Source: Erysipelotrichaceae bacterium (GTDB lineage: Bacteria > Bacillota_I > Bacilli_A > Erysipelotrichales > Erysipelotrichaceae). Taken from it: 62,171 nt of DNA. The position numbers were made by a program, and so were the translations under genes. Location: positions 1-62,171 of the forward strand of contig JAQXQU010000023.1 of the NCBI GenBank assembly GCA_029101345.1. Reading direction: 5' to 3'. Below are positions 1 to 62,171 of this stretch, piece by piece (within the stretch, counting starts at the first letter, position 1; the number at the start of each line of letters is the position of its first letter). The notes under the pieces are model-generated. The model saw only the letters and a program-made list of their open reading frames with translations, ran no database searches and was not told the origin of the DNA.

Positions 1-120
1 AGCAGCCTGATGGATACAGTAATCAGTACCACCTCCCCCACTTAATTCCTCATCAGTAGGATTGAGAATGCAATCAACAGCAATTTCTCTGATATCATCT
101 CTTCTTATTTCTAATGGCAT
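1..120 (-). CDS. Macro-domain protein, N-terminal fragment (runs off the window)
   Basis: Only the first 40 residues are present; the gene continues beyond position 1. The start ATG at 120 has an AGGAG Shine-Dalgarno six bases upstream. The visible residues contain the macro-domain entry pattern: a hydrophobic strand (VDCILNPTDE), then the glycine-rich loop LSGGGGTDYCIHQAA, which binds ADP-ribose in this family. Family members bind or hydrolyse ADP-ribose derivatives. Substrate and full length cannot be judged here. It lies 34 bases downstream of the GNAT gene on the same strand, so it is probably the last visible gene of the CARF nuclease operon. Domain call is fairly secure; role is inference. 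Confidence 0.75.
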   Translation of the reverse strand, partial: MPLEIRRDDIREIAVDCILNPTDEELSGGGGTDYCIHQAA

Positions 121-154
121 TGCTTACTCCTGGTTATAAAACCTATCATTATCA

Positions 155-730
155 CTATTTCTTACTAGTATGTTCAATTATATAACTATCAATCAAGCTG
201 TAATCCAGATTGTTATCATAAACCATCTTAGAAACACTTCCAACACAGACATAACGTCTGTTGCCACCATATTTGATAGCTTCATGATCAATTTCAAAAC
301 CCGAAGATAGAATATTCTTCAAACTGTATTCATTATCAGGAGAAACTGTAACTGCCAGATGGCTAAAGCCTAATTTATTGGCATAATAGAGAAGATAGCT
401 GAAGAGGTATTTCTGAAGACCACCCCGATATTCCTTTCTGACCATAATCAGTTTGTAGTTCCCACATTTTTCAACCTGGCATTTCTTCAAATCAACCGAG
501 AGGTCTTCATCTGTTCCTCTGGCATCTACAAAGATGGATAAGGCAACAAGTTTCTCCTTATCATATAAGCCAAGCGTAAGATTTGGATAATCCAGACATG
601 ATAAAAACATCTCCTGCTGATTGTTTCGCAATAGACTCTTGTCAGCCAGACTCTCTATCACTTCCCTTTGCAGTTCCATGATATCGTTGATGTCATTCTT
701 ATTGCAGATCTTTAGTTTAAGCATTTCCAT
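155..730 (-). CDS. GNAT-family N-acetyltransferase-like protein
   Basis: A 191-residue protein with the layout of a GNAT fold: an N-terminal strand (LKLKICNKNDINDIMELQ), a central strand (NYKLIMVRKEYRGGLQKYLF) where a V-x-x-x-x-RG-G-x-x-x-x-L segment fits the acetyl-CoA pyrophosphate loop, and a later helix-strand (HLAVTVSPDNEYSLKNILSSGFE) matching motif B. Acceptor substrate is unknown. The gene overlaps the upstream membrane-protein gene by 14 bases and has no clear ribosome site of its own, so translation is probably coupled; ATG 724 is an alternative start. It belongs to the minus-strand accessory operon between fhs and the macro-domain gene. Confidence 0.65.
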   Translation of the reverse strand: MEMLKLKICNKNDINDIMELQREVIESLADKSLLRNNQQEMFLSCLDYPNLTLGLYDKEKLVALSIFVDARGTDEDLSVDLKKCQVEKCGNYKLIMVRKEYRGGLQKYLFSYLLYYANKLGFSHLAVTVSPDNEYSLKNILSSGFEIDHEAIKYGGNRRYVCVGSVSKMVYDNNLDYSLIDSYIIEHTSKK

Positions 731-1367
731 AGTGTTTCATGATTTCTTCATATTCCTTGAGCTTTCCTGCATTATTGCAAGCAATCTTCAGGCAATTGAT
801 TTCATTATGGATTGGCAATCCCTTCTTATTGCGATATTCCATCCATAAATCTTCAAGATAATAGATGTTGCGGAAGTTCTTTGGTGACTTTACCAATTTG
901 ACTGCCTGAACGGATTTGGAATGGACAGCCAGAAAAAAACGATAGCTGAACAAGTCATTAACAGTCTTGATATCAACTACCTCATCATTTAGCATCAGAT
1001 AGATGGTTTCAAAGAAAGTCAGATAATTGGATACTTCAATTGTTGAGAATTCTGCTGCCTCCCCTGTTCTTAATTCTTCTTCCAATTTGAGATACATATT
1101 GGCGTAGTTTTCATTATTGACAAAGGCTTCATTCAAGCCAACAACAAAGTCAGCCTGCTGAACCTTTTTTTGTTCCTGCAGCTGAATGATAACAGCATAG
1201 ACACCAAGAATAGCCACAATGATTGTTAAGGTCTGAACAGCAACCGACATCACACCAATCATTTCTGATGCATAAATCAATGATCCCACACTCATAAACA
1301 GCAGGATAAATGACAATAGATAAAGCACTGTCCTTTTTGTCTTTCGAATGATTCTTCTTCTTCCCAT
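717..1367 (-). CDS. Two-helix membrane protein with cytoplasmic domain (DUF4760-like)
   Basis: A 216-residue protein. After a basic start (MGRRRIIRKTKR) come two hydrophobic segments, about residues 13-33 and 37-62, then a hydrophilic, helical C-terminal domain of about 150 residues. This layout resembles small membrane proteins of the DUF4760 type seen next to defence and signalling genes; I recognise the architecture, not a specific family member. An AAGGGGAT ribosome site precedes ATG 1367. It starts 11 bases after the EVE-like gene and overlaps the GNAT gene, so all three are likely co-transcribed. In a CARF operon a membrane protein could be an effector or a sensor, but nothing in the sequence decides this. 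Confidence 0.55.
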   Translation of the reverse strand: MGRRRIIRKTKRTVLYLLSFILLFMSVGSLIYASEMIGVMSVAVQTLTIIVAILGVYAVIIQLQEQKKVQQADFVVGLNEAFVNNENYANMYLKLEEELRTGEAAEFSTIEVSNYLTFFETIYLMLNDEVVDIKTVNDLFSYRFFLAVHSKSVQAVKLVKSPKNFRNIYYLEDLWMEYRNKKGLPIHNEINCLKIACNNAGKLKEYEEIMKHYGNA

Positions 1368-1378
1368 ACGATCCCCTT

Positions 1379-2236
1379 CTATCTGCTTAATAGCTTATTG
1401 ATGATTTCATCATTATCCGAGGTGTGATAGGTGACATTCAAATCATAAGGATAGATGTCATAGATGTAGCTCTCATATAGGCATTTCTGCCCTATGATTA
1501 GACGTGTTTCAATATCCTTGTCATGAAAAAAGATGATATCAAGGTTGTTTTCACGTATATGATAGGCTTCGGTTTCACTGCCTCTGATATTGATGTAATC
1601 TGCATATTTTGCTAGGGATTTTCTGGCTTTTTTCTTCTTGTCTTCACTTATTGGCATATCACCAATCAGATCTCTAACCACCCCTAAGCAATAGGCTATC
1701 TCTTCTCTTTCAATTCTTCCTTCATAGTCATCATCATTGGACCAAAGATCCATGTTCCCTTTGGCAAGAGCAAAAAGCCTTAGGACGACGCTTTCATCTT
1801 TCAAATAGATATAGCTTTCGATATTATTGGAAATCTTCATACCACATTCACTAAGATAGATGGGATTCTGAAAGAAGGTGACATTCTGCAAATAAAAGCT
1901 GGAGATGCGATTTGGAAGCTTCTTGTTCTTGGAAACCTTTCTGATAGCATCCTTGAATTCCTCATAAGTGTTATAACCATTGAGGATTCCATATTTGTCC
2001 CACATATATTTGATGGAATTGAGATTGATGCTTGCAAGACGGCCATAGCCTACAATACCCTTCTCCTTATTGTTCATCTGTTCCCGATCCTTGCTTAAGA
2101 AGAAGACAATATCGCCAACTTTGAAATCTGAAAAGTTGTTATTGTTGGAAAGACGCCAAAAATTCATCGTCCGATGAGCATTCAGACGATGAAGTTCCAG
2201 CATCTTGGAATCAGTAATATAGGCAATAGCTGACAT
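1379..2236 (-). CDS. EVE/PUA-like domain protein of unknown function
   Basis: A 285-residue protein. The first about 140 residues read like an EVE/ASCH (PUA-superfamily) module: MNFWRLSNN, then FKVGDIVFFLSKD, then GIVGYGRLASI, the usual succession of an aromatic strand, a V-G-D-x-V-x-F strand and a G-x-G strand. EVE domains bind modified bases or RNA and are frequent in restriction and anti-phage loci. The C-terminal half is charged and helical and unrecognised. Its ATG is 2 bases after the stop of the CARF nuclease gene with a GGAG site inside the end of that gene, so the pair is almost certainly co-translated. EVE assignment is by pattern only. Confidence 0.5.
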   Translation of the reverse strand: MSAIAYITDSKMLELHRLNAHRTMNFWRLSNNNNFSDFKVGDIVFFLSKDREQMNNKEKGIVGYGRLASINLNSIKYMWDKYGILNGYNTYEEFKDAIRKVSKNKKLPNRISSFYLQNVTFFQNPIYLSECGMKISNNIESYIYLKDESVVLRLFALAKGNMDLWSNDDDYEGRIEREEIAYCLGVVRDLIGDMPISEDKKKKARKSLAKYADYINIRGSETEAYHIRENNLDIIFFHDKDIETRLIIGQKCLYESYIYDIYPYDLNVTYHTSDNDEIINKLLSR

Positions 2237-2238
2237 AT

Positions 2239-3408
2239 CTACTCCGGTAACTTCTCGAATTGGTAAGTACCTTCAATAATGGAAAGGAAGTCCTTGGCAA
2301 CTGTTTTATTTACAAAGGAAGTTGTATCAATGACTGCTACTTCCAATTCCTTGGCTTTGGCATAGATCGAAGGAGACTTGATATTCAGATCATCAAGGGT
2401 ACAGAGAACACTATTGGACAGCTTATTGCCAAAAGTATAGTTGTGCATCTTGATTTCATTGAGGGATGGAGTTTCAACTTTGTTGGATTTGCATGAAACA
2501 AATAAGAGACGGTTGTCTTTGATGATCATGCAATCTATTTCACAAACAACCTGGTAGCGGTTCTTCTTGGATGAGAAGTCAATGACACTGCTCATGGCCA
2601 CATCATCAAAGAGCTTGCTATCAAGAAGAGTGTAGTAGAGATAGCTTTCCAGGAAAGTACCAGAGGCATTGATCATCTTGATGATGGAAGGGCTGCTAAA
2701 GCAAAGGCAATTGCCTACCACCTCATATAAGCCTAATCTCTGGTATTTGTGATGGAATTCTTCAGTTTCAAGCTTTTGAAGATTCTTTTCACTTAGATAG
2801 TAGGTATAATCATCTGCTTTGGAACTTGATGATAGGATGCCATTTAGCCTTTGAACGAAGGATATGAACTTTGGGTAACAGTCAAATGATGATTCAACAC
2901 AGTTTTTGACTATCTCCTTGGTCTTCCTATCATCAGGGGCATGATGCATCTGATTGGTAATGTGGCCACCACCTAATTCAATGATGTCTTTGATACTTAA
3001 TTTAAAGACATCAGTTCTGAGGACTTTGTGTTCATGATATGATTTAATGCAGTTTTCTTCATCATCATAGTAGATGATTGGAAGCTTTTTATCTAATGCT
3101 ACTTCAAATAGCACCATGGTCAGGAAACGGCCACCACTGATATCAGCGACAATTCCTTCGTTCTTATCAATGATTCTTTCAATATCCCTTTTATCATCAA
3201 CCTCAAGGAAGGTAATTTTTATATCAGCATAATTCCTGATGACATCAGTGATTCGGTTTTGATGTCTTTCTTCGATATTGTAATGGTATATGAAAATTAC
3301 CTCATCAACTCCTAATGTCAAGGCATTGATGACATTATCAACAGAAGTATCCAAATTGTTTATGATGCTTATCAGCTTAGAACAAGCCACTGATCTTTCC
3401 TTCTTCAT
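2239..3408 (-). CDS. CARF-PD-(D/E)xK nuclease, Card1/Can2-like (DUF1887 family)
   Basis: About 389 residues from ATG 3408. Residues about 8-125 form a Rossmann-like CARF domain (KLISIINNLD, VDEVIFIYHYN, then the nucleotide-loop motif ADISGGRFLT at 89-97). The C-terminal part carries a PD-(D/E)xK core: GTFLE (Glu254), CEID (Asp292) and FVSCKS (Lys307), the arrangement of DUF1887 nucleases such as Card1 and Can2. Those enzymes are switched on by cyclic tetra-adenylate and cut DNA and/or RNA in type III CRISPR immunity. No cas gene or array is visible here. The gene overlaps the end of fhs by 32 bases; a GTG at 3390 behind AAGGAAAG is an alternative start with a better ribosome site. Family call is firm; ligand and target are inferred. 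Confidence 0.8.
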   Translation of the reverse strand: MKKERSVACSKLISIINNLDTSVDNVINALTLGVDEVIFIYHYNIEERHQNRITDVIRNYADIKITFLEVDDKRDIERIIDKNEGIVADISGGRFLTMVLFEVALDKKLPIIYYDDEENCIKSYHEHKVLRTDVFKLSIKDIIELGGGHITNQMHHAPDDRKTKEIVKNCVESSFDCYPKFISFVQRLNGILSSSSKADDYTYYLSEKNLQKLETEEFHHKYQRLGLYEVVGNCLCFSSPSIIKMINASGTFLESYLYYTLLDSKLFDDVAMSSVIDFSSKKNRYQVVCEIDCMIIKDNRLLFVSCKSNKVETPSLNEIKMHNYTFGNKLSNSVLCTLDDLNIKSPSIYAKAKELEVAVIDTTSFVNKTVAKDFLSIIEGTYQFEKLPE

Positions 3409-5029
3409 TGATATCAATATCAAGTGCTGCAGGATGAGCAGGCAGACCTGGCATTGTCATAATATTGCCGGTATAGATAACCACAAAGCCTGCGCCTCTG
3501 GATAATGAAAGATCCTTGACATGCAGGATATGATCAGGACGGCCAACCAGCTTAGGATCATCACTTAATGATAATGGGGTCTTTGCCATGCAGATTGGCA
3601 AATTATCATATTCTGCCAAGACATCAAGCTTGCCAAGTGCTTCTTCGCTATATTCAACACCGCTAGCACCATAGATAACAGTTGCGACTTTTTCTATTTT
3701 TTCCTTTAATGGCATTTCATCTTCATAGAGGTAATGGAAGGAGCTGTCTTTTTCACAAGCTCTGACAACTGCTTCAGCCAAGTCCTTGGAACCTTCTGAA
3801 CCTTTGGCAAAACCTTCACAGATAACAGCTTCATAGCCTTCTTCCTTGCAATAGTTCAATAATGCATCAAGTTCTGCCTTTGTATCAGAATAGAAGCGGT
3901 TAATGCAGACAACTGCTGGAATGCCATAATTGCTTAAGGACTCCAGGTGTTTCTTGAGATTGCATGTACCCTTTAGCATTGCATCAACATTTTCATTATT
4001 GACATCCTTGCTGTCAACACCACCATGAAGCTTCAGGGCACGACAGGTTGCGACAACAACAACCGCCTTTGGTGTTAGATTGCCCTTGCGGCATTTGATA
4101 TCCAAAAACTTTTCAGCACCAAGGTCTGCACCAAAACCTGCTTCCGTAACAACATAATCAGCCAGCTTTAAAGCTGTCTTGGTAGCGAGGATGGAGTTGC
4201 AGCCATGAGCGATATTGGCAAATGGTCCACCATGGATGAAAACCGGTGTATGTTCAAGAGTCTGGACAAGATTTGGCTTGATAGCATCTTTCATAACTGT
4301 TGCTAAAGCACCTTCTATATGGAGATCTGAGACATAGACTGGCTGATCATCGTAAGTATAAGCCACAAGACACTTGCCAATCTTCTCTTTGAAATCCATT
4401 AAGGAATTGGATAAGCAAAGGATAGCCATTACTTCTGAGGCAACAGTGATATTGAAATGATCTTCCCTTTCAACACCGTTGGTTCTTTTCTTCTGGCCAA
4501 TTGTAATATCACGCAAAGTTCGATCATTCATATCCATTGCTCTTTTCCAAACAACCTTGCTTGGATCAATATTCAATTCATTGCCTTGATATAGATGATT
4601 ATCCAGAACAGCAGAAATCAGATTATTGGCAGTTGTAATGGCATGCATATCACCTGTAAAGTGCAGATTGATATCTTCCATTGGCACCACCTGGGCATAG
4701 CCACCACCAGCTGCTCCGCCTTTTAAACCAAAAACCGGACCAAGAGATGGTTCCCTAAGACATGCCATGACTGATTTGCCAATAGCCTTTAGACCATCAG
4801 CTAAAGCAATAGTAGTTGTTGATTTGCCTTCTCCGGCCTTGGTTGGATTGATGGCAGTAACAAGAACCAGATTCTTCTTTTTATTGCCATCAGCTATCTT
4901 TGAAGGATCAACTTTAGCCTTGTCATGGCCATATGGTTCAAGAATATCAGCGGGAATGTTAATTGCTTCAGCAATCTTGCTAATAGGCTCAAGAATGGCT
5001 TCCTGAGCAATTTCAATGTCTTTCTTCAT
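3377..5029 (-). CDS. fhs: Formate--tetrahydrofolate ligase
   Basis: Makes 10-formyl-tetrahydrofolate from formate, THF and ATP, feeding purine and fMet-tRNA synthesis. About 550 residues, the usual length. The phosphate-binding loop TAINPTKAGEGKSTT is near residue 60, followed by REPSLGPVFGLKGGAAGGGY, DMHAITTANNL, IHGGPFANIAHGCNS and TEAGFGADLGAEKF, all hallmarks of this enzyme. ATG 5029 is preferred because GGAGG lies seven bases upstream; an upstream in-frame TTG at 5035 is less likely. It follows recR by 2 bases, so it seems to be the end of the dnaX-ybaB-recR operon. Its last 32 bases also encode the start of the CARF nuclease. Confidence 0.97.
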   Translation of the reverse strand: MKKDIEIAQEAILEPISKIAEAINIPADILEPYGHDKAKVDPSKIADGNKKKNLVLVTAINPTKAGEGKSTTTIALADGLKAIGKSVMACLREPSLGPVFGLKGGAAGGGYAQVVPMEDINLHFTGDMHAITTANNLISAVLDNHLYQGNELNIDPSKVVWKRAMDMNDRTLRDITIGQKKRTNGVEREDHFNITVASEVMAILCLSNSLMDFKEKIGKCLVAYTYDDQPVYVSDLHIEGALATVMKDAIKPNLVQTLEHTPVFIHGGPFANIAHGCNSILATKTALKLADYVVTEAGFGADLGAEKFLDIKCRKGNLTPKAVVVVATCRALKLHGGVDSKDVNNENVDAMLKGTCNLKKHLESLSNYGIPAVVCINRFYSDTKAELDALLNYCKEEGYEAVICEGFAKGSEGSKDLAEAVVRACEKDSSFHYLYEDEMPLKEKIEKVATVIYGASGVEYSEEALGKLDVLAEYDNLPICMAKTPLSLSDDPKLVGRPDHILHVKDLSLSRGAGFVVIYTGNIMTMPGLPAHPAALDIDINEEGKISGLF

Positions 5030-5031
5030 AA

Positions 5032-5625
5032 TCAATCCTCCATTTTTCTCCGATTGTTCATTGCCTTGATAAGTGTCAGCTCATCAGCATAATCCAAGCT
5101 CGCACCCATCGGCAAACCATGGGCTAGTCTTGTAACCAGCACCTGCTTTTCCTTTAGAATCTTATCAAGATATAATGCTGTCATTTCACCATCCATTGTT
5201 GGTGATGTTGCGATGATGACTTCCTTAATGGATTCATCAATGCGCAATAAAAGCTTTTCAATATTCAGGTCCTCTGGATAGATGCCCTTGCTTGATGAAA
5301 TGACACCTCCTAAGACATGGTAGAGACCATGGTAGGTTTCAGTCTTTTCAATAGCTACAACATCCTGATCATAAGCAACAACCATAATGATTGAATCATC
5401 ACGGCTCTTGTCTTTGCAAAGTGGACAATATTCTTCATCAGAGATGAATCCACATCTTTTGCATTTGCCAATCTCCTTTAGACCCTTTAAGGCATCGATA
5501 TATTCATCAATAGCCTCTTCCGGGTAGTTAAGCATTGAAAAAGCATAGCGTTGGGCACTCTTGGCACCAACACCAGGCAGCTTTTCCAATTGTCTGATCA
5601 ATGTTTCAAATCTTGCTGGATACAT
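5032..5625 (-). CDS. recR: Recombination mediator protein RecR
   Basis: 197 residues, normal length. RecR helps RecF/RecO load RecA at gaps. Visible order: helix-hairpin-helix at the N-terminus (LPGVGAKSAQRYAF), a four-cysteine zinc finger (CKRCGFISDEEYCPLC, about residues 54-69), then a TOPRIM domain (IIMVVAYDQDVVAIEKT, YHVLGGVISSSKGI) and the C-terminal Walker B-like segment VTRLAHGLPMGASLDYAD. The ATG overlaps the ybaB stop by one base (TAATG), so translation is coupled, as in many Bacillota where dnaX-ybaB-recR is a conserved unit. Confidence 0.97.
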   Translation of the reverse strand: MYPARFETLIRQLEKLPGVGAKSAQRYAFSMLNYPEEAIDEYIDALKGLKEIGKCKRCGFISDEEYCPLCKDKSRDDSIIMVVAYDQDVVAIEKTETYHGLYHVLGGVISSSKGIYPEDLNIEKLLLRIDESIKEVIIATSPTMDGEMTALYLDKILKEKQVLVTRLAHGLPMGASLDYADELTLIKAMNNRRKMED

Positions 5626-5924
5626 TAGCGAATGCTCATCTTCTTTGCCATGACATTCAATAATTCATTCTTGCGTTCTTCAATCTTGCCTAATGCTTCA
5701 TTGAATGCAATTGCAATCAGGTCTTCAACCATTTCCTTATCATCCTTGCTCATGATATCTGCAGATATATTGACGCTCTTGACCTTGAAATCACCAGTCA
5801 TTGCCACTTTTACCAAACCATTAGAGGCAGTACCAGTAAATTCAGTCTTATTCATTTCTTCACTTGCCCTCTCCATCTGCTTCTGCATTGCCTGGGCATT
5901 GGCCATCAGTTTGTTAATATCCAT
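5625..5924 (-). CDS. ybaB: Nucleoid-associated protein YbaB/EbfC
   Basis: 99 residues. The YbaB/EbfC family forms small dimers that bind DNA and bridge the nucleoid. The sequence starts with the expected amphipathic helix (INKLMANAQAMQKQMERASEEM), then a beta sheet containing GLVKVAMTGDFKVKSVNIS, and ends with a helix rich in N-E-A-L-G-K-I-E. It lies 2 bases after dnaX and overlaps recR by one base, the classical context for this family. Confidence 0.95.
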   Translation of the reverse strand: MDINKLMANAQAMQKQMERASEEMNKTEFTGTASNGLVKVAMTGDFKVKSVNISADIMSKDDKEMVEDLIAIAFNEALGKIEERKNELLNVMAKKMSIR

Positions 5925-5926
5925 CT

Positions 5927-7654
5927 TTATTCCTCCACTTTGATATCTCCAAATAGATCACGTAGGCGATCCTCGGTAGTAATTGGTTTCTCTCTTGTAT
6001 ATTTATTGACAACCAGCTCCTGATTAATATCTTCAGGGAATGGGTTGCGATAACGTCTGATCAGTTCAGCCTTTTCCTTATGGCTTATTGCATAAACCAT
6101 CTTATCAATGCCTAATTTATCATTGATAAAGAAGTAGAGCTCCTTATTCATAATTGGATCATTGATGTTGGATGCATGAATATCATCACCAACAATGATC
6201 ATGGCATCATGGGCTGAAGCAAATAGTTCTGTACCATTGAGCAGACTATAGAACTTTCTTTCGCTTGGTTCCATCTTGTACATCTCCATCCGGTTGTAGA
6301 TGACAGAATCTGAAATCTTCTCAGGCTTGCTAGCATGGAAGAGGATGTTGACTAAGAAGCCATAATCAGGACCAGTATTGATGATTTCTTCCTCAATAAT
6401 TGGCTCAGCTGGCGAATAATCCATTTCCAAAACTTCTATCTCTTTATTGTCTGGGACTGCTTCTTCGGTCTTAACTGCTGTTTCTTCTTTTACTGGTGGT
6501 TTTTCTTCTTTGGTGATTGGGTTTGCTGCAGAAGATTCAAGTTCTGCTTGATTAGCTTCTTCATTTGTTGGTAAATGGGTATCAATCCTGCCCATTCTAA
6601 TAAGACATAATTCAAGAGCAGAAATAAAAGATGCATTGTTTCTTTCCCTTAGGATTGTATCCTGAATGATCTTGCTGTCTTCAAGCAGACTATTGATATC
6701 GAGCTTTTGCAAAATAAATTGGGCATCAAGGCGATCAATAATGCTTAATAATTCATCAGAACCGCTATCACTATAAAGCAGACAGTCCTTGATGATTTCG
6801 AGCATGTCTATTGCCAACCTCTTAATATCTATGCCATAAAGATATAGTTCCCTTAACTGCCTGATAGCTTCAGATGTCTTGCCAGTATGGATTGTTATTA
6901 GCAACTCGGAAATCTTGGAAGCAGAGCTTAGACCAAAGACCTTTTCCACTTCTTCAAGTCCTACATAATCATTACGATATGCCAGAAGCTGTTCAAGTAT
7001 TGATAAAGCATCACGCATACCTCCATCAGCCAGTCTGGCTATCACATCAAGGGCTTTTTCTTCATATTTGATGCCTTCATTATTCAATACCTCAATCATT
7101 CGTTTGCGAATTGTATAGGTATTGAGCTTATTGAAATTAAAACGCTGGCATCTTGAAAGGATTGTTGGCAACACTTTCTGTGGATCAGTGGTAGCTAAAA
7201 TGAAGATAACATGAGCTGGTGGCTCTTCCAAGGTCTTCAATAAGGCATTGAAGGCATGAGCGGTAAGCATATGGACTTCATCAACGATATAGACTTTGTA
7301 TTTGCTCTGCAGAGGGGCATAAGGTACCTGAGCCAATATTTCTCTGATGTTATCTACCTTATTATATGATGCGGCATCAAATTCGATGATATCGGGGTTA
7401 TTGCCAGCATTATATGCCTTGCATGATGGACATTCATCACAAGCATCATCATGATAATTCTGGCAATTGATAGCCTTGGCAAAAAGCTTGGCTGTTGAGG
7501 TCTTGCCTGTTCCTCTTGGTCCAGCAAAAAGATAGGCATGGGCTATTTTATTAAGCTTGATTGCATTCTGCAAAGTCTTGATAACATAATCCTGACCTAC
7601 TACTTCACTGAACTTTTTTGGACGATAAGTACGATATAAAACCTGATGTGCCAT
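5927..7654 (-). CDS. dnaX: DNA polymerase III gamma/tau subunit
   Basis: 575 residues. DnaX is the ATPase of the clamp loader that puts DnaN on DNA. Seen: RTYRPKKFSEVVGQ at the start, Walker A GPRGTGKTSTAK, a four-cysteine zinc knuckle (CQNYHDDACDECPSC), Walker B VYIVDEVHML, the sensor-1 region IFILATTDPQKVLPTILSRCQRF, then a helical domain III. From about residue 365 a Glu/Pro/Lys-rich linker leads to a shorter C-terminal tau-type domain. I saw no obvious slippery site for a gamma product. First gene of the dnaX-ybaB-recR-fhs run; 39 bases separate it from tadA. Confidence 0.97.
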   Translation of the reverse strand: MAHQVLYRTYRPKKFSEVVGQDYVIKTLQNAIKLNKIAHAYLFAGPRGTGKTSTAKLFAKAINCQNYHDDACDECPSCKAYNAGNNPDIIEFDAASYNKVDNIREILAQVPYAPLQSKYKVYIVDEVHMLTAHAFNALLKTLEEPPAHVIFILATTDPQKVLPTILSRCQRFNFNKLNTYTIRKRMIEVLNNEGIKYEEKALDVIARLADGGMRDALSILEQLLAYRNDYVGLEEVEKVFGLSSASKISELLITIHTGKTSEAIRQLRELYLYGIDIKRLAIDMLEIIKDCLLYSDSGSDELLSIIDRLDAQFILQKLDINSLLEDSKIIQDTILRERNNASFISALELCLIRMGRIDTHLPTNEEANQAELESSAANPITKEEKPPVKEETAVKTEEAVPDNKEIEVLEMDYSPAEPIIEEEIINTGPDYGFLVNILFHASKPEKISDSVIYNRMEMYKMEPSERKFYSLLNGTELFASAHDAMIIVGDDIHASNINDPIMNKELYFFINDKLGIDKMVYAISHKEKAELIRRYRNPFPEDINQELVVNKYTREKPITTEDRLRDLFGDIKVEE

Positions 7655-7693
7655 ATATATTCCATTATAACAAATCCCATTAAAAAATAACCT

Positions 7694-8158
7694 TTACAGG
7701 CTATTCTTTGCTTTTTCTCTTTTGGCTTTGAAAAATGTCTTGAGGATATTGGCTGACTCATCCTTGAGCACAGCCTTTTCCACTTCCGGGTAGTGGTTTA
7801 AGCCTTTGACTTCCAACACATTCATATTTGAACCAAAAGCTCCCCCTTTAGGATCTTCGGTACTGAAGCATACTTTTCTGATTCTTGAGTTGATGATTGC
7901 TCCAGCACACATGATACATGGTTCCAAAGTCACATACAGATCACAATCATCCAGATGCCAAGTCCCTAGTTTTTTGCAGGCTTTTTGAATGGCTTCAATT
8001 TCAGCATGATGAATGGCACAATTCTTTTTGACTTTCCTGTTATGAGCCCTGGCAATGATCTTCTCATCCTTCACAATGACAGCCCCAATTGGTACTTCAT
8101 CTTCCTTTTGCGCTTTTTCAGCTTCCTTCAAAGCTGCTCTCATAAATAGTTCTTGCAT
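7694..8158 (-). CDS. tadA: tRNA-specific adenosine deaminase TadA
   Basis: 154 residues. Converts A34 to inosine in tRNA-Arg(ACG). The zinc site is intact: CAIHHAEIEAIQ (His ligand and catalytic Glu, here HAE) and LEPCIMCAGAI (two Cys ligands). The N-terminal MRAALKEAEKAQKEDEVPIG and the C-terminal helix ending VLKTFFKAKREK type are normal for TadA. It lies just downstream of the SRP RNA gene, a common neighbourhood in Bacillota (tadA-ffs-dnaX). Confidence 0.95.
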   Translation of the reverse strand: MQELFMRAALKEAEKAQKEDEVPIGAVIVKDEKIIARAHNRKVKKNCAIHHAEIEAIQKACKKLGTWHLDDCDLYVTLEPCIMCAGAIINSRIRKVCFSTEDPKGGAFGSNMNVLEVKGLNHYPEVEKAVLKDESANILKTFFKAKREKAKNSL

Positions 8159-8170
8159 AAATTAAAAAAA

Positions 8171-8246
8171 TGGTACACACAATCAGAGGGACGTATGGCT
8201 GCTTCCTTCCGGACCTGACCAGGTTAGAGCATGAATGTTGTACCAC
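8171..8246 (-). ncRNA. ffs: Signal recognition particle RNA (4.5S-like, small bacterial type)
   Basis: On the minus strand the region folds back on itself: ends GGTAC and GTACC pair, and the apical part contains GGTCAGGTCCGGAAGGAAGC, the Ffh-binding loop region (GGTCAGG, GGAAGGAAGCAGCC) typical of SRP RNA domain IV. The length of about 76 bases indicates the short form without an Alu domain. It sits between tadA and the HAD gene with no coding potential. Confidence 0.93.
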
Positions 8247-8268
8247 TAGTATAATAATATATTTTTTA

Positions 8269-8931
8269 TTATTCTTCAAATATTGAATAATCCAGTTCCT
8301 GATAATCAGAAATCTGCTGTCTGATCTCTATTATTTCAGGATGATTATCCATTGCAACAGCTACTACTTTCTCGCAACCAGCTTGGACTGCTTCTTTTAA
8401 ACTCTTCATTGAATCTTCAAAGACAATGCATTCTTCAATCGGAACTCCTATCCTTTTTGCAGCATCCTTATACATTCTCACCTTGTCAGTATAATTTCCA
8501 TCATCATAGACAACCAGATTCCTATCAAAATAGGCATCAAGACCATAGGTAGCGAAATAGAAGTCGACATTGTTTTTAATTGATGATGTTGCCATATTGA
8601 AGGGAATACCATTTTTCTTAAGGTATCTGAAGACATCTTCTGCCCCTGCTCTTAATTTTGTGACATCCATTTCCAGAATTGTCTTGCGATACTCCATTTC
8701 TTTGAACTCGGCATACTCATCCAGTTTTTCCTTATCATATGGCATCTTGATCTCATCAAACATTGCCGCAATCAGAATAGTATCCTTGACTGAAGTATAG
8801 CGAGGATAAAATTCGTCAAAATTCACCTGACCATTTGATAATTTCATCAATGCCTTGTACCAAGCTGCCTCATTAGCCTTCTTGTCATTCACCAATGTAC
8901 CATTGAAATCAAATATTACACCTTTAATCAT
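8269..8931 (-). CDS. HAD-family hydrolase, beta-phosphoglucomutase-like (copy B)
   Basis: 220 residues from ATG 8931 (MIKGVIFDFNGTL). HAD layout: motif I DFNGTLVND, an alpha-helical cap (about residues 15-80), motif II ATSS, a lysine (KVRMYKDAAKRIG) and motif III VFEDSMKSLKEAVQAGCEKVVAV. Motif I is D-x-N, not the usual D-x-D, so the second aspartate that acts as general acid/base is Asn. Substrate unknown. It overlaps the preceding paralogue by 8 bases and the two share many residues, so they look like a local duplication. A parS-like palindrome lies directly upstream of the start. Confidence 0.82.
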   Translation of the reverse strand: MIKGVIFDFNGTLVNDKKANEAAWYKALMKLSNGQVNFDEFYPRYTSVKDTILIAAMFDEIKMPYDKEKLDEYAEFKEMEYRKTILEMDVTKLRAGAEDVFRYLKKNGIPFNMATSSIKNNVDFYFATYGLDAYFDRNLVVYDDGNYTDKVRMYKDAAKRIGVPIEECIVFEDSMKSLKEAVQAGCEKVVAVAMDNHPEIIEIRQQISDYQELDYSIFEE

Positions 8932-9607
8932 ATGTTTCACATGAAACATTACTGAAGATTGAATAATCGACCTCAGTAAAGTCTTTGATCCTTTCTTTGA
9001 TAAATGGTGACTGATAATTGCAATCACGATAGACAGCAACGACATTTTCACAGCCATTAGCTATAACATCTTTAATTGGTGTAGTGGAATCCTCAACTAC
9101 CAGGCAATCCTTCAAGGATAAACCAAGATTACTGGCTGCATCCAGATACATTTGCTTCTTTGATTGATAATTGCCATTATCATAGATAGTTTCATTTCTC
9201 TTGAACCAATTCTCCAGATGATAGGTGTCAAAATAGAAATCTACATTCTGTTTGACTGACATTGTAACAAGTACCATAGGAATCTTTCTTTCCTTAAGAT
9301 AATCCAAAAAATCGGTTGCTCCTTCAAGAAGGTCAGTCATACCCTTCTCAATAATGGTTTCTTCATAGAGCTGACATTTCTTATTAGTAAACATATCAAT
9401 CGTTTCTTGTGAAGTATCAAAACCATTCATTTTCAGATATTGCTCAGCTATCTGAGATTGACGAGAAATACCACCAACTTTAAAAACAGCTGGCAAGTCA
9501 ATTTCCTTATCAAATAGTTCAATTGCTATTTTATTCCAGGTTTCGTTATGAATGGGATCATCAAGAATCAGTGTCCCATTAAAATCAAATAATACTGCTT
9601 TTATCAT
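8924..9607 (-). CDS. HAD-family hydrolase, beta-phosphoglucomutase-like (copy A)
   Basis: 227 residues. HAD fold with motif I FDFNGTLILDD, a helical cap, motif II MVLVTMSVKQNVDFYF, a conserved lysine segment (YQSKKQMYLDAASNLG) and motif III LVVEDSTTPIKDVIANGCENVVAV. As in its downstream neighbour, motif I is D-x-N rather than D-x-D. Both probably act on small phosphorylated metabolites, but no substrate can be read. The ATG is at 9607; serS ends 75 bases upstream. Clear paralogue of the next gene. Confidence 0.82.
   Translation of the reverse strand: MIKAVLFDFNGTLILDDPIHNETWNKIAIELFDKEIDLPAVFKVGGISRQSQIAEQYLKMNGFDTSQETIDMFTNKKCQLYEETIIEKGMTDLLEGATDFLDYLKERKIPMVLVTMSVKQNVDFYFDTYHLENWFKRNETIYDNGNYQSKKQMYLDAASNLGLSLKDCLVVEDSTTPIKDVIANGCENVVAVYRDCNYQSPFIKERIKDFTEVDYSIFSNVSCETYD
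8933..8948. promoter_or_regulatory. parS-like palindrome (site 1)
   Basis: TGTTTCACATGAAACA differs by one base from the bacterial ParB-binding consensus TGTTNCACGTGAAACA. It lies inside the 3' end of one HAD gene and immediately before the next, about 12 kb from the origin, in the region where ParB sites normally cluster. A second copy in opposite orientation is at 9657-9672. ParB binding is inferred; parA/parB are not in the window. Confidence 0.65.
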
Positions 9608-9648
9608 GTTTATATTATTTCATGAGATTCTTTCTAATGGAAGAATAA

Positions 9649-9677
9649 AAAAGGATTGTTTCATGTGAAACAATCCT
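9649..9677 (-). terminator. serS terminator overlapping parS-like site 2 (9657-9672)
   Basis: On the minus strand a 12-bp stem (AGGATTGTTTCA / TGAAACAATCCT) is followed by TTTTTTATTC, a good intrinsic terminator after serS. The core of the same palindrome, TGTTTCATGTGAAACA, is the reverse complement of parS-like site 1 and one mismatch from the parS consensus. It may therefore do both jobs. Confidence 0.8.
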
Positions 9678-9682
9678 ATAAA

Positions 9683-10963
9683 TTACTTGGTAATGACTTC
9701 CTGACCACCCATATATGGCTGAAGAACCTTAGGAATTCTGATTGAACCATCTTCATTGACATTATTCTCAATCAGAGCAATCAAACCACGTGGTGAAGCA
9801 AGAACAGTGTTGTTCAATGTATGAACAAAGTAGTTGCCTTTTTCACCCTTGACTCTGATACCCAATCTACGTGCCTGGGCATCACCTAAGTTAGAGCATG
9901 AACCTACTTCAAAGTATTTCTGCTGACGTGGAGACCAAGCTTCAATATCACAGGACTTTACTTTGAGATCTGCCAGGTCACCAGAACAGCATTCCAGCTG
10001 TCTGACCGGGATATCCAGATTTCTGAAGACTTCAACAGTATATCTCCACATGTCTTCATAGTACTTCATGGAGTCTTCTGGTTCACAAAGGACAATCATT
10101 TCCTGCTTTTCAAACTGATGAACACGATAGAGTCCTCTTTCTTCTAAACCATGAGAGCCACCCTCTTTTCTAAAACAAGGAGAATAAGAGGTCATGCGAA
10201 TAGGCAATTCATCTTTCCTTAACATCTGACCTTGGAACTTGCCAATCATCGAATGTTCTGAAGTACCGATCAGATAGAGATCTTCACCTTCAATCTTGTA
10301 CATCATAGCTTCCATTTCCGGGAAAGACATAACACCGGTAACAACACCAGCATGAATCATGAATGGTGGAATGGCATAAGTGAAGCCCTGTTTGATCATA
10401 TAATCACGGGCATAAGCAATCATTGCTTCATGAAGGCGAGCGATATCGCCTAATAGATAATAGAATCCTTCACCAGATGTTCTGCCAGCCGCTTCCTTAT
10501 CCATACCCTTCAAGGCATTGATAATATCAGCATGATGAGGAATATCGAATGCAGGCTGATATGCTTCACCAAAGCGTTGGACTTCAACGTTTTCTGAATC
10601 ATCCTTGCCAATTGGTACAGAAGCATCAAGAATGTTAGGAATAACTAACATCTTATCCCTGATCAGAACCTTCAATTCCTCTTCCCTCTTTTCACATTCT
10701 TCAATCTCATCACCAATATTCTTAACTGCAGCCTTGACTTCTTCTGCTTCAGCCTTTAAACCCTGACGCATCAAGCCGCCAATTTCCTTTGACTTGCTGT
10801 TTCTTAATGCTCTCAAGCTATCAGCTTTGGTTTGCAATTCTCTGGCTTCTTCATCCAATTTCTTGACTTCATCAACAATAACAAGCTTCTCATCCTGAAA
10901 CTTCTTTCTGATGTTTTCCTTGACAAGATCAGGATTCTCTCTAATTAACTTAATATCAATCAT
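9683..10963 (-). CDS. serS: Serine--tRNA ligase
   Basis: 426 residues, class II aminoacyl-tRNA synthetase that charges tRNA-Ser. The N-terminal about 110 residues form the long antiparallel coiled-coil arm that grips the tRNA (KLDEEARELQTKADSLRALRN, KAAVKNIGDEIEECEKREEELK). The catalytic core shows motif 2 FRKEGGSHGLEERGLYRVHQFEK and motif 3 NTVLASPRGLIALIEN. The gene is behind a T-box leader, so it is expected to be induced by uncharged tRNA-Ser, and ends at a strong hairpin. Confidence 0.98.
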   Translation of the reverse strand: MIDIKLIRENPDLVKENIRKKFQDEKLVIVDEVKKLDEEARELQTKADSLRALRNSKSKEIGGLMRQGLKAEAEEVKAAVKNIGDEIEECEKREEELKVLIRDKMLVIPNILDASVPIGKDDSENVEVQRFGEAYQPAFDIPHHADIINALKGMDKEAAGRTSGEGFYYLLGDIARLHEAMIAYARDYMIKQGFTYAIPPFMIHAGVVTGVMSFPEMEAMMYKIEGEDLYLIGTSEHSMIGKFQGQMLRKDELPIRMTSYSPCFRKEGGSHGLEERGLYRVHQFEKQEMIVLCEPEDSMKYYEDMWRYTVEVFRNLDIPVRQLECCSGDLADLKVKSCDIEAWSPRQQKYFEVGSCSNLGDAQARRLGIRVKGEKGNYFVHTLNNTVLASPRGLIALIENNVNEDGSIRIPKVLQPYMGGQEVITK

Positions 10964-10974
10964 ATTGCCTCCAT

Positions 10975-11160
10975 AATTAAAAAAGCACCGTTAAGGACGT
11001 AAATGATACGTGGTGCCACCTTAGTTGCTTCTTGAATCTTTAACGCAGATATACGTGACGGATTAGGTCAGCTATAAGGTAGATTCATAGTTGTCTTCAG
11101 ATGATTTGCACCAACCATCATCTCTCTATAATAAAGTTCAACCACTACTAGTCCTTAATA
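10975..11160 (-). promoter_or_regulatory. T-box leader of serS
   Basis: On the minus strand, about 190 bases between gyrA and serS contain the T-box sequence CTAAGGTGGCACCACG (about 11007-11022), close to the consensus AAGGTGGNACCGCG, followed by a sequence that can pair with it to form the alternative terminator (ACGTCCTTAACGGTGC then T-run). Upstream, GAATCTACC around 11078-11086 offers a serine codon TCT as specifier. T-boxes sense uncharged tRNA and let transcription proceed. Confidence 0.88.
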
Positions 11161-11189
11161 CACACCAAAATAATACCACAGGTTAAGGA

Positions 11190-11226
11190 AATAAAGAAAA
11201 GAAGAGTGATTATTCATCACTCTTCA
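11190..11226 (-). terminator. gyrA terminator overlapping the gyrA stop codon
   Basis: On the minus strand GAAGAGTGAT / ATCACTCTTC form a stem around the stop codon of gyrA, followed by TTTTCTTTATTT. The last codons of gyrA are thus part of the hairpin. It separates the gyrase operon from the serS T-box. Confidence 0.75.
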
Positions 11227-13690
11227 ATGGTTTTTCTTCAATTTCCTCTTCGTGTTCAACAATATTGACTGCCTTAACAAAAGTTCCATCCTGTGGTTTA
11301 ATCAGGCGTACACCAGTAGTTGCCCGACCAAGAGTTGAAACTTTGCTTAAATCAATTCGGATAATAATGCCATCATTAGTCATAATCATGCAGTCTTCAT
11401 CACCATTGACCGCCTTCAAGGCAACAAGAGGACCATTCTTATCAGTAATATTAATAGTCTTGACACCCTTGGCACCACGAGAAGTAATGCGATATTCATC
11501 AACTGGAGTCTTCTTGCCAAAGCCTAGTTTTGAGATAACAAGAATTTCATTGCCTTGTGTTGAAGTGGCAGCGCCAATGATTTCATCTTCAGCATCAATA
11601 TTCATACCACGGACACCAGCAGCTGTACGACCCATATCCCTAATGGAATTTTCGTTGATGCGGACAGCCTTACCATTGGAAGCGCCAATGATAATCTCAT
11701 CATTGCCTGATGTTGGAAGAACCATCAGAATTTCATCATCTTCTTTCAATTTCAGAGCAATCTTACCAGTCTGACGAATTGAATCAAATTCTTCAATCTC
11801 AACTCTCTTGCAAAGACCTCTTCTAGTAATGAAGAAGAGATATTTATGTCCATGTTCACGACTAATTGGAACCAGAGCCTTAACCTTTTCATCCTTTTCG
11901 ATATTGATGATATTCTGGACTGGCATACCCTTGGCATTTCTTGAAGATTCAGGAATCTGGTAACCCTTAATACGATAAACCTTGCCTTTATTGGTAAATA
12001 GCAACAAGTGATCATGTGTCGACATCGAGATATTCTGGTCAACAATATCATCATCAGTCAGTGACATGCCTTTGACACCCCTGCCACCACGATTCTGTGT
12101 ACGATAGGTACTAACCGGCAGACGTTTGACATAACCTTTCATTGATAAGGAAATGACAACATTTTCTTCTGGTATCAGATCCTCATCCTCAACATCAACA
12201 CCACCATCAACTATTTCAGTTCTTCTTGGATCATTGAATTTTTCCTTGATCAGAAGCAATTCTGATTTGATGATTGCTAAGACTCTTGAGTGATTAGCAA
12301 GAATATCTTCATAATCCAGAATCAAGGCGTGCAACTCATCAAGTTCATTATTGATCTTTTCTCTTTGCAAACCGGTAAGTCTTCTGAATTGCATATCAAG
12401 AATAGCTTTTGATTGTGCATTATCCAGACCAAATTCAAGATTGAATTTGATATAGACTTCATCATCATCCTTGGATGAACGAACAATATTCATAATCCGA
12501 TCGATATTATCAATTGCCGTCTTCAAACCTTCGAGAATATGAGCTCGCTCCTTGGATTTTGCCAAATCATACTCTGTTCTTCTGGTGATTATTTCTATCT
12601 GATGATCAATATAATGTCTGATAATATCCTTAAGACTTAATAACATTGGTGTATTATTAACCAAAACATTATTATTGACACCAAAAGAGGATTGCAAAGG
12701 TGAAAGCTTATAGAGCTGATTGAGAATGACTTCAGGTTGCACATCCTTCTTAAGTTCAATCTCAATCCGAATACCATTACGGCTATTGGATAAGTCACGC
12801 ATATCAACAATGCCTTCAACAATCTTATCCTTAACCAGGTCATTGATTTTATCATAAAGAACCTGTTTGTTAGTGAGATAAGGAATTTCCTTGACTGTTA
12901 ACATGGACTTGCCTTTGCCCATATCTGAAATATCAACCTTAGCTCTCATGATAATGGAACCACGGCCGCTTTCATATGCCTGGCGAATACCACTACGGCC
13001 GATGATATAGCCACCAGTTGGAAAATCAGGTCCAGGAATCAGTTGCATCAATTCAGCAGTGGTGATATCAGGATTATCAATTGTTGCAATAATGCCATCA
13101 ATAACTTCTCCTAAATTATGAGTAGGCATATTGGTTGCCATGCCGACAGCAATTCCCATTGAGCCATTGACAAGAAGATTAGGAAATTTAGAAGGCAATA
13201 CCGAAGGTTCCTTATGGCGAGCATCATAATTATCACGCCAATCAATAGTCTCTTTCTTAATGTCCTGCAACAATTCCAAAGATATTTTGGACATTCGGGC
13301 TTCAGTGTAACGCATAGCAGCGGCACCATCACCATCCAAAGAACCAAAGTTGCCATGACCATCCACTAGCGGATAGCGATAAGAGAAGTTTTGGGCCATA
13401 CGCACCATCGTATCATAGATGGCAGTATCGCCATGGGGATGATATTTACCCATGACTTCACCAACGATATTTGCAGATTTGACATGTGGTTTATCTGGTG
13501 TAAATCCAGCATCATACATTGCCCAAAGAACACGACGATGAACTGGCTTCATGCCATCTCTGACATCTGGAAGTGCACGGTCAATAATGACAGACATTGA
13601 ATAGGAAAGGAAATCATCACGCATTTCAGAAGAGATGTTGATTTCCTTCATATTGCCATGATTGAAATAACGATTATCCAATTCGTTCAT
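11210..13690 (-). CDS. gyrA: DNA gyrase subunit A
   Basis: 826 residues. GyrA cuts and rejoins DNA in the A2B2 gyrase that introduces negative supercoils. Seen: [21 protein letters not shown], the quinolone-resistance region [22 protein letters not shown], the catalytic tyrosine in [11 protein letters not shown], and the C-terminal beta-pinwheel with the GyrA-box [10 protein letters not shown] that is needed for DNA wrapping. The box favours gyrase over topoisomerase IV ParC. It lies 11 bases after gyrB and shares its operon. Confidence 0.98.
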
Positions 13691-13701
13691 AAAGCACCTC
13701 C

Positions 13702-15648
13702 TTAGTAGTCCAGATTCTTAGCAAAGTGAGCATTTTCGATGATGAAATTCTTACGTGGTTCAACTTCATCTCCCATCAACATGGAGAAGACCTGATCAGC
13801 ATCAATGGCATCAGGAATTGTTACTCTCTTTAATGTTCGATGTTCAGGATCAAGAGTTGTTTCCCATAATTGGTCAGGATCCATTTCACCAAGACCCTTA
13901 TAACGCTGAATATCATATTTTTCATCACCAAAGTCTCTTTTTGCCAATTCCAATTCTTCATCGGAATAGCAATATCTTAAAGTACGCTGACCTTTGAATA
14001 GCTTATATAGTGGTGGCATAGCAATATAAACATAACCACCTTCAATCAGAGGTCTAAAGTAACGATAGAGGAAGGTAAGCATCAGAGTGGCAATATGCTG
14101 GCCATCAACATCTGCATCGGTCATAATGACAATTTTATGATATCTGAGTTTGGAAACATCGATATTATCACCAAAGCCACAACCAAAAGCAGAAATCATC
14201 ATGTTGATTTCAGCATTTTCAAAGACACGCTGCTGACGAGCTTTTTCAACATTCAGGATCTTGCCACGAAGTGGAAGAACAGCTTGGAAGTCTGAATCAC
14301 GACCCTGCTGGGCAGAACCACCAGCAGAATTACCCTCAACAATATATATTTCTGAAATAGTTGCATCCTTGGAAGCACAGTCCTTTAATTTAGTTGGCAG
14401 ATTAGCACCATTGAAATCGCCTTTTCTGCGAACTGATTCTCTGGCCTTCTTAGCAGCTAAGCGTGCTTCAAGTGCAGCTTTGGCCTTTTCGATAATAATC
14501 TTAGCAACAGCTGGATTTTCCAAAAGATAATGTTTTAGATATTCACCAAATACTTCACGAACAGCTTTTGTTACTTCAGAACTTCCTAATTTGGCTTTGG
14601 TCTGTCCTTCATATTGAGGATCAGGATGCTTGACAGAAATAATAGCTGTCAGACCTTCCTTCAGATCATCAGAAGTCAAAGAATCTTCATTATCCTTGAT
14701 CAGCTTGTTGTTCTTGGCATAAGCATTGATAACACGATTCAATGTAGCTCTAAAGGAATCAATATGAGTACCACCATCTGGTGTCAGAATATTATTGCAG
14801 AAAGCATAGACCTTTTCGGAATAGGAAAGATTATATTGCAAAGATATTTCAACATTGATATCCATGCCATCAACAGTAATCTGCTTATCAACATAAAGAA
14901 CATCATCAAAGATTGGTCTTTCATTTTCATTTAGAAACATGACAAATTCCTTGATACCACCCTCATAGCAGAAAGCAGTAGTACCATGATGTTCATCATC
15001 CTTATCCCAAGTAAAAACAAATTTGATTCCTTTGTTTAAGAAAGCCATCTGCCTGATTCTTGAGAAAAGAACATCATAATCAAAGACAGTTCCTTCCTTG
15101 AAGATAGCATCATCCGGCTTGAAGCGAACAGTGGAACCATGAATGTCTTTAGCACATTCACCAATAATATGAAGAGGAACAGAAACAGAACCACCATTTT
15201 CAAATTTGATATAAGATGCTTTTCCATCTTTATGAATAGTAACATCAAGCCATTTGGATAAGGCATTGACAACACTGGCACCAACACCATGCAAGCCACC
15301 TGATACCTTATAGGCACCACCACCAAATTTTCCACCAGCATGAAGAACAGTAAAGATGGTCTCGACAGTTGATTTTCCAGTCTTAGGATGAATTTCAATC
15401 GGCATACCACGACCATCATCCTTGACAGTCACAACATCATCCTTATCGACAGTGATTTCAATATCATGGGCATAGCCTGCCAGAGCTTCATCAACGGAGT
15501 TATCGATAATTTCCCAGACCAGATGATGCAAACCATTCTTATCGGTAGTACCGATGTACATGCCTGGTCTTTTTCTGACAGCTTCAAGTCCTTCTAAAAC
15601 CTGAATATCATCAGAAGTGTAGTTGTCATGTTTAATTGCAGTTCCCAT
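13702..15648 (-). CDS. gyrB: DNA gyrase subunit B
   Basis: 648 residues. ATPase subunit of gyrase. Seen: GHKL ATP site ([47 protein letters not shown]), [11 protein letters not shown] near the domain boundary, the TOPRIM motif [14 protein letters not shown] with [26 protein letters not shown] (Mg2+ site) and [17 protein letters not shown] at the end. 8 bases after recF; part of yaaA-recF-gyrB-gyrA. Confidence 0.98.
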
Positions 15649-15656
15649 TTCCCCTC

Positions 15657-16688
15657 CTATAATCTAATCAAGTTGCATTTTCTCTTGATATCAACCATCT
15701 TGATATCAGTACTAGTAATGATTGTTTGCGTATCAGCAGGTAAAATATTCAATAGACGTTCCTGATTATCACTATCAAGTTCAGACAGAATGTCATCAAG
15801 AAGAATTATTGGTGCTGTACCAGTTGTCATTCTGATATAATCGGCAATTGCCAATTTGAATGAAATGAAGGTCATGCGCTTTTGTCCTTGGGAGGCAATA
15901 TCACATAAGTCAATATCATCCATTTTGAAGACATAATCTTCATGATGAGGTCCAAAGGTTGCATAGTGATAATACCTGTCCTTTTCAAAAGAAGTCTTGA
16001 TACGTTTCATCAGCTCATCAATTGGACAGCATTTGTGATAATCAATAAAGATCTTATTCGAAGTATTGGATAGCTTTTGATAATAGTCATTAATAAGCGG
16101 GTTGATCTTCTCAAAGAAAGCAGTACGTTCAGCTATCAGTCTTTGCATTTCCGGCAACATCTTGCCATCAATGATTGATAATAATACTTCATCTATTTTT
16201 TCTTCCTTTAACAAGGCATTCTTCTCTTTCAGAAGCAGATTGTATTTAAGCAAGGCATTGAGATAACTGTGGTTGATCTTGCCTATCTCAATATCCATAA
16301 TCTTTCTTCTCTCTCTTGGTGACTTATCGAATAATTCCAAATCAGAAGGTTTGAAGAGAATGGCATTCAGCTTGCCAATGAATTCTGAAGTTTTCTTCCT
16401 GATCTGATCGTTATAGATAAGGCTTTTGCCACTGGAATTAATGACAACCCGAAACTTTCCCACATCACTGAGAATATCAATTCTGGCAAATTCACCATCA
16501 TTGTTGATCAATGCCTTATCATTATTGGTTCTGAATGATTTGGTGTTGGAAACAACAATGATGCTTTCAAGAATATTGGTTTTGCCAATGCCGTTGGGAC
16601 CAATAATAATATTCAGCCCCTTATCAAATTCAAATTGTCCCTGATGATAAGATCGATAATCCTTAAGAGCAATCTTATTGATAATCAT
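15657..16688 (-). CDS. recF: DNA replication and repair protein RecF
   Basis: 343 residues. RecF is an SMC-like ATPase that marks gapped DNA for RecR/RecO loading of RecA. Walker A GPNGIGKTNILESI near residue 33, the signature region DIASQGQKRMTFISFKLA near residue 258, and Walker B PIILLDDILSELD near residue 285 are present. The start overlaps the yaaA stop (ATGA), so the two are translationally coupled. Confidence 0.96.
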   Translation of the reverse strand: MIINKIALKDYRSYHQGQFEFDKGLNIIIGPNGIGKTNILESIIVVSNTKSFRTNNDKALINNDGEFARIDILSDVGKFRVVINSSGKSLIYNDQIRKKTSEFIGKLNAILFKPSDLELFDKSPRERRKIMDIEIGKINHSYLNALLKYNLLLKEKNALLKEEKIDEVLLSIIDGKMLPEMQRLIAERTAFFEKINPLINDYYQKLSNTSNKIFIDYHKCCPIDELMKRIKTSFEKDRYYHYATFGPHHEDYVFKMDDIDLCDIASQGQKRMTFISFKLAIADYIRMTTGTAPIILLDDILSELDSDNQERLLNILPADTQTIITSTDIKMVDIKRKCNLIRL

Positions 16689-16888
16689 GCAATTTCATAT
16701 TTCTGGCCATTGATTTCAACAATATCACCTGGATGCAGTTTTCTTCCGCGGCGATTATCCTCAATGCCATTGATAATCACTTTGTTCTCAAAAAGAAAAA
16801 GCTTGGCTTCACCACCGCTACTGATCAGGTCAGCAACCTTTAAAAGCTGCTGAAGTGTAAGATAGTCATTTTTAATCTTAATTACCAT
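16685..16888 (-). CDS. yaaA: S4-domain RNA-binding protein YaaA
   Basis: About 67 residues from ATG 16888. A lone S4 domain (LTLQQLLKVADLISSGGEAKLFLFE, then VIINGIEDNRRGRKLHPGDIV), typical of the small protein between dnaN and recF in Bacillota; its family binds rRNA or tRNA. ATG 16909 is in frame but sits only a few bases after a TATAAT box, so it would be at the transcription start. ATG 16888 has a GTGGGTG ribosome site and gives the usual length. Confidence 0.9.
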   Translation of the reverse strand: MVIKIKNDYLTLQQLLKVADLISSGGEAKLFLFENKVIINGIEDNRRGRKLHPGDIVEINGQKYEIA

Positions 16889-16913
16889 ATAATTCACCCA
16901 CTTATACATGATA

Positions 16914-16922
16914 ATTATAGCA
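16914..16922 (-). promoter_or_regulatory. Extended -10 promoter of the yaaA-recF-gyrB-gyrA operon
   Basis: On the minus strand TGCTATAAT is a perfect extended -10 element (TGnTATAAT) 26 bases before the yaaA start. No good -35 is needed or seen. Confidence 0.7.
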
Positions 16923-16929
16923 TTTTTAT

Positions 16930-17170
16930 GATTTAAAAGCCACTTTTTAAGGAGTTGACTATAATAAGTATATATATACGAAATAAAGACAATTCTTTAA
17001 AAATCAAGTTTATTTTTATAAGAACATCATTAACCAACAGAATAATGATTATTTATCACCATTATAAATGTCTATAAAATTTGTGAATATATGGACAAAT
17101 AACAAGTGCAAATGCTTTCAAAAGGTGTTATGGTATAGATATCAGAGAATCTACAATAGGAGGTTTATAT
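16930..17170 (+). promoter_or_regulatory. Intergenic region with fba promoter and cre-like site
   Basis: About 240 non-coding bases between yaaA and fba. TGGTATAGA at 17131-17139 is an extended -10 for fba. TGCAAATGCTTTCA at 17107-17120 resembles the catabolite-response element TGWAANCGNTNWCA with two mismatches, and it overlaps the expected -35 position, so CcpA control of the aldolase is plausible. The rest is AT-rich without recognisable structure. Confidence 0.45.
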
Positions 17171-17173
17171 TTA

Positions 17174-18070
17174 ATGTTAGTTTCTATGAAAGAAATCTGT
17201 GCTAGAGCTAAAGAAGGCCATTACGGTGTTCCTGCTTTAACTTCTGGTAATGAACACATTGTCAGATCTGCTATCGAAGCAGCTGAAGAAAAGAACTCAC
17301 CACTTATCCTATTATGTAATGTCAAGGCTCCTGACTTCCAATATTTAGGCAAGGTTATCAATGACTTAGCTGCTCAGTCAAGAGTACCGGTAGCTGCTAT
17401 CCTTGACCACGGTCCTGACTATGCATCATGTGTTAGAGCAGTCAAAGCCAATCTTACTGATATCATGATTGATAAGTCAGCAGAACCATACGAAGTCAAT
17501 GTTGCTGAAACAAAGAAAGCAGTTGAGTTAGCTCATGCGGCTGGCATGTATGTTGAAGCAGAATTAGGACATGTTGGCAACGCTGATAATTATGATGAAG
17601 ATGGTCATTCTGCATTTACTGATCCAGAAGATGCAATCAGATTCGTTGAAGAAACTGGTGTTGACTTCCTAGCAGTTGCTGTTGGTACAGCTCATGGTGC
17701 TTATCCAAAGGGCAAGAAGCCAGAAATTCAGTTTGAATTATTGAAGGAACTAAGAGATAAGGTTCCAGTACCTCTGGTACTTCATGGTGGATCAGGTTCA
17801 GGTGACGAAAATATTGCTGAAGCATGCCGTTGCGGTATCACTAAGGTTAACCTGGCTAATGACTTATACCAAGGCTGCATTGAAGAAGTTCTTAACCACG
17901 ACTGGAGCTCAGGTTGGGCTGCTTATGGTTTCTATGGTGTAGTTGCTCAGGGTTATAAGAAAGTAGCTAAACACTATATGGATGTCTGTGGTTCTACAGG
18001 CAAAGCTTGGACTAAGGAACCTAAGGGTCTTACTTCCAAAGCTGAAACAGAAGATGTCAAGGAAGGTTAA
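17174..18070 (+). CDS. fba: Class II fructose-bisphosphate (ketose-bisphosphate) aldolase
   Basis: 298 residues. Zinc-dependent aldolase that cleaves fructose 1,6-bisphosphate in glycolysis. Motifs: AILDHGPDYASC (His zinc ligand), EAELGHVGN (Glu ligand region), GTAHGAYP (His ligand), VLHGGSGSGDENI and ITKVNLANDL (phosphate loops). A tagatose- or other ketose-bisphosphate aldolase is possible, since this family is not resolved by motif alone. GGAGG lies upstream of ATG 17174. The gene runs opposite to its neighbours dnaN and yaaA, against replication, inside an otherwise conserved cluster. Confidence 0.92.
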   Translation: MLVSMKEICARAKEGHYGVPALTSGNEHIVRSAIEAAEEKNSPLILLCNVKAPDFQYLGKVINDLAAQSRVPVAAILDHGPDYASCVRAVKANLTDIMIDKSAEPYEVNVAETKKAVELAHAAGMYVEAELGHVGNADNYDEDGHSAFTDPEDAIRFVEETGVDFLAVAVGTAHGAYPKGKKPEIQFELLKELRDKVPVPLVLHGGSGSGDENIAEACRCGITKVNLANDLYQGCIEEVLNHDWSSGWAAYGFYGVVAQGYKKVAKHYMDVCGSTGKAWTKEPKGLTSKAETEDVKEG

Positions 18071-18087
18071 TTCCCGATAATCAGATA

Positions 18088-18122
18088 TTTAAAAATCCGA
18101 TTCAGTGAATCGGATTTTTTTA
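18088..18122. terminator. Bidirectional terminator between fba and dnaN
   Basis: AATCCGATTC AGT GAATCGGATT is a long perfect stem flanked by A-run and T-run, serving the convergent fba (+) and dnaN (-) genes. Confidence 0.88.
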
Positions 18123-18131
18123 ATCAATTGA

Positions 18132-19250
18132 TTAGCGATAGGTTCTGACAGGTGAAATCAGCTGGACAACATCTGAATCCTTATCCGGTTTTATGACCAT
18201 TGGTCTTAATTCACCATTGAAACTAATGACTGCCACATCACTTCTAATAGCCCTTAAGGCATCAATCAGATATTTGCCAGAGCAGGAAATATTAAGTGGT
18301 TGTCCTTCATAGGAAATGACATCAATCTTTTCATATGATGAACCCATTTGTGATGAACAGGTAATATCAATCTGATTAGCATTTATCGAAAGACGAACAA
18401 TATTCTTGCCATCCGACTTGATGAAGGAACTGCGATCAACTGCATTAATAAGATTCTTGCTGTTAACAGTCAGGACCTGAGTGAATGTACCAGCTAAGAG
18501 CTTAGCAGTATCCGGGAAAGCATCATCCAGCAAACGGGTCTGGATTCGGGAATTTTTGAAAAGGAAACAGATTTTTTGGGAATCAATGATAATGGAAATG
18601 CTTTCTTCACCAACAATGGAATGAAGAACATCACTGAGATATTTAGCAGGAACAGTAATATTGAACTTCAGTTCCTGATCAACATCAACTGTCTTGGAAG
18701 CTAAACGGAAAGAGTCAGTTGCATTGACATGCAATTTGCCATTTTCCGCTTTCATATTAACACCAGTCAGAACTGGTCTGATTTCCTTATCGGAACATGC
18801 AAAGGAAGTCTGTTCAATGATATCACTGAACAGTTTGGTATCAAGTTTGAATGGATAACCGGAAGTAAACTCAAAATTGATTTCCGGATATTCAAAGGCT
18901 CTGATGCCGTTGATTTTGAATTCGGAATTGCCTCCGGAAATCTTAGTCAAAGTTCCATCCATCACTTCGATGCTGATTAGTTCTGAATCAATCTTTCTTA
19001 CTATTTCCAAAAGATATTTTGATTCAATGACAATCTCACCTTCTTCAAGAATAGTAAGAGTAGTATTATCCCCAACCTTCAATACAGTCTTAATGGAAAT
19101 ATTTGAATCAGAAGATGTTAAAGACAGTGCATCTTCACTGGCAACAATCTTAATGCCAGATAAGGCTGGTAGTGGTGTATTGTTGGCAATTGCTCGCGCT
19201 TGCAAAGTGAGCACATCCATAAATTCTCTTTTAGCAATTTTGAAATTCAT
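18132..19250 (-). CDS. dnaN: DNA polymerase III beta sliding clamp
   Basis: About 372 residues in three similar clamp domains. Family features include the N-terminal ALSGIKI segment, EYPEI followed by the second domain, NATDSFRLA and a C-terminus ending VQLISPVRTYR, which matches the usual M-P-x-R end of DnaN. ATG 19250 is preferred because GAGG lies seven bases upstream; an in-frame GTG at 19256 precedes it. DnaN follows dnaA but the usual next genes are separated by the inserted aldolase. Confidence 0.96.
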   Translation of the reverse strand: MNFKIAKREFMDVLTLQARAIANNTPLPALSGIKIVASEDALSLTSSDSNISIKTVLKVGDNTTLTILEEGEIVIESKYLLEIVRKIDSELISIEVMDGTLTKISGGNSEFKINGIRAFEYPEINFEFTSGYPFKLDTKLFSDIIEQTSFACSDKEIRPVLTGVNMKAENGKLHVNATDSFRLASKTVDVDQELKFNITVPAKYLSDVLHSIVGEESISIIIDSQKICFLFKNSRIQTRLLDDAFPDTAKLLAGTFTQVLTVNSKNLINAVDRSSFIKSDGKNIVRLSINANQIDITCSSQMGSSYEKIDVISYEGQPLNISCSGKYLIDALRAIRSDVAVISFNGELRPMVIKPDKDSDVVQLISPVRTYR

Positions 19251-19256
19251 ATTCAC

Positions 19257-19395
19257 GCCTCTTTTATTTATCTAAATATATATCTATTATTACTATTATT
19301 ATACTGTGGAAAAGTGTGGATAAGCAGATAACTCCCTTAGCTAAAGGGTTTTAGCGTACTTTTGGTGTTGATATTGACTGTTGGTTATTTGGTGA
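19257..19395. promoter_or_regulatory. dnaA-dnaN intergenic region with DnaA boxes
   Basis: TGTGGATAA at 19315-19323 is a perfect DnaA box (complement TTATCCACA) and TGTGGAAAA at 19305-19313 is a one-mismatch box directly beside it. Next to them is a very AT-rich tract. This fits the second half of a bipartite origin, with dnaA between the two parts. Confidence 0.6.
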
Positions 19396-20739
19396 TTATT
19401 TGATTCGTCCCTCAATCTCATTGATGACTTTGACATAAAGAGAATCAGATTTCAGCAGTTTTTCAACACGGTCACAGGCACTGATGACTGTTGAATGATC
19501 ACGCTTGCCAAATTCATTGCCAATATCCTTATAAGGAGCGTCAATCAGTTTCCGGCAAAGATACATGGCAATATGTCTGGCAGTCGCAATATTCTTGGTT
19601 CTGGTTGCAGAAATGATCTGTTGTTTAGTTAAGCCATAGTAATCACAAACACATTTTCTGATGACATTGATGGTTAATTCGTTCTTGGTTTCCTTGACCT
19701 GTCCTTTGAAGGCTTCCATTGCGGTTTTTAATGTGATGCGGTCTTCATCGGAAAAATTAATGGAATAGAAAAGCAGACGGTTGACAGCTCCTTCCAAAGA
19801 TCTGACATCAGTTGAAAAATTGGTGGCAATATAATTAAGAACTTCATCATCAACCAGATTGGTTTCAATATTGTTTGAGATTTTCATTTTCAAAATATTG
19901 ATACTGGTCTCATATTCCGGTGCTTCAATATTGACATTCAATCCTTGATTAAAACGGGAAATGATGCGATCTTCCAGTCCATGAATATCAGAAGGCACCC
20001 TATCAGCTGTCAAACAGACCTGCTTATAGTTGTTAACAAGATCATTGAAGACAGAGAAGAAGACTTCATGGGTCTTTTCCTTGCCAGCAATGAATTGGAT
20101 GTCATCCACAAGCAACAAATCCAAATCATGGAATGATTTTTTGAAGTCATCCAGTTTCTTGGTGGTTGTAGCTTTGCAAACTCCTTCGACAAAATCAAGA
20201 CCTGATACAAAGCCAATTTTCTTATTTGGGAAGAGTTGTCGGACTCGATTGCCGATAGCATTCAAAAGATGTGTTTTGCCTAGACCAGAATTGCCATAGA
20301 TGAATAAAGGATTATAGATTAAGCCAAGATTTTCAGCCACAGTTGATGCAGCTACCTGCGCTTGGGCATTGGAACGGCCGATGACGAAATTGCCAAAGTT
20401 ATAGGAAGGATCAATTTTCCGGGAAATAGCCAGTTCATCCCAGAGACTATTGCTGTAGTTCTGGAGTTCTTCCTTCTCTTCTTCAACCCTTAAGCAAAGA
20501 ATGGTCTTTTGGCCAACTGTCTCATGCAGACAATCTTCAATCAGTTTGGTTTTGTCTTTCAGAATGCTTAAATGAATTAAATGAGGCACAATAACCAAAG
20601 CAATACCATCTTCAAGCGATCTAAGCTTTGCTACAGAAAAATATAGATTAAAGACATTGTCATTTATCTCATGTGTTTCTTTTAATTTAGTTAGCGTTTT
20701 CTTCCAGACATCATTTAAATAATACTCGTTTGTTGTCAT
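19396..20739 (-). CDS. dnaA: Chromosomal replication initiator DnaA
   Basis: 447 residues. DnaA binds DnaA boxes and melts the origin. Domain I at the N-terminus is followed by a short linker, then the AAA+ domain (YNFGNFVIGRSNAQAQVAA, Walker A GNSGLGKTHLLNAIGN, Walker B LLLVDDIQFIAGKEKT, sensor VCLTADRVPSDIHGLEDRIISRF) and the DNA-binding domain IV (RTKNIATARHIAMYLCRKL and FGKRDHSTVISACDRV). Everything needed appears intact. It lies beside the box-rich origin region. Confidence 0.98.
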   Translation of the reverse strand: MTTNEYYLNDVWKKTLTKLKETHEINDNVFNLYFSVAKLRSLEDGIALVIVPHLIHLSILKDKTKLIEDCLHETVGQKTILCLRVEEEKEELQNYSNSLWDELAISRKIDPSYNFGNFVIGRSNAQAQVAASTVAENLGLIYNPLFIYGNSGLGKTHLLNAIGNRVRQLFPNKKIGFVSGLDFVEGVCKATTTKKLDDFKKSFHDLDLLLVDDIQFIAGKEKTHEVFFSVFNDLVNNYKQVCLTADRVPSDIHGLEDRIISRFNQGLNVNIEAPEYETSINILKMKISNNIETNLVDDEVLNYIATNFSTDVRSLEGAVNRLLFYSINFSDEDRITLKTAMEAFKGQVKETKNELTINVIRKCVCDYYGLTKQQIISATRTKNIATARHIAMYLCRKLIDAPYKDIGNEFGKRDHSTVISACDRVEKLLKSDSLYVKVINEIEGRIK

Positions 20740-20770
20740 ATTCTTATCTACCTAACATGTGTGCATTCTA

Positions 20771-20800
20771 ATTATATGCCTAGTAAAATAGGCATTTCCA
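20771..20800 (-). promoter_or_regulatory. dnaA promoter with dyad in the spacer
   Basis: On the minus strand TATAAT (complement of 20771-20776) is 32 bases upstream of the dnaA start. Between it and the -35 zone is a dyad ATGCCTA-6-TAGGCAT (20776-20795), placed where a regulator would block RNA polymerase. No strong -35 was seen. Confidence 0.5.
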
Positions 20801-20810
20801 TGTAAAAACA

Positions 20811-21130
20811 AAGTCATTTTTCCACATTCCACATTCAAAGTTTTCCACAAACCTAATAACTATCGCATATTAGACAGTTTTCCACATTTCTCCACATCTT
20901 TTTCAAGTGGAAAACTTGTTGATAATTTTTCCACATTGATATCCACTGTGGATAATCGTGATAGTGTAAAATTATCCACACCAGTTATGTTGATAAAATA
21001 ATCGATAAAATAAGGGTTTATTATGGTTTTCCACAAATCCACATAGTGTTGATAAGTCTCAAAAAATGCTGTTGGTAACCATAGTTGATAATAATGATTC
21101 CTAATAAGAAAATCAAAAGTTATTCACATA
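20811..21130. other. oriC: Chromosomal origin region (oriC) with DnaA-box cluster
   Basis: The 465-base gap upstream of dnaA is very AT-rich and full of DnaA-box-like nonamers. Perfect matches to TTATNCACA are at 20947-20955 (minus), 20972-20980 (plus) and 21120-21128 (plus). One-mismatch TTTTCCACA copies are at 20818, 20841, 20878, 20927 and 21027. Genes diverge from it on both sides, as expected for an origin. Confidence 0.88.
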
Positions 21131-21204
21131 GCTGCTTAGAAATTATCAACATTATATAATGAACATTAATTCACTTGTTAGAATGCTTATAATATAATAC
21201 TGAT

Positions 21205-21666
21205 ATGCATAAGATGGAAAAGACAACATTTACCAACATGTGCCTTGTTGTAAAAGAAAATATGATTCTGGTTCAGGATGGACATGATGAAAACTGGCCA
21301 GGATTGACCCTGCCTGGTGGTCATGTGGAAATTAGTGAATCCTTTTATGATGCGGTTATCAGGGAAGTAAAGGAAGAAACAGGTTTGACAATCACCAATC
21401 CAAAACTCTGTGGCATTGAGGAATATATACCTGAATATGAAAAAGGTGAAGATCGTTATGTCATGCTGTTATATCGGGCAAATGAATTTTCAGGTGAATT
21501 GAAATCATCAGATGAGGGTGAAGTCTTTTTCATTGAACGTGATAAGCTGGATGATTATGTCTTATCAATGGATTTAAAGGAAATTCTTCAGATAATTGAA
21601 AATGACAATTTCACGGAATTCTTCTATTATCAGGAAGGAAAAGACTGGAAAAAGAAAATAGTATAG
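21205..21666 (+). CDS. NUDIX hydrolase
   Basis: 153 residues. The Nudix box is complete: GGHVEISESFYDAVIREVKEETG (G-x5-E-x7-REUxEExGU), at about residues 38-60. Such enzymes hydrolyse nucleoside diphosphate-linked compounds; the N-terminus (TNMCLVVKENMILVQDG) resembles the MutT/8-oxo-dGTP-like branch. Substrate is not predictable. There is no ribosome site before ATG 21205, while TATAAT lies at 21188-21193, so the message may be leaderless. Followed after 9 bases by a beta-helix gene. Confidence 0.92.
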   Translation: MHKMEKTTFTNMCLVVKENMILVQDGHDENWPGLTLPGGHVEISESFYDAVIREVKEETGLTITNPKLCGIEEYIPEYEKGEDRYVMLLYRANEFSGELKSSDEGEVFFIERDKLDDYVLSMDLKEILQIIENDNFTEFFYYQEGKDWKKKIV

Positions 21667-21675
21667 GAGTCAGAT

Positions 21676-22329
21676 ATGTTAAAGACTGCAGATCTTTTTG
21701 ATTTAAATCACACATTAGCCAAGGATTATCTTCAAGAATATGAATATCCTTGGGAAGCGCTAAAAGGCATCAGGAATCTGATCATTGAATTGCAAAAGAG
21801 TCTTGGTGATGAATATGTTGAAACAAGTCCTCAGGTCTTTGTTCATAAAGAGGCAACAATTTTTCCTACTGCTTATTTAGGTGCGCCTTGCATCATTGGC
21901 AAAGGAACAGAAGTAAGACATGGTGCTTTTATCAGAGGCAGTGCCCTGGTTGGCGAAAACTGTGTTGTTGGCAATTCTGTTGAACTGAAAAATGTCATAC
22001 TTTTTGATAATGTTCAAGTTCCTCATTACAATTATGTTGGTGATTCAATTCTGGGTTATAAATCCCATATGGGTGCCGGATCCATTACTTCCAATGTCAA
22101 ATCAGACAAGAAGAATATAATTATCCATGGTGAAGTGGAAATGGAGACTGGCATCAAGAAAATTGGTGCTATGCTCGGTGATAATGTGGAAGTTGGTTGT
22201 AATTCCGTGCTTAATCCTGGTACTATCATAGGTCCTAACAGCAACGTTTATCCTTTGTCATGTGTCAGAGGTGTAATTCCAGCTAACAGCATTCGCAAAC
22301 ATGATGGAACAATTGTACAGAAAGCATAA
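21676..22329 (+). CDS. Left-handed beta-helix (hexapeptide) protein, GlmU-C-terminal-like
   Basis: 217 residues. From about residue 55 the sequence follows hexapeptide repeats (VFVHKEATIFPTAYLG, CIIGKGTEVRHGAFI, ALVGENCVVGNSVELKNVILFDNVQVPHYNYVGDSILGYKSHMGAGS), the left-handed beta-helix used by acyl- and nucleotidyl-transferases. The H-Y-N-Y-V-G-D-S stretch with GAGS is what is seen in GlmU-type acetyltransferase domains, yet the uridylyltransferase domain is absent. A stand-alone acetyltransferase is likely; substrate unknown. GGAG precedes the ATG. Confidence 0.8.
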   Translation: MLKTADLFDLNHTLAKDYLQEYEYPWEALKGIRNLIIELQKSLGDEYVETSPQVFVHKEATIFPTAYLGAPCIIGKGTEVRHGAFIRGSALVGENCVVGNSVELKNVILFDNVQVPHYNYVGDSILGYKSHMGAGSITSNVKSDKKNIIIHGEVEMETGIKKIGAMLGDNVEVGCNSVLNPGTIIGPNSNVYPLSCVRGVIPANSIRKHDGTIVQKA

Positions 22330-22383
22330 AGACATTCTGCTGTATTGATTATTCAAAAACATAATCTATCAATTATAAATGAG

Positions 22384-22416
22384 AAAAAATGCACATTGAT
22401 ATGTGCATTTTTTTGG
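22384..22416. terminator. Bidirectional terminator
   Basis: AAAAATGCACAT TGAT ATGTGCATTTTTTT: a stem with A-run and T-run between the convergent beta-helix gene (+) and serine dehydratase gene (-). Confidence 0.88.
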
Positions 22417-22452
22417 TTATAAAAAACATAAAGTTTGAAATACAAACAATGG

Positions 22453-23646
22453 CTATTGAACTTTGGTTGCCAGACCACCAAGGGATGTTTCCTTCAATTC
22501 CCTTGGTATCATTTTGCCAGTATCCTTCATGGTATTGATGATGGTATCAAAACTGACAATATTTGGGGAAATATCAAATTTGTATTTTGATAAGACAGCA
22601 GCGTCAATAGCTCTGATAACAGCCACAGCGTTTCTTTCAATGCATGGAATGATGACCAGGCCATGAACAGGATCACAAGTCAAGCCTAAATGATGTTCCA
22701 TGGCTATTTCAGCCGCATATTCAATCTGGTCCATTGAAAGATTCAAAAGATAAGCATAGGCTGCAGCAGCCATCGAACAGGCAGTTCCTATCTCTGCCTG
22801 GCACCCACCCATTGCCCCGGAAATTGTTGCATTCTCCTTGATCAGATTGCCAAAGATGGAAGCCACTGCCAAAGAATCGATCAGTTTGTCATCATCAAAA
22901 CCAAGATTGTGCTTGCAATAATACATCAAAGAAGCCATGACTCCACAAGAACCATCAGTTGGTGCAGTTACTACAATATCCCGATCAGCATTCTGTTCAT
23001 TGGCACTATAGGCATAAGCCATCAGAAAGAGCCTGTTTTGCATTTGCTGATCATTTTCGCATATTGCCTTTTGATAGAGTTTGGAAGCACAGCGTTCTAT
23101 TTTGATGGAACCTGGCAAAAAGCCCTCTGCTTGCAGCCCCTTTTCAACACAGCTATCCATTGTTTTAAGAATCATCTTCAGATAATCCCGAATATTATCA
23201 TCTTCATGCTGATAGACATAATCACAAAGTGACCACCCTTCCTTTTGACAGCGTTCCTTGATTTCTACCAAGCTTTTTTCCTGATATGGACAGGCAATAG
23301 CAAAATCCTTTTCCCTGATTTTGATAGTTCCTCCACCAATGGAAAAAACAGTCCATTTGATTATCTTGCCATTAACATTGCCATATAGATAGAAGCCTGA
23401 TGGGAATTCTTCATCCCAATCCAATTTGAAATCAATGCTGCAAGGAATATCCGCAAAGGTTTTTTTGATAATATAGTCGGTAAAATGTCCCTTGCCAGTC
23501 AGTGATAATGAACCATAGAGTTCAATATTGACTGAACTGACATCAGGATATTCTTCCAAAAACATCTTGCATGCCCGATAAGGAGCCAATGTATGTGAAC
23601 TTGAAGGACCTGGTCCTGCTTTGTATAATTCTCTAATCGTTTCCAT
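22453..23646 (-). CDS. sdaA: L-serine ammonia-lyase, iron-sulfur type, fused alpha/beta chains
   Basis: 397 residues. Deaminates L-serine to pyruvate and ammonia using a [4Fe-4S] cluster. The N-terminal part (KAGPGPSSSHTLAPYRAC) is the beta-chain start and the C-terminal part is the alpha chain with GSCGVMASLMYYC, ISGAMGGCQAEIGTACSMAAAA and GLTCDPVHGLVIIPCIERNAVA, containing the cluster cysteines. The ORF is single-chain, compared with the separate sdaAA/sdaAB genes in many Bacillota. Stand-alone gene, divergent from the HAD phosphatase. Confidence 0.93.
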   Translation of the reverse strand: METIRELYKAGPGPSSSHTLAPYRACKMFLEEYPDVSSVNIELYGSLSLTGKGHFTDYIIKKTFADIPCSIDFKLDWDEEFPSGFYLYGNVNGKIIKWTVFSIGGGTIKIREKDFAIACPYQEKSLVEIKERCQKEGWSLCDYVYQHEDDNIRDYLKMILKTMDSCVEKGLQAEGFLPGSIKIERCASKLYQKAICENDQQMQNRLFLMAYAYSANEQNADRDIVVTAPTDGSCGVMASLMYYCKHNLGFDDDKLIDSLAVASIFGNLIKENATISGAMGGCQAEIGTACSMAAAAYAYLLNLSMDQIEYAAEIAMEHHLGLTCDPVHGLVIIPCIERNAVAVIRAIDAAVLSKYKFDISPNIVSFDTIINTMKDTGKMIPRELKETSLGGLATKVQ

Positions 23647-23695
23647 ATCTCTTACATTATATAATAATGAGGATGTGTTTTAGGAAGGTGTGAAG

Positions 23696-24349
23696 ATGTA
23701 TAAGGGTGTAATATTTGATTTGGATGGAACAGTACTTGATACGATTGAAGATATCAAGGATGCTCTAAATGAGGCCTTAGGTAAAATGGGCTACTTTCAT
23801 TCCTATAGCAATGAAGAGACAATGCTGATGGTGGGCAGCGGTTTCAAGGTTCTGATTGAAAGGGCTGTACCAGAAAATACATCAGATGAAGATGTTGAAA
23901 AGGTCTTGCATTATTTTATTGAAGCATATGATAAATGCTATGATAAGAAGACCAAAGCCTTTAGCGGCATCAGAGAAGTATTAGGAACAATGATGGACAA
24001 AGGCATCAAATTGGCCATCAATTCCAATAAACAGGATGATTTTACCAAAGCTCTGATTGCAAAATGCTTTAATGATATCAATTGGACTGCTGTCATCGGC
24101 TATCGTAATAATCATAAAAAGAAACCAGATCCAGAATCTGTCTTTGAAATAGCCAAACTAATGAATCTGCCATTAAATGAACTGCTATATGTTGGTGATA
24201 GCGATGTTGATATCATGACTGGCCATAATGCAGGCATTGATACAATACTAGTCAGCTGGGGCTACCGTCCATTGGAAATAGCAAAGAAAACAAAGCCGAA
24301 ATATATTGCAAACAATCCTAAGGAAATGCTTGAAATCATCATAAAATAA
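23696..24349 (+). CDS. HAD-family phosphatase, phosphoglycolate phosphatase-like
   Basis: About 217 residues from ATG 23696 (AGGAAGG five bases upstream). Complete HAD motifs: FDLDGTVLDT, INSNKQDDF, the lysine in HKKKPDPESV, and LYVGDSDVDIMTGHNAG. The cap is the C1 four-helix type between motifs I and II. Gph-like enzymes dephosphorylate 2-phosphoglycolate, but this subfamily is promiscuous. In contrast to the two HAD genes near serS, motif I here is the regular D-x-D. Confidence 0.85.
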   Translation: MYKGVIFDLDGTVLDTIEDIKDALNEALGKMGYFHSYSNEETMLMVGSGFKVLIERAVPENTSDEDVEKVLHYFIEAYDKCYDKKTKAFSGIREVLGTMMDKGIKLAINSNKQDDFTKALIAKCFNDINWTAVIGYRNNHKKKPDPESVFEIAKLMNLPLNELLYVGDSDVDIMTGHNAGIDTILVSWGYRPLEIAKKTKPKYIANNPKEMLEIIIK

Positions 24350-24394
24350 GGCTTTATTGATTGCCTAAAGCCTGAAAATCAATTAGAATATTGG

Positions 24395-24592
24395 TGTCAC
24401 ATTGAAAAGAAGAGTAGCTTATATCATATCTGCAAGCGAGTCCTGAATTGGTGGAAAGAGGATCAGTAAAAATAAGTGAAGAAAGACTTGGAGTGAAACG
24501 TATTTCTGCGTTAAAGATATCAAGGGCATGGATGTTTCCATGAACTAAGGTGGTACCGCGTTAATGACGTCCTTAGATCAGGGCGTTTTTTA
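24395..24592 (+). promoter_or_regulatory. T-box leader of lysS
   Basis: Contains the T-box sequence CTAAGGTGGTACCGCG (24545-24560), an exact consensus match, followed by complementary GTCCTTAG and a GGGCGTTTTTT terminator tail. Upstream features AAGAAGAGTAGCTTA and GGTGGAAAGAGGATCAG resemble stem I elements, and AAAAATAAGTG around 24468-24478 could supply a lysine specifier (AAA/AAG). It should allow lysS transcription when tRNA-Lys is uncharged. Confidence 0.88.
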
Positions 24593-24607
24593 TTTACAGG
24601 AGGAAAA

Positions 24608-26110
24608 ATGGAAAGAGTATTAAATGACCAGCAAAAAGTCAGAAGACAGAAGATGGAAGATTTAAGAAACAAAGGCATCAATCCTTTTGGCAATGCCTTT
24701 GCAAGAACAGCATTCATTAAGGATATCAGAGACAACTATAGCCAGTTCAATAAGGCAGAACTTGAAGAAAAGAAAGTTGATGTCAGAATTGCTGGCCGTA
24801 TCATGTCCAAAAGAAGAATGGGCAAGATGTGCTTTATGAACATTCAGGACAAGACCGGAAGAATTCAGCTTGTCATCAACAAGGCAGACCTAGGTGAAGA
24901 GCCATATGAACTAGTCAAGGCATCAGATTTGGGAGATATCATTGGCTTGGATGGTTATATCTATCGCACTAACCCTACTGAACAGAATCCACAAGGTGAA
25001 TTGTCTGTTTATGTTCTGCAATATACCCATTTGACTAAGGCTTTGACACCACTGCCAGAAAAGTTTCACGGACTTACTGACAAGGAAGAAAGATATCGAA
25101 GAAGATATGTTGATCTAATAATGAATGAAGAATCAAAGAAAGTTGCTTTCCTAAGACCACAGATTCTAAGGACCATTCGTGATTATATGGATAACCAGGG
25201 CTTTACAGAAGTGGAAACACCAGTTCTTACTACTTTATTGACTGGTGCTTCAGCTCGACCTTTTGTGACTCATCATAATACCCAGGATCTTGATATGTAT
25301 CTGCGCATTGCCCTGGAATTAAATCTCAAGCGTCTTCTGGTTGGTGGCATGGAAGCAGTTTATGAAATTGGCCGAACATTCAGAAATGAAGGCATGGATG
25401 CTATGCATAATCCGGAATTCACTTTGATGGAAGCCTATCTGGCTTATTCCAATCTTGAAGGAATGATGGATCTGACTGAAGGCATGTATTGTACAATTGC
25501 TGAAAAGCTAGGCAAGGATACCTTTAAATTCCTTGGCCATGACATCTGCATCAAGGCTCCATTCAAGCGTTTATCAATGGTTGAAGCAATCAAGGAACAG
25601 ACTGGCATTGATTTCTCAAAGGAGATGAGTTTTGAAGAAGCTGCTGAGCTAGCCAAGGAACATCATATTGAAGTAGAAAAGCATTTCACTGTTGGCCACA
25701 TCATCAATGCTTTCTTTGAAACTTATGTTGAAGAAACTTTGATTCAGCCAACCTTCCTCTATGGTCATCCAGTTGAGATTTCTCCTCTAACAAGAGCTAA
25801 TGAAAAGGATCCACGTTTTGTTGACCGCTTTGAACTGTTCATTGGTGGTAAGGAATTTGCCAATGCCTATACCGAGCTTAATGATCCAATTGATCAGCTG
25901 GCCAGATTTGAAGACCAGCTCAAAGCACGTGAATTAGGTGATGATGAAGCTAATGATATTGATATGGATTTCGTTGAAGCATTGGAATATGGCATGCCAC
26001 CAGCAGGTGGTATTGGCTATGGCATTGATAGATTGTGCATGCTGTTTACCGAAGCAGAATCCATCAGAGATGTCATCCTATTCCCCACAATGAAGCCAGT
26101 ATCGGATTAA
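24608..26110 (+). CDS. lysS: Lysine--tRNA ligase (class II)
   Basis: 500 residues. An N-terminal OB-fold anticodon-binding domain ([23 protein letters not shown]) precedes the class II core: [12 protein letters not shown], motif 2 in [42 protein letters not shown] and motif 3 [24 protein letters not shown] lies before ATG 24608. T-box controlled. The downstream IS remnant begins within a few bases of its stop. Confidence 0.98.
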
Positions 26111-26119
26111 AAACCCATA

Positions 26120-26465
26120 AAAATGGTTTTGACACGAAGTGAACCCAATTTCTTGGACATTGAAATGAGCATGCTGCCTGAATAGTAATTAAGGATTGGT
26201 TTCTGTATTCTACAGGAGTCAATCCTTTTGGTTTTGCAGCAATCCTCTGATTGTCATGGTAGCGGATGCAATCCTCCATCTCTTTCTGCAATTCTTCTAG
26301 TGTATTGAATGCATGTTCATATCCATAGAACATTTCATTCTTCATCCTGCCAAAGAAGCTTTCCATAGGCGAATTGTCCAGGCATTGATTGAATGATGCC
26401 TTTGTCCTTTAGTGCTTTATTATATTCATTCATCTGGTATTGCCACCCCTAATCTGAATGCAGGA
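26120..26465 (-). pseudogene. IS3-family transposase (IS150-like orfB) remnant
   Basis: Reading on the minus strand, pieces of an rve-type transposase remain: HSD then a stop then GWQYQMNEYNKALKDKGIIQS, a deletion with frameshift, and CLDNSPMESFFGRMKNEMFYGYE through HDNQRIAAKPKGLTPVEYRNQ. The intact family reads H-S-D-Q-G-W-Q-Y and SMSRRGNCLDNSPMESFFG, so both a nonsense codon and a deletion are visible. The outer end GACACGAAGTGAACCCAATT at about 26131-26150 looks like an IS terminal sequence. It marks the left edge of an accessory island. Confidence 0.8.
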
Positions 26466-26930
26466 ATAAATCCTTCATAACTCTTAACCTGTTCAATATC
26501 ATCCAGCAGAAAAAGAGTATAGAGAGGATGTGTAAAATATTTCATGCTATCTAAATATTAGACCACTGGCCTCCCCTTTTCCGCCTTGCCAGTGAAAAGT
26601 TTGATTTTGTGTCTCAATAGCCTTAATGCAAGTCTTTTACTTAATCCGGCAATCAAAAAATAGAAAACATCTTTGCAGTTGTTATATGCACTCTGAACAA
26701 TCGACGTTTTGTCGCATCAGGGTTAACCTACAATTTCCAAAACCGAATCAAACTCTTTAAATGAATATGATTACCTGAGGTTGTACTTAAAGTATTTCCT
26801 TATTATCTCAACATAGTGTTTTCGTAAGGTGTGATTCATTTGATATTCACTTTCCAGTAATTAACTCGTAAGTAAATAAATCACCAATATTATGCTTGAG
26901 TATAGGCGGCAAAATAAAGGCTCAGCATAT
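26466..26930. other. Non-coding stretch with no recognisable gene
   Basis: About 460 bases between the transposase remnant and the AbiE operator. Short decayed sequence with no continuous frame; probably more of the degraded insertion element. I see no RNA gene or repeat of note in it. Confidence 0.5.
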
Positions 26931-26975
26931 TGACATATATGCTTAATTTAATTTAAATTATAAGCATAAATGTCA
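26931..26975. promoter_or_regulatory. Long inverted repeat upstream of abiEi (candidate operator)
   Basis: A 45-base imperfect palindrome: TGACATATATGCTTA on the left mirrors TAAGCATAAATGTCA on the right, with an AT-rich centre. AbiEi antitoxins bind inverted repeats at their own promoter, so this is the expected operator, ending 21 bases before the abiEi start. Confidence 0.65.
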
Positions 26976-26995
26976 AAGCAAAAGGAAGTGATCGT

Positions 26996-27589
26996 ATGGC
27001 ATGTTCTGAAGAAATTGTCAAAATGGCAAAAGAAAATAATGGAATCGTTACTGCGTCGATGGTATCTGATGCCGGCATTTCCAGAGGAAATTTAAAATAC
27101 CTGGCTGATAAAGGGAAACTGGAAAAAGTATCCCGTGGGGTATATGTCCTTCCTGAAAGCTGGGAGGATGAATTCATAAATGCGCAAAGCAGATATAAGA
27201 AGGGAATCTTCTCTCTGGAAACGGCTTTGTTTCTTCATGATCTTACCGACAGAACACCAAATAAGTTATCCATGACATTCCCCTCCACATACAATCTAAC
27301 GAGCCCTAAGAATAACGGCATCTGCTGCAACAGTTCAAAAGAGCCTTTGTACAGTTTGGGCATCACAGAAGTCGAGACCCCAGGCGGCAATATGGTGAGA
27401 GCATACAACGTAGAACGTACTTTGTGCGACCTGCTTAAACCGAGAAACGAAAGCGATATTCAGATGGTTACCGAAGCGTTCAAAAGATATACATCGGGAA
27501 ACAGTAAAAACATTCCTCTTCTGTCTGAGTATGCGAAGACTTTTAAGGTGGATGATAAGTTAAGATCTTATCTGGAGGTGCTGCTATGA
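26996..27589 (+). CDS. abiEi: AbiEi antitoxin, transcriptional regulator of type IV TA system
   Basis: 197 residues. The N-terminal winged helix (GIVTASMVSDAGISRGNLKYLADKGKLEKVSRGVYVL) and a C-terminal AbiEi domain (IFSLETALFLHDLTDRTPNKLSMTFP, then AYNVERTLCDLLKPR) are both evident. It represses its operon and counters AbiEii. GGAAGTG lies upstream of the ATG. The stop overlaps the toxin start (ATGA), so the two are coupled. Confidence 0.93.
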   Translation: MACSEEIVKMAKENNGIVTASMVSDAGISRGNLKYLADKGKLEKVSRGVYVLPESWEDEFINAQSRYKKGIFSLETALFLHDLTDRTPNKLSMTFPSTYNLTSPKNNGICCNSSKEPLYSLGITEVETPGGNMVRAYNVERTLCDLLKPRNESDIQMVTEAFKRYTSGNSKNIPLLSEYAKTFKVDDKLRSYLEVLL

Positions 27590-28431
27590 AAAACGCTATG
27601 CAATTTAAAGCTGTTATTAAAAAGATTGCAAAAGAAAAGCAGATTTCTGCCCAGCTTGTATTACAGAACTATATGCTGGAAAGATTTCTGGAAAGAGTAT
27701 CTATTTCAAAATACAGAGATCAATATATTATCAAAGGCGGTTTTCTTATTGCCTCGATGGTTGGATTAGACACCAGGGCAACCATGGATATGGATGCAAC
27801 CATAAAGGGAATCCCAGTCAATGAAGACACGGTTCGAAAGATGATTGAAGAAATCATTACTGTTCCGATTAGTGATGAGATCACCTTTCATCTGAAAGGT
27901 GTCGGAGAAATCCGTGAAGGAGACGAATACACTGGATATCGTGTAGCTTTGAGCGCTGATTATGAAAAGATGTCCGTTCCTTTAAAACTTGATATCACAA
28001 CTGGAGACAAAATCACTCCGCGAGAAATAGAATATTCCTATCATCTGATGATGGAAGATCGCAGAATCAATGTTCTGGCATATAACCTGGTAACCGTTCT
28101 TGCCGAAAAACTGGAGACGATCATATCCCGAGGCGACCAAAATACGCGACCAAGAGATTATTATGATGTATATATCCTGACAGTACTGCAGAACGAAAAA
28201 ATCGATTTAAACAGTCTCAAAGAAGCGCTTGAACAAACCACAAGGAAAAGAGGTTCCACAGAAATAGTTAAGCAATACAAGTCGGTTATTCAAATCGTAA
28301 GAGAAAGTGATGCTATGCAGAAGCAGTGGAATAATTATGCCAGTAAATTTGACTATACGTCTGGAATAAATTTCTCTGACACCTGCGATGCGGTTATGAA
28401 TATTATGGAGCAGCTTAGCAGGACGAATTGA
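27586..28431 (+). CDS. abiEii: AbiEii toxin, nucleotidyltransferase
   Basis: 281 residues. Nucleotidyltransferase of the DUF1814/AbiEii family: IIKGGFLIASM, then RATMDMDATIKG with the two metal-binding aspartates, and KLDITTGDKITPREIEYSY, KLETIISRGDQNTRPRDYYDVYIL, all conserved in the family. Some relatives block tRNA by adding pyrimidines to its 3' end and confer phage resistance by abortive infection. The reading frame is intact, so the module may work. It ends at a small hairpin region after some broken genes. Confidence 0.93.
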   Translation: MKNAMQFKAVIKKIAKEKQISAQLVLQNYMLERFLERVSISKYRDQYIIKGGFLIASMVGLDTRATMDMDATIKGIPVNEDTVRKMIEEIITVPISDEITFHLKGVGEIREGDEYTGYRVALSADYEKMSVPLKLDITTGDKITPREIEYSYHLMMEDRRINVLAYNLVTVLAEKLETIISRGDQNTRPRDYYDVYILTVLQNEKIDLNSLKEALEQTTRKRGSTEIVKQYKSVIQIVRESDAMQKQWNNYASKFDYTSGINFSDTCDAVMNIMEQLSRTN

Positions 28432-28458
28432 GGGAAGAAAATCAATAAGATCAGATCG

Positions 28459-28677
28459 ATGTTGGAATACAACACATACTGCATTTGGCTCTATGATGAA
28501 GATGGCGAAATCGTTGATAATGATAACCCTTTCGAATGAGAAGATGATAAGGAATTGACAGATGCATTTATGGCTGTAAGCAATCTCTACGATACTTTCT
28601 ATATTGATAATGAGAAAGAATTCAAATATGTAGGGTGTCCAGATGAAGATACTAGGAAAGTTGATAGGTCTAATTAA
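28459..28677 (+). pseudogene. Small gene interrupted by an in-frame TGA
   Basis: From ATG 28459 the frame reads MLEYNTYCIWLYDEDGEIVD to NPFE, meets TGA at 28537-28539, then continues with equally protein-like EDDKELTDAFMAVSNLYDTF to the TAA at 28675. Both halves share an acidic, aromatic composition, so this is best read as one 72-codon gene with a nonsense mutation. Function unknown. A TGA read as Trp is conceivable, but TGG is used in all other genes here. Confidence 0.55.
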
Positions 28678-28753
28678 TCATGCTGTCAACGCTCTTCAAG
28701 AAAAGAACAACGGAAAGTATGAAATTATCAATGACATCCATTATGATTTCTAA
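28643..28753 (+). CDS. Short ORF after the AbiE locus
   Basis: 36 codons starting MKILGKLIGLINHAVNALQE and ending HYDF, overlapping the tail of the interrupted gene in another frame. It could be a separate small protein or the frameshifted end of the preceding pseudogene. There is no clear ribosome site. Weak support. Confidence 0.25.
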   Translation: MKILGKLIGLINHAVNALQEKNNGKYEIINDIHYDF

Positions 28754-28777
28754 AACAAGATAATCCAAGTTTTGCAG

Positions 28778-28831
28778 GCTCTCAAGCGAGAGCTTTTTTC
28801 TACGTTAAAAATAATCAACTTATAAGTTGAT
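28778..28831 (+). terminator. Terminator and adjacent perfect palindrome
   Basis: GCTCTC AAGC GAGAGC followed by TTTTTT (28778-28799) is an intrinsic terminator for the AbiE transcript. Just beyond it, ATCAACTTATAAGTTGAT (28814-28831) is a perfect 18-base palindrome of unknown use. Confidence 0.75.
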
Positions 28832-28918
28832 AAACTAATGCTATCGCTTGTTTTTTCTGTTTGCAGGGAAGGATCTTATGGCGAACAAAAGAAAAGATAG
28901 CAAATAATACCTGGTTTT

Positions 28919-29185
28919 TTAAAACTTGACATGATTTTTAATTGCCTGAAAGGATTGATCACTAATCACATGTTCAATACGACAGGCGTCCTTAATGGCT
29001 GTTTCCTGATCAACACCTAAACGGACAAGAAAATCAGCCAATACCGTGTGCCGATCGTAGATCTTTTCTGCAATCTCACGGCCTGCTTCTGTAAGTGAGA
29101 GGGAGCCATCTTCATCAACGGTCACATAGCCGCCATTTTTCAGAAGCCCCATGGCTCGGCTGACACTGGGTTTGGAATAACCCAT
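28919..29185 (-). pseudogene. DtxR/MntR-type metal-dependent regulator, N-terminus missing
   Basis: About 88 residues beginning at MGYSKPSVSRAMGLLKNGGYV, which is the recognition helix and wing of DtxR-type repressors, then LTEAGREIAEKIYDRHTVL and LGVDQETAIKDACRIEHVIS, the dimerisation and metal-ligand region. The usual first 25-30 residues (helix 1 and 2 of the winged helix) are absent, and the upstream bases do not encode them in any frame. It is probably a truncated gene. It is divergent from the ZIP transporter, which it may once have controlled. Confidence 0.75.
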
Positions 29186-29293
29186 GAGTGAGACATGCAA
29201 GTGACAGTTTTTTTAAGAAACACAACCTTTCATCTGGTGCCCCGTTGCAACTGTGGGTATAAAATTAAGGAAAAGGAAGGTGGCTATAAAAAA

Positions 29294-30070
29294 ATGAAAC
29301 TATTATTCAACATTCTAATCCCGTTTTTTGGCACATCCTTAGGTGCAGCCTGTGTTTTCGTTATGCGCAAGCAGCTCAGTGATGTTGTGCAGCGTATTCT
29401 GACCGGTTTTGCTGCCGGTGTAATGGTGGCAGCCTCCATCTGGAGCCTGCTGATTCCAGCAATGGAACAGGCGGAATGGATGGGAAAGCTGTCATTTGTT
29501 CCTGCGGCTGTCGGTTTCTGGATTGGCATTCTCTTTCTGTTGGGACTTGACCGCTTGATTCCCCATCTTCATGCTAACAGCAGTCAACCGGAGGGACCAA
29601 AAAGCCAGCTAAGAAAAACAACAATGATGGTACTGGCAGTGACACTCCACAACATTCCGGAGGGCATGGCTGTTGGTGTTGTCTATGCAGGACTTCTCTC
29701 CGGCAATGCGCAAATCAGCGCTGCGGGAGCACTGGCTCTGTCACTGGGAATTGCCATTCAGAATTTTCCAGAAGGAGCGATTATTTCCATGCCCCTGAAA
29801 GCAGAAGGTGAAAGCAAGGGAAAAGCGTTTCTTAGTGGGGTTCTCTCGGGTGTTGTCGAACCAATTGGAGCAATGTTGACCATTCTTGGTGCAAAACTGG
29901 TTATTCCGATTCTTCCTTATCTGCTGAGCTTTGCGGCTGGATCAATGTTCTATGTGGTGGTAGAGGAGCTGATTCCGGAAATGTCACAGGGCGAACATTC
30001 AAACATCGGCACAATTGCCTTTGCTGTTGGTTTTTGTATCATGATGGCACTTGATGTGGCATTGGGATAA
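29294..30070 (+). CDS. ZIP-family divalent metal transporter
   Basis: About 258 residues from ATG 29294. Eight hydrophobic segments are visible. The metal-binding segments of the family are intact: HNIPEGMAVGVVYAG in one helix and IQNFPEGAIISMPL in the next, and VVEELIPEMSQGEHSN further on. ZIP proteins bring zinc, iron or manganese into the cytoplasm. A GGAAGGTGG site lies about 12 bases upstream. Its base use is a little richer in G and C than the housekeeping genes, consistent with acquisition. Next to two damaged metal regulators. Confidence 0.92.
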   Translation: MKLLFNILIPFFGTSLGAACVFVMRKQLSDVVQRILTGFAAGVMVAASIWSLLIPAMEQAEWMGKLSFVPAAVGFWIGILFLLGLDRLIPHLHANSSQPEGPKSQLRKTTMMVLAVTLHNIPEGMAVGVVYAGLLSGNAQISAAGALALSLGIAIQNFPEGAIISMPLKAEGESKGKAFLSGVLSGVVEPIGAMLTILGAKLVIPILPYLLSFAAGSMFYVVVEELIPEMSQGEHSNIGTIAFAVGFCIMMALDVALG

Positions 30071-30318
30071 TACACAGAAGAGTCAGTGAAGAGCTTGGTG
30101 GAAACTGTCTAATATTTGGTTTTGACAAGAAGCGTCTTGAATTGATGTGCATCACACCATCAGGCATAAACCTGTGTTAGTTGCAATATCAAAAATGTCC
30201 TGGACAAGATAAGCAATTGAAAATAGAATCGAAGGTATTCTAAGTAAGTCAGATGCTAGCTTATTAATAGGTAATAGGCGAAGAAAGATCTGCAAAGCAT
30301 TTGAAGTGAGGAAAAGTC

Positions 30319-30423
30319 ATGAATCGATATGATGAAATCCAAAATGCCTATCATTATCTTGGGAAAGAGGCGACATTTTGTGATGGCATGATTACCTGTT
30401 CCACAAACAATCAGGACTTTTGA
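30319..30423 (+). pseudogene. Truncated methyltransferase-like N-terminus
   Basis: 34 codons, MNRYDEIQNAYHYLGKEATF and so on to NNQDF, then a stop. The opening resembles the first residues of small class I SAM-dependent methyltransferases found beside metal-regulator genes in gut Bacillota; the glycine-rich SAM loop and everything after it are missing. Treated as a remnant. Confidence 0.4.
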
Positions 30424-30498
30424 CATCTCATAATAAACATGATATTTCATTTAAGTTAGCAGCTAATAACTAAGAGGCTGCTTCTTCTTTTAATTGCA

Positions 30499-30516
30499 AG
30501 TTAGCTATTACTAACT
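30499..30516. promoter_or_regulatory. Inverted repeat before the second DtxR gene
   Basis: AGTTAG CTATTA CTAACT is an 18-base dyad 28 bases before the gene start, and a related AGTTAGCAGCTAATAACTAA lies at about 30457-30476. The spacing and position suit an operator for a DtxR-type repressor. Confidence 0.45.
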
Positions 30517-30543
30517 GAAGGAAATATTGAAGGGAGCGTGAAT

Positions 30544-30920
30544 ATGAAACTTAAAAAATCAACAGAAGACTACCTGAAAACCATATATATTCTCAATAAA
30601 AAAGATGGAGTTCGCGGTGTTGAAATTGCTGAAGTCATGAATGTGTCTCGTCCGTCTGTATCTGTTGCACTTAAAGCTTTGAAACAAGAAGGATATGTTT
30701 GGATAAACGAACACCGCCATGTATTTCTGACTGATCTTGGATTAAGTGTCGCTTCTGAAACTTATGAAAAAACTGTTTTTTCAGAAATCTGCTGTTAGAG
30801 CTGGGAATTGATGAAGAAACAGCAACCCATGATGCCTGTGAGTTAGAGCATTCCATAAGAGAAAGCTTCCTGTCCAATTGTTCTGAACTGGCACATAGGA
30901 AGTATGAAAAGGATTATTGA
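30544..30920 (+). pseudogene. DtxR/MntR-type metal-dependent regulator, frameshifted
   Basis: The frame opens with MKLKKSTEDYLKTIYILNKK and a complete winged helix (EIAEVMNVSRPSVSVALKAL, GYVWINEHRHVFLTDLG), up to ASETYEK near 30765. The next residues expected, CFFRNLLLELGIDEETATHD and ACELEHSI, are encoded in a different frame from about 30770 to 30920. A small deletion therefore shifts the frame just before the dimerisation domain. GGGAG seven bases before ATG 30544 is intact. Confidence 0.8.
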
Positions 30921-31023
30921 TAATCCCATTTAAAGAGTGTTAAAGATAAATGAAACGAAGGCCTTTGCAATGAAGGCTTTTTCTTAATTGCGTTTCTTAA
31001 CAAGATATGGAATAATTCATTTA

Positions 31024-31035
31024 GAACATTTGTTC
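31024..31035. promoter_or_regulatory. Dyad before the TetR gene
   Basis: GAACATTTGTTC is a perfect 12-base inverted repeat 15 bases before the regulator start. TetR proteins commonly bind such dyads at their own promoters. The repeat is short, so support is modest. Confidence 0.35.
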
Positions 31036-31050
31036 AAAATGAGGAAAATA

Positions 31051-31656
31051 ATGGCTAATTACACTAATGAACAACGCCGGGCCAAAAAGGAAGAGCTGAT
31101 GGAGAAATGCTATGCCGGTTTTGCTGAACTAGGTTTGCACAAGACCAGCATCAGAACCCTGGCTAAGCATTGTGGATTGAATCCATCCATGATCTATACC
31201 TACTTCAATGACCTTGATGATCTGATTATCCAATCAACCAACTATTGCATGAGCAAGGTTGAAGATGATTTCATGCAGAAGGCACCAGTTGATGTTAGGG
31301 ATCTTTGGCGCTTTATTGATGAAATCCCCTGCTGGACCAAGGAAAGGCATGGTGCCAAATACCGTTTGATGTATCAGGTCTATACTCATCCAAAGTATCA
31401 GCAATATGGTAAAGAATTCTTTGCAGGAGTTGACAAGCGCTATAGTGAATATGCCAAAAGCTTGGAACCAAAGCTTGGCATCCCCTGCCCGCAGCTTACA
31501 GCCCTGATCTTCATCCTGATCAGAGCCTGTGTCCACTATTGCCTCTTTGATGATGAATTCTATCTCAAATCCCAGATTGACGTCCTCAAGGAAACGCTGG
31601 TACTTTATATCAGCAAATACAATCCGCAAGCATTAGCAAAGGAGAAGCAAAGATGA
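31051..31656 (+). CDS. TetR/AcrR-family transcriptional regulator
   Basis: About 201 residues from ATG 31051, preceded by GAGGA. The N-terminal helix-turn-helix is typical: ELMEKCYAGFAELGLHKTSIRTLAKHCGLNPSMIYTYFNDLDDLI. The C-terminal ligand domain has no recognisable specificity. The stop overlaps the start of the giant surface-protein gene (ATGA), so both are made from one message. This suggests the regulator controls or co-varies with surface display. An earlier in-frame start exists at 30988 but lacks a ribosome site. Confidence 0.85.
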   Translation: MANYTNEQRRAKKEELMEKCYAGFAELGLHKTSIRTLAKHCGLNPSMIYTYFNDLDDLIIQSTNYCMSKVEDDFMQKAPVDVRDLWRFIDEIPCWTKERHGAKYRLMYQVYTHPKYQQYGKEFFAGVDKRYSEYAKSLEPKLGIPCPQLTALIFILIRACVHYCLFDDEFYLKSQIDVLKETLVLYISKYNPQALAKEKQR

Positions 31657-34600
31657 AAAAGCTTTTATCGGCATTATTAATTGTTATGTGTCTGCTTATG
31701 GTGGCAATGCCTCATATGCTGCTAGCAGAAGATGAAGAAACCGAAGGTGTTGAAATTGATCAGCCACAAGTGAATGAACTTTCAGAATGGGAAAATCATA
31801 TCTATATTGGCAATACCCCTATCAATATGTCCAACATGAGTGGAGATAACTGGTTCTTTGTCAATTTTGGTGGAACTTATCTTTTAACGCTTGAGGATGG
31901 CTTTTTCCTGAATACTTCAAAAAATCTGGATGATTCCGATGATAAGGCCTTTATTCAGGTTAGTGTATTGGATAATCTGACTATCTATCTTGAAGGAAGT
32001 GCAACAATTGGTACAGATGGTCTGCAGAACAGCAGCTCCAATACTTATGGCATTTATGCACCAAAAACAAATCTGTCAATTCAAAGTAGCAATGGCGATC
32101 TGAAAATCTATTCAGGTTCCAACGCCATCTGGTGCAGCACTTTGACAGTCAACAGCACTAATCTGACCTGCAAAAGCTTCAAGACAGCAATCAGAGCTCT
32201 GAACAAAGATGAGTTGATTTATAAACGGAGTGTAGCAAGAAATGACATTAATATCACAGGAGGCTCAACTGTAGTAGCCACTACTACTGATGGTCGGGGA
32301 ATATATCCAACTGTATTCTATCCTGATAGCTCTTATGGTAATTTTTATGGTGATGATGGCGGTGCGGCAATTTTAGCTGATGGCAGAATATTCATTGAGG
32401 ATTCAATTGTCGAAGTTGAAAACAACTGCAAAAGAAGACCGGCAGAAACTGGCGACTATCTAAGAGAAACATGCAGCTCCTACTTCGTCAGCAAGACTTT
32501 CTGTTCTTCCATCTTTTCAACTGCCGGCATTTATGTTTCTGGAAGTGATGCCAAATTGACTGCCAGAATAGCCAATAACAACAATGCCGGCTTTAATGAT
32601 TCCAGTGTTGAAGGCTTCTTCACTGTCAATGCCATTACCTCTAGTGCCTTAGCTGTTGCAGATAATGCCACTATCGAAGGTTATACCACTACTAAGCTCT
32701 ATTCAGAATATTCCAGTGGTATCAATGGCTTTTCATATTATGAAAAATCAATGGATGTCTATGAGTTTGGAAGGGTTGTCAAGCCAAAAATCCTTCTAAC
32801 AGGTCAGGGAACAATCATCAATGGCATTTCCAGCTACTATAATGATCCTGGAACGGTTGATGTTGATTATGCAGGTGATAGTGCCTTCTATCCTGTAGAA
32901 GATAAAACACCAACTGGTGGTTATCCAGGCTATCGCAAGATTACTATTATGCCAGCAAGCGATATCTATCTAAGAAGCACTGAAAGTGGCCAGGAATTCT
33001 CCTTCCAGTCTGATTTCAAAGTGACAACGGCACTTGAATCCATGACAATCGATTTAGGTGATATCGAGAATTCAATCTTTGTTGAAAAGGGCTACGATCT
33101 GGAAAAAGGCCTCCCATCTCTCCATTTTGTAAGCGGTGACTGGACGGTACTCCCTAATGCCAAGAGCACAGACTATTATGTTGAAAGTGGTACCCTATCC
33201 ATAAATCCGAGCGGCAAATTGAGTTATGAAGGCGGCAATGCCTATTTGGCTGAAGGTGCGAAAATCAACATTGAAGGTGATGGCATAGGCAGAATCTGGC
33301 ACTTTTATCCATTAAATGAAAATGATACAGCCGGTGGTGAAGTCCATTTCATCAATGGCTCCATCTATAAGGCTTACGCTAGTCTTGTCAATGATGTCTA
33401 CATTCATGGTGGCAATATCGGCTTTGAACCACAGGATGGACAGATTGTAAGGGATCCAAGTGGCAAACAGCTCTTTAAGCACAAATATGTTGCCTATATT
33501 GACAGCACTAATACTGTTTTGGAATCAATCGCAACACCAGGAGGAACCATTGTCTGTGCTGATGAATACTTCTATGTGATTGACCAGTTCTTCTCTCTTT
33601 GGAATATCAGTGATACAACCCTTTACTATGGCAATTGCATCAAGAATGGTACAGAAGAATTTCATATTGTCATTACCAGCTCCTATAATTCCAACTATCA
33701 TTCCTTGACTGTATCAACGCCATTCCATAAGCTTGATGTCAATCCGAACTATCGCTTCTATCGAGCTTATGATGAAAGTGTTACTTTAAATGCAGGTACT
33801 ATCAAGACTTATGAGAATTGGATGGATATCAACGATCCTCATTGCATTGGCGAAAGTTCAACCTTGCCTAGTAATATGCGGGCTGTCTGGTTTTATGTTG
33901 ATGGCAATGGCGAACTGGTATATATCACCAATGGATCATTAAGCCTTACTATCGATGATTTAAGTGGAATTGATAATTATCGCACCTATGTTTGCAAAGT
34001 AACTGGTCCACTTGGTGAAGATTTAGGTACATATAGTGCTAATGTCCATGTCATGCGTTGGAAAGATGCACCTGTAATCCAAGGTTATCCAGGCGAAAAA
34101 GTCAGCTTTGCAATTGAGCCGGTCGATGCAATCAGCTGGGATGAAAATCTGTTAAGTACCGAAAAGTGGCAGGTTGATAAGGGCTCTGGCTGGGAAGATA
34201 TTCCTGATTCTGCAAGAGATGTCTTAGAAGTCGATCTGACAGTAGAAAATATCAATTACCAATATCGAAAAGTTGTAAGCGCCAATATAATTGGCAATTT
34301 CGATAAGCATGAGAACTCAATCTATATCGTTTTTGAATCACCAGCCTTAAAGGTTACAGCTACCCCTGTTATTAAGAAACAGCCAACTAGCATCAAAATA
34401 CATGAAAAGGATACCAGCAATCATGAATTAAGCCTTGAAGCGCAATATGCCAGCAGCTACCAATGGGAAAAGCTGATTGATGGCAACTATATGGCAATTG
34501 AAGGTGCCAATGCTAACAAGCTGAAGGTCAGCAATGCAGATTTTGGCAGCTACCGTTGTGTTGTTGGCAATGAATATGGCGAAGTAATCAGCTCAGTTGC

Positions 34601-36404
34601 CAATGTCAGCAAGAAGGATAGTCCACAGGCATATGGTGTTGATGATGTTACTATCAAGCTGAATGAAAGTGGTTCATTCAAGGCGTATGTCAATGGTGAT
34701 GATGATGGCAGTGTTGGTGGCATGTGGCAATACAGCAAGGATAATGGTCAGACCTGGACTGATGTCAAAGTCTATAATGCAACTGATAATATCGTAATGT
34801 ATTTCTCTTCAGTTAGCATTGGTGACAATACACCTTTCTTCATGGATTCAACATTGACAATAAGAAAGGCGACAAAGGATATGGATGGTTGGATCTTCCG
34901 CTGTGTTGTCTGGGATGAATATGACAAGTATTATTCAAATACCGCCAAACTGGCAATAGAGCTTCCAAAATATACCATAACCTTTAATAATAATGGTTTG
35001 GGAACGGCAACAGAACCAATTGCCGATATTGTCTATGGCACCAAAGCACCAGAACCAGCAAAGCCAAAGGAAAACGGCTACCGGTTTGAAGGTTGGTATC
35101 TTGATGAAGAGTGCAGTCAACCATATGATTTCAATAGTGAAGTCTATAGTGATCTGACCTTATATGCCAAGTGGTCAGAAAAAAGCAATTATGTGATTGT
35201 TGTAAACAGTCATAATGGCACACTTCCAAAAGTCATTAGTGGCATTAGCTGGAATGAAGATGTCTTCAGCCGCCTGAGTGAACCAGTCAGAGACGGCTAT
35301 AGCTTTGATAAATGGACATGTGGAGATACTGTTGTTGTTAATAATCTGACTTATGGTTATCTGTGCAATGGTCAAGATCTAAATAGCATCACAATTGATG
35401 CCAACTGGCTGGATGTTAAAGCGCCTGTTATCAAGGGAGCTGTTGATGGAGAGACCTATTGCAAATCAGTAACAATCACGGTCGTCGATAATGAAAAGGT
35501 ATCCAAAGTCTTTGTCAATAATGAAGATGTGGCATTGGACAAGAATGGAAAAATCACCTTGACAAATGTTTCTGAACCATTAAGCATAGTGGCAATTGAT
35601 GAGAGTGGCAATTCTTCTGCACCTATCACTATCACTATCAGTCCAAATCATCTTGGACCAACCGTCATCAAGGGAATTATAGCTGCTAGCTGTGATCATG
35701 AAGGCTATAGTGGTGATAGATATTGCCGGCATTGTGGAAAGATAATTGAATCTGGCTATGTCATAGAAAAGATTGCACATGTTGATAATAACAGCGATCA
35801 TAGCTGTGACAATTGCCAGAAGCTCCTTTCCAACCATCAGGGTGGTGAAGCCAATTGCATAAATAAGGCAATCTGCACTTATTGTGGCAAGGCCTATGGT
35901 GACTTGGATGAGGACAACCATGACCTCTTCTATAAGGAAAATGATAACTGCTATCAATGCCGTAATTGTGGAAAGATCTTCAAGGATGATAATGCAAATG
36001 AGGAAATAAACCCTTCAACCGATAACAAGCCTGAATTGTCCATAATAGATGATTCCATTGCCAAAGGCAGTGATGAGAAACTGGAAATAGACTTTGGTGG
36101 TCAGGATTCATCTGTTACTGAAGTCTATTTGGATGGAAGAAAGCTTGAAGCAGAGGAATACGAACTTAGTGAAAAGCTGGTTATCAATCCGCAAGTCCTT
36201 TCCAAGCTTGAAGCCGGTGAACATCAGATTACAATCAAAATGGCTGATGATGAAATCAATACAAGCTTTACAATCTATGAAGCAACAAGTCCAAGTGTTG
36301 GAAACAGCAGTGGCATGACATCGGTATTGTCGCTGGGAGCTGTTGTGGCAGCGACCTTGATAGGCATTATCATCATCATAAACAGAAGAAAAGAAGAAGA
36401 ATAA
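31653..36404 (+). CDS. Giant modular cell-surface protein (adhesin-like)
   Basis: 1583 residues. An N-terminal signal peptide (KKLLSALLIVMCLLMVAMP, cleavage near residue 25) precedes a beta-rich region of about 700 residues with repeats resembling a beta-helix or beta-propeller. Ig-like stretches (WEKLIDGNYMAIEG, FGSYRCVVGNEYG) follow near residues 920-990. InlB-type repeats are near 1105-1250 (GYRFEGWYLDEECSQPYDF, LYAKW). A cysteine-rich segment at about 1346-1442 repeats C-x-x-C-G (CRHCGK, CTYCGK, CRNCGK). The C-terminus is a hydrophobic helix with RRKEEE after it. No LPxTG motif is seen, so it is probably membrane-anchored. Likely role is adhesion. Confidence 0.85.
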   Translation: MKKLLSALLIVMCLLMVAMPHMLLAEDEETEGVEIDQPQVNELSEWENHIYIGNTPINMSNMSGDNWFFVNFGGTYLLTLEDGFFLNTSKNLDDSDDKAFIQVSVLDNLTIYLEGSATIGTDGLQNSSSNTYGIYAPKTNLSIQSSNGDLKIYSGSNAIWCSTLTVNSTNLTCKSFKTAIRALNKDELIYKRSVARNDINITGGSTVVATTTDGRGIYPTVFYPDSSYGNFYGDDGGAAILADGRIFIEDSIVEVENNCKRRPAETGDYLRETCSSYFVSKTFCSSIFSTAGIYVSGSDAKLTARIANNNNAGFNDSSVEGFFTVNAITSSALAVADNATIEGYTTTKLYSEYSSGINGFSYYEKSMDVYEFGRVVKPKILLTGQGTIINGISSYYNDPGTVDVDYAGDSAFYPVEDKTPTGGYPGYRKITIMPASDIYLRSTESGQEFSFQSDFKVTTALESMTIDLGDIENSIFVEKGYDLEKGLPSLHFVSGDWTVLPNAKSTDYYVESGTLSINPSGKLSYEGGNAYLAEGAKINIEGDGIGRIWHFYPLNENDTAGGEVHFINGSIYKAYASLVNDVYIHGGNIGFEPQDGQIVRDPSGKQLFKHKYVAYIDSTNTVLESIATPGGTIVCADEYFYVIDQFFSLWNISDTTLYYGNCIKNGTEEFHIVITSSYNSNYHSLTVSTPFHKLDVNPNYRFYRAYDESVTLNAGTIKTYENWMDINDPHCIGESSTLPSNMRAVWFYVDGNGELVYITNGSLSLTIDDLSGIDNYRTYVCKVTGPLGEDLGTYSANVHVMRWKDAPVIQGYPGEKVSFAIEPVDAISWDENLLSTEKWQVDKGSGWEDIPDSARDVLEVDLTVENINYQYRKVVSANIIGNFDKHENSIYIVFESPALKVTATPVIKKQPTSIKIHEKDTSNHELSLEAQYASSYQWEKLIDGNYMAIEGANANKLKVSNADFGSYRCVVGNEYGEVISSVANVSKKDSPQAYGVDDVTIKLNESGSFKAYVNGDDDGSVGGMWQYSKDNGQTWTDVKVYNATDNIVMYFSSVSIGDNTPFFMDSTLTIRKATKDMDGWIFRCVVWDEYDKYYSNTAKLAIELPKYTITFNNNGLGTATEPIADIVYGTKAPEPAKPKENGYRFEGWYLDEECSQPYDFNSEVYSDLTLYAKWSEKSNYVIVVNSHNGTLPKVISGISWNEDVFSRLSEPVRDGYSFDKWTCGDTVVVNNLTYGYLCNGQDLNSITIDANWLDVKAPVIKGAVDGETYCKSVTITVVDNEKVSKVFVNNEDVALDKNGKITLTNVSEPLSIVAIDESGNSSAPITITISPNHLGPTVIKGIIAASCDHEGYSGDRYCRHCGKIIESGYVIEKIAHVDNNSDHSCDNCQKLLSNHQGGEANCINKAICTYCGKAYGDLDEDNHDLFYKENDNCYQCRNCGKIFKDDNANEEINPSTDNKPELSIIDDSIAKGSDEKLEIDFGGQDSSVTEVYLDGRKLEAEEYELSEKLVINPQVLSKLEAGEHQITIKMADDEINTSFTIYEATSPSVGNSSGMTSVLSLGAVVAATLIGIIIIINRRKEEE

Positions 36405-36412
36405 AGGAATAA

Positions 36413-36442
36413 GGACTAAGGCATAAGCCTTAGTTCTTTTTT
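36413..36442 (+). terminator. Terminator after the surface-protein gene
   Basis: ACTAAGGC ATAA GCCTTAGT with a following T-run (TTCTTTTTT) begins 9 bases after the stop of the surface-protein gene. Confidence 0.85.
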
Positions 36443-36620
36443 CTATAGGCAATAAGAGAAAGCATCTTATTATTGGCAAGGCATTAGATGTTAAAATTGA
36501 TAACAGGTAGAAGGAGATTAACTATTAGAAATCAAGTAAAAAATCAAAAATTTTAAAAAGGCATGACAAAAGGACCTAACAAAAGGTCGATTGAAAAAAT
36601 TATGGTCTATAAGAAGATGG
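36443..36620. other. Right end of the IS110 element and intergenic bases
   Basis: About 180 non-coding bases. GACCT-6-AGGTC (about 36572-36588) is a small hairpin close to the transposase end and may mark the right end of the element. The boundary cannot be set from sequence alone because IS110 elements lack long terminal inverted repeats. Confidence 0.35.
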
Positions 36621-37796
36621 CTACCTCATTTTCTTAGGATCATAATCAACATTGTTCTTCTCTAAAAAGAAGATGATACGAACCAGTTTTCTGGCCACAT
36701 GAGAAAGGGCGACCCGATGATGTTTGCCTTCCTCCCGTTTTTTACGGTAATAATCATAAAAAACGGGATTATGGATAATGACCATTTCTGCACAGTTCAA
36801 AAGAACAAAGCGGAGGTGGGAAGATCCGTGCTTTACCATGTGTCCCCTATATGCATGTTCTCCGGATTCGCTTCTGGAAGGATCAAGACCGGCATAAGCC
36901 AGCATCTGGTTTGGTGTCTGGAAGTTCTCGATGCCACCATATTCTGAATAGATAGAAGCGGCGGACATCCATCCTATCCCCTTGATTGTTTGGATATGGG
37001 AATGGATTTTCCTGAACTCTTCTTCTATATGGGCTTCCATTTCTTTGATCTTGGAATCCAAGGACTGATAGATGTCCAGATAAGTATTCAGTTCAAAAGT
37101 CAGACATGGATCTTCGCGCCCTACAGTATTTTTCGCAAGTTCCCTAAGCTTTGAGAATCGTGCATAGGAAATCGTCTTTTTGAGTTTTGAAGACATCCTT
37201 CTGTAAGATTCGGAATTCATGGAAGCCATTTTGGAAGGAACGGTGTAATTTCTTAGAAGATACATAGCCGTAGAGCTTTTTAGAGATTTATTGAAGAAGG
37301 GCTTGAATTCAGGAAATATCTTGTCCATAACATTGGTGATCATGACAAGCTGTCCAGATCTCAGCTTTACCAGGGCATCTCTGGAGCGGGTCAATGATTT
37401 CAGGTTGTGGATATGATAAGATTGGGTTGGATAGGTAATATATTCAGCCGTAGTTAAGTAGGAAGCGATAAGAGCAGCATCCGCCTTATCGGTCTTGGTT
37501 CTTCTCAAGGTGGTAGCTGAGGAGAACCGTTTGATCAGAATGGGATTGATCTCCATGAAGGAAATGTCGTGTTCCTCAAGGAAGCACTTGAGATTCAATC
37601 CATAGTGCCCGGTTGATTCAAAGCCTATCCTTTTTTCGTAGGAAGGATCAAGAGAATCAAGGACAGAAAGAAACAGGCAAAAACCGGATCTATCATTGGG
37701 GAAGGAAAAGGAATCGCGGATAACGGAACCATCCTGATCCATGATGAAACAGTCGTGCTTGTATTTGGCAATATCGATGCCAATGAAATAGGTCAT
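36621..37796 (-). CDS. IS110-family transposase (DEDD recombinase)
   Basis: About 391 residues from ATG 37796 (AGGAGGTG upstream). The N-terminal RuvC-like DEDD domain shows FIGIDIAKYKHDCFIMD, RIGFESTGHYG and KTDKADAALIASYL; the C-terminal domain has IKGIGWMSAASIYSEYGGIENF, YAGLDPSRSESGEHAYRGHM and HGSSHLRFVLLNCA with the catalytic serine. IS110 enzymes insert without target duplication using a guide RNA. The frame is intact, so the element may be active. The first in-frame start at 37895 lies in the non-coding end and is not used. Confidence 0.95.
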   Translation of the reverse strand: MTYFIGIDIAKYKHDCFIMDQDGSVIRDSFSFPNDRSGFCLFLSVLDSLDPSYEKRIGFESTGHYGLNLKCFLEEHDISFMEINPILIKRFSSATTLRRTKTDKADAALIASYLTTAEYITYPTQSYHIHNLKSLTRSRDALVKLRSGQLVMITNVMDKIFPEFKPFFNKSLKSSTAMYLLRNYTVPSKMASMNSESYRRMSSKLKKTISYARFSKLRELAKNTVGREDPCLTFELNTYLDIYQSLDSKIKEMEAHIEEEFRKIHSHIQTIKGIGWMSAASIYSEYGGIENFQTPNQMLAYAGLDPSRSESGEHAYRGHMVKHGSSHLRFVLLNCAEMVIIHNPVFYDYYRKKREEGKHHRVALSHVARKLVRIIFFLEKNNVDYDPKKMR

Positions 37797-38045
37797 AAGG
37801 ACACCTCCTAGTAAGTGTGCACTGCTTGGTAAGAACTCCACAAATGTTCGATCCATGTGAACTCGTGAATCATAAAGCATCGAAGTGCTAATCAACTGAT
37901 CAACATTAGAAAAGAACTGTGGTAGGAATCTCCTTAGAACAGTTAAAGCTGTAATTGTATAGAAACAAATCCACAGTGCAAAGCAAGTATATCAAATGGC
38001 CGTAAGATATACTTGACCAGGAACGGCCTAGAAAGAAAAAATCCA
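37797..38045 (-). ncRNA. IS110 left end, candidate bridge-RNA region
   Basis: About 250 non-coding bases directly upstream of the transposase start. In IS110 elements (not the IS1111 group) the bridge RNA that pairs with target and donor is encoded here. The region holds structured dyads, e.g. CAAGTATATC (37984-37993) with GATATACTTG (38006-38015), and GGCCGT with ACGGCC around 37998-38028. Limits and loop specificities are inferred. Confidence 0.5.
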
Positions 38046-38060
38046 TTCAGGTCTTCCTAA

Positions 38061-38720
38061 ATGGATAATACGAGAACCTATATGAAACAACTGTCTGAAG
38101 CTTATGGGAATGACCTCTTGATGGTCTTTGATTCATCCAAATTGCTTGATTCATCAATCAGGAAATTAGCAATTATCAGAACCGGCGCAATTAAGAAAGC
38201 TATTCCAGATATCAAAACCATGAATTATGACGAAGACTTTGAAAGTCTTTTGCAATATCGGGTTCCACCAAAAACAAGAAAGCCAGCTAAGCTCATGTCG
38301 CTAGCCAAGACTTATGAAGTAATGGATAGATGCACTTATGGTGTATTAGCGACAGTAATCAACGGTGAGCCATATGCCTTTGCTTTAAATTATGTGCTGG
38401 TAGATGGTGAAATCTATTTCCATACTGGACGCAAGGGCTATAAGCTCAATGCTCTTGGTCAGATTGCTAGCCTTAATATCGTTGAAGATTTGGGCATGGC
38501 ATATAATGGCACGCACAATTTCCGTTCCATTCAGGTCAAGGGCAGGCTTGTTGCAACCGAGGATTACGAACTCAAGAAGCGCATCCTTCTTAAGTATATT
38601 GACCATCTGAATAAGAATCATCCAGCTTATGTTGATGATATGCAGAAGACAACACTGGTCTTCAAGATGGATATTGACTATATGATGGGAAGAGAAAATC
38701 TCTTTTTGAAGGAGCTGTAG
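38061..38720 (+). CDS. Pyridoxamine 5'-phosphate oxidase-like (NimA/FMN-binding split barrel) protein
   Basis: 219 residues. A split barrel starts near residue 78 (LMSLAKTYEVMDRCTYGVLATVINGEPYAFALNYVLVDGEIYFHTGRKGYKLNALG) and is the pattern of NimA-like flavin proteins that reduce nitro or haem-like compounds. The first about 75 residues are an extension without known family, possibly residual sequence fused near the IS110 end, which lies only 15-20 bases upstream. Cofactor and substrate are not shown. It stops on the base before the GTG of the beta-galactosidase gene. Confidence 0.8.
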   Translation: MDNTRTYMKQLSEAYGNDLLMVFDSSKLLDSSIRKLAIIRTGAIKKAIPDIKTMNYDEDFESLLQYRVPPKTRKPAKLMSLAKTYEVMDRCTYGVLATVINGEPYAFALNYVLVDGEIYFHTGRKGYKLNALGQIASLNIVEDLGMAYNGTHNFRSIQVKGRLVATEDYELKKRILLKYIDHLNKNHPAYVDDMQKTTLVFKMDIDYMMGRENLFLKEL

Positions 38721-40739
38721 GTGGAAAGAAAACTGTTGTTTAATAAGTATCCGAAACTCATCCATGGCGGTGATTATAATCCTGATCAGTGGCTCGGCTA
38801 TGAAGGGATCTTTGAAGAGGACATTCGTATGATGAAGAAGGCCCATGTCAATTGTGTGACTTTAGGGGTCTTTTCCTGGGCTGCTTATGAGAAAGAGGAA
38901 GGACAATATGATTTTTCCTGGCTTATCAAGGTTATTGATCGCTTAAAGGAAGAAAATATCAATGTCATCATGGCAACACCAAGTGGTGCTAGGCCAGCCT
39001 GGCTGGATTTGAAATATGAAGAGGTAAGAAGAGTTGATATCAATGGCAAGCGGGAACATCACCGGGAAAGACATAACCATTGTTACTCATCCCCTATCTA
39101 TAGACAAAAGGTTGAAGAGATTGATACAAGACTAGCCAATGCCATCAAGGATAAGAACAACGTCATCTTATGGCATATCTCCAATGAATTTGAGGGAGTC
39201 TGCTATTGTGACAAATGCAGGAAAAACTTCCAGAAATTTCTCAAGAAGCGTTATCAGACCATTGATAAGCTCAATCATGAATATTGGACTGGTTTCTGGT
39301 CCAAGCATTTCAATAGCTTTGAAGAAGTTGAACCACCTTATGCCAATGGTGAAAATGCTTTGATGGGACTTAACCTTGATTGGAAAAGATTCACTAGTGA
39401 AATGGTTGCTGATTTCATGAAATTTGAGATCGATACAGTCAGAAAGATTACACCCGATATTCCTGTAACCACCAATATGATGATGTTCTTTGAACCATAT
39501 GACTATCGTGTTTTAGCTAAGGAACTGGATATCATATCCTGGGATGCATATCCGCAATATCACAATGACTATCAGTCTTTGGCTGCTACATTTAATGAAG
39601 CAGGCTTTACCCATTGCCTGATGCGCTCCTTGAAGAAACAACCCTTCATGTTAATGGAATCAACACCATCCCTGGTCAATTGGCGAGAATATAACAAATT
39701 AAAGAAACCAGGTGTTCATGAACTGGCAAGTCTTCAGGCCATTGCCAATGGTTCTGATAGTGTCCAATACTTCCAGATCAGAAAAAGCCGTGGTGCCTAC
39801 GAGATGTTTCATGGGGCACTGATTGACCATAATGGCAGAGATGATACCAGGGTTTTTAAGGAAATTGAAGACCTGGGGTCAAAGCTTGAAAGACTTGAAG
39901 AAATTGCTGGTTCAACCATCAAGGCAAGAGCGGCGATTGTTGTGGATTGGGAGAATCGCTGGGCGATAAGAGAAGCCAAGGCATTCTGCAGCAGTGATAA
40001 GAAATATGAAAAGACAGTTCAAAACTTCTATGGAGCCTTGATGCATAAGGGCATTGAAACTGATATCATTGCCAGCACCGATGATTACAGCTGCTATGAT
40101 GTCATCTTCTTGCCAATGATGTTTATGCTAAAGGAAGGTGTGGCCGCAAAGCTGAAGGAATATGTCAAAAATGGTGGCCTATTAGTAGGAACCTATATGC
40201 TTGGCTATATAAATGAAAATCAATTAGCTCACTTGGGAGGTTTTCCTGGTGATGGCTTGATGGAGCTCTTTGGATTTGAAGCAGAAGAGATTGATACTTT
40301 GTGGCCAAGTGAGCAGAATTATCTGATTTATGATAACAAAAAGATCGAAATCAAGGACTATTGTGAAATACTGAAGGTCAAAGACTGTGAAGCAGTAGCC
40401 ACTTATGAAGAAGACTTCTATCGTAATTATCCGGTAGTTACAAGAAAGAATTATGGATTGGGTACAGTTTGGTATCAAGCAGCTCGCTTTGATGCCAATG
40501 ATCTCTTGGATATCATCAGGAAAGATCTTGTCAGAAAGGGAATGGAAGTCATTGATTTGCCAGCTGGCATTGAAAGACATGTCAGAGAATATGACGATAA
40601 GCGTTTTATCTTCTATCTCAATGAAAGTGAAAATGATGCAGAAGTTGAAGTGGAGGAAGGACTGGAACTATTGAGCAATCAGATGATTGGTGGCAAGGTC
40701 ACCTTGCATAAGTATCAGACAATCATCATCAAGGCTTAA
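38721..40739 (+). CDS. Beta-galactosidase, glycoside hydrolase family 42
   Basis: 672 residues from a GTG start that directly follows the previous stop, with GGAG upstream. GH42 fold: GGDYNPDQWLG, then the acid/base Glu in NVILWHISNEFEGVCYCDKC with a zinc-type cysteine set, the nucleophile Glu in PFMLMESTPSLVNW, followed by a trimerisation domain and a C-terminal beta domain. No signal peptide, so it acts in the cytoplasm on imported galactosides such as lactose fragments, galacto-oligosaccharides or arabinogalactan. The transporter is not next to it. Confidence 0.93.
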   Translation: MERKLLFNKYPKLIHGGDYNPDQWLGYEGIFEEDIRMMKKAHVNCVTLGVFSWAAYEKEEGQYDFSWLIKVIDRLKEENINVIMATPSGARPAWLDLKYEEVRRVDINGKREHHRERHNHCYSSPIYRQKVEEIDTRLANAIKDKNNVILWHISNEFEGVCYCDKCRKNFQKFLKKRYQTIDKLNHEYWTGFWSKHFNSFEEVEPPYANGENALMGLNLDWKRFTSEMVADFMKFEIDTVRKITPDIPVTTNMMMFFEPYDYRVLAKELDIISWDAYPQYHNDYQSLAATFNEAGFTHCLMRSLKKQPFMLMESTPSLVNWREYNKLKKPGVHELASLQAIANGSDSVQYFQIRKSRGAYEMFHGALIDHNGRDDTRVFKEIEDLGSKLERLEEIAGSTIKARAAIVVDWENRWAIREAKAFCSSDKKYEKTVQNFYGALMHKGIETDIIASTDDYSCYDVIFLPMMFMLKEGVAAKLKEYVKNGGLLVGTYMLGYINENQLAHLGGFPGDGLMELFGFEAEEIDTLWPSEQNYLIYDNKKIEIKDYCEILKVKDCEAVATYEEDFYRNYPVVTRKNYGLGTVWYQAARFDANDLLDIIRKDLVRKGMEVIDLPAGIERHVREYDDKRFIFYLNESENDAEVEVEEGLELLSNQMIGGKVTLHKYQTIIIKA

Positions 40740-40767
40740 TAAATCTTATACTCAGATTATTCCTTTT

Positions 40768-40791
40768 ATGTGTCCATATATTTGGACACAT
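40768..40791. repeat. Inverted repeat between GH42 and the unknown gene
   Basis: ATGTGTCC and GGACACAT flank an 8-base AT loop. No T-run follows, so it is a candidate operator or RNA hairpin rather than a terminator. Confidence 0.4.
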
Positions 40792-40842
40792 GTCAATCAT
40801 TATCCACCTTATAATCCAGATGTAAAGGAAAAGGGCAATGAT

Positions 40843-41883
40843 ATGAATACATGCAATTATCTTAAGAAATTTGAAGGAACAGCTACACTGATTCGTCTTG
40901 TGACTAGTATTGATCCACCGATTTGCGCTTCTAATGATACTGTAATCCAGCAACGGCTGACCATTATTGATAATGGTGCAGTATCACTGATCTCGACTGC
41001 CAGGAACAAGGAAATAATCGAGTCTTTGAATTTTGATATTGAAAGAAGTGTTGCAAGAGACCTCATTATGAAGATTGCCAGATTCTTCTCCAAACCTGTT
41101 GATAACAAGCGCTATCCGGTTGTCGGCAATTATGATCTGACTATCACCAATAGTGATGGCATCAGCTATTTCTATGATGGCTCTTTAAATAATAACTACA
41201 CAATTGATGGTGATAACATCTCTGAATACTTTAGAAGCATTCTGGATCTTCCACAACTGCTAGTCTTTGAAGACCATGGAAGGAAGAAAGACCTCTTGAA
41301 GCTGAGATTGTCTTCGGTACTGGATGGTGCATTAATTGAACTAGATGTCAAAGAAGGAACACTCGCCTATAGAAGCCAAAAGTGCAAGCTGGTCATCAAT
41401 GATGAACAAGAGGTCAAGGCAATTCTTGCTAAATACGGGGAAAGAATCCTTGAAGGCAGAAAGCATTCCTCACTATCCACCGAGATTTGGAATTTTATGC
41501 TTAATGCTGAATACTCCTATGGTGAAGACTTGGAGTTTGGTGGCAATACCAAATGGAACAGCCATTACCATTTTCTGGATGAACTGCTAAAAGAAATCAG
41601 GAATCTCATCAGTGCAGGATTATCTACCTATATCTTCAGCCAAGACAAAAGCCTTACTGACATCTCTGGATTAACGAATTATCAAGAACTCTGTCTTGTT
41701 GAGAGCAACGATCTCTTCCATCCAAAGTGGTATCTATCCTGTGATGGCATTTCGGTCAATGACTATGTCTTAGTCAAAGATGAATCTGGAAGCATTATCA
41801 TTGGCCAGGTTGTGCAAATGAAGAGGGAATATGGTGGATTTGAAGTTGAAGGATCCATCACTCACATCATCAAGAAACTATAA
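40843..41883 (+). CDS. Protein of unknown function upstream of sbcDC
   Basis: About 346 residues from ATG 40843 (AAGGAAAAGGG nearby). I do not recognise it. It is soluble, mixed alpha/beta, with no signal or membrane segment, and has charged motifs such as LQLVFEDHGRKKDLLKLRLS-like blocks, and a C-terminal beta section (LVKDESGSIIIGQVVQMKREYGGF) that looks like a small barrel. It lies 34 bases before sbcD on the same strand, so a DNA-repair link is possible but unproven. Longer in-frame sequence upstream overlaps the GH42 end and is probably not translated. Confidence 0.7.
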   Translation: MNTCNYLKKFEGTATLIRLVTSIDPPICASNDTVIQQRLTIIDNGAVSLISTARNKEIIESLNFDIERSVARDLIMKIARFFSKPVDNKRYPVVGNYDLTITNSDGISYFYDGSLNNNYTIDGDNISEYFRSILDLPQLLVFEDHGRKKDLLKLRLSSVLDGALIELDVKEGTLAYRSQKCKLVINDEQEVKAILAKYGERILEGRKHSSLSTEIWNFMLNAEYSYGEDLEFGGNTKWNSHYHFLDELLKEIRNLISAGLSTYIFSQDKSLTDISGLTNYQELCLVESNDLFHPKWYLSCDGISVNDYVLVKDESGSIIIGQVVQMKREYGGFEVEGSITHIIKKL

Positions 41884-41917
41884 AACTCTAATAATTAATA
41901 CAAGGAGTGGATGAATT

Positions 41918-43033
41918 ATGAAATTTCTACATCTTGCCGATCTGCATCTTGGAAAAAGGCTCAATGATGTCGATCTATTAAAAGATCAGGAATATGCTCT
42001 AAAGCAGATTCTATCAAAGACTGATTCCTATGATGCCATCCTGATCGCTGGTGATGTCTATGACAAAGCAGATCCGAAAGCAGAAGCCATGACACTATTT
42101 GACAGTTTTGTGACTGAACTTGTCAGGAAGGAAAAGAAGGTCTTTATCATTGCTGGCAACCATGACTCAGATCAAAGGATATCCTACTTCTCATCCCTGC
42201 TGGCGTCCAATAACATCTATTTCTCCAGGAAATTTGAAGGAGTGTTGCAGACTATCAGCCTTGAGGATGAATATGGTGAGCTTGACATCCACTTATTGCC
42301 ATTTATCAGGCCTATTCATGTCAAAAGGATCTATCCCGAAGAAAGCATCAAGACTTATGAGGATGCGGTACGCGTTGTCATTGAGAAATCCAATATTGAT
42401 AAGACCAAGAGAAACATCCTGTTGGCTCATCAGTTCATCACTGGTTCTGAAAGATCGGATTCTGAAGAGTATGCAGTTGGTGGTCTAGATAATGTTGATG
42501 CAGCGGTCTTTGATGGTTTTGATTATGTTGCCCTAGGACATATCCATAAGCCCCAGAAAATCAAAAGAGAGACCTTGAGGTATTCAGGTTCTCTGCTTAA
42601 GTATTCATTCTCTGAAGCAACACAGAACAAGAGTGTTTGCTATGTTGATTTCAAAGACAAGGGCAATATTGAGATATCCACTTCTTCCATCAGCTTCCTT
42701 CATGATGTGGTAGTCAAGGAAGGCTTCTATGATGACTTGATGAAAGAGAATTATTCTGAAGATTATATCAAGGTCATTTTACACGATGAAGAGGTCTATC
42801 CTGATGCCCGGGCAAGACTGCTGACTGTCTTTCCGAATATGATGAAATTCTCAATCATCAACTCAAGAACCAAGGAAGAAAAGGATGTCATTGCTGAAGA
42901 GGAATTTGAAAACAAGTCCATTGCCGATCTCTTTATCGATTTCTACAAAATCCAGAATAATAACCATGAACCCGATGAGGGACGGATGCAACTGTTGATG
43001 GATATCATCAAGGGAATGGAAGGTGAGAACTGA
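41918..43033 (+). CDS. sbcD: Exonuclease subunit SbcD (Mre11-like)
   Basis: 371 residues. Metallophosphatase core: MKFLHLADLHLGKRL, ILIAGDVYDKADP, VFIIAGNHDSDQRIS, LAHQFITGSERSDSE and YVALGHIHKPQ, the five manganese-binding blocks of Mre11/SbcD. With SbcC it opens hairpins and processes blocked DNA ends. GGAGTGG precedes the ATG. It overlaps sbcC by 3 bases. Confidence 0.97.
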   Translation: MKFLHLADLHLGKRLNDVDLLKDQEYALKQILSKTDSYDAILIAGDVYDKADPKAEAMTLFDSFVTELVRKEKKVFIIAGNHDSDQRISYFSSLLASNNIYFSRKFEGVLQTISLEDEYGELDIHLLPFIRPIHVKRIYPEESIKTYEDAVRVVIEKSNIDKTKRNILLAHQFITGSERSDSEEYAVGGLDNVDAAVFDGFDYVALGHIHKPQKIKRETLRYSGSLLKYSFSEATQNKSVCYVDFKDKGNIEISTSSISFLHDVVVKEGFYDDLMKENYSEDYIKVILHDEEVYPDARARLLTVFPNMMKFSIINSRTKEEKDVIAEEEFENKSIADLFIDFYKIQNNNHEPDEGRMQLLMDIIKGMEGEN

Positions 43034-45666
43034 TGAAACCTCTATATCTTGAAATGTCAGCCTTTGGGCCCTATGCCGATAAGGTGGCAGTCGATTTTAA
43101 AAAACTTGGTGATGATGGCATCTTTTTGATAACTGGTGCAACCGGTGCTGGCAAGACAACAATCTTTGATGGCATTTCTTTTGCCCTTTATGGTGAAGTT
43201 TCAGGTGGCAAAGGCCGCAAGGAATCCAAGACCCTAAGAAGCGATTATGCTTCCTTCAATACGCCAACTTATGTCAAATATTCCTTCTTGCATAAAGGCA
43301 AGCACTATACAATCAAAAGAAATCCAGAATACTACCGTCCAAGCAAAAACAAGGATGGTTCAATAGTCAAGCAGAATGCCAATGCTGATCTGATAGTTGA
43401 AGAAACTGGTGAAGTCTATTCCGGAGTCAAGGAAGTCAATGATGCAATCTATTCAATCATGGGCTTAACACGTGAACAATTCTCCCAAACCATGATGATT
43501 GCCCAGGGTGATTTCATGAAGATCCTTAATTGTTCGTCAGATGAAAGAAGAACCCTTTTCCAGAAGATTTTTGATACCAGAAAATTCTTTGATATCCAGC
43601 TGATCCTTAAGAAGATGTATGGTGATCTGCAGGGCAGATATGATGATTATCAGATTGATATCAATAATTCCTTTGCCCGTATCAGAATTCCAGCTGATTA
43701 TGAAAAAAAGGCAGAGCTTGAAAGCAATCTGCAGAATCCTTTGAATATTGAAAAGGTCATTGACAATCTAAAGGAACTACAGGAAGATGCCAGCAGGAAA
43801 AAGGTTCTTTATCAGAACAATATTGACCTTTTTGCTGAAAAATATACCTGTCTTCTCAAAGAAATAGAAGAGGCCAAGACCATCAATGACAGTTTTGATG
43901 AACTGGTTTCATTAAAAAACCGAAAGCATGATGAAATTGATGGCAAGCTAGAAGAGACCATAAATCAGGAAAAGGTTTTGGATCGAGCCAAGAAAGCCAA
44001 TGCGGTTGCAGCCTTTGAAAAGGTCCTGACTTCCATCAAGGAGACAGTAAGCAGTTTAACTAAGCAGCTAAAGGCCAATGCTTTAGCACTGGAAAAGGCA
44101 AAAGAAAAGCTGCCTGATATTGAAAGCCAATACAAGAAGGCAGAAGAAAGCTTTAATAACAAGATTCCGCAATTAAAACAGGAAATCGATAGACTTAACA
44201 ATGCCTTAAGACCATTAAAGGAACAAGGCAAGCTCTTATCGGTTCTGCAAAAGGCCATCAACAAGCTTGAAAGCAAGAAAGTGCAGTTACGCAATGATGA
44301 TGACTTCTACCAGCTCATAAGAGAAAGCTATTATGAAAATGAATATGGCTTAATAGCCAAGGGTCTTCAGGAAAACAAAGCCTGTCCAGTTTGCGGTTCA
44401 CTTCAGCACCCTGCCCCAGCAAAAATGACTGACAAGTCAATCAGCCACGAAGAGCTTAAGCAAGCAGAGGATAGAAGAAACAAAGCCCAAACCGCCTTTG
44501 CAGAAGCTGATTCAGAAGTCAAAGTAGCTGAGGCCAATCTCAAAAACAACAGAAGCGAACTTAAGCGCATTGGCATTGACTATCAAAGCAAGATTGAAGA
44601 TATCAATGAAAGAATCAGATTAATAAACAAGAACATTGAAGATTTGGAAGCTGATTATCAAAATGCCAAGAAGAAATATGATGATAACAAAGACCTGATC
44701 AATTCACTATCATCAAGAATCAGTGAGAGCAGGATCAGCCTGAATGAGGCATCAAGAAAGGAAACGGATGCCCAAAAGGAATTTGATAATGCTCTGGCAG
44801 TTCATGGATTCAGCAACCCAGATGATTATGTAGCTTCCAAGCTGAAAACTAATGATATCAATGCTCTGGACAAGAAGATTGCAGAATTCTATAGTCTGAA
44901 GAAATCATTGGAAGACCAGATTGATAATCTCATTAGAAAGCTTGAGGGCAAATCAAGAAAGGATGTCTCCTCAATAGAGAAACAGGCAACAGAAATCAAA
45001 AACAAGCTTGATTGTCTTAGAAGTGAGTCATCCCTCATCAATGAGATGGCCAATGCCAACAATAAGGAATTAAGAAGACTCAAGGATTTGGTAGCTGATA
45101 TTGAATCACTATTGAACAAGCTGATTGTTGTCGAAGACCTCTATAAAAATGTTTCTGGCACCAAGACTTCACAAGTCAAGTTGACATTTGAAGCCTATGT
45201 TCAGCAATACTACTTCCAGCAGGTCATTTCTGCTGCCAACAAGCGCCTGAATGTCTTAACAGATGGCATGTTTGTCTTAAGATGCAAAGAAGAAGCCAAG
45301 AATCTTCGCTCACAGGCTGGTCTTGATCTCGATGTTCTTGATCGGCAAACTGGCAACTGGCGTGATGTCTCAACACTTTCTGGTGGTGAATCATTTATGG
45401 CCTCTTTAGCTTTGGCACTAGGATTATCAGATGTTGTCCAGGCTAAATCAGGTGGCATCAGGATGGATTCAATGTTTATTGATGAAGGCTTTGGTTCATT
45501 AAGCGATAATGCCCTAAACCAGGCTATCAGCCTTCTGGATTCGTTGGCAGATGGCAAGAGGATGATTGGCATTATTTCCCATGTCGATGCCCTGAAACAG
45601 AGAATTGACAAGAAGATCATCATCAATAAGACCAATAATGGTTCAATCATCAATATTGAAGCATAA
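43033..45666 (+). CDS. sbcC: Exonuclease subunit SbcC (Rad50-like ATPase)
   Basis: 877 residues. Walker A in LITGATGAGKTTIFDGISFALYGEVSGG, then two long coiled coils separated by the zinc hook CPVCGS at about residues 453-458, and at the end the signature TLSGGESFMASLALALGLSD and Walker B MFIDEGFGSL. The short hook and arms are usual for Bacillota. Works with SbcD on hairpins and double-strand ends. Ends at a shared hairpin terminator with the convergent exporter gene. Confidence 0.97.
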   Translation: MKPLYLEMSAFGPYADKVAVDFKKLGDDGIFLITGATGAGKTTIFDGISFALYGEVSGGKGRKESKTLRSDYASFNTPTYVKYSFLHKGKHYTIKRNPEYYRPSKNKDGSIVKQNANADLIVEETGEVYSGVKEVNDAIYSIMGLTREQFSQTMMIAQGDFMKILNCSSDERRTLFQKIFDTRKFFDIQLILKKMYGDLQGRYDDYQIDINNSFARIRIPADYEKKAELESNLQNPLNIEKVIDNLKELQEDASRKKVLYQNNIDLFAEKYTCLLKEIEEAKTINDSFDELVSLKNRKHDEIDGKLEETINQEKVLDRAKKANAVAAFEKVLTSIKETVSSLTKQLKANALALEKAKEKLPDIESQYKKAEESFNNKIPQLKQEIDRLNNALRPLKEQGKLLSVLQKAINKLESKKVQLRNDDDFYQLIRESYYENEYGLIAKGLQENKACPVCGSLQHPAPAKMTDKSISHEELKQAEDRRNKAQTAFAEADSEVKVAEANLKNNRSELKRIGIDYQSKIEDINERIRLINKNIEDLEADYQNAKKKYDDNKDLINSLSSRISESRISLNEASRKETDAQKEFDNALAVHGFSNPDDYVASKLKTNDINALDKKIAEFYSLKKSLEDQIDNLIRKLEGKSRKDVSSIEKQATEIKNKLDCLRSESSLINEMANANNKELRRLKDLVADIESLLNKLIVVEDLYKNVSGTKTSQVKLTFEAYVQQYYFQQVISAANKRLNVLTDGMFVLRCKEEAKNLRSQAGLDLDVLDRQTGNWRDVSTLSGGESFMASLALALGLSDVVQAKSGGIRMDSMFIDEGFGSLSDNALNQAISLLDSLADGKRMIGIISHVDALKQRIDKKIIINKTNNGSIINIEA

Positions 45667-45670
45667 CAAC

Positions 45671-45698
45671 AAAGGCTGCTGATGCAGCCTTTGATTTA
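45671..45698. terminator. Bidirectional terminator between sbcC and the ABC exporter
   Basis: AAAGGCTGC TGAT GCAGCCTTT, a perfect 9-bp stem between convergent genes; each side has AT-rich sequence but the T-runs are short. Confidence 0.75.
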
Positions 45699-48600
45699 TT
45701 ATTCAACTGACTTCAATGATTCGACCATCTTGATATTCTTTAATGGCTTCTTTGTCATCAGCAATACCAGAATTGTGAAGACAAAGGTGATGGCAAAGCT
45801 GATGAGATAGCTTGGATATTTGATATTCACTGGGAACATGATCATATCCATATTGATGACATTAAGGACAAATCTTAGGCAGACCTTGCCTAAAGGCAAA
45901 CCGACAATACCACCAATAACCGTTAACAACATGATTTCCTTGAAGATATAGGCATCAACTTCATTGTTTCTAAAGCCTAATACCTTCAAAGTCGCAATTT
46001 CTCTGATACGTTCAGAGATATTGACCTGGGTCAAATTGATCAGTACAACAAGCGCTAAGGCACCGGAAGTCAAAATGATGACTGCGATGATGAAATCCAA
46101 AGCCTCTATCATTGTGTTGAACTGTTCAATCATGCTGTTGAAGTCGGATACTGACGCAACATCCTCATTATCCTTGAGACTATCTTCAATTAATGCAATA
46201 TCATTGGATGATCTAAGGGCAATGTTTGTATAGTGGATTGTATCTTCAAAGAGGCTGGCGTAGAGTTCTTCGGAGACGAACAGATAATGCTGGAAGTACA
46301 TTTTGACAATGGCTTCAACCCTGACCTCGGCCTTGACCTGGCCTTTGGATTCAATAGTAATGATGTCACCAGCCTTGATGTTGTTGTTCTTGGCAAACTT
46401 CTCGGAAATCAGGACACCACGATTGGAAAGTTTGATAAGATCATCACTGCCCTTTTCTTCCAGGTTCATGATTTTGGAAGCACTGCGGGCATCCATGACC
46501 TGGCAAATGATGGTCTCCTCCTTATCATTTGCATATACCTTTGAATAATAGGACATGTATGGAACAATCTCATCGTTATTGAGATCTTCTTCCAAGGTTT
46601 TGACCACCTCATCAATTGTATTGTCATTATCAAGGTTGACATTATATTGATAATCAAAGATTTCCGAAAATTGCAGATTGACAACATCGGAGATGGAATC
46701 CTTGATGCCAAAGCCGAGGACCAGCAGTGCTGTACAGCCAGCAACGCCAATAACAGTCATGAAGAAACGGCTCTTATAGCGAATGAGGTTTCTTAAGGTT
46801 ATTTTGGTTGTGAAATTGAGTTTATCCCAAAGAACAGGGATATATTCAAGGAAGACTTTGCGGGCAGCTTTTGGTGCTTTTGGACGCATTAGCTGAGCAG
46901 GCTGTTCAACTAGAATCTTCTTAACAACAAAGAAGGTGACAGTTTCCATCAGGATGGCAAAGGACAATAAGCAGATCAATAGACGTCCTAGATGGATGGT
47001 TCTGATCATCGGTGGCAGAAAATACATCAGACGCCAAGTCTCATAGATGACAGTTGGGAAGATAAGGACACCGATTATTACACCAAAGAAGGAACCAATC
47101 ATCGATGCTATCAAGGCATATTGGAGATATTTGCCAATTATCTGCCGATTAGTAAACCCTAAAGCTCTAAAGATGCCGATCTGCCCTCTTTGCTCATCCA
47201 CCAGACGAGTCATGGTCGTCATGCAGACAAGAGCTGCAACAAGGAAGAAAAGGACGGGCATGACAATGCAGATGGCTTCCATCTGATTGCAGGTATTCTC
47301 ATACATATATGTTGAATAATGGGAATCATGGTCAAGAATAATCCAGCCAGCACTAGGGAGCTCTTCAAGATCCTGCTTGGCTTTTCTTAATTCATCTTCC
47401 GCTTCTTCTATTTTTTCATTGAATTCAATGACACCATTCTTGTATTGTCTAAGTCCGCTGTTGTATTGGGCTTCCCCCTTTTCAAGTTCAATTGAAGCAG
47501 TTTCCAGCTGTTTCTCAGTATTGGCCAAAGTATCCTTGGCAACTTCCAAAGTCTTGGCTTCCACTTCCAATGTTGCCTTTTCCTGGACAATGCCTGTCAT
47601 CTTGGCATAGGTTGTTTCAATGCCCTCAGGATAGCTGTTTTCAATAGAGGCAATACCTTCCCTGATAACAGCGTTGCTTTGTTCAAGGGTATTGATTTCA
47701 TTTTGAATTCTTGCCCTCTCTTCAGCATTTTCTGCATTGTCTTCAAGACCAGCCAATGTTTCATTAAGGACAACCAATTCCGCTTCATTGGCAGCTAGTT
47801 GGGATTTCAGGGCTGTATAAGTGCCATAAGCAACACTGACATCCGAGTAGATTTCCTCAAAGGAACGTTTCTTGGCATCAGCATCTTCGATTGCTTTGAT
47901 TTCAGCATCGATTTTAGGTCTTGTTGTATTGATATACTGCTCTTCTTTGGCAATTGATTCCTTGGTGGAGTTGATGGTAGAAACCATGGTATCAATTTGC
48001 ATCTTGGACGCAATCAGTTTGATATTGGCATCATCCAGTTCCTGCTTGGCATCATCAAGCTGTTTCTGGCCCTTTTCCTTTTCAAGTGCCAGCGTCTCTT
48101 CGCCTTCTCTGATTTTGTCTTCATATTCTTCCAGGATGGTTTCCTTCAGATAGCCTTCCTGCCTTTTAGCCAGAACATTGATTTCCTGCTCGGCATCATC
48201 AATGATTCTGCTGTAGGCATTTGAAAAGGCATCGACATCGGCACAATCAGTCAAAGTGACATAAATGGTAGTGTAGTAGTCAAAGACAAAGACATCATTA
48301 TCAAGATAGATTACTGTCTCAAGGTCAAGGTTATTGAGATTGCTGGTGGACTTCATCTTGGCGAGATATTCGGAAGATTCAACTGCACCAACAATGGTAT
48401 ATTCATCATATTTCAGATAGTCAAAAATAGCATCTTCCTTATCAAGATAAACCTTGATTGTTTGCCCAATCCGCTTCTCATTTTCAAGAATCAGGGCTTC
48501 CTTGTCATTTTCTGGCAATCTGCCGGCAATCAGCTTGAACTGGTTGACATCAGAATCCATTTCCCTAAAGCGGCTAACAGAGGTTGTGCCATCAGTATAG

Positions 48601-48878
48601 CGCAAATAGGCATCAGTCATCTTGGATGGGAAGATATCTTCGACAATCTCCATGCCTTTGATAGCTTCAACATCTTCAGCACAAAAACCATACGTTGAAT
48701 AGAACTGTATGTCTTGCAAGTGCTGTTCTTTGAAATAGCGATCAACCGATTCCCTTTGGATAGGCGGTGTAGCCAAGAGTCCCATCATGAAGGCAACGCC
48801 AATCAGGACAATGCAAACCAAAGTAAAGAAACGATTGAAGGTCTTTCTTATTAAACGATAAGTATCTTTCTGAAACAT
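45699..48878 (-). CDS. ABC transporter permease, FtsX/MacB type with long coiled coil
   Basis: 1059 residues. A first membrane helix lies near residue 20 (LVCIVLIGVAFMMGLLATPP), followed by a MacB-like periplasmic-type domain and an extracytoplasmic coiled coil (about residues 255-515, e.g. KEKGQKQLDDAKQELDDANIK). Two FtsX permease cores follow, with helices near residues 530-660 and 930-1050. Such proteins export peptides or move mechanical signals across the envelope with a partner ATPase. The partner is encoded 2 bases upstream. Substrate unknown; antimicrobial-peptide resistance is typical of relatives. Confidence 0.88.
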   Translation of the reverse strand: MFQKDTYRLIRKTFNRFFTLVCIVLIGVAFMMGLLATPPIQRESVDRYFKEQHLQDIQFYSTYGFCAEDVEAIKGMEIVEDIFPSKMTDAYLRYTDGTTSVSRFREMDSDVNQFKLIAGRLPENDKEALILENEKRIGQTIKVYLDKEDAIFDYLKYDEYTIVGAVESSEYLAKMKSTSNLNNLDLETVIYLDNDVFVFDYYTTIYVTLTDCADVDAFSNAYSRIIDDAEQEINVLAKRQEGYLKETILEEYEDKIREGEETLALEKEKGQKQLDDAKQELDDANIKLIASKMQIDTMVSTINSTKESIAKEEQYINTTRPKIDAEIKAIEDADAKKRSFEEIYSDVSVAYGTYTALKSQLAANEAELVVLNETLAGLEDNAENAEERARIQNEINTLEQSNAVIREGIASIENSYPEGIETTYAKMTGIVQEKATLEVEAKTLEVAKDTLANTEKQLETASIELEKGEAQYNSGLRQYKNGVIEFNEKIEEAEDELRKAKQDLEELPSAGWIILDHDSHYSTYMYENTCNQMEAICIVMPVLFFLVAALVCMTTMTRLVDEQRGQIGIFRALGFTNRQIIGKYLQYALIASMIGSFFGVIIGVLIFPTVIYETWRLMYFLPPMIRTIHLGRLLICLLSFAILMETVTFFVVKKILVEQPAQLMRPKAPKAARKVFLEYIPVLWDKLNFTTKITLRNLIRYKSRFFMTVIGVAGCTALLVLGFGIKDSISDVVNLQFSEIFDYQYNVNLDNDNTIDEVVKTLEEDLNNDEIVPYMSYYSKVYANDKEETIICQVMDARSASKIMNLEEKGSDDLIKLSNRGVLISEKFAKNNNIKAGDIITIESKGQVKAEVRVEAIVKMYFQHYLFVSEELYASLFEDTIHYTNIALRSSNDIALIEDSLKDNEDVASVSDFNSMIEQFNTMIEALDFIIAVIILTSGALALVVLINLTQVNISERIREIATLKVLGFRNNEVDAYIFKEIMLLTVIGGIVGLPLGKVCLRFVLNVINMDMIMFPVNIKYPSYLISFAITFVFTILVLLMTKKPLKNIKMVESLKSVE

Positions 48879-48880
48879 CT

Positions 48881-49582
48881 TTAGTACTCTATATCATCAA
48901 TATCCATTGGGTGTTCATTGAGCTCGATCTTTTCAATCTTGCCGCTGCGAACATGAATGACTTTCTGGGCCATGCCAGCCAGGGCGGCATTGTGTGTAAT
49001 CATGATAACAGTCATGCCATTCTTGAAGGACATGTCCTGCAGAACCTTAAGGACCTGTTTACCGGTGACATAGTCAAGGGCACCGGTTGGTTCATCGCAT
49101 AAAAGCAGCTTCGGATTCTTGGCAACAGCTCTGGCAATGGCAACACGCTGCTGTTCACCACCGGATAACTGGGATGGGAAGTTGTCCATACGATCCTTTA
49201 GTCCCACCATTTCCAGCACTGATGAAGGATTAAGTGGGTCCTTGCAGATTTGGATGGCCAACTCAACATTTTCCTTAGCAGTCAGATTCTGTACCAGATT
49301 ATAGAACTGGAAGACAAAGCCGATATCATAGCGTCGATAATCACATAATTGCTTGTCATTGTATTTAGCGATATCCTTGCCATCAATCATGACCTGTCCT
49401 TTGCTGGAAGTATCCATGCCTCCAAGAATATTGAGAATAGTTGTCTTGCCTGCACCAGAAGCACCAAGGACCACAACAAATTCGCCCTTTTCTACTTCAA
49501 AGGAAACATCATCAATAGCTTTGATTTCAACTTCACCCATTGTGTAAATCTTTGAAACATCTTTAAATTCAATAAACGCCAT
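48881..49582 (-). CDS. ABC transporter ATP-binding protein (MacB/LolD type)
   Basis: 233 residues. Walker [19 protein letters not shown], signature [20 protein letters not shown], Walker [13 protein letters not shown]-loop [17 protein letters not shown]-type text [19 protein letters not shown] places it in the MacB/LolD group that drives FtsX-like permeases. Start 49582; the permease gene follows by 2 bases, so they form a two-gene operon. No regulator is next to it. Confidence 0.93.
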
Positions 49583-49735
49583 AATCCATACCTTTTATTT
49601 ACTTTATCTTATTATCCCATATATTATCTAATGCCAATTATTAATTAGCACTTAATAATCAGTCAATATCTCTTAGTGGCATTAGGATTAGTAATAGCAC
49701 ATCATGCTAAAATTAAAGTGAAGGAGGTAGTAATT

Positions 49736-50704
49736 ATGTGTACTGCTGCTGTATATAAAACAAACGATACCTATTTTGGCAGAAACCTCGACTATGAATT
49801 TTCCTATGGTGAAGAAGTGGTCATTGTACCAAAAAACAAAGCAATTGATTTAAGACATGGCGGAAGGATCGAACATCATTATGCCATGGTTGGCATGGCT
49901 CATGTCATTAATGATATTCCTTTATATTATGATGCAATCAATGAAGAGGGACTCGGCATGGCGGGTTTGAACTTTGTTGGCAATGCCCACTACAACGATT
50001 ATCAGGAGGGTGCTAAGAATATCACGACCTTTGAATTCATTCCATATCTTCTTGCGTCCTGCAGAAATGTTGAGGAAGTCAAGGCTGAGCTAGGCAGAAT
50101 CAATCTCTGCAATACGCCTTTCTCCAAGGAACTGCCAATTGCCCTATTGCATTGGCTTGTCTCTGACAAGGAAGGAAGTAGCATCACCATTGAATATATG
50201 AAGGATGGCCTCCATATCTATGACAATAAGGTTGGGGTTATGACCAATAATCCACCATTCGACTATCAGCTCTTCAATCTCAACAACTATCCTAATCTCT
50301 CACCTAAGGATCCAAAGGCCTATGAAGAAGGTCTCTACCGCTATTCAAGAGGGATGGGCTCCTATGGTTTGCCAGGTGGCCTTTCAAGCATGGAACGCTT
50401 TGTCAAAGTTGCCTTTACTAGAAACAATTCTGTGTCAGGAAGTGATGAAGAAAGCTCTGTTTCCCAGTTCTTCCATATCCTTTCTTCGGTTGAACAGCAG
50501 AAGGGCTGTTGTGAAGTCAAGCCTAATGAGTATGAATATACCATCTATTATTCCTGTGCAAATCTGAACAAGGGCATCTATTATTACGTCACTTATGATG
50601 GCCACCAGATCAATGCAGTTGATATGCATAGGGCCAATCTTGACTCAGATCAGCTCTATCGCTATGCAATGATTCTAAGACCTGCAATCAACTATCAGAA
50701 TTGA
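49736..50704 (+). CDS. Choloylglycine hydrolase / bile salt hydrolase-like (Ntn hydrolase)
   Basis: About 322 residues from ATG 49736. After removal of Met1 the nucleophile is Cys2 (MCTAAVY), then FGRNLDYEF with Arg16 and Asp19, MAGLNFVG, MTNNPPFDYQ and YSRGMGSYGLPGG, all conserved in bile-salt and penicillin-V acylases. The exact amide substrate cannot be read from these motifs. AAGGAGGT at 49720 fixes the start; an earlier in-frame GTG is not used. Typical of gut bacteria. No transporter or bile-inducible operon beside it. Confidence 0.88.
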   Translation: MCTAAVYKTNDTYFGRNLDYEFSYGEEVVIVPKNKAIDLRHGGRIEHHYAMVGMAHVINDIPLYYDAINEEGLGMAGLNFVGNAHYNDYQEGAKNITTFEFIPYLLASCRNVEEVKAELGRINLCNTPFSKELPIALLHWLVSDKEGSSITIEYMKDGLHIYDNKVGVMTNNPPFDYQLFNLNNYPNLSPKDPKAYEEGLYRYSRGMGSYGLPGGLSSMERFVKVAFTRNNSVSGSDEESSVSQFFHILSSVEQQKGCCEVKPNEYEYTIYYSCANLNKGIYYYVTYDGHQINAVDMHRANLDSDQLYRYAMILRPAINYQN

Positions 50705-50835
50705 TGAACAATCATTCTGATTAAGGCAACAATATGTGAAAAATAGCCCATATTCCAAAATTAATCCGAGCATAGTGAGAACATTAGTGTATAATATCTA
50801 TGTCATTTGACGATAATTAAGGGGGTTTGTTTTTT
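50705..50835 (+). promoter_or_regulatory. Promoter of the ECF-DUF62 operon
   Basis: TATAAT at 50790-50795 is a consensus -10, 40 bases before the S-component start, with no clear -35 at 17 bases. No riboswitch fold that I can recognise lies upstream. A GGGGG block at 50821-50825 serves as the ribosome site for ATG 50836. Confidence 0.5.
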
Positions 50836-51414
50836 ATGGAAAACAAGAGTTTCTTACAGAAGCTGCTCGGCACATGGAACACAATGACAATTGTTACTGT
50901 TGGTGTCGGCGCTGCATTGTTCGGTGTATTAATGAACTATGGTGGAATTCCTATCTTCACTAACACTTCATTAACTACAGCTATGATTGTACCAGTTGTT
51001 GTTGGTGCAATGTATGGTCCAGTTCCAGCTGCTGTTGCATGTGGTGTTGGTAACGTTATCGCTGACTTGATTGGTGGTTGGGGCCTTTACCCAGCTTGGA
51101 GTATTGCAAATGCTGTTGCAGGTCTCTTTGTAGGTGCACTTCCTCTATATGGTGCATATATCACAGATGGCAAATTTGAAATCAAGCACATGATCTGGTA
51201 TCTTGTTTGCTTAATTGTTGGTAACGCATTGGCATTTGGTCTTGTTGCTCAGGTCTTCACTGTTATCTTTGAAGGTGGCGATTTGAATGTTTCTCTGATT
51301 CAGGGCTTATACGCTTCTGTTGGCAATATCCTGATTGAAGCTGTTGTCGGTATCCCAGTAATCAAACTGTTAGCTAATCGTTATGCTAGCCGCTCAAATC
51401 TTACTGAAGAATAA
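50836..51414 (+). CDS. ECF transporter substrate-binding (S) component
   Basis: About 192 residues with six predicted membrane helices. The N-terminal helix contains IVTVGVGAALFGVLM, the A-x-x-x-A-like contact for EcfT, followed by the loop NYGGIPIFTNTSLTTA and GNVIADLIGGWGLYP, the motif shared by many ECF S units. Binding specificity is unknown. Its genetic link to DUF62 enzymes hints at a SAM-related compound such as adenosine or a methionine-linked metabolite. ATG 50836 is preferred over a TTG at 50827. Confidence 0.85.
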   Translation: MENKSFLQKLLGTWNTMTIVTVGVGAALFGVLMNYGGIPIFTNTSLTTAMIVPVVVGAMYGPVPAAVACGVGNVIADLIGGWGLYPAWSIANAVAGLFVGALPLYGAYITDGKFEIKHMIWYLVCLIVGNALAFGLVAQVFTVIFEGGDLNVSLIQGLYASVGNILIEAVVGIPVIKLLANRYASRSNLTEE

Positions 51415-51441
51415 TCCAAACTTATAAAAATTAAATAAGAT

Positions 51442-51475
51442 ATGCTTTTGCTATGGCAAAAGCATTCTTTGTTTT
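51442..51475 (+). terminator. Hairpin between S and A genes
   Basis: ATGCTTTTGC TATG GCAAAAGCAT is a perfect 10-bp stem followed by TCTTTGTTTT, strong enough to end most transcripts after the S gene. It may set higher S than AT levels. Confidence 0.72.
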
Positions 51476-51489
51476 AGAAAGGAACATAA

Positions 51490-53205
51490 ATGAGAGAACC
51501 TATTATCGCTTTCAAGGACTTCAGTTTCCGTTATAAGACACAGAAGAATCCGACTCTGCATAATATCAATCTGGAAATCTACCCAGGTGAAAAGGTCCTG
51601 ATTCTTGGTGCTTCAGGAAGTGGCAAGTCAACCCTCTGCAATTGCATCAATGGTCTGATTCCCTTCTCCTATGAAGGAGAAATCAAGGGCAGCTGTGTTG
51701 TCAATGGAATTGAAACCAAGACATCATCAATCTTCAAGCTATCCAACAGCGTTGGTACAGTCTTACAGGATTCTGATGCCCAGTTTGTTGGCCTGACAGT
51801 TGCCGAAGATGTCTCCTTTGTGATGGAAAACAACTTCATTCCTAGGAGTGAAATGTTGCCAGTCATCAAGAAGAATCTGAATATGGTCCATATGCAGGGC
51901 TTTGAGCAGCATGTCCCATTCCAGCTATCAGGTGGCCAGAAACAGAAGGTCGCCATTGCTGGTGTCTTCAATAATGATGTCAAGATCATGATCTTCGATG
52001 AACCTTTGGCTGCTCTTGACCCACAGATGGGCATGCTGGCTGTTGACCTCATTGATGAATTGGCAAGAGAAACCAACAAGACTGTCATCATTGTTGAGCA
52101 TCGTCTGGAAGATGTCCTCTATCGGCCAGTTGATCGCATTATCCTGATGTCCAAGGGTGAAATTGTTGCCGATGTCAAACCAGATGAGCTTCTAAAAGGT
52201 CCAATGCTGAAGGAATCCGGCATCAGAGAACCTCTGTATCTCACAGCAATGAAATATGCCGGCTGTGATATTCAGGATATTGATAATATCTGTAACCTGG
52301 AAGAAATGGTTCTTTCTGATGAAAACAAGGACAAGCTTAGAAAGTTCTTTACAGAAGAAAGAGAAAAGGTTGAAGAAAACAAAGGTGATGTTGTTCTCTC
52401 CTTCAAGAATGTTTCCTACTCCTATGATGGTGTTGAAAAGGTCCTCAAGGATGTTTCCTTTGATATCAGAAAAGGCGAAAGACTGGCTATTATTGGCAAG
52501 AATGGTGCTGGCAAGTCAACAGCTGCTAAGCTGATGACTGGCATCTGCCGTCCTGTTGAAGGAACAGTTACCTTGAATGGCAAAGATACCAAGGAAATGA
52601 CCATCAAGGAAATTGGTGAAACTGTAGGCTATGTCATGCAGGATCCTAACAATATGATTGTCAAGGATCTGATCAAGGATGAAGTTGGTCTGGCACTGAC
52701 CATCAGAAAAATGCCACAGGAACTTGTGGATGAAAAGGTCAAGGTCGCTCTTGAGACTTGCGGTCTATACAAGATGCGCAACTGGCCAGTTGATTCCATC
52801 TCCTATGGCCAGAAGAAAAGAGTTACTGTTGCTTCTATGATGGCACTGGAACCAGATATCCTGATTCTTGATGAACCAACAGCTGGTCAGGACTTCAAGA
52901 GCTATACTGATATCATGAACTTTGTCAACATCCTCAATAAGGAATATGGCAAGACCATCCTCTTCATTACCCATGATATGCATCTGGCTATTGAAAATAC
53001 TGATCGGGCTATTGTCTTCTCTGATGGCAAGCTGATTGATTCCAACAAGGTCTTCTCAGTTCTATCAAATGAAGAGACAATCAGAAAGGCTCATTTAAAG
53101 CAGACTTCATTATATAATCTGGCTCGTAAGCTTGATATTGATCCAGAAATGGCAATCAGACACTTTATTGAATTTGAAAGGACACTAAAGAGAAATGAAC
53201 AATAG
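51490..53205 (+). CDS. ECF transporter ATPase, fused A1-A2
   Basis: 571 residues with two ABC ATPase domains. Domain 1: Walker A GASGSGKSTLCNC, signature LSGGQKQKVAIAG, Walker B IMIFDEPLAALD. Domain 2 starts near residue 300: Walker A GKNGAGKSTAAK, signature region ISYGQKKRVTVAS, Walker B ILILDEPTAGQD. The second signature reads I-S-Y-G-Q, away from L-S-G-G-Q. A fused dual ATPase of this size fits the ecfA1/A2 pair seen as one gene in several Bacillota. Acts with EcfT. Confidence 0.92.
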   Translation: MREPIIAFKDFSFRYKTQKNPTLHNINLEIYPGEKVLILGASGSGKSTLCNCINGLIPFSYEGEIKGSCVVNGIETKTSSIFKLSNSVGTVLQDSDAQFVGLTVAEDVSFVMENNFIPRSEMLPVIKKNLNMVHMQGFEQHVPFQLSGGQKQKVAIAGVFNNDVKIMIFDEPLAALDPQMGMLAVDLIDELARETNKTVIIVEHRLEDVLYRPVDRIILMSKGEIVADVKPDELLKGPMLKESGIREPLYLTAMKYAGCDIQDIDNICNLEEMVLSDENKDKLRKFFTEEREKVEENKGDVVLSFKNVSYSYDGVEKVLKDVSFDIRKGERLAIIGKNGAGKSTAAKLMTGICRPVEGTVTLNGKDTKEMTIKEIGETVGYVMQDPNNMIVKDLIKDEVGLALTIRKMPQELVDEKVKVALETCGLYKMRNWPVDSISYGQKKRVTVASMMALEPDILILDEPTAGQDFKSYTDIMNFVNILNKEYGKTILFITHDMHLAIENTDRAIVFSDGKLIDSNKVFSVLSNEETIRKAHLKQTSLYNLARKLDIDPEMAIRHFIEFERTLKRNEQ

Positions 53206-54115
53206 AATGGTCATCAACTATACACCGGGTCCAACGTTTCTTCATAAGTTGTCCGGTTTCACCAAGGTCTTCCTGTTCCTGGTCATGTCAGCAGCGATCA
53301 TCTCTACTTTTGATATCCGTGTACTGATCCCCCTCTTATTGATAAATCTCATCGAAATCATTTCGATGAAGCCTAACTGGAAGCCAATTATCATTGTCTT
53401 CTCCATCACTTTCGTTACTGTTACATTAATTGGCAATATCATGCTGTTCTTTGTCTCGCCAGCAGCTGGCTATAATAATGTTGGTGCTGAACATATCATC
53501 TGGCAAGCATCTGAGAACCTTTATCTATCAAAGGAATGGCTTTGGTATGTCTTTGTCTTCTTTATCAAGCGTACAACATCCTTTGCCTCAGTTATGGCTT
53601 TTGCCTTAGCAACAACACCTTCGGAATTTGCTTCAGGTCTTAACAAATGCGGCTTATCATATAAGGTCTGTACAGTTGTTTCCCTGGCTTATCGAACAAT
53701 CCCTGATATTGCCAATGACTTTGTAAATATCCGCAATTCCATGATGATGAGAGGTCTGGAACTGCAGGGCAAGGGTGTCAGCGTCTGGAAGAAGATCAAG
53801 AATACAGTCATTCTGCTGGTACCTTTGATCTTCACAGCCTTTGGCAAGGTTGGCAATATTGCCAATGCCATGGACTTAAGAGGTTATGGCAAAAAGAAGA
53901 AGAGAACCTATTATGCAGAAAATGAGCCAACCAAGGCTGATAAGCTGGTCAGAACCCTGACAATTCTTCTTTTATGCTGGACCATCTTCTATATTGTCTA
54001 CTTCCGTATCATCAATCCATGGCCAGCCAAGTACTGGTGTCCATGGTTGGCAAGAGAAGAAGTGACATATGTCAATCCATTAACAACCTTCTTCTTCCTG
54101 AAGTGGTTTAAATAA
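53195..54115 (+). CDS. ECF transporter transmembrane (T) component
   Basis: 306 residues. Hydrophobic helices near residues 23-55, 65-90, 115-140 and later, with the cytoplasmic coupling motif MMMRGLELQGKG (A-R-G type) near residue 185, followed by a second coupling segment AMDLRGYGKKKK. EcfT links the ATPase to the S component. It overlaps the ATPase gene by 11 bases and precedes the DUF62 cluster by 12 bases, so all are likely in one operon. Confidence 0.92.
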   Translation: MNNRMVINYTPGPTFLHKLSGFTKVFLFLVMSAAIISTFDIRVLIPLLLINLIEIISMKPNWKPIIIVFSITFVTVTLIGNIMLFFVSPAAGYNNVGAEHIIWQASENLYLSKEWLWYVFVFFIKRTTSFASVMAFALATTPSEFASGLNKCGLSYKVCTVVSLAYRTIPDIANDFVNIRNSMMMRGLELQGKGVSVWKKIKNTVILLVPLIFTAFGKVGNIANAMDLRGYGKKKKRTYYAENEPTKADKLVRTLTILLLCWTIFYIVYFRIINPWPAKYWCPWLAREEVTYVNPLTTFFFLKWFK

Positions 54116-54127
54116 AGGAGTATTATT

Positions 54128-54964
54128 ATGAGAAATTTAGTTATTCAGACAGATTTTGGAACTGGTTCATTATCAGTAGGTGCCATGCATGGTGTTTGTG
54201 CCATGGTTAGCCAGGACTTGAAAGTAGCTGATGGCAATAATGATGTTGCCCAGTTCAATGTATTGGATGCGTCAGAATCATTGATGTACCAGTTGCCATA
54301 TTGGCCTACTGGCACTGTCTTTGTCTCAGTTGTTGACCCAGGTGTTGGCACTAAGAGAAAGAGCTGCGTGGCCTTGACTAAGACTGGCCAGTATATTGTG
54401 ACACCTGACAATGGCACTTTGACTTATATTGCCGAGAGAATTGGCATTGAAGCAGTTCGTGAGATTGATGAATCCGTCAATCGTTTGAAGGGTTCGGAAG
54501 ATGTCTTCATCTTCCATGGACGTGATGTCTATGCATATTGTGGAGCGAGACTAGCTGCAGGTGTCATTGACTTTGAAGGCGTTGGCCCTGCTTATCCGGT
54601 TGAAGAAGTAGTCTTAGCTGATTATCCACATCCTGTTCATGAAAATGGCATGGTTTCTGGCATGATTGTTGAAGCAACTGAACACTTTGGTTTGGTAGGC
54701 ACAAATATTCCATTCCCTTGGATGGAAGAAGAAGGCATGAAGTATGGTGATAAGGTACGAGTTGTTGTTAAGAACAATGATGAAGTTGTTCTTGATGAAA
54801 TCATCCCACTAGTGCCAACATTTGGCTATGTTGGCTTAAATGAACCGCTGGTCTTCTCATCAGAAACAAGAATGGTCATGCTTGCCAAGAACCAGGGCAA
54901 TGCGACTAAGGATTATCATTTAGGTTATGGTCCAACTTGGACAATGACTGTTACTAAGGCATAA
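54128..54964 (+). CDS. SAM hydroxide adenosyltransferase family protein (DUF62), copy 1
   Basis: 278 residues. Starts VIQTDFGTGSLSVGAM and carries the family catalytic set: VVDPGVGTKRKS (Asp and Arg), PDNGTLTYI, and FHGRDVYAYCGARLAAG (His). Proteins with this triad hydrolyse SAM to adenosine and methionine, and related forms halogenate it. The C-terminal beta-barrel, from about residue 170 (VSGMIVEATEHFGLVGTNI), is present. GGAGT precedes the ATG; follows ecfT. First of five tandem copies. Confidence 0.92.
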   Translation: MRNLVIQTDFGTGSLSVGAMHGVCAMVSQDLKVADGNNDVAQFNVLDASESLMYQLPYWPTGTVFVSVVDPGVGTKRKSCVALTKTGQYIVTPDNGTLTYIAERIGIEAVREIDESVNRLKGSEDVFIFHGRDVYAYCGARLAAGVIDFEGVGPAYPVEEVVLADYPHPVHENGMVSGMIVEATEHFGLVGTNIPFPWMEEEGMKYGDKVRVVVKNNDEVVLDEIIPLVPTFGYVGLNEPLVFSSETRMVMLAKNQGNATKDYHLGYGPTWTMTVTKA

Positions 54965-54966
54965 AT

Positions 54967-55776
54967 ATGAAACCATCAATTGTTATTCATTGCGATAGTG
55001 GCTTATATTCAACAGAATTTGCCAAGCTGGCAGGCGTGATTGAGACAAGAGTTCCAGATTTGGATATTGTCTTAGCTAATCCAGCTTTTGAAGAAGGCAA
55101 TGTCCCACAGGTCTCAGCTTTTCTCTTTACAACTGTTCCTTTCTATCCGGAAAACAGCATCTTTGTCTCAACAGTTGGCAAAGGAAGAGCAATTGCTGTC
55201 AGGATTGATAATGGTTCAATAATCCTTTCCTATGACAATGGCACTGCTACTATGGTTTGCAAACACTTTGGCTTTAAGGAAGCTCGCCTGCTATCTAACA
55301 AATATGGAAATGACGGCATGGAACTTGCACGTTGTGCAGCTGACTTGGCTAATGGTCTTGAATTTGCCAAGATTGGTTCAGAACTAAAGAAGGAAGATGT
55401 TGTTTTCTTTGAAATGCCAAAGGCCAGAATCGAAGAAGGCTTGGCTGAAGGTGAAGTAGGCATGTTGCTAAGGTCATTTGGCAATATTACCTTCACCATT
55501 GGTACTGATGAATTTGAAGGCACAAAGATCAAGCATGGTGATTTGGTCAAAGTCACCTTTACATATCAGAATAAGACTGTCTATGAAGAAACCATGCCTT
55601 ATCAGCCATCCTTTGGCTATGTGCCACATGGCATGCCAGTAGTCTTCAATGGCTCTTCTGGCTATATGGATATTGGCCTTAATATGGAAAGCTTTATCGA
55701 TACTTGCATACCAGGAATCCTGAAGATTGATAACCCTGGTGACTATAAGGTCAGAATTGAAAAGATTGGAGAATAA
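54967..55776 (+). CDS. DUF62-family paralogue, copy 2, catalytic residues lost
   Basis: 269 residues and clearly related (VFVSTVGKG where the others have VFVSVVDPGVG; SYDNGTATMV for PDNGTLTYL). The Asp of VDPGVG is absent and the block is shortened, and the FHGRD motif is replaced by NDGMELARCAADLANG, so the triad His is lost. Overall fold should remain, including the C-terminal barrel. It is probably a non-catalytic partner or a diverged binder. It lies 2 bases after copy 1. Confidence 0.85.
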   Translation: MKPSIVIHCDSGLYSTEFAKLAGVIETRVPDLDIVLANPAFEEGNVPQVSAFLFTTVPFYPENSIFVSTVGKGRAIAVRIDNGSIILSYDNGTATMVCKHFGFKEARLLSNKYGNDGMELARCAADLANGLEFAKIGSELKKEDVVFFEMPKARIEEGLAEGEVGMLLRSFGNITFTIGTDEFEGTKIKHGDLVKVTFTYQNKTVYEETMPYQPSFGYVPHGMPVVFNGSSGYMDIGLNMESFIDTCIPGILKIDNPGDYKVRIEKIGE

Positions 55777-55779
55777 GAG

Positions 55780-56634
55780 ATGAAACCTTGTGTAGTATTA
55801 CAGTCCGATTTTGGCATTTCAACTGGACTTCCTGCTTCAATGACAGCAGTCGTATCCAAAGTTGATCCAGAACTAAGAATTTATGATATGTGTCATGAAG
55901 TCAGAATGTATGACATCCGTCAGGGTGGCAGAATTCTAGCATCCACTTGCCCATATTTTGCTGATGGCACTGTCTTTGTCTCAGTTGTTGATCCAGGTGT
56001 AGGTACAACAAGAAGAAGCTGTGTAGCTAAGCTTGATAATGGTTCCTATGTCGTTACACCAGATAATGGAACACTTACTTATCTATATGATCATGTCGTA
56101 GCAGTCAGGGAAATTGATGAAACAGTCAATAGATTGCCTGGCTCTGGCAACCACCACACTTTCCATGGCCGTGATGTCTATGCTTATACTGCTGCTAGAC
56201 TGGCATCAGGCATTATTGATTATGCTGGTGTTGGTCCTGAATATCCAGTGACTGATATTATCAGATTCTCAACACCTACTGCTGAAATAGTTGATGGCTG
56301 TGCATGTGGTGAAATCACCAGTGCATCTGACCACTTTGGCAATGTAGGCATTTCAGTACCAAATGAAATGATCCATGCGATTGGCATCAATCTTGGTGAT
56401 ATGGCAAGACTTGAAATCATCAAGGATGGAAATGTCATCTATGATAAGGAAATGATGTTCCATCGCTCTTTTGGCTGGGTTAAGGTTGGTGAGCTCATCA
56501 TGAACGAATGCAGCAATGACTATGTGGAAATCTCTGTCAACCAGGGCAGCTTTGTTGCTCAGGAATTGCCAGAAGTCGAAGGAGTCTTTGACCTTTCAGC
56601 CTATAAGGTTCGCATCAGCAAGGCAGGTAAGTAA
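55780..56634 (+). CDS. SAM hydroxide adenosyltransferase family protein (DUF62), copy 3
   Basis: 284 residues. Full motif set: LQSDFGISTGLPASM, VVDPGVGTTRRSCVAKLDNG, PDNGTLTYLYDH, and HTFHGRDVYAYTAARLASG. The C-terminal domain is complete (ITSASDHFGNVGISVPNE). It begins with MKPCVVLQ like copy 2 and copy 4, which share a short first strand. 3 bases after copy 2 and 2 before copy 4. Confidence 0.92.
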   Translation: MKPCVVLQSDFGISTGLPASMTAVVSKVDPELRIYDMCHEVRMYDIRQGGRILASTCPYFADGTVFVSVVDPGVGTTRRSCVAKLDNGSYVVTPDNGTLTYLYDHVVAVREIDETVNRLPGSGNHHTFHGRDVYAYTAARLASGIIDYAGVGPEYPVTDIIRFSTPTAEIVDGCACGEITSASDHFGNVGISVPNEMIHAIGINLGDMARLEIIKDGNVIYDKEMMFHRSFGWVKVGELIMNECSNDYVEISVNQGSFVAQELPEVEGVFDLSAYKVRISKAGK

Positions 56635-56636
56635 AA

Positions 56637-57476
56637 ATGAAACCTGTTGTAGTAATGCAGATGGACTTCGGCATTGGTGGTGGTTCAGCCATGTATGGAA
56701 CCATCAAGAAGGTTGATCCGGAAGTTGAAGTCTTTGAAGCACACAACCGTATTGAAAAGTTCAATCTCAACGAAGCATCACGTTCTTTGAACAATATGGT
56801 TACTTACTGGCCAGCAGGTACAATCTTTGTATCAGTAGTTGACCCAGGTGTTGGGACATCCCGCCGTGCTTCTGTTGCAAAACTGAAGAATGGTTCCTAT
56901 GTTGTTACACCTGATAACGGAACATTGACCAAGATCCATGAAACGGTTGGTGTTGAAGCCATCCGTGTCATTGATGAAACAAGAAACAGATTAAAAGGCA
57001 CTGAGAAGGTTTCCATCTTCCATGGCCGCGATCTTTTTGCCTATTGTGCAGCTAAATTAGCCAGTGGCATCATTGATTTTGAAGGTGTTGGTCCTGAATA
57101 TCCGGTAGAGGAAATCGTACTAAATCCTGAATATCCTCATAGCTACAAGGATGGTGAAGCCAAGGGCTTTATCACTGATATGATGAGAATGTTTGGCAAC
57201 CTGGAAACCAATATTCCAATTGATGACTTTGCCAGAGCTGGCTTTGTCTCTGGTGATGATGTCCATGTCCTGATCAAGGAAAAGGACAGGGTGGTCGTTG
57301 ATCATGCAATTCCTTTCAGGACATCATTTGGCTATGTGCCTGAAGGATCAGAAGTTGTCTATAACTCATCAGATGGTGTTATTGGCATTGGCATTAACAA
57401 GGGTTCCTTCCTGGAGCGCTATAATATTGGCATTGGTGGTGATTGGTCATTGACCATCACAAAGGAGGCAAAATAA
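56637..57476 (+). CDS. SAM hydroxide adenosyltransferase family protein (DUF62), copy 4
   Basis: 279 residues. Motifs complete: VVMQMDFGIGGGSAM, VVDPGVGTSRRASVAKLKNG, PDNGTLTKIHETVG, and SIFHGRDLFAYCAAKLASG. The C-terminal domain is present (FITDMMRMFGNLETNIPID). Its stop shares a base with the start of copy 5 (TAATG). Confidence 0.92.
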   Translation: MKPVVVMQMDFGIGGGSAMYGTIKKVDPEVEVFEAHNRIEKFNLNEASRSLNNMVTYWPAGTIFVSVVDPGVGTSRRASVAKLKNGSYVVTPDNGTLTKIHETVGVEAIRVIDETRNRLKGTEKVSIFHGRDLFAYCAAKLASGIIDFEGVGPEYPVEEIVLNPEYPHSYKDGEAKGFITDMMRMFGNLETNIPIDDFARAGFVSGDDVHVLIKEKDRVVVDHAIPFRTSFGYVPEGSEVVYNSSDGVIGIGINKGSFLERYNIGIGGDWSLTITKEAK

Positions 57477-57964
57477 TGAATAAGATTGTAATGCAGACAG
57501 ATTTTGGCTGCATGCCTTCAGCCATGGTTGGTGTTTGCAAGATTGTTGATCCAGCATTAAAGGTCTATCCAGTAGCTTTTGATGTTCCAACTTTCAATAT
57601 TGAAAAGGCTGGAAACAACCTTGTTGAAGTAATTCCTTATTGGCCGGCAGGTACAGTCTTTGTCTCAGTTGTCGACCCTGGTGTTGGTACATCCAGACAT
57701 GCCTCAGTTGCCTTGACCAAGACTGGCCATTATATTGTGACACCAGATAATGGCATCCTTGATATTGTTGATAAGGCATTAGGTATTGAAGCAGTCAGAG
57801 AAATTGATCAGAGCGTCAATCGCTATCATGGCAATGAATGGTCTGAGAAGTCTGATATCTTCCATGGCCGTGATATCTTTGCCTACTGTGCAGCTCGTCT
57901 AGCAGCTGGTCAGATTGACTTTGCTGGCGTTGGTCCTGAATATCCGGAAATCGTCAGATTATAA
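57476..57964 (+). CDS. DUF62-family protein, copy 5, N-terminal domain only
   Basis: 162 residues from ATG 57476, with AGGAGG at 57463. The N-terminal catalytic domain is intact (VMQTDFGCMPSAM, VVDPGVGTSRHASVALTK, PDNGILDIVDK, DIFHGRDIFAYCAARLAAG), but the frame ends at FAGVGPEYPEIVRL, just where the C-terminal barrel starts in copies 1, 3 and 4. In this family the barrel completes the adenine pocket across the subunit interface. The gene may be a truncated remnant or rely on another copy in a mixed oligomer. Confidence 0.85.
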   Translation: MNKIVMQTDFGCMPSAMVGVCKIVDPALKVYPVAFDVPTFNIEKAGNNLVEVIPYWPAGTVFVSVVDPGVGTSRHASVALTKTGHYIVTPDNGILDIVDKALGIEAVREIDQSVNRYHGNEWSEKSDIFHGRDIFAYCAARLAAGQIDFAGVGPEYPEIVRL

Positions 57965-57969
57965 TAATC

Positions 57970-58050
57970 ATCAGTCCCAGATTAATGCTGGGACTGATTG
58001 CATTAATAAGACAATAATAAAAAAGGAGGAATGATCATCATTCCTCCTTT
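57970..58050. terminator. Two hairpins between DUF62 cluster and rubrerythrin
   Basis: TCAGTCCCAG-7-CTGGGACTGA (57971-57997) follows the plus-strand operon with a weak T-run. AAAGGAGGAATGA / TCATTCCTCCTTT (58022-58050) is a 13-bp stem; on the minus strand it is followed by TTTTTTATTAT, ending the rubrerythrin transcript. Confidence 0.85.
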
Positions 58051-58063
58051 ATCTTACTGACTA

Positions 58064-58648
58064 TTACTTGAAATATCTTTCTAATAGACCCTTAAGAGCC
58101 TTGCCATGTCTTGCTTCATCTCTAGCCATTTCATGAACTGTATCATGGATAGCATCAAGACCATTCTTCTTAGCGCACTTAGCTAAGTCGAATTTGCCGG
58201 CAGTTGCGCCGAATTCGCAATCAACTCTCCAAGCAAGATTCTTCTTTGTAGAGTCAGTCATATTTGGTTCCAAATCTGAACCTAATAGTTCAGCAAATTT
58301 AGCAGCGTGTTCTGCTTCTTCATAAGCAGCCTTTTCCCAATAAAGGCCTACTTCTGGATAGCCTTCACGGTGAGCAATTCTAGCCATGCATAAGTACATG
58401 CCGACTTCTGAACATTCACCCTGGAAGTTAGCCATTAGCTGTTCAAAGATGTACTTCTTGTCTTCATCAGAAACATCTGGATTATTCTTGACCGTCTTTG
58501 CATAGATACCGAATTCATGTTCAGCAGCTAAAGTCAGTTCGCCTTCAACCTTCTTGAACTTGGAACCAGGAACCTTACATACTGGACAGAATTCAGGTGC
58601 TGTATCACCTTCATGAATGTAACCACATACTGGACAAACCCATTTCAT
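58064..58648 (-). CDS. rbr: Rubrerythrin (reverse type, N-terminal rubredoxin)
   Basis: 194 residues from ATG 58648 with GGAGGT upstream. An N-terminal rubredoxin-like iron site ([20 protein letters not shown]) precedes the diiron four-helix domain with E-x-x-H motifs ([36 protein letters not shown]). Detoxifies hydrogen peroxide in anaerobes using NADH-derived electrons. It follows the Fur-family regulator by 21 bases and is probably regulated by it. Confidence 0.95.
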
Positions 58649-58669
58649 AATTTTTACCTCCACATGAAA

Positions 58670-59062
58670 TTAATGATGATTTGCTGCCGCAAGGCACTTA
58701 GGACATATTCCTTTGAATAGAATGTCATACCCAACGACTTTAAATCCCTCTAAATTGCTGACCTTTTTTAAAAGATCAAGATCTTCAATTTCAAGATCGT
58801 GAAGTTCTTTGCATTTAGTGCATTGGATGTGATAATGGTCATCCAAGCGGAAATCAAAGAAATCAGAACCATTAGGGATTTCAATCTTTTTGATTTTACC
58901 CTCATCAGAAAGAATGCTGAGATTGCGATAGACAGTACCTAATGAAACATTAGGATTTGTTTTGATGACTTCATCATGAACCTGCTTCGCACTGACATGC
59001 CCTTTTAGATCAAGGACTGCATTTAGAACCAGCTCTTTTTGTTGAGAGTATCTTCTTTCCAT
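58670..59062 (-). CDS. perR: Fur-family regulator, PerR-like
   Basis: 130 residues. Winged-helix N-terminus (RRYSQQKELVLNAVLDLKGHVSAKQVHDEVIKTNPNVSLGTVYRNLSIL), then DFFDFRLDDHYHIQCTKC with His/Asp metal ligands, and structural zinc cysteines (CTKCKEL and CPKCLAA). PerR versus Fur cannot be proven by sequence, but coupling to rubrerythrin favours peroxide sensing. AAGGAGAAGG precedes the start. A perfect palindrome lies upstream. Confidence 0.88.
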   Translation of the reverse strand: MERRYSQQKELVLNAVLDLKGHVSAKQVHDEVIKTNPNVSLGTVYRNLSILSDEGKIKKIEIPNGSDFFDFRLDDHYHIQCTKCKELHDLEIEDLDLLKKVSNLEGFKVVGYDILFKGICPKCLAAANHH

Positions 59063-59071
59063 TCCTTCTCC

Positions 59072-59094
59072 TTAATAGGAATAATTCCTATTAA
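59072..59094. promoter_or_regulatory. PerR/Fur-type operator palindrome
   Basis: A perfect 23-base palindrome, arms TTAATAGGAAT and ATTCCTATTAA around one base, located 10 bases before the perR start. It fits the A/T-rich inverted repeats bound by PerR and Fur proteins, so perR-rbr is probably autoregulated. Confidence 0.8.
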
Positions 59095-59169
59095 CATAAT
59101 ACTACAATTGCTTTTATATGACAATAGAAATGTTATTCTTGACTAATTGAAAGTTCATTTTATAAGATT

Positions 59170-59240
59170 TAGGAACTAGCTGAACAGGCCTTTTGGGAGC
59201 CGGGTCAAAAGACAATGGATATCATCCATGGGACAGATAA
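59170..59240 (+). promoter_or_regulatory. NiCo-type (czcD) riboswitch upstream of the CDF gene
   Basis: In order on the plus strand: GGAACTAGCTGAACAGGC, GGGAGCCGGGTC, a short hairpin (GTC AAAA GAC), another hairpin (ATGGAT ATC ATCCAT) and GGGACAG. The blocks TGAACAGGC, AGCCGGG and GGGACAG are the conserved cores of cobalt/nickel-sensing czcD riboswitches. The expected P1 closing stem is not evident. Its position, just before the ribosome site of a cation efflux gene, agrees with the family. Confidence 0.65.
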
Positions 59241-59251
59241 TGGAGGTATTT

Positions 59252-60130
59252 ATGGAATTGTCATATAAGAAAGAGACCAGAAAAGTATCATTAGTAAGCA
59301 TTATTGGAAATATCATCTTATCAGGATTAAAGCTCATGGCGGGTTTTGTTGCAAGGTCAAGCGCTATGGTTTCAGATGCTGTTCATTCTGCATCAGATGT
59401 CATTAGCAGCATTGTTGTCATTACTGGCATTGAATTATCAGCTAAGGAATCCGATAAGGAACATCCTTATGGCCATGAGAGAATGGAGTGTGTAGCTGCT
59501 ATCGTTTTAGCTACTATCCTGGCTCTTACGGGTCTCTTGATTGGCTATAATGCCCTTGTTAAGATGTTAGCTCCAACAGAGGTTGTCATTCCGGGAGTTT
59601 TGGCATTAGTGGCAGCGATTGTCTCAATAATCGTCAAGGAAGCCATGTATTGGTATACCAGACATTATGCCAAGAAACTTGATTCCAATGCCCTGATGGC
59701 TGATGCCTGGCATCATCGTTCAGATGCCCTCTCATCCATTGGTTCTCTTGTGGGTATTGCTGGCGCAAGAATGGGTTATCCAATCATGGACCTTCTAGCT
59801 AGTCTTGTTATTTCCCTATTTATCATCAAGGCTGCCTATGAAATCTATAAGGATGGCATTGACAAGATGATTGATCATGCCTGCGATGAAGGCTTTGAAA
59901 ATGAAATCAGGGAACTGGTCTTAAAGCAGGAGGGAGTCAAGCGGATTGATTTGCTGCAGACAAGACTCTTTGGCAATAAGATTTATGTTGATATTGAAAT
60001 AGCAGCTGATGGAGACTTGAAACTAAGGGATAGCCATAGGATAGCGGAGAATATCCATGACCTATTGGAGAAGCAATATCCAAAGATCAAGCATATCATG
60101 GTACATGTAAATCCTGATAATCCTTTATAA
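59252..60130 (+). CDS. Cation diffusion facilitator (CDF) efflux transporter
   Basis: About 292 residues from ATG 59252, preceded by GGAGGT. Six membrane helices; metal-site motifs SDAVHSASDVISS and ADAWHHRSDALSSIGS (H/D-x-x-x-D in helices 2 and 5), HPYGHERMEC loop, and a C-terminal cytoplasmic domain (RIDLLQTRLFGNKIYVDIEI). Exports divalent cations against protons; the riboswitch-like leader points to cobalt/nickel or iron. ATG 59228 lies inside the leader and is not preferred. Confidence 0.93.
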   Translation: MELSYKKETRKVSLVSIIGNIILSGLKLMAGFVARSSAMVSDAVHSASDVISSIVVITGIELSAKESDKEHPYGHERMECVAAIVLATILALTGLLIGYNALVKMLAPTEVVIPGVLALVAAIVSIIVKEAMYWYTRHYAKKLDSNALMADAWHHRSDALSSIGSLVGIAGARMGYPIMDLLASLVISLFIIKAAYEIYKDGIDKMIDHACDEGFENEIRELVLKQEGVKRIDLLQTRLFGNKIYVDIEIAADGDLKLRDSHRIAENIHDLLEKQYPKIKHIMVHVNPDNPL

Positions 60131-60137
60131 TGGGCTT

Positions 60138-60851
60138 ATGATAAATAATATCAAGATTGAAATATGTTTAGGCAATATCAAGGATGTTGAAGTGCTGAAT
60201 GACTATCCGATTGACCGAATTGAATTAAATAGTGCACTGGAATTAGGAGGTCTTACGCCATCTATCAATACCTTGATCAAAGCCAAAAAGATATCCAATA
60301 AGAAGATTGTCTGCATGTGCCGTAATCGAGGTGGTGATTTCAATTATTCTGAAGAAGAATATGAAGTCATGTTTTCAGATGCCAAACTGATGCTTGAACA
60401 TGGGGCTGATGGCATTGTCTTTGGTTTCTTGAATCCTGATAACAGCATCAATATTGAAAAGACCAGACAGATGGTCGAACTGATTCATAGCTATCATCAG
60501 GAAGCCATCTTCCATAAGGCCTTTGATGAAACAGGGGACTTAAGTAAAGCCGCTTCATTATTAAGTGGCTTAGGCATCAAGCGCATCCTGACAGCTGGTG
60601 GCAAGAATCTTGATATTGTGGCTGGTGCCAGAATCATCAATGAACTAAAAGAGGAATTTGCAGGATTGGAATTTCTGCCAGGTGGTGGTGTCCGTGTTGA
60701 TAACATCAAGGAAGTGGCAACTATCTCCAGAACCCTGCAGATTCATATGACAGCCAAGAAGCTGGATGCTGGTGGATATCTGCGTCTTGATATCAATCAG
60801 CTAAAGGAAATGCTTGATAAGCTGAAAGAATTGTCTTTGTTAGGAGTATGA
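60138..60851 (+). CDS. cutC: CutC-family protein (copper homeostasis-like)
   Basis: 237 residues. TIM-barrel protein of the CutC family: IEICLGNIKDVEVLNDYPIDRIELNSALELGGLTPS, then MCRNRGGDFNYSEEEYEVM, DGIVFGFLNPD, FHKAFDETGD, GIKRILTAGG and LEFLPGGGVRVDN. The biochemical role of CutC is unclear; the copper link comes from other species. It starts 8 bases after the CDF gene, so it is probably co-transcribed with it. Confidence 0.93.
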   Translation: MINNIKIEICLGNIKDVEVLNDYPIDRIELNSALELGGLTPSINTLIKAKKISNKKIVCMCRNRGGDFNYSEEEYEVMFSDAKLMLEHGADGIVFGFLNPDNSINIEKTRQMVELIHSYHQEAIFHKAFDETGDLSKAASLLSGLGIKRILTAGGKNLDIVAGARIINELKEEFAGLEFLPGGGVRVDNIKEVATISRTLQIHMTAKKLDAGGYLRLDINQLKEMLDKLKELSLLGV

Positions 60852-60872
60852 TTAATTTGCAGGTTATTAACT

Positions 60873-61730
60873 ATGAACAAAAGGATTAAGCAATATGTGA
60901 ATGTCATCGTTGGTTCATGCTTGATGACAATTGGCATCTATTTATTTGTAACACCCAACAATCTTAACTTTGGCGGTATTATTGGTTTAGCCCAGATCAT
61001 TGACTATTTCATCAATAAACTGGTCAACATCCCTTTTGATATCAATATTGTCGGTATCATCAACATGATTATCAATATCCCGCTATTCCTGATGGCCTTA
61101 AAGATCATGAACAAGGAATTCTGTTTCAAGACCATCATTTCATTGATTATCCAGACCCTGCTGTTATCACTTCTCCCCCCTCTTAAAGCCCCCTTGGCTG
61201 AAGATCTGCTGCTGAATGCTTTGTTTGGGGCTATGATCTGTGGTGTGGGCATTGGCATTACCTTAAGGGGAAGCGGTTCTTGTGGCGGTACCGATATTGC
61301 GTCCATGTGTCTGATCAAGCTGCATCCATCATTCAAGGCCGGCCAGCTTTCCATCTATTTCAATGCCGTGCTCTTCTCCGTCTGCCTCTTTATCTTTGAT
61401 TTGCAGATAACAATGTATTCAATTCTCTTTGTTGTCATCGTCTATACGGTTTCTGATCACTTCCACGACCAGAATATCAATGTGGCCGCCATCATCTTTA
61501 CGGAAAATCCGGAAATCAAGAACATTATCATGAAGGAGATGGGAAGAGGTGTAACTTTCTGGAATGGCTATGGTGCTTATACCAACCATCAGAAAGATGT
61601 CCTGTTCTGTGCTGTCAATAAATATGAAATATCTGAAGTAAAGAGAATCATCGCAGATAATGATGCCAAAGCCTTTGTGACTTTCTTTGAAGGACCGATG
61701 GTCAATGGTGGCTTTGAAAAGCGATTATAA
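60873..61730 (+). CDS. YitT-family membrane protein (DUF161/DUF2179)
   Basis: 285 residues. Five to six membrane helices in the first about 200 residues (VNVIVGSCLMTIGIYLFV, GGIIGLAQIIDYFI, FGAMICGVGIGITLRGSGSCGGTDI) and a C-terminal cytoplasmic DUF2179 domain (VAAIIFTENPEIKNIIMKEMGRGVTFWNGYG). The GSGSCGGTDI motif is typical of this family. Function unknown, possibly transport or mechanosensing. It starts 21 bases after cutC. Confidence 0.9.
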   Translation: MNKRIKQYVNVIVGSCLMTIGIYLFVTPNNLNFGGIIGLAQIIDYFINKLVNIPFDINIVGIINMIINIPLFLMALKIMNKEFCFKTIISLIIQTLLLSLLPPLKAPLAEDLLLNALFGAMICGVGIGITLRGSGSCGGTDIASMCLIKLHPSFKAGQLSIYFNAVLFSVCLFIFDLQITMYSILFVVIVYTVSDHFHDQNINVAAIIFTENPEIKNIIMKEMGRGVTFWNGYGAYTNHQKDVLFCAVNKYEISEVKRIIADNDAKAFVTFFEGPMVNGGFEKRL

Positions 61731-61739
61731 CCAATATAA

Positions 61740-62002
61740 AAAATAAAGGCCTGGACTTTTGGGTAGTGTTCGTAAGACATAAAAATAGGCAAATGGCGCG
61801 ACTTTCGTGGTCATGCTTTTTTTGCTTTAAGAGCATAGTCTCTTTAGTTTCGCAAGAGATGCAGTCCCTTGTTTTGAATGCAGCGACATAAAACACCCCG
61901 GACATTCAGGTGTCCGGGGTGTTCAGTCTCGCAGAGCGCACATACGGGATTGCCCCGTATGGAAATGCGCCTTTGTATCTGTCCGGCAGACTGGAAGTCG
62001 TC
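61740..62002 (-). terminator. Intergenic stretch with strong hairpin (61892-61923)
   Basis: About 260 bases. The hairpin AACACCCCGGAC..GTCCGGGGTGTT (61892-61923), read on the minus strand and followed by TTATG, terminates the partial gene to its right. The remaining part (61740-61890) has no recognisable gene. The GC content in this end is clearly above that of neighbours, suggesting acquired DNA. Confidence 0.75.
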
Positions 62003-62171
62003 TTATGTAAAACTCCAGTCAGCGTATGTTTCATCATGATAATTCGGATAAGTCACATATGTGATTTCCTTTTCCTTCTGCTCAGTAAGATCATACAGCT
62101 TACAATCCGAAAGAACTGTGCAGAAAGATATTTCTTCAGATTTGCATTTCTGTAAAGATTCTTCAGTAATA
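62003..62171 (-). CDS. C-terminal fragment of an unknown gene
   Basis: The last 55 codons of a minus-strand gene entering from the right: a frame reading ITEESLQKCKSEEISFCTVL through LTEQKEKEITYVTYPNYHDE and ending ADWSFT before a TAA at 62003. It is hydrophilic and not recognised. It is followed by the hairpin at 61892-61923, which supports this reading. Function cannot be given from this fragment. Confidence 0.55.
   Translation of the reverse strand, partial: ITEESLQKCKSEEISFCTVLSDCKLYDLTEQKEKEITYVTYPNYHDETYADWSFT

Follow-up and report, generated by a model that had tools for sequence, protein, structure and literature searches.

The stretch of DNA analyzed here (the window; 62,171 nucleotides) comes from an Erysipelotrichaceae bacterium of the gut or rumen and carries, on its forward strand, the genes of an ECF importer followed by five tandem DUF62 genes, referred to below as c1 to c5. 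The first gene of the operon (50836–51414) encodes the S component, the substrate-binding membrane subunit of the importer, which is of the PF07155/PRK13661 type (PF07155, 5e-22) and bears the database label "riboflavin." It is followed by fused ECF ATPases with a DUF3744 linker (A1A2; 51490–53205), in which Pfam recognizes two ABC domains plus DUF3744, and by a T component of the CbiQ family (53195–54115; PF02361, 5.8e-24), such that S, two ATPases, and T lie in one operon, as in a dedicated ECF module. The DUF62 genes occupy positions 54128–54964 (c1), 54967–55776 (c2), 55780–56634 (c3), 56637–57476 (c4), and 57476–57964 (c5). The genes are tightly packed in part of the operon only; T and c1 are 12 nt apart, the gaps from c1 to c2, c2 to c3, and c3 to c4 measure 2, 3, and 2 nt, and the ATG of c5 overlaps the stop codon of c4, whereas S and A1A2 are separated by 75 nt, the fold of which contains an attenuator-like hairpin followed by a T-rich tail (51442–51465). 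Pfam gathering scores were passed by S (PF07155), A1A2 (both ABC domains and DUF3744), T (PF02361), and each of c1 to c5 (PF01887). An earlier, sequence-only reading of this DNA had described S, fused A1A2, and T genes with five closely spaced paralogues behind them, and its coordinates were right.

The S component scores 79.1 bits against PF07155 (cut-off 26.7) and 103.5 bits against PRK13661, where it barely clears the cut-off of 99. Its AF2 model (pLDDT 90.7) has FolT, RibU, and ThiT as the closest solved folds, at 13–20% identity, and the protein is 56–64% identical to the S components of three sister operons and 24–30% identical to those of the remaining aligned relatives. Directly upstream of the operon lies a gene for a bile salt hydrolase (choloylglycine hydrolase; 49676–50704; NCBIfam, 452 bits). 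Elsewhere in the window a NiCo riboswitch (59170–59238), just above its gathering score, is located upstream of a cation-efflux-like gene (59228–60130).

In DUF62 enzymes an Asp-Arg-His triad is required for hydrolysis, and the halogenases are without it (PMC10491745). The triad is found with the same spacing in c1 (D70/R77/H130), c3 (D71/R78/H129), c4 (D69/R76/H129), and c5 (D67/R74/H130), but not in c2, which has lost the Asp and the His and lacks the segment surrounding the His. The PF01887 score is likewise 40.9 bits for c2 compared with 130–149 bits for the other four. The C domain (PF20257) is above its gathering score in c1–c4, with the FGN motif of c1 changed to FGL, and is missing from c5, a protein of 162 aa whose reading frame closes with a natural stop codon just where the N domain ends. 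The array would hence comprise four live N domains (c1, c3, c4, and c5) and four C domains (c1–c4). Set beside PH0463, MJ1651, and StDUF62 of the DUF62 (SAM hydroxide adenosyltransferase) family, c1, c3, and c4 share both domains and the triad, c5 shares the N domain with its triad, and c2 shares the fold, its AF2 model (pLDDT 91.6) having DUF62 proteins, fluorinase, and chlorinase as the nearest solved structures. Hydrolysis is therefore predicted for c1, c3, c4, and c5 from the presence of the triad, while c2, in which the C domain is conserved, is a DUF62 homologue but by its sequence appears to be no member as an enzyme, and we refer to it as a predicted pseudo-enzyme. The cut-offs of the (R)-SAM hydrolase equivalogs NF058624 and NF053629 (350 and 470 bits) were not reached, c3 giving the best scores with 124.9 and 101.9 bits, nor was that of the fluorinase model TIGR04507 (400 bits), against which the array copies scored 69.7 at best. 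The fluorinase and chlorinase (FlA and SalL) are of the same fold and distantly homologous, and halogenation had been put forward as one possible reaction of the array; the triad in c1, c3, c4, and c5, coupled with the low halogenase scores, leads us to reject such a role. A sixth, separate DUF62 gene is present on another contig (C104) of the same genome. In the DUF62 proteins of four relatives (L081, L094, L101, and L100), the catalytic His of FHGRD is replaced by Asp or Gly with the remainder intact, which makes these proteins candidates for further pseudo-enzymes or for altered chemistry.

The order S-A1A2-T-c1-c5 was found in 11 further species, a few of whose contigs end early on one side. 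A neighborhood survey for multi-copy arrays, which the sequence-only reading had proposed, recovered 12 genomes, from two genera and including that of the window, that hold an array with a c2 orthologue, as well as one uncultured Clostridiales MAG with the order S-A1A2-T-c2-c3-c4-c5, lacking c1. Given this recurrence across species, the arrangement is not a product of chance. When 109 DUF62 domains were placed in a tree, c1, c2, c3, c4, and c5 each formed a clade of their own across genera (bootstrap 98–100), c1 and c5 being sister clades; since these clades are older than the split between the genera, the array is old rather than the outcome of recent duplication. Both c2 and c5 occur together in all 12 species in which the two positions are readable; in none of them does c2 have the triad, and in every one c5 consists of the N domain alone. 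Among orthologues, the N domain is better conserved than the C domain in c1 (0.83 versus 0.60), c3 (0.80 versus 0.68), and c4 (0.77 versus 0.54), and this relationship is reversed in c2 (0.43 versus 0.62). The dN/dS ratios of closely related pairs, 0 to 0.24 for c2 and 0.03 to 0.14 for c5, indicate that both genes are under purifying selection. The want of a triad in c2 and of an entire domain in c5 could be taken to mean that the array is made up of redundant or decaying tandem duplicates, of which these two are functionless relics, but we give this very little credence in view of copy clades that predate the genus split, the low dN/dS of both genes, the constancy of the N-only form of c5, and the shift of conservation in c2 to its C domain. 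That either gene is a pseudogene or an assembly error is ruled out by the orthologues and by selection.

The linkage between DUF62 and ECF genes is by no means confined to such arrays. Among 273 Erysipelotrichaceae genomes searched, 124 contain DUF62, mostly in two copies, and nearly all of the DUF62 genes examined in the family adjoin S-A1A2-T, the usual layout being S-A1A2-T followed by two, at times one or three, DUF62 genes. The linkage extends to other Firmicutes, Actinobacteria, Spirochaetes, and Chloroflexi; among the 80 highest-ranking loci when named genomes were scanned, it was observed in Bacillus, Robertmurraya, Streptococcus, Hungatella, Arcanobacterium, Brachybacterium, Treponema, an Anaerolineaceae MAG, and Psittacicella. 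The same 80 loci include the gene order DUF62-S-A1A2-T, as well as DUF62 genes without ECF neighbors in Bacteroidota and several Bacillaceae. ECF-DUF62 linkage is thus widespread, and the special feature of the window is the five-gene array only; the earlier description of five copies beside an ECF importer as unusual holds for the number of copies and not for the company they keep. Searches of the literature returned no paper on DUF62 beside an ECF importer, which does not prove its absence elsewhere. At one locus (L080) the whole S-A1A2-T-DUF62x2 operon is present in two inverted copies on one contig, which may be an assembly artefact.

Evidence on the nature of the imported compound is provided by the regulators that precede S. 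Of 17 same-genus operons whose leader could be read, 14 have a SAM riboswitch (RF00162) immediately ahead of S, among them one with a five-gene array (L062), and a terminator-like hairpin found downstream of the riboswitch in both L062 and L066 makes up an off-switch arrangement. In another operon (L097), S is preceded by a T-box, the specifier of which, by alignment to the family consensus, we take to read AUG (methionine), and in a further one (L092) by a purine riboswitch with the sequence GACUA, presumably of the C74 type that recognizes guanine or hypoxanthine. The leader of the operon in the window holds no recognizable riboswitch, S-box included, even at relaxed thresholds. Relatives keep the SAM-riboswitch operon at a locus linked to tmRNA, and the array of the window is situated elsewhere in its genome. 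A single DUF62 gene (L065:6698-7537) has remained at that locus, beside tmRNA, and in relatives (L062, L066, and L107) this gene is found at the end of the operon, with the SAM riboswitch at its start. The three independent sensors, for SAM, methionine, and purine, would report a shortage of methionine, SAM, or purine, that is, of the products of DUF62 and their source. The earlier proposal that a SAM-like compound is imported and processed gains support from these regulators on orthologous operons. Of the two purposes it had entertained, salvage is favored and detoxification is less likely, since a shortage of SAM, methionine, or purine is the condition under which the relatives with riboswitch control should be expressed.

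The family name of the S component suggests a different solute. Pfam and NCBIfam name their families PF07155 and PRK13661, respectively, as S components for riboflavin, the fold of S is near that of RibU among others, and a RibF-like motif is retained in a reduced genome that carries the importer (G498, see below). It is nonetheless quite improbable that S imports riboflavin and that DUF62 genes are its neighbors for unrelated reasons, because a scan of about 40 operon leaders found no FMN riboswitch ahead of S, whereas SAM, methionine, and purine regulators are present, and because the linkage with DUF62 spans several phyla.

The methionine and SAM metabolism of the host bears upon what an imported compound would be used for. 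In its genome (95% complete), no MetE (PF01717) or MetH/MmuM (PF02574) domain was found. Contig C65 of the same genome carries a gene for a divergent, 280-aa MetK-like SAM synthetase (L177:2920-3762, minus strand), which matches the MetK N domain only, has MetK-like motifs further along, is missed by PF02773, and sits under the only SAM riboswitch of the genome. With this divergent MetK, the bacterium probably makes SAM as well and need not depend on SAM from outside. Across the family, PF02773 is absent from 15 of 64 near-complete DUF62-positive genomes and from 4 of 88 DUF62-negative genomes (Fisher p 0.0008, for genomes that are related to one another); a link between the absence of MetK and the operon was set aside on account of this relatedness and the failure of PF02773 to detect the divergent MetK described above.

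Reduced genomes (0.6–0.9 Mb) of a single genus (g184) bear on the importer itself. All six contain the S family and lack both MetK and DUF62, while MetK is present in 17 of 17 other genomes of the family to which the genus belongs. The one g184 neighborhood read, that of G498 (L272; 751 kb, one contig), holds an S-A1A2-T importer, and the full genome encodes TrmD, RsmH, and RsmI and yielded no MetK, also with a divergent query. Uptake of SAM most simply accounts for genomes that have methyltransferases and no MetK. The six genomes form one clade and so represent one evolutionary event, and it is across about 22% identity between their S component and that of the window that we infer a common function. 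Genomes of another group (g83), with the same S family and MetK but without DUF62, count against the import of SAM. G498, with its RibF-like motif, may need riboflavin; when other ECF S components were sought in it, hydrophobic candidates had no S-family match, a result that is neutral on riboflavin uptake by the S component studied here. ECF genes without DUF62 (L270–L272), which the sequence-only reading had named as a refuting case, therefore do exist, and they argue that the importer can work alone rather than against SAM as its substrate. Together, the regulators on relatives and the DUF62-free importer in MetK-less reduced genomes point to SAM, or something closely related to it, as the compound taken up.

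Riboswitches and T-boxes that respond to SAM or methionine signal a shortage and not the identity of a solute, and two or more diverged DUF62 copies could divide several compounds or stereoisomers among themselves. The importer might accordingly carry some other methionine- or adenosine-related compound, such as S-methylmethionine, methylthioadenosine (MTA), or a SAM analogue, with DUF62 acting on a related cellular pool. This is a serious alternative, albeit one we hold to be doubtful: DUF62 cleaves the adenosyl-sulfonium bond, so that neither MTA nor S-methylmethionine would be a substrate, a solute from which purine is obtained would match the purine riboswitch of L092, and the MetK-less genomes, with their SAM-using methyltransferases, need SAM itself. 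It is also conceivable that imported (S,S)-SAM is used directly and that DUF62 merely clears away the useless (R,S) epimer that enters with it. One bacterial DUF62 enzyme does prefer the (R,S) form (PMC12120602), and the DUF62-free importer of the reduced genomes suggests direct use of SAM. We regard such a clean-up as unlikely; where methionine synthase domains were not found, as in the host genome, a net release of methionine would be useful, and a role in supplying both products agrees with the T-box for methionine and the purine riboswitch found on relatives.

Under the preferred explanation, the ECF importer would take up S-adenosylmethionine or a very close adenosyl-sulfonium compound, and a cytoplasmic DUF62 assembly would cleave it with water to methionine and adenosine, which would then feed the salvage of methionine and of purines; methionine synthase was not detected in this host. 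An importer-hydrolase salvage system in this wide sense is probable. DUF62 enzymes and fluorinases are trimers whose protomers enclose the catalytic site between them (PMC12120602). With active sites of this kind, a hetero-oligomer with shared sites is the best reading of the array. The five chains would form mixed oligomers, each active site being formed where the N domain of one chain meets the C domain of its neighbor. A multi-subunit assembly had already been suggested from the sequence, and the fusion of c1 and c2 into one reading frame of about 550–570 codons in three species with arrays, together with the complementary loss of domains, lends weight to the idea; we consider a mixed DUF62 oligomer somewhat probable. 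Given intersubunit active sites, the shift of conservation in c2 suggests that the C domain is what this chain is retained for, and c5 would need the C domain of another chain. It may be the C domain of c2 that completes the live N domain of c5, a pairing that we hypothesize in preference to one of c5 with c1, c3, or c4, tentatively and at somewhat short of an even chance. For the joint proposal, that SAM or a close relative is imported and cleaved to methionine and adenosine by a mixed DUF62 assembly, we judge the case to be evenly balanced, the substrate, the in vivo reaction, and the composition of the oligomer being what we infer. The most specific version is more tentative again: the array would encode a SAM hydrolase that is obligately hetero-oligomeric and has divided active sites, c5 being functional solely in combination with the C domain of c2. 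The hydrolase would be supplied by what would be the first known ECF importer of SAM, and SAM would serve this lineage as a nutrient, to be split into methionine and adenosine.

The ECF importer and the DUF62 hydrolase are both of known kinds. Known DUF62 proteins are single-gene enzymes described as homo-oligomers, whereas the array consists of five paralogues, one of them predicted to be dead and one without a C domain. Dedicated S-A1A2-T operons with an S component of the PF07155/PRK13661 type resemble that of the window in that all subunits are present and adjacent and A1A2 is fused with DUF3744; they differ in substrate, which here is assigned as SAM-like from context rather than as riboflavin. 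The QueK-QrtT-QueL system for queuosine salvage in Clostridioides difficile is alike in logic, in that a riboswitch-controlled ECF S component is combined with enzymes that split an imported nucleoside compound (PMC11477304), but its enzymes and solute are unrelated, and its S component relies on an ECF core that is shared. A conserved importer under methionine, SAM, and purine regulators offers a simple and testable answer to the question of what DUF62 is for, namely SAM from outside. If correct, it would provide a substrate for a widespread ECF S family now labeled riboflavin and explain how reduced genomes with methyltransferases cope without SAM synthetase, and c2 and c5 would represent a clear natural complementation between a dead paralogue and half an enzyme.

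The hairpin between S and A1A2 is a further conserved element of these operons. A strong hairpin occurs in the S-A1A2 gap of all 10 array operons in which the gap is intact, although the sequences differ, and it is missing from four sister operons, in which the gap is 0–4 nt. The 75-nt gap of the window folds at z −3.5. Its conservation suggests that the hairpin controls the ratio of S to the ECF core.
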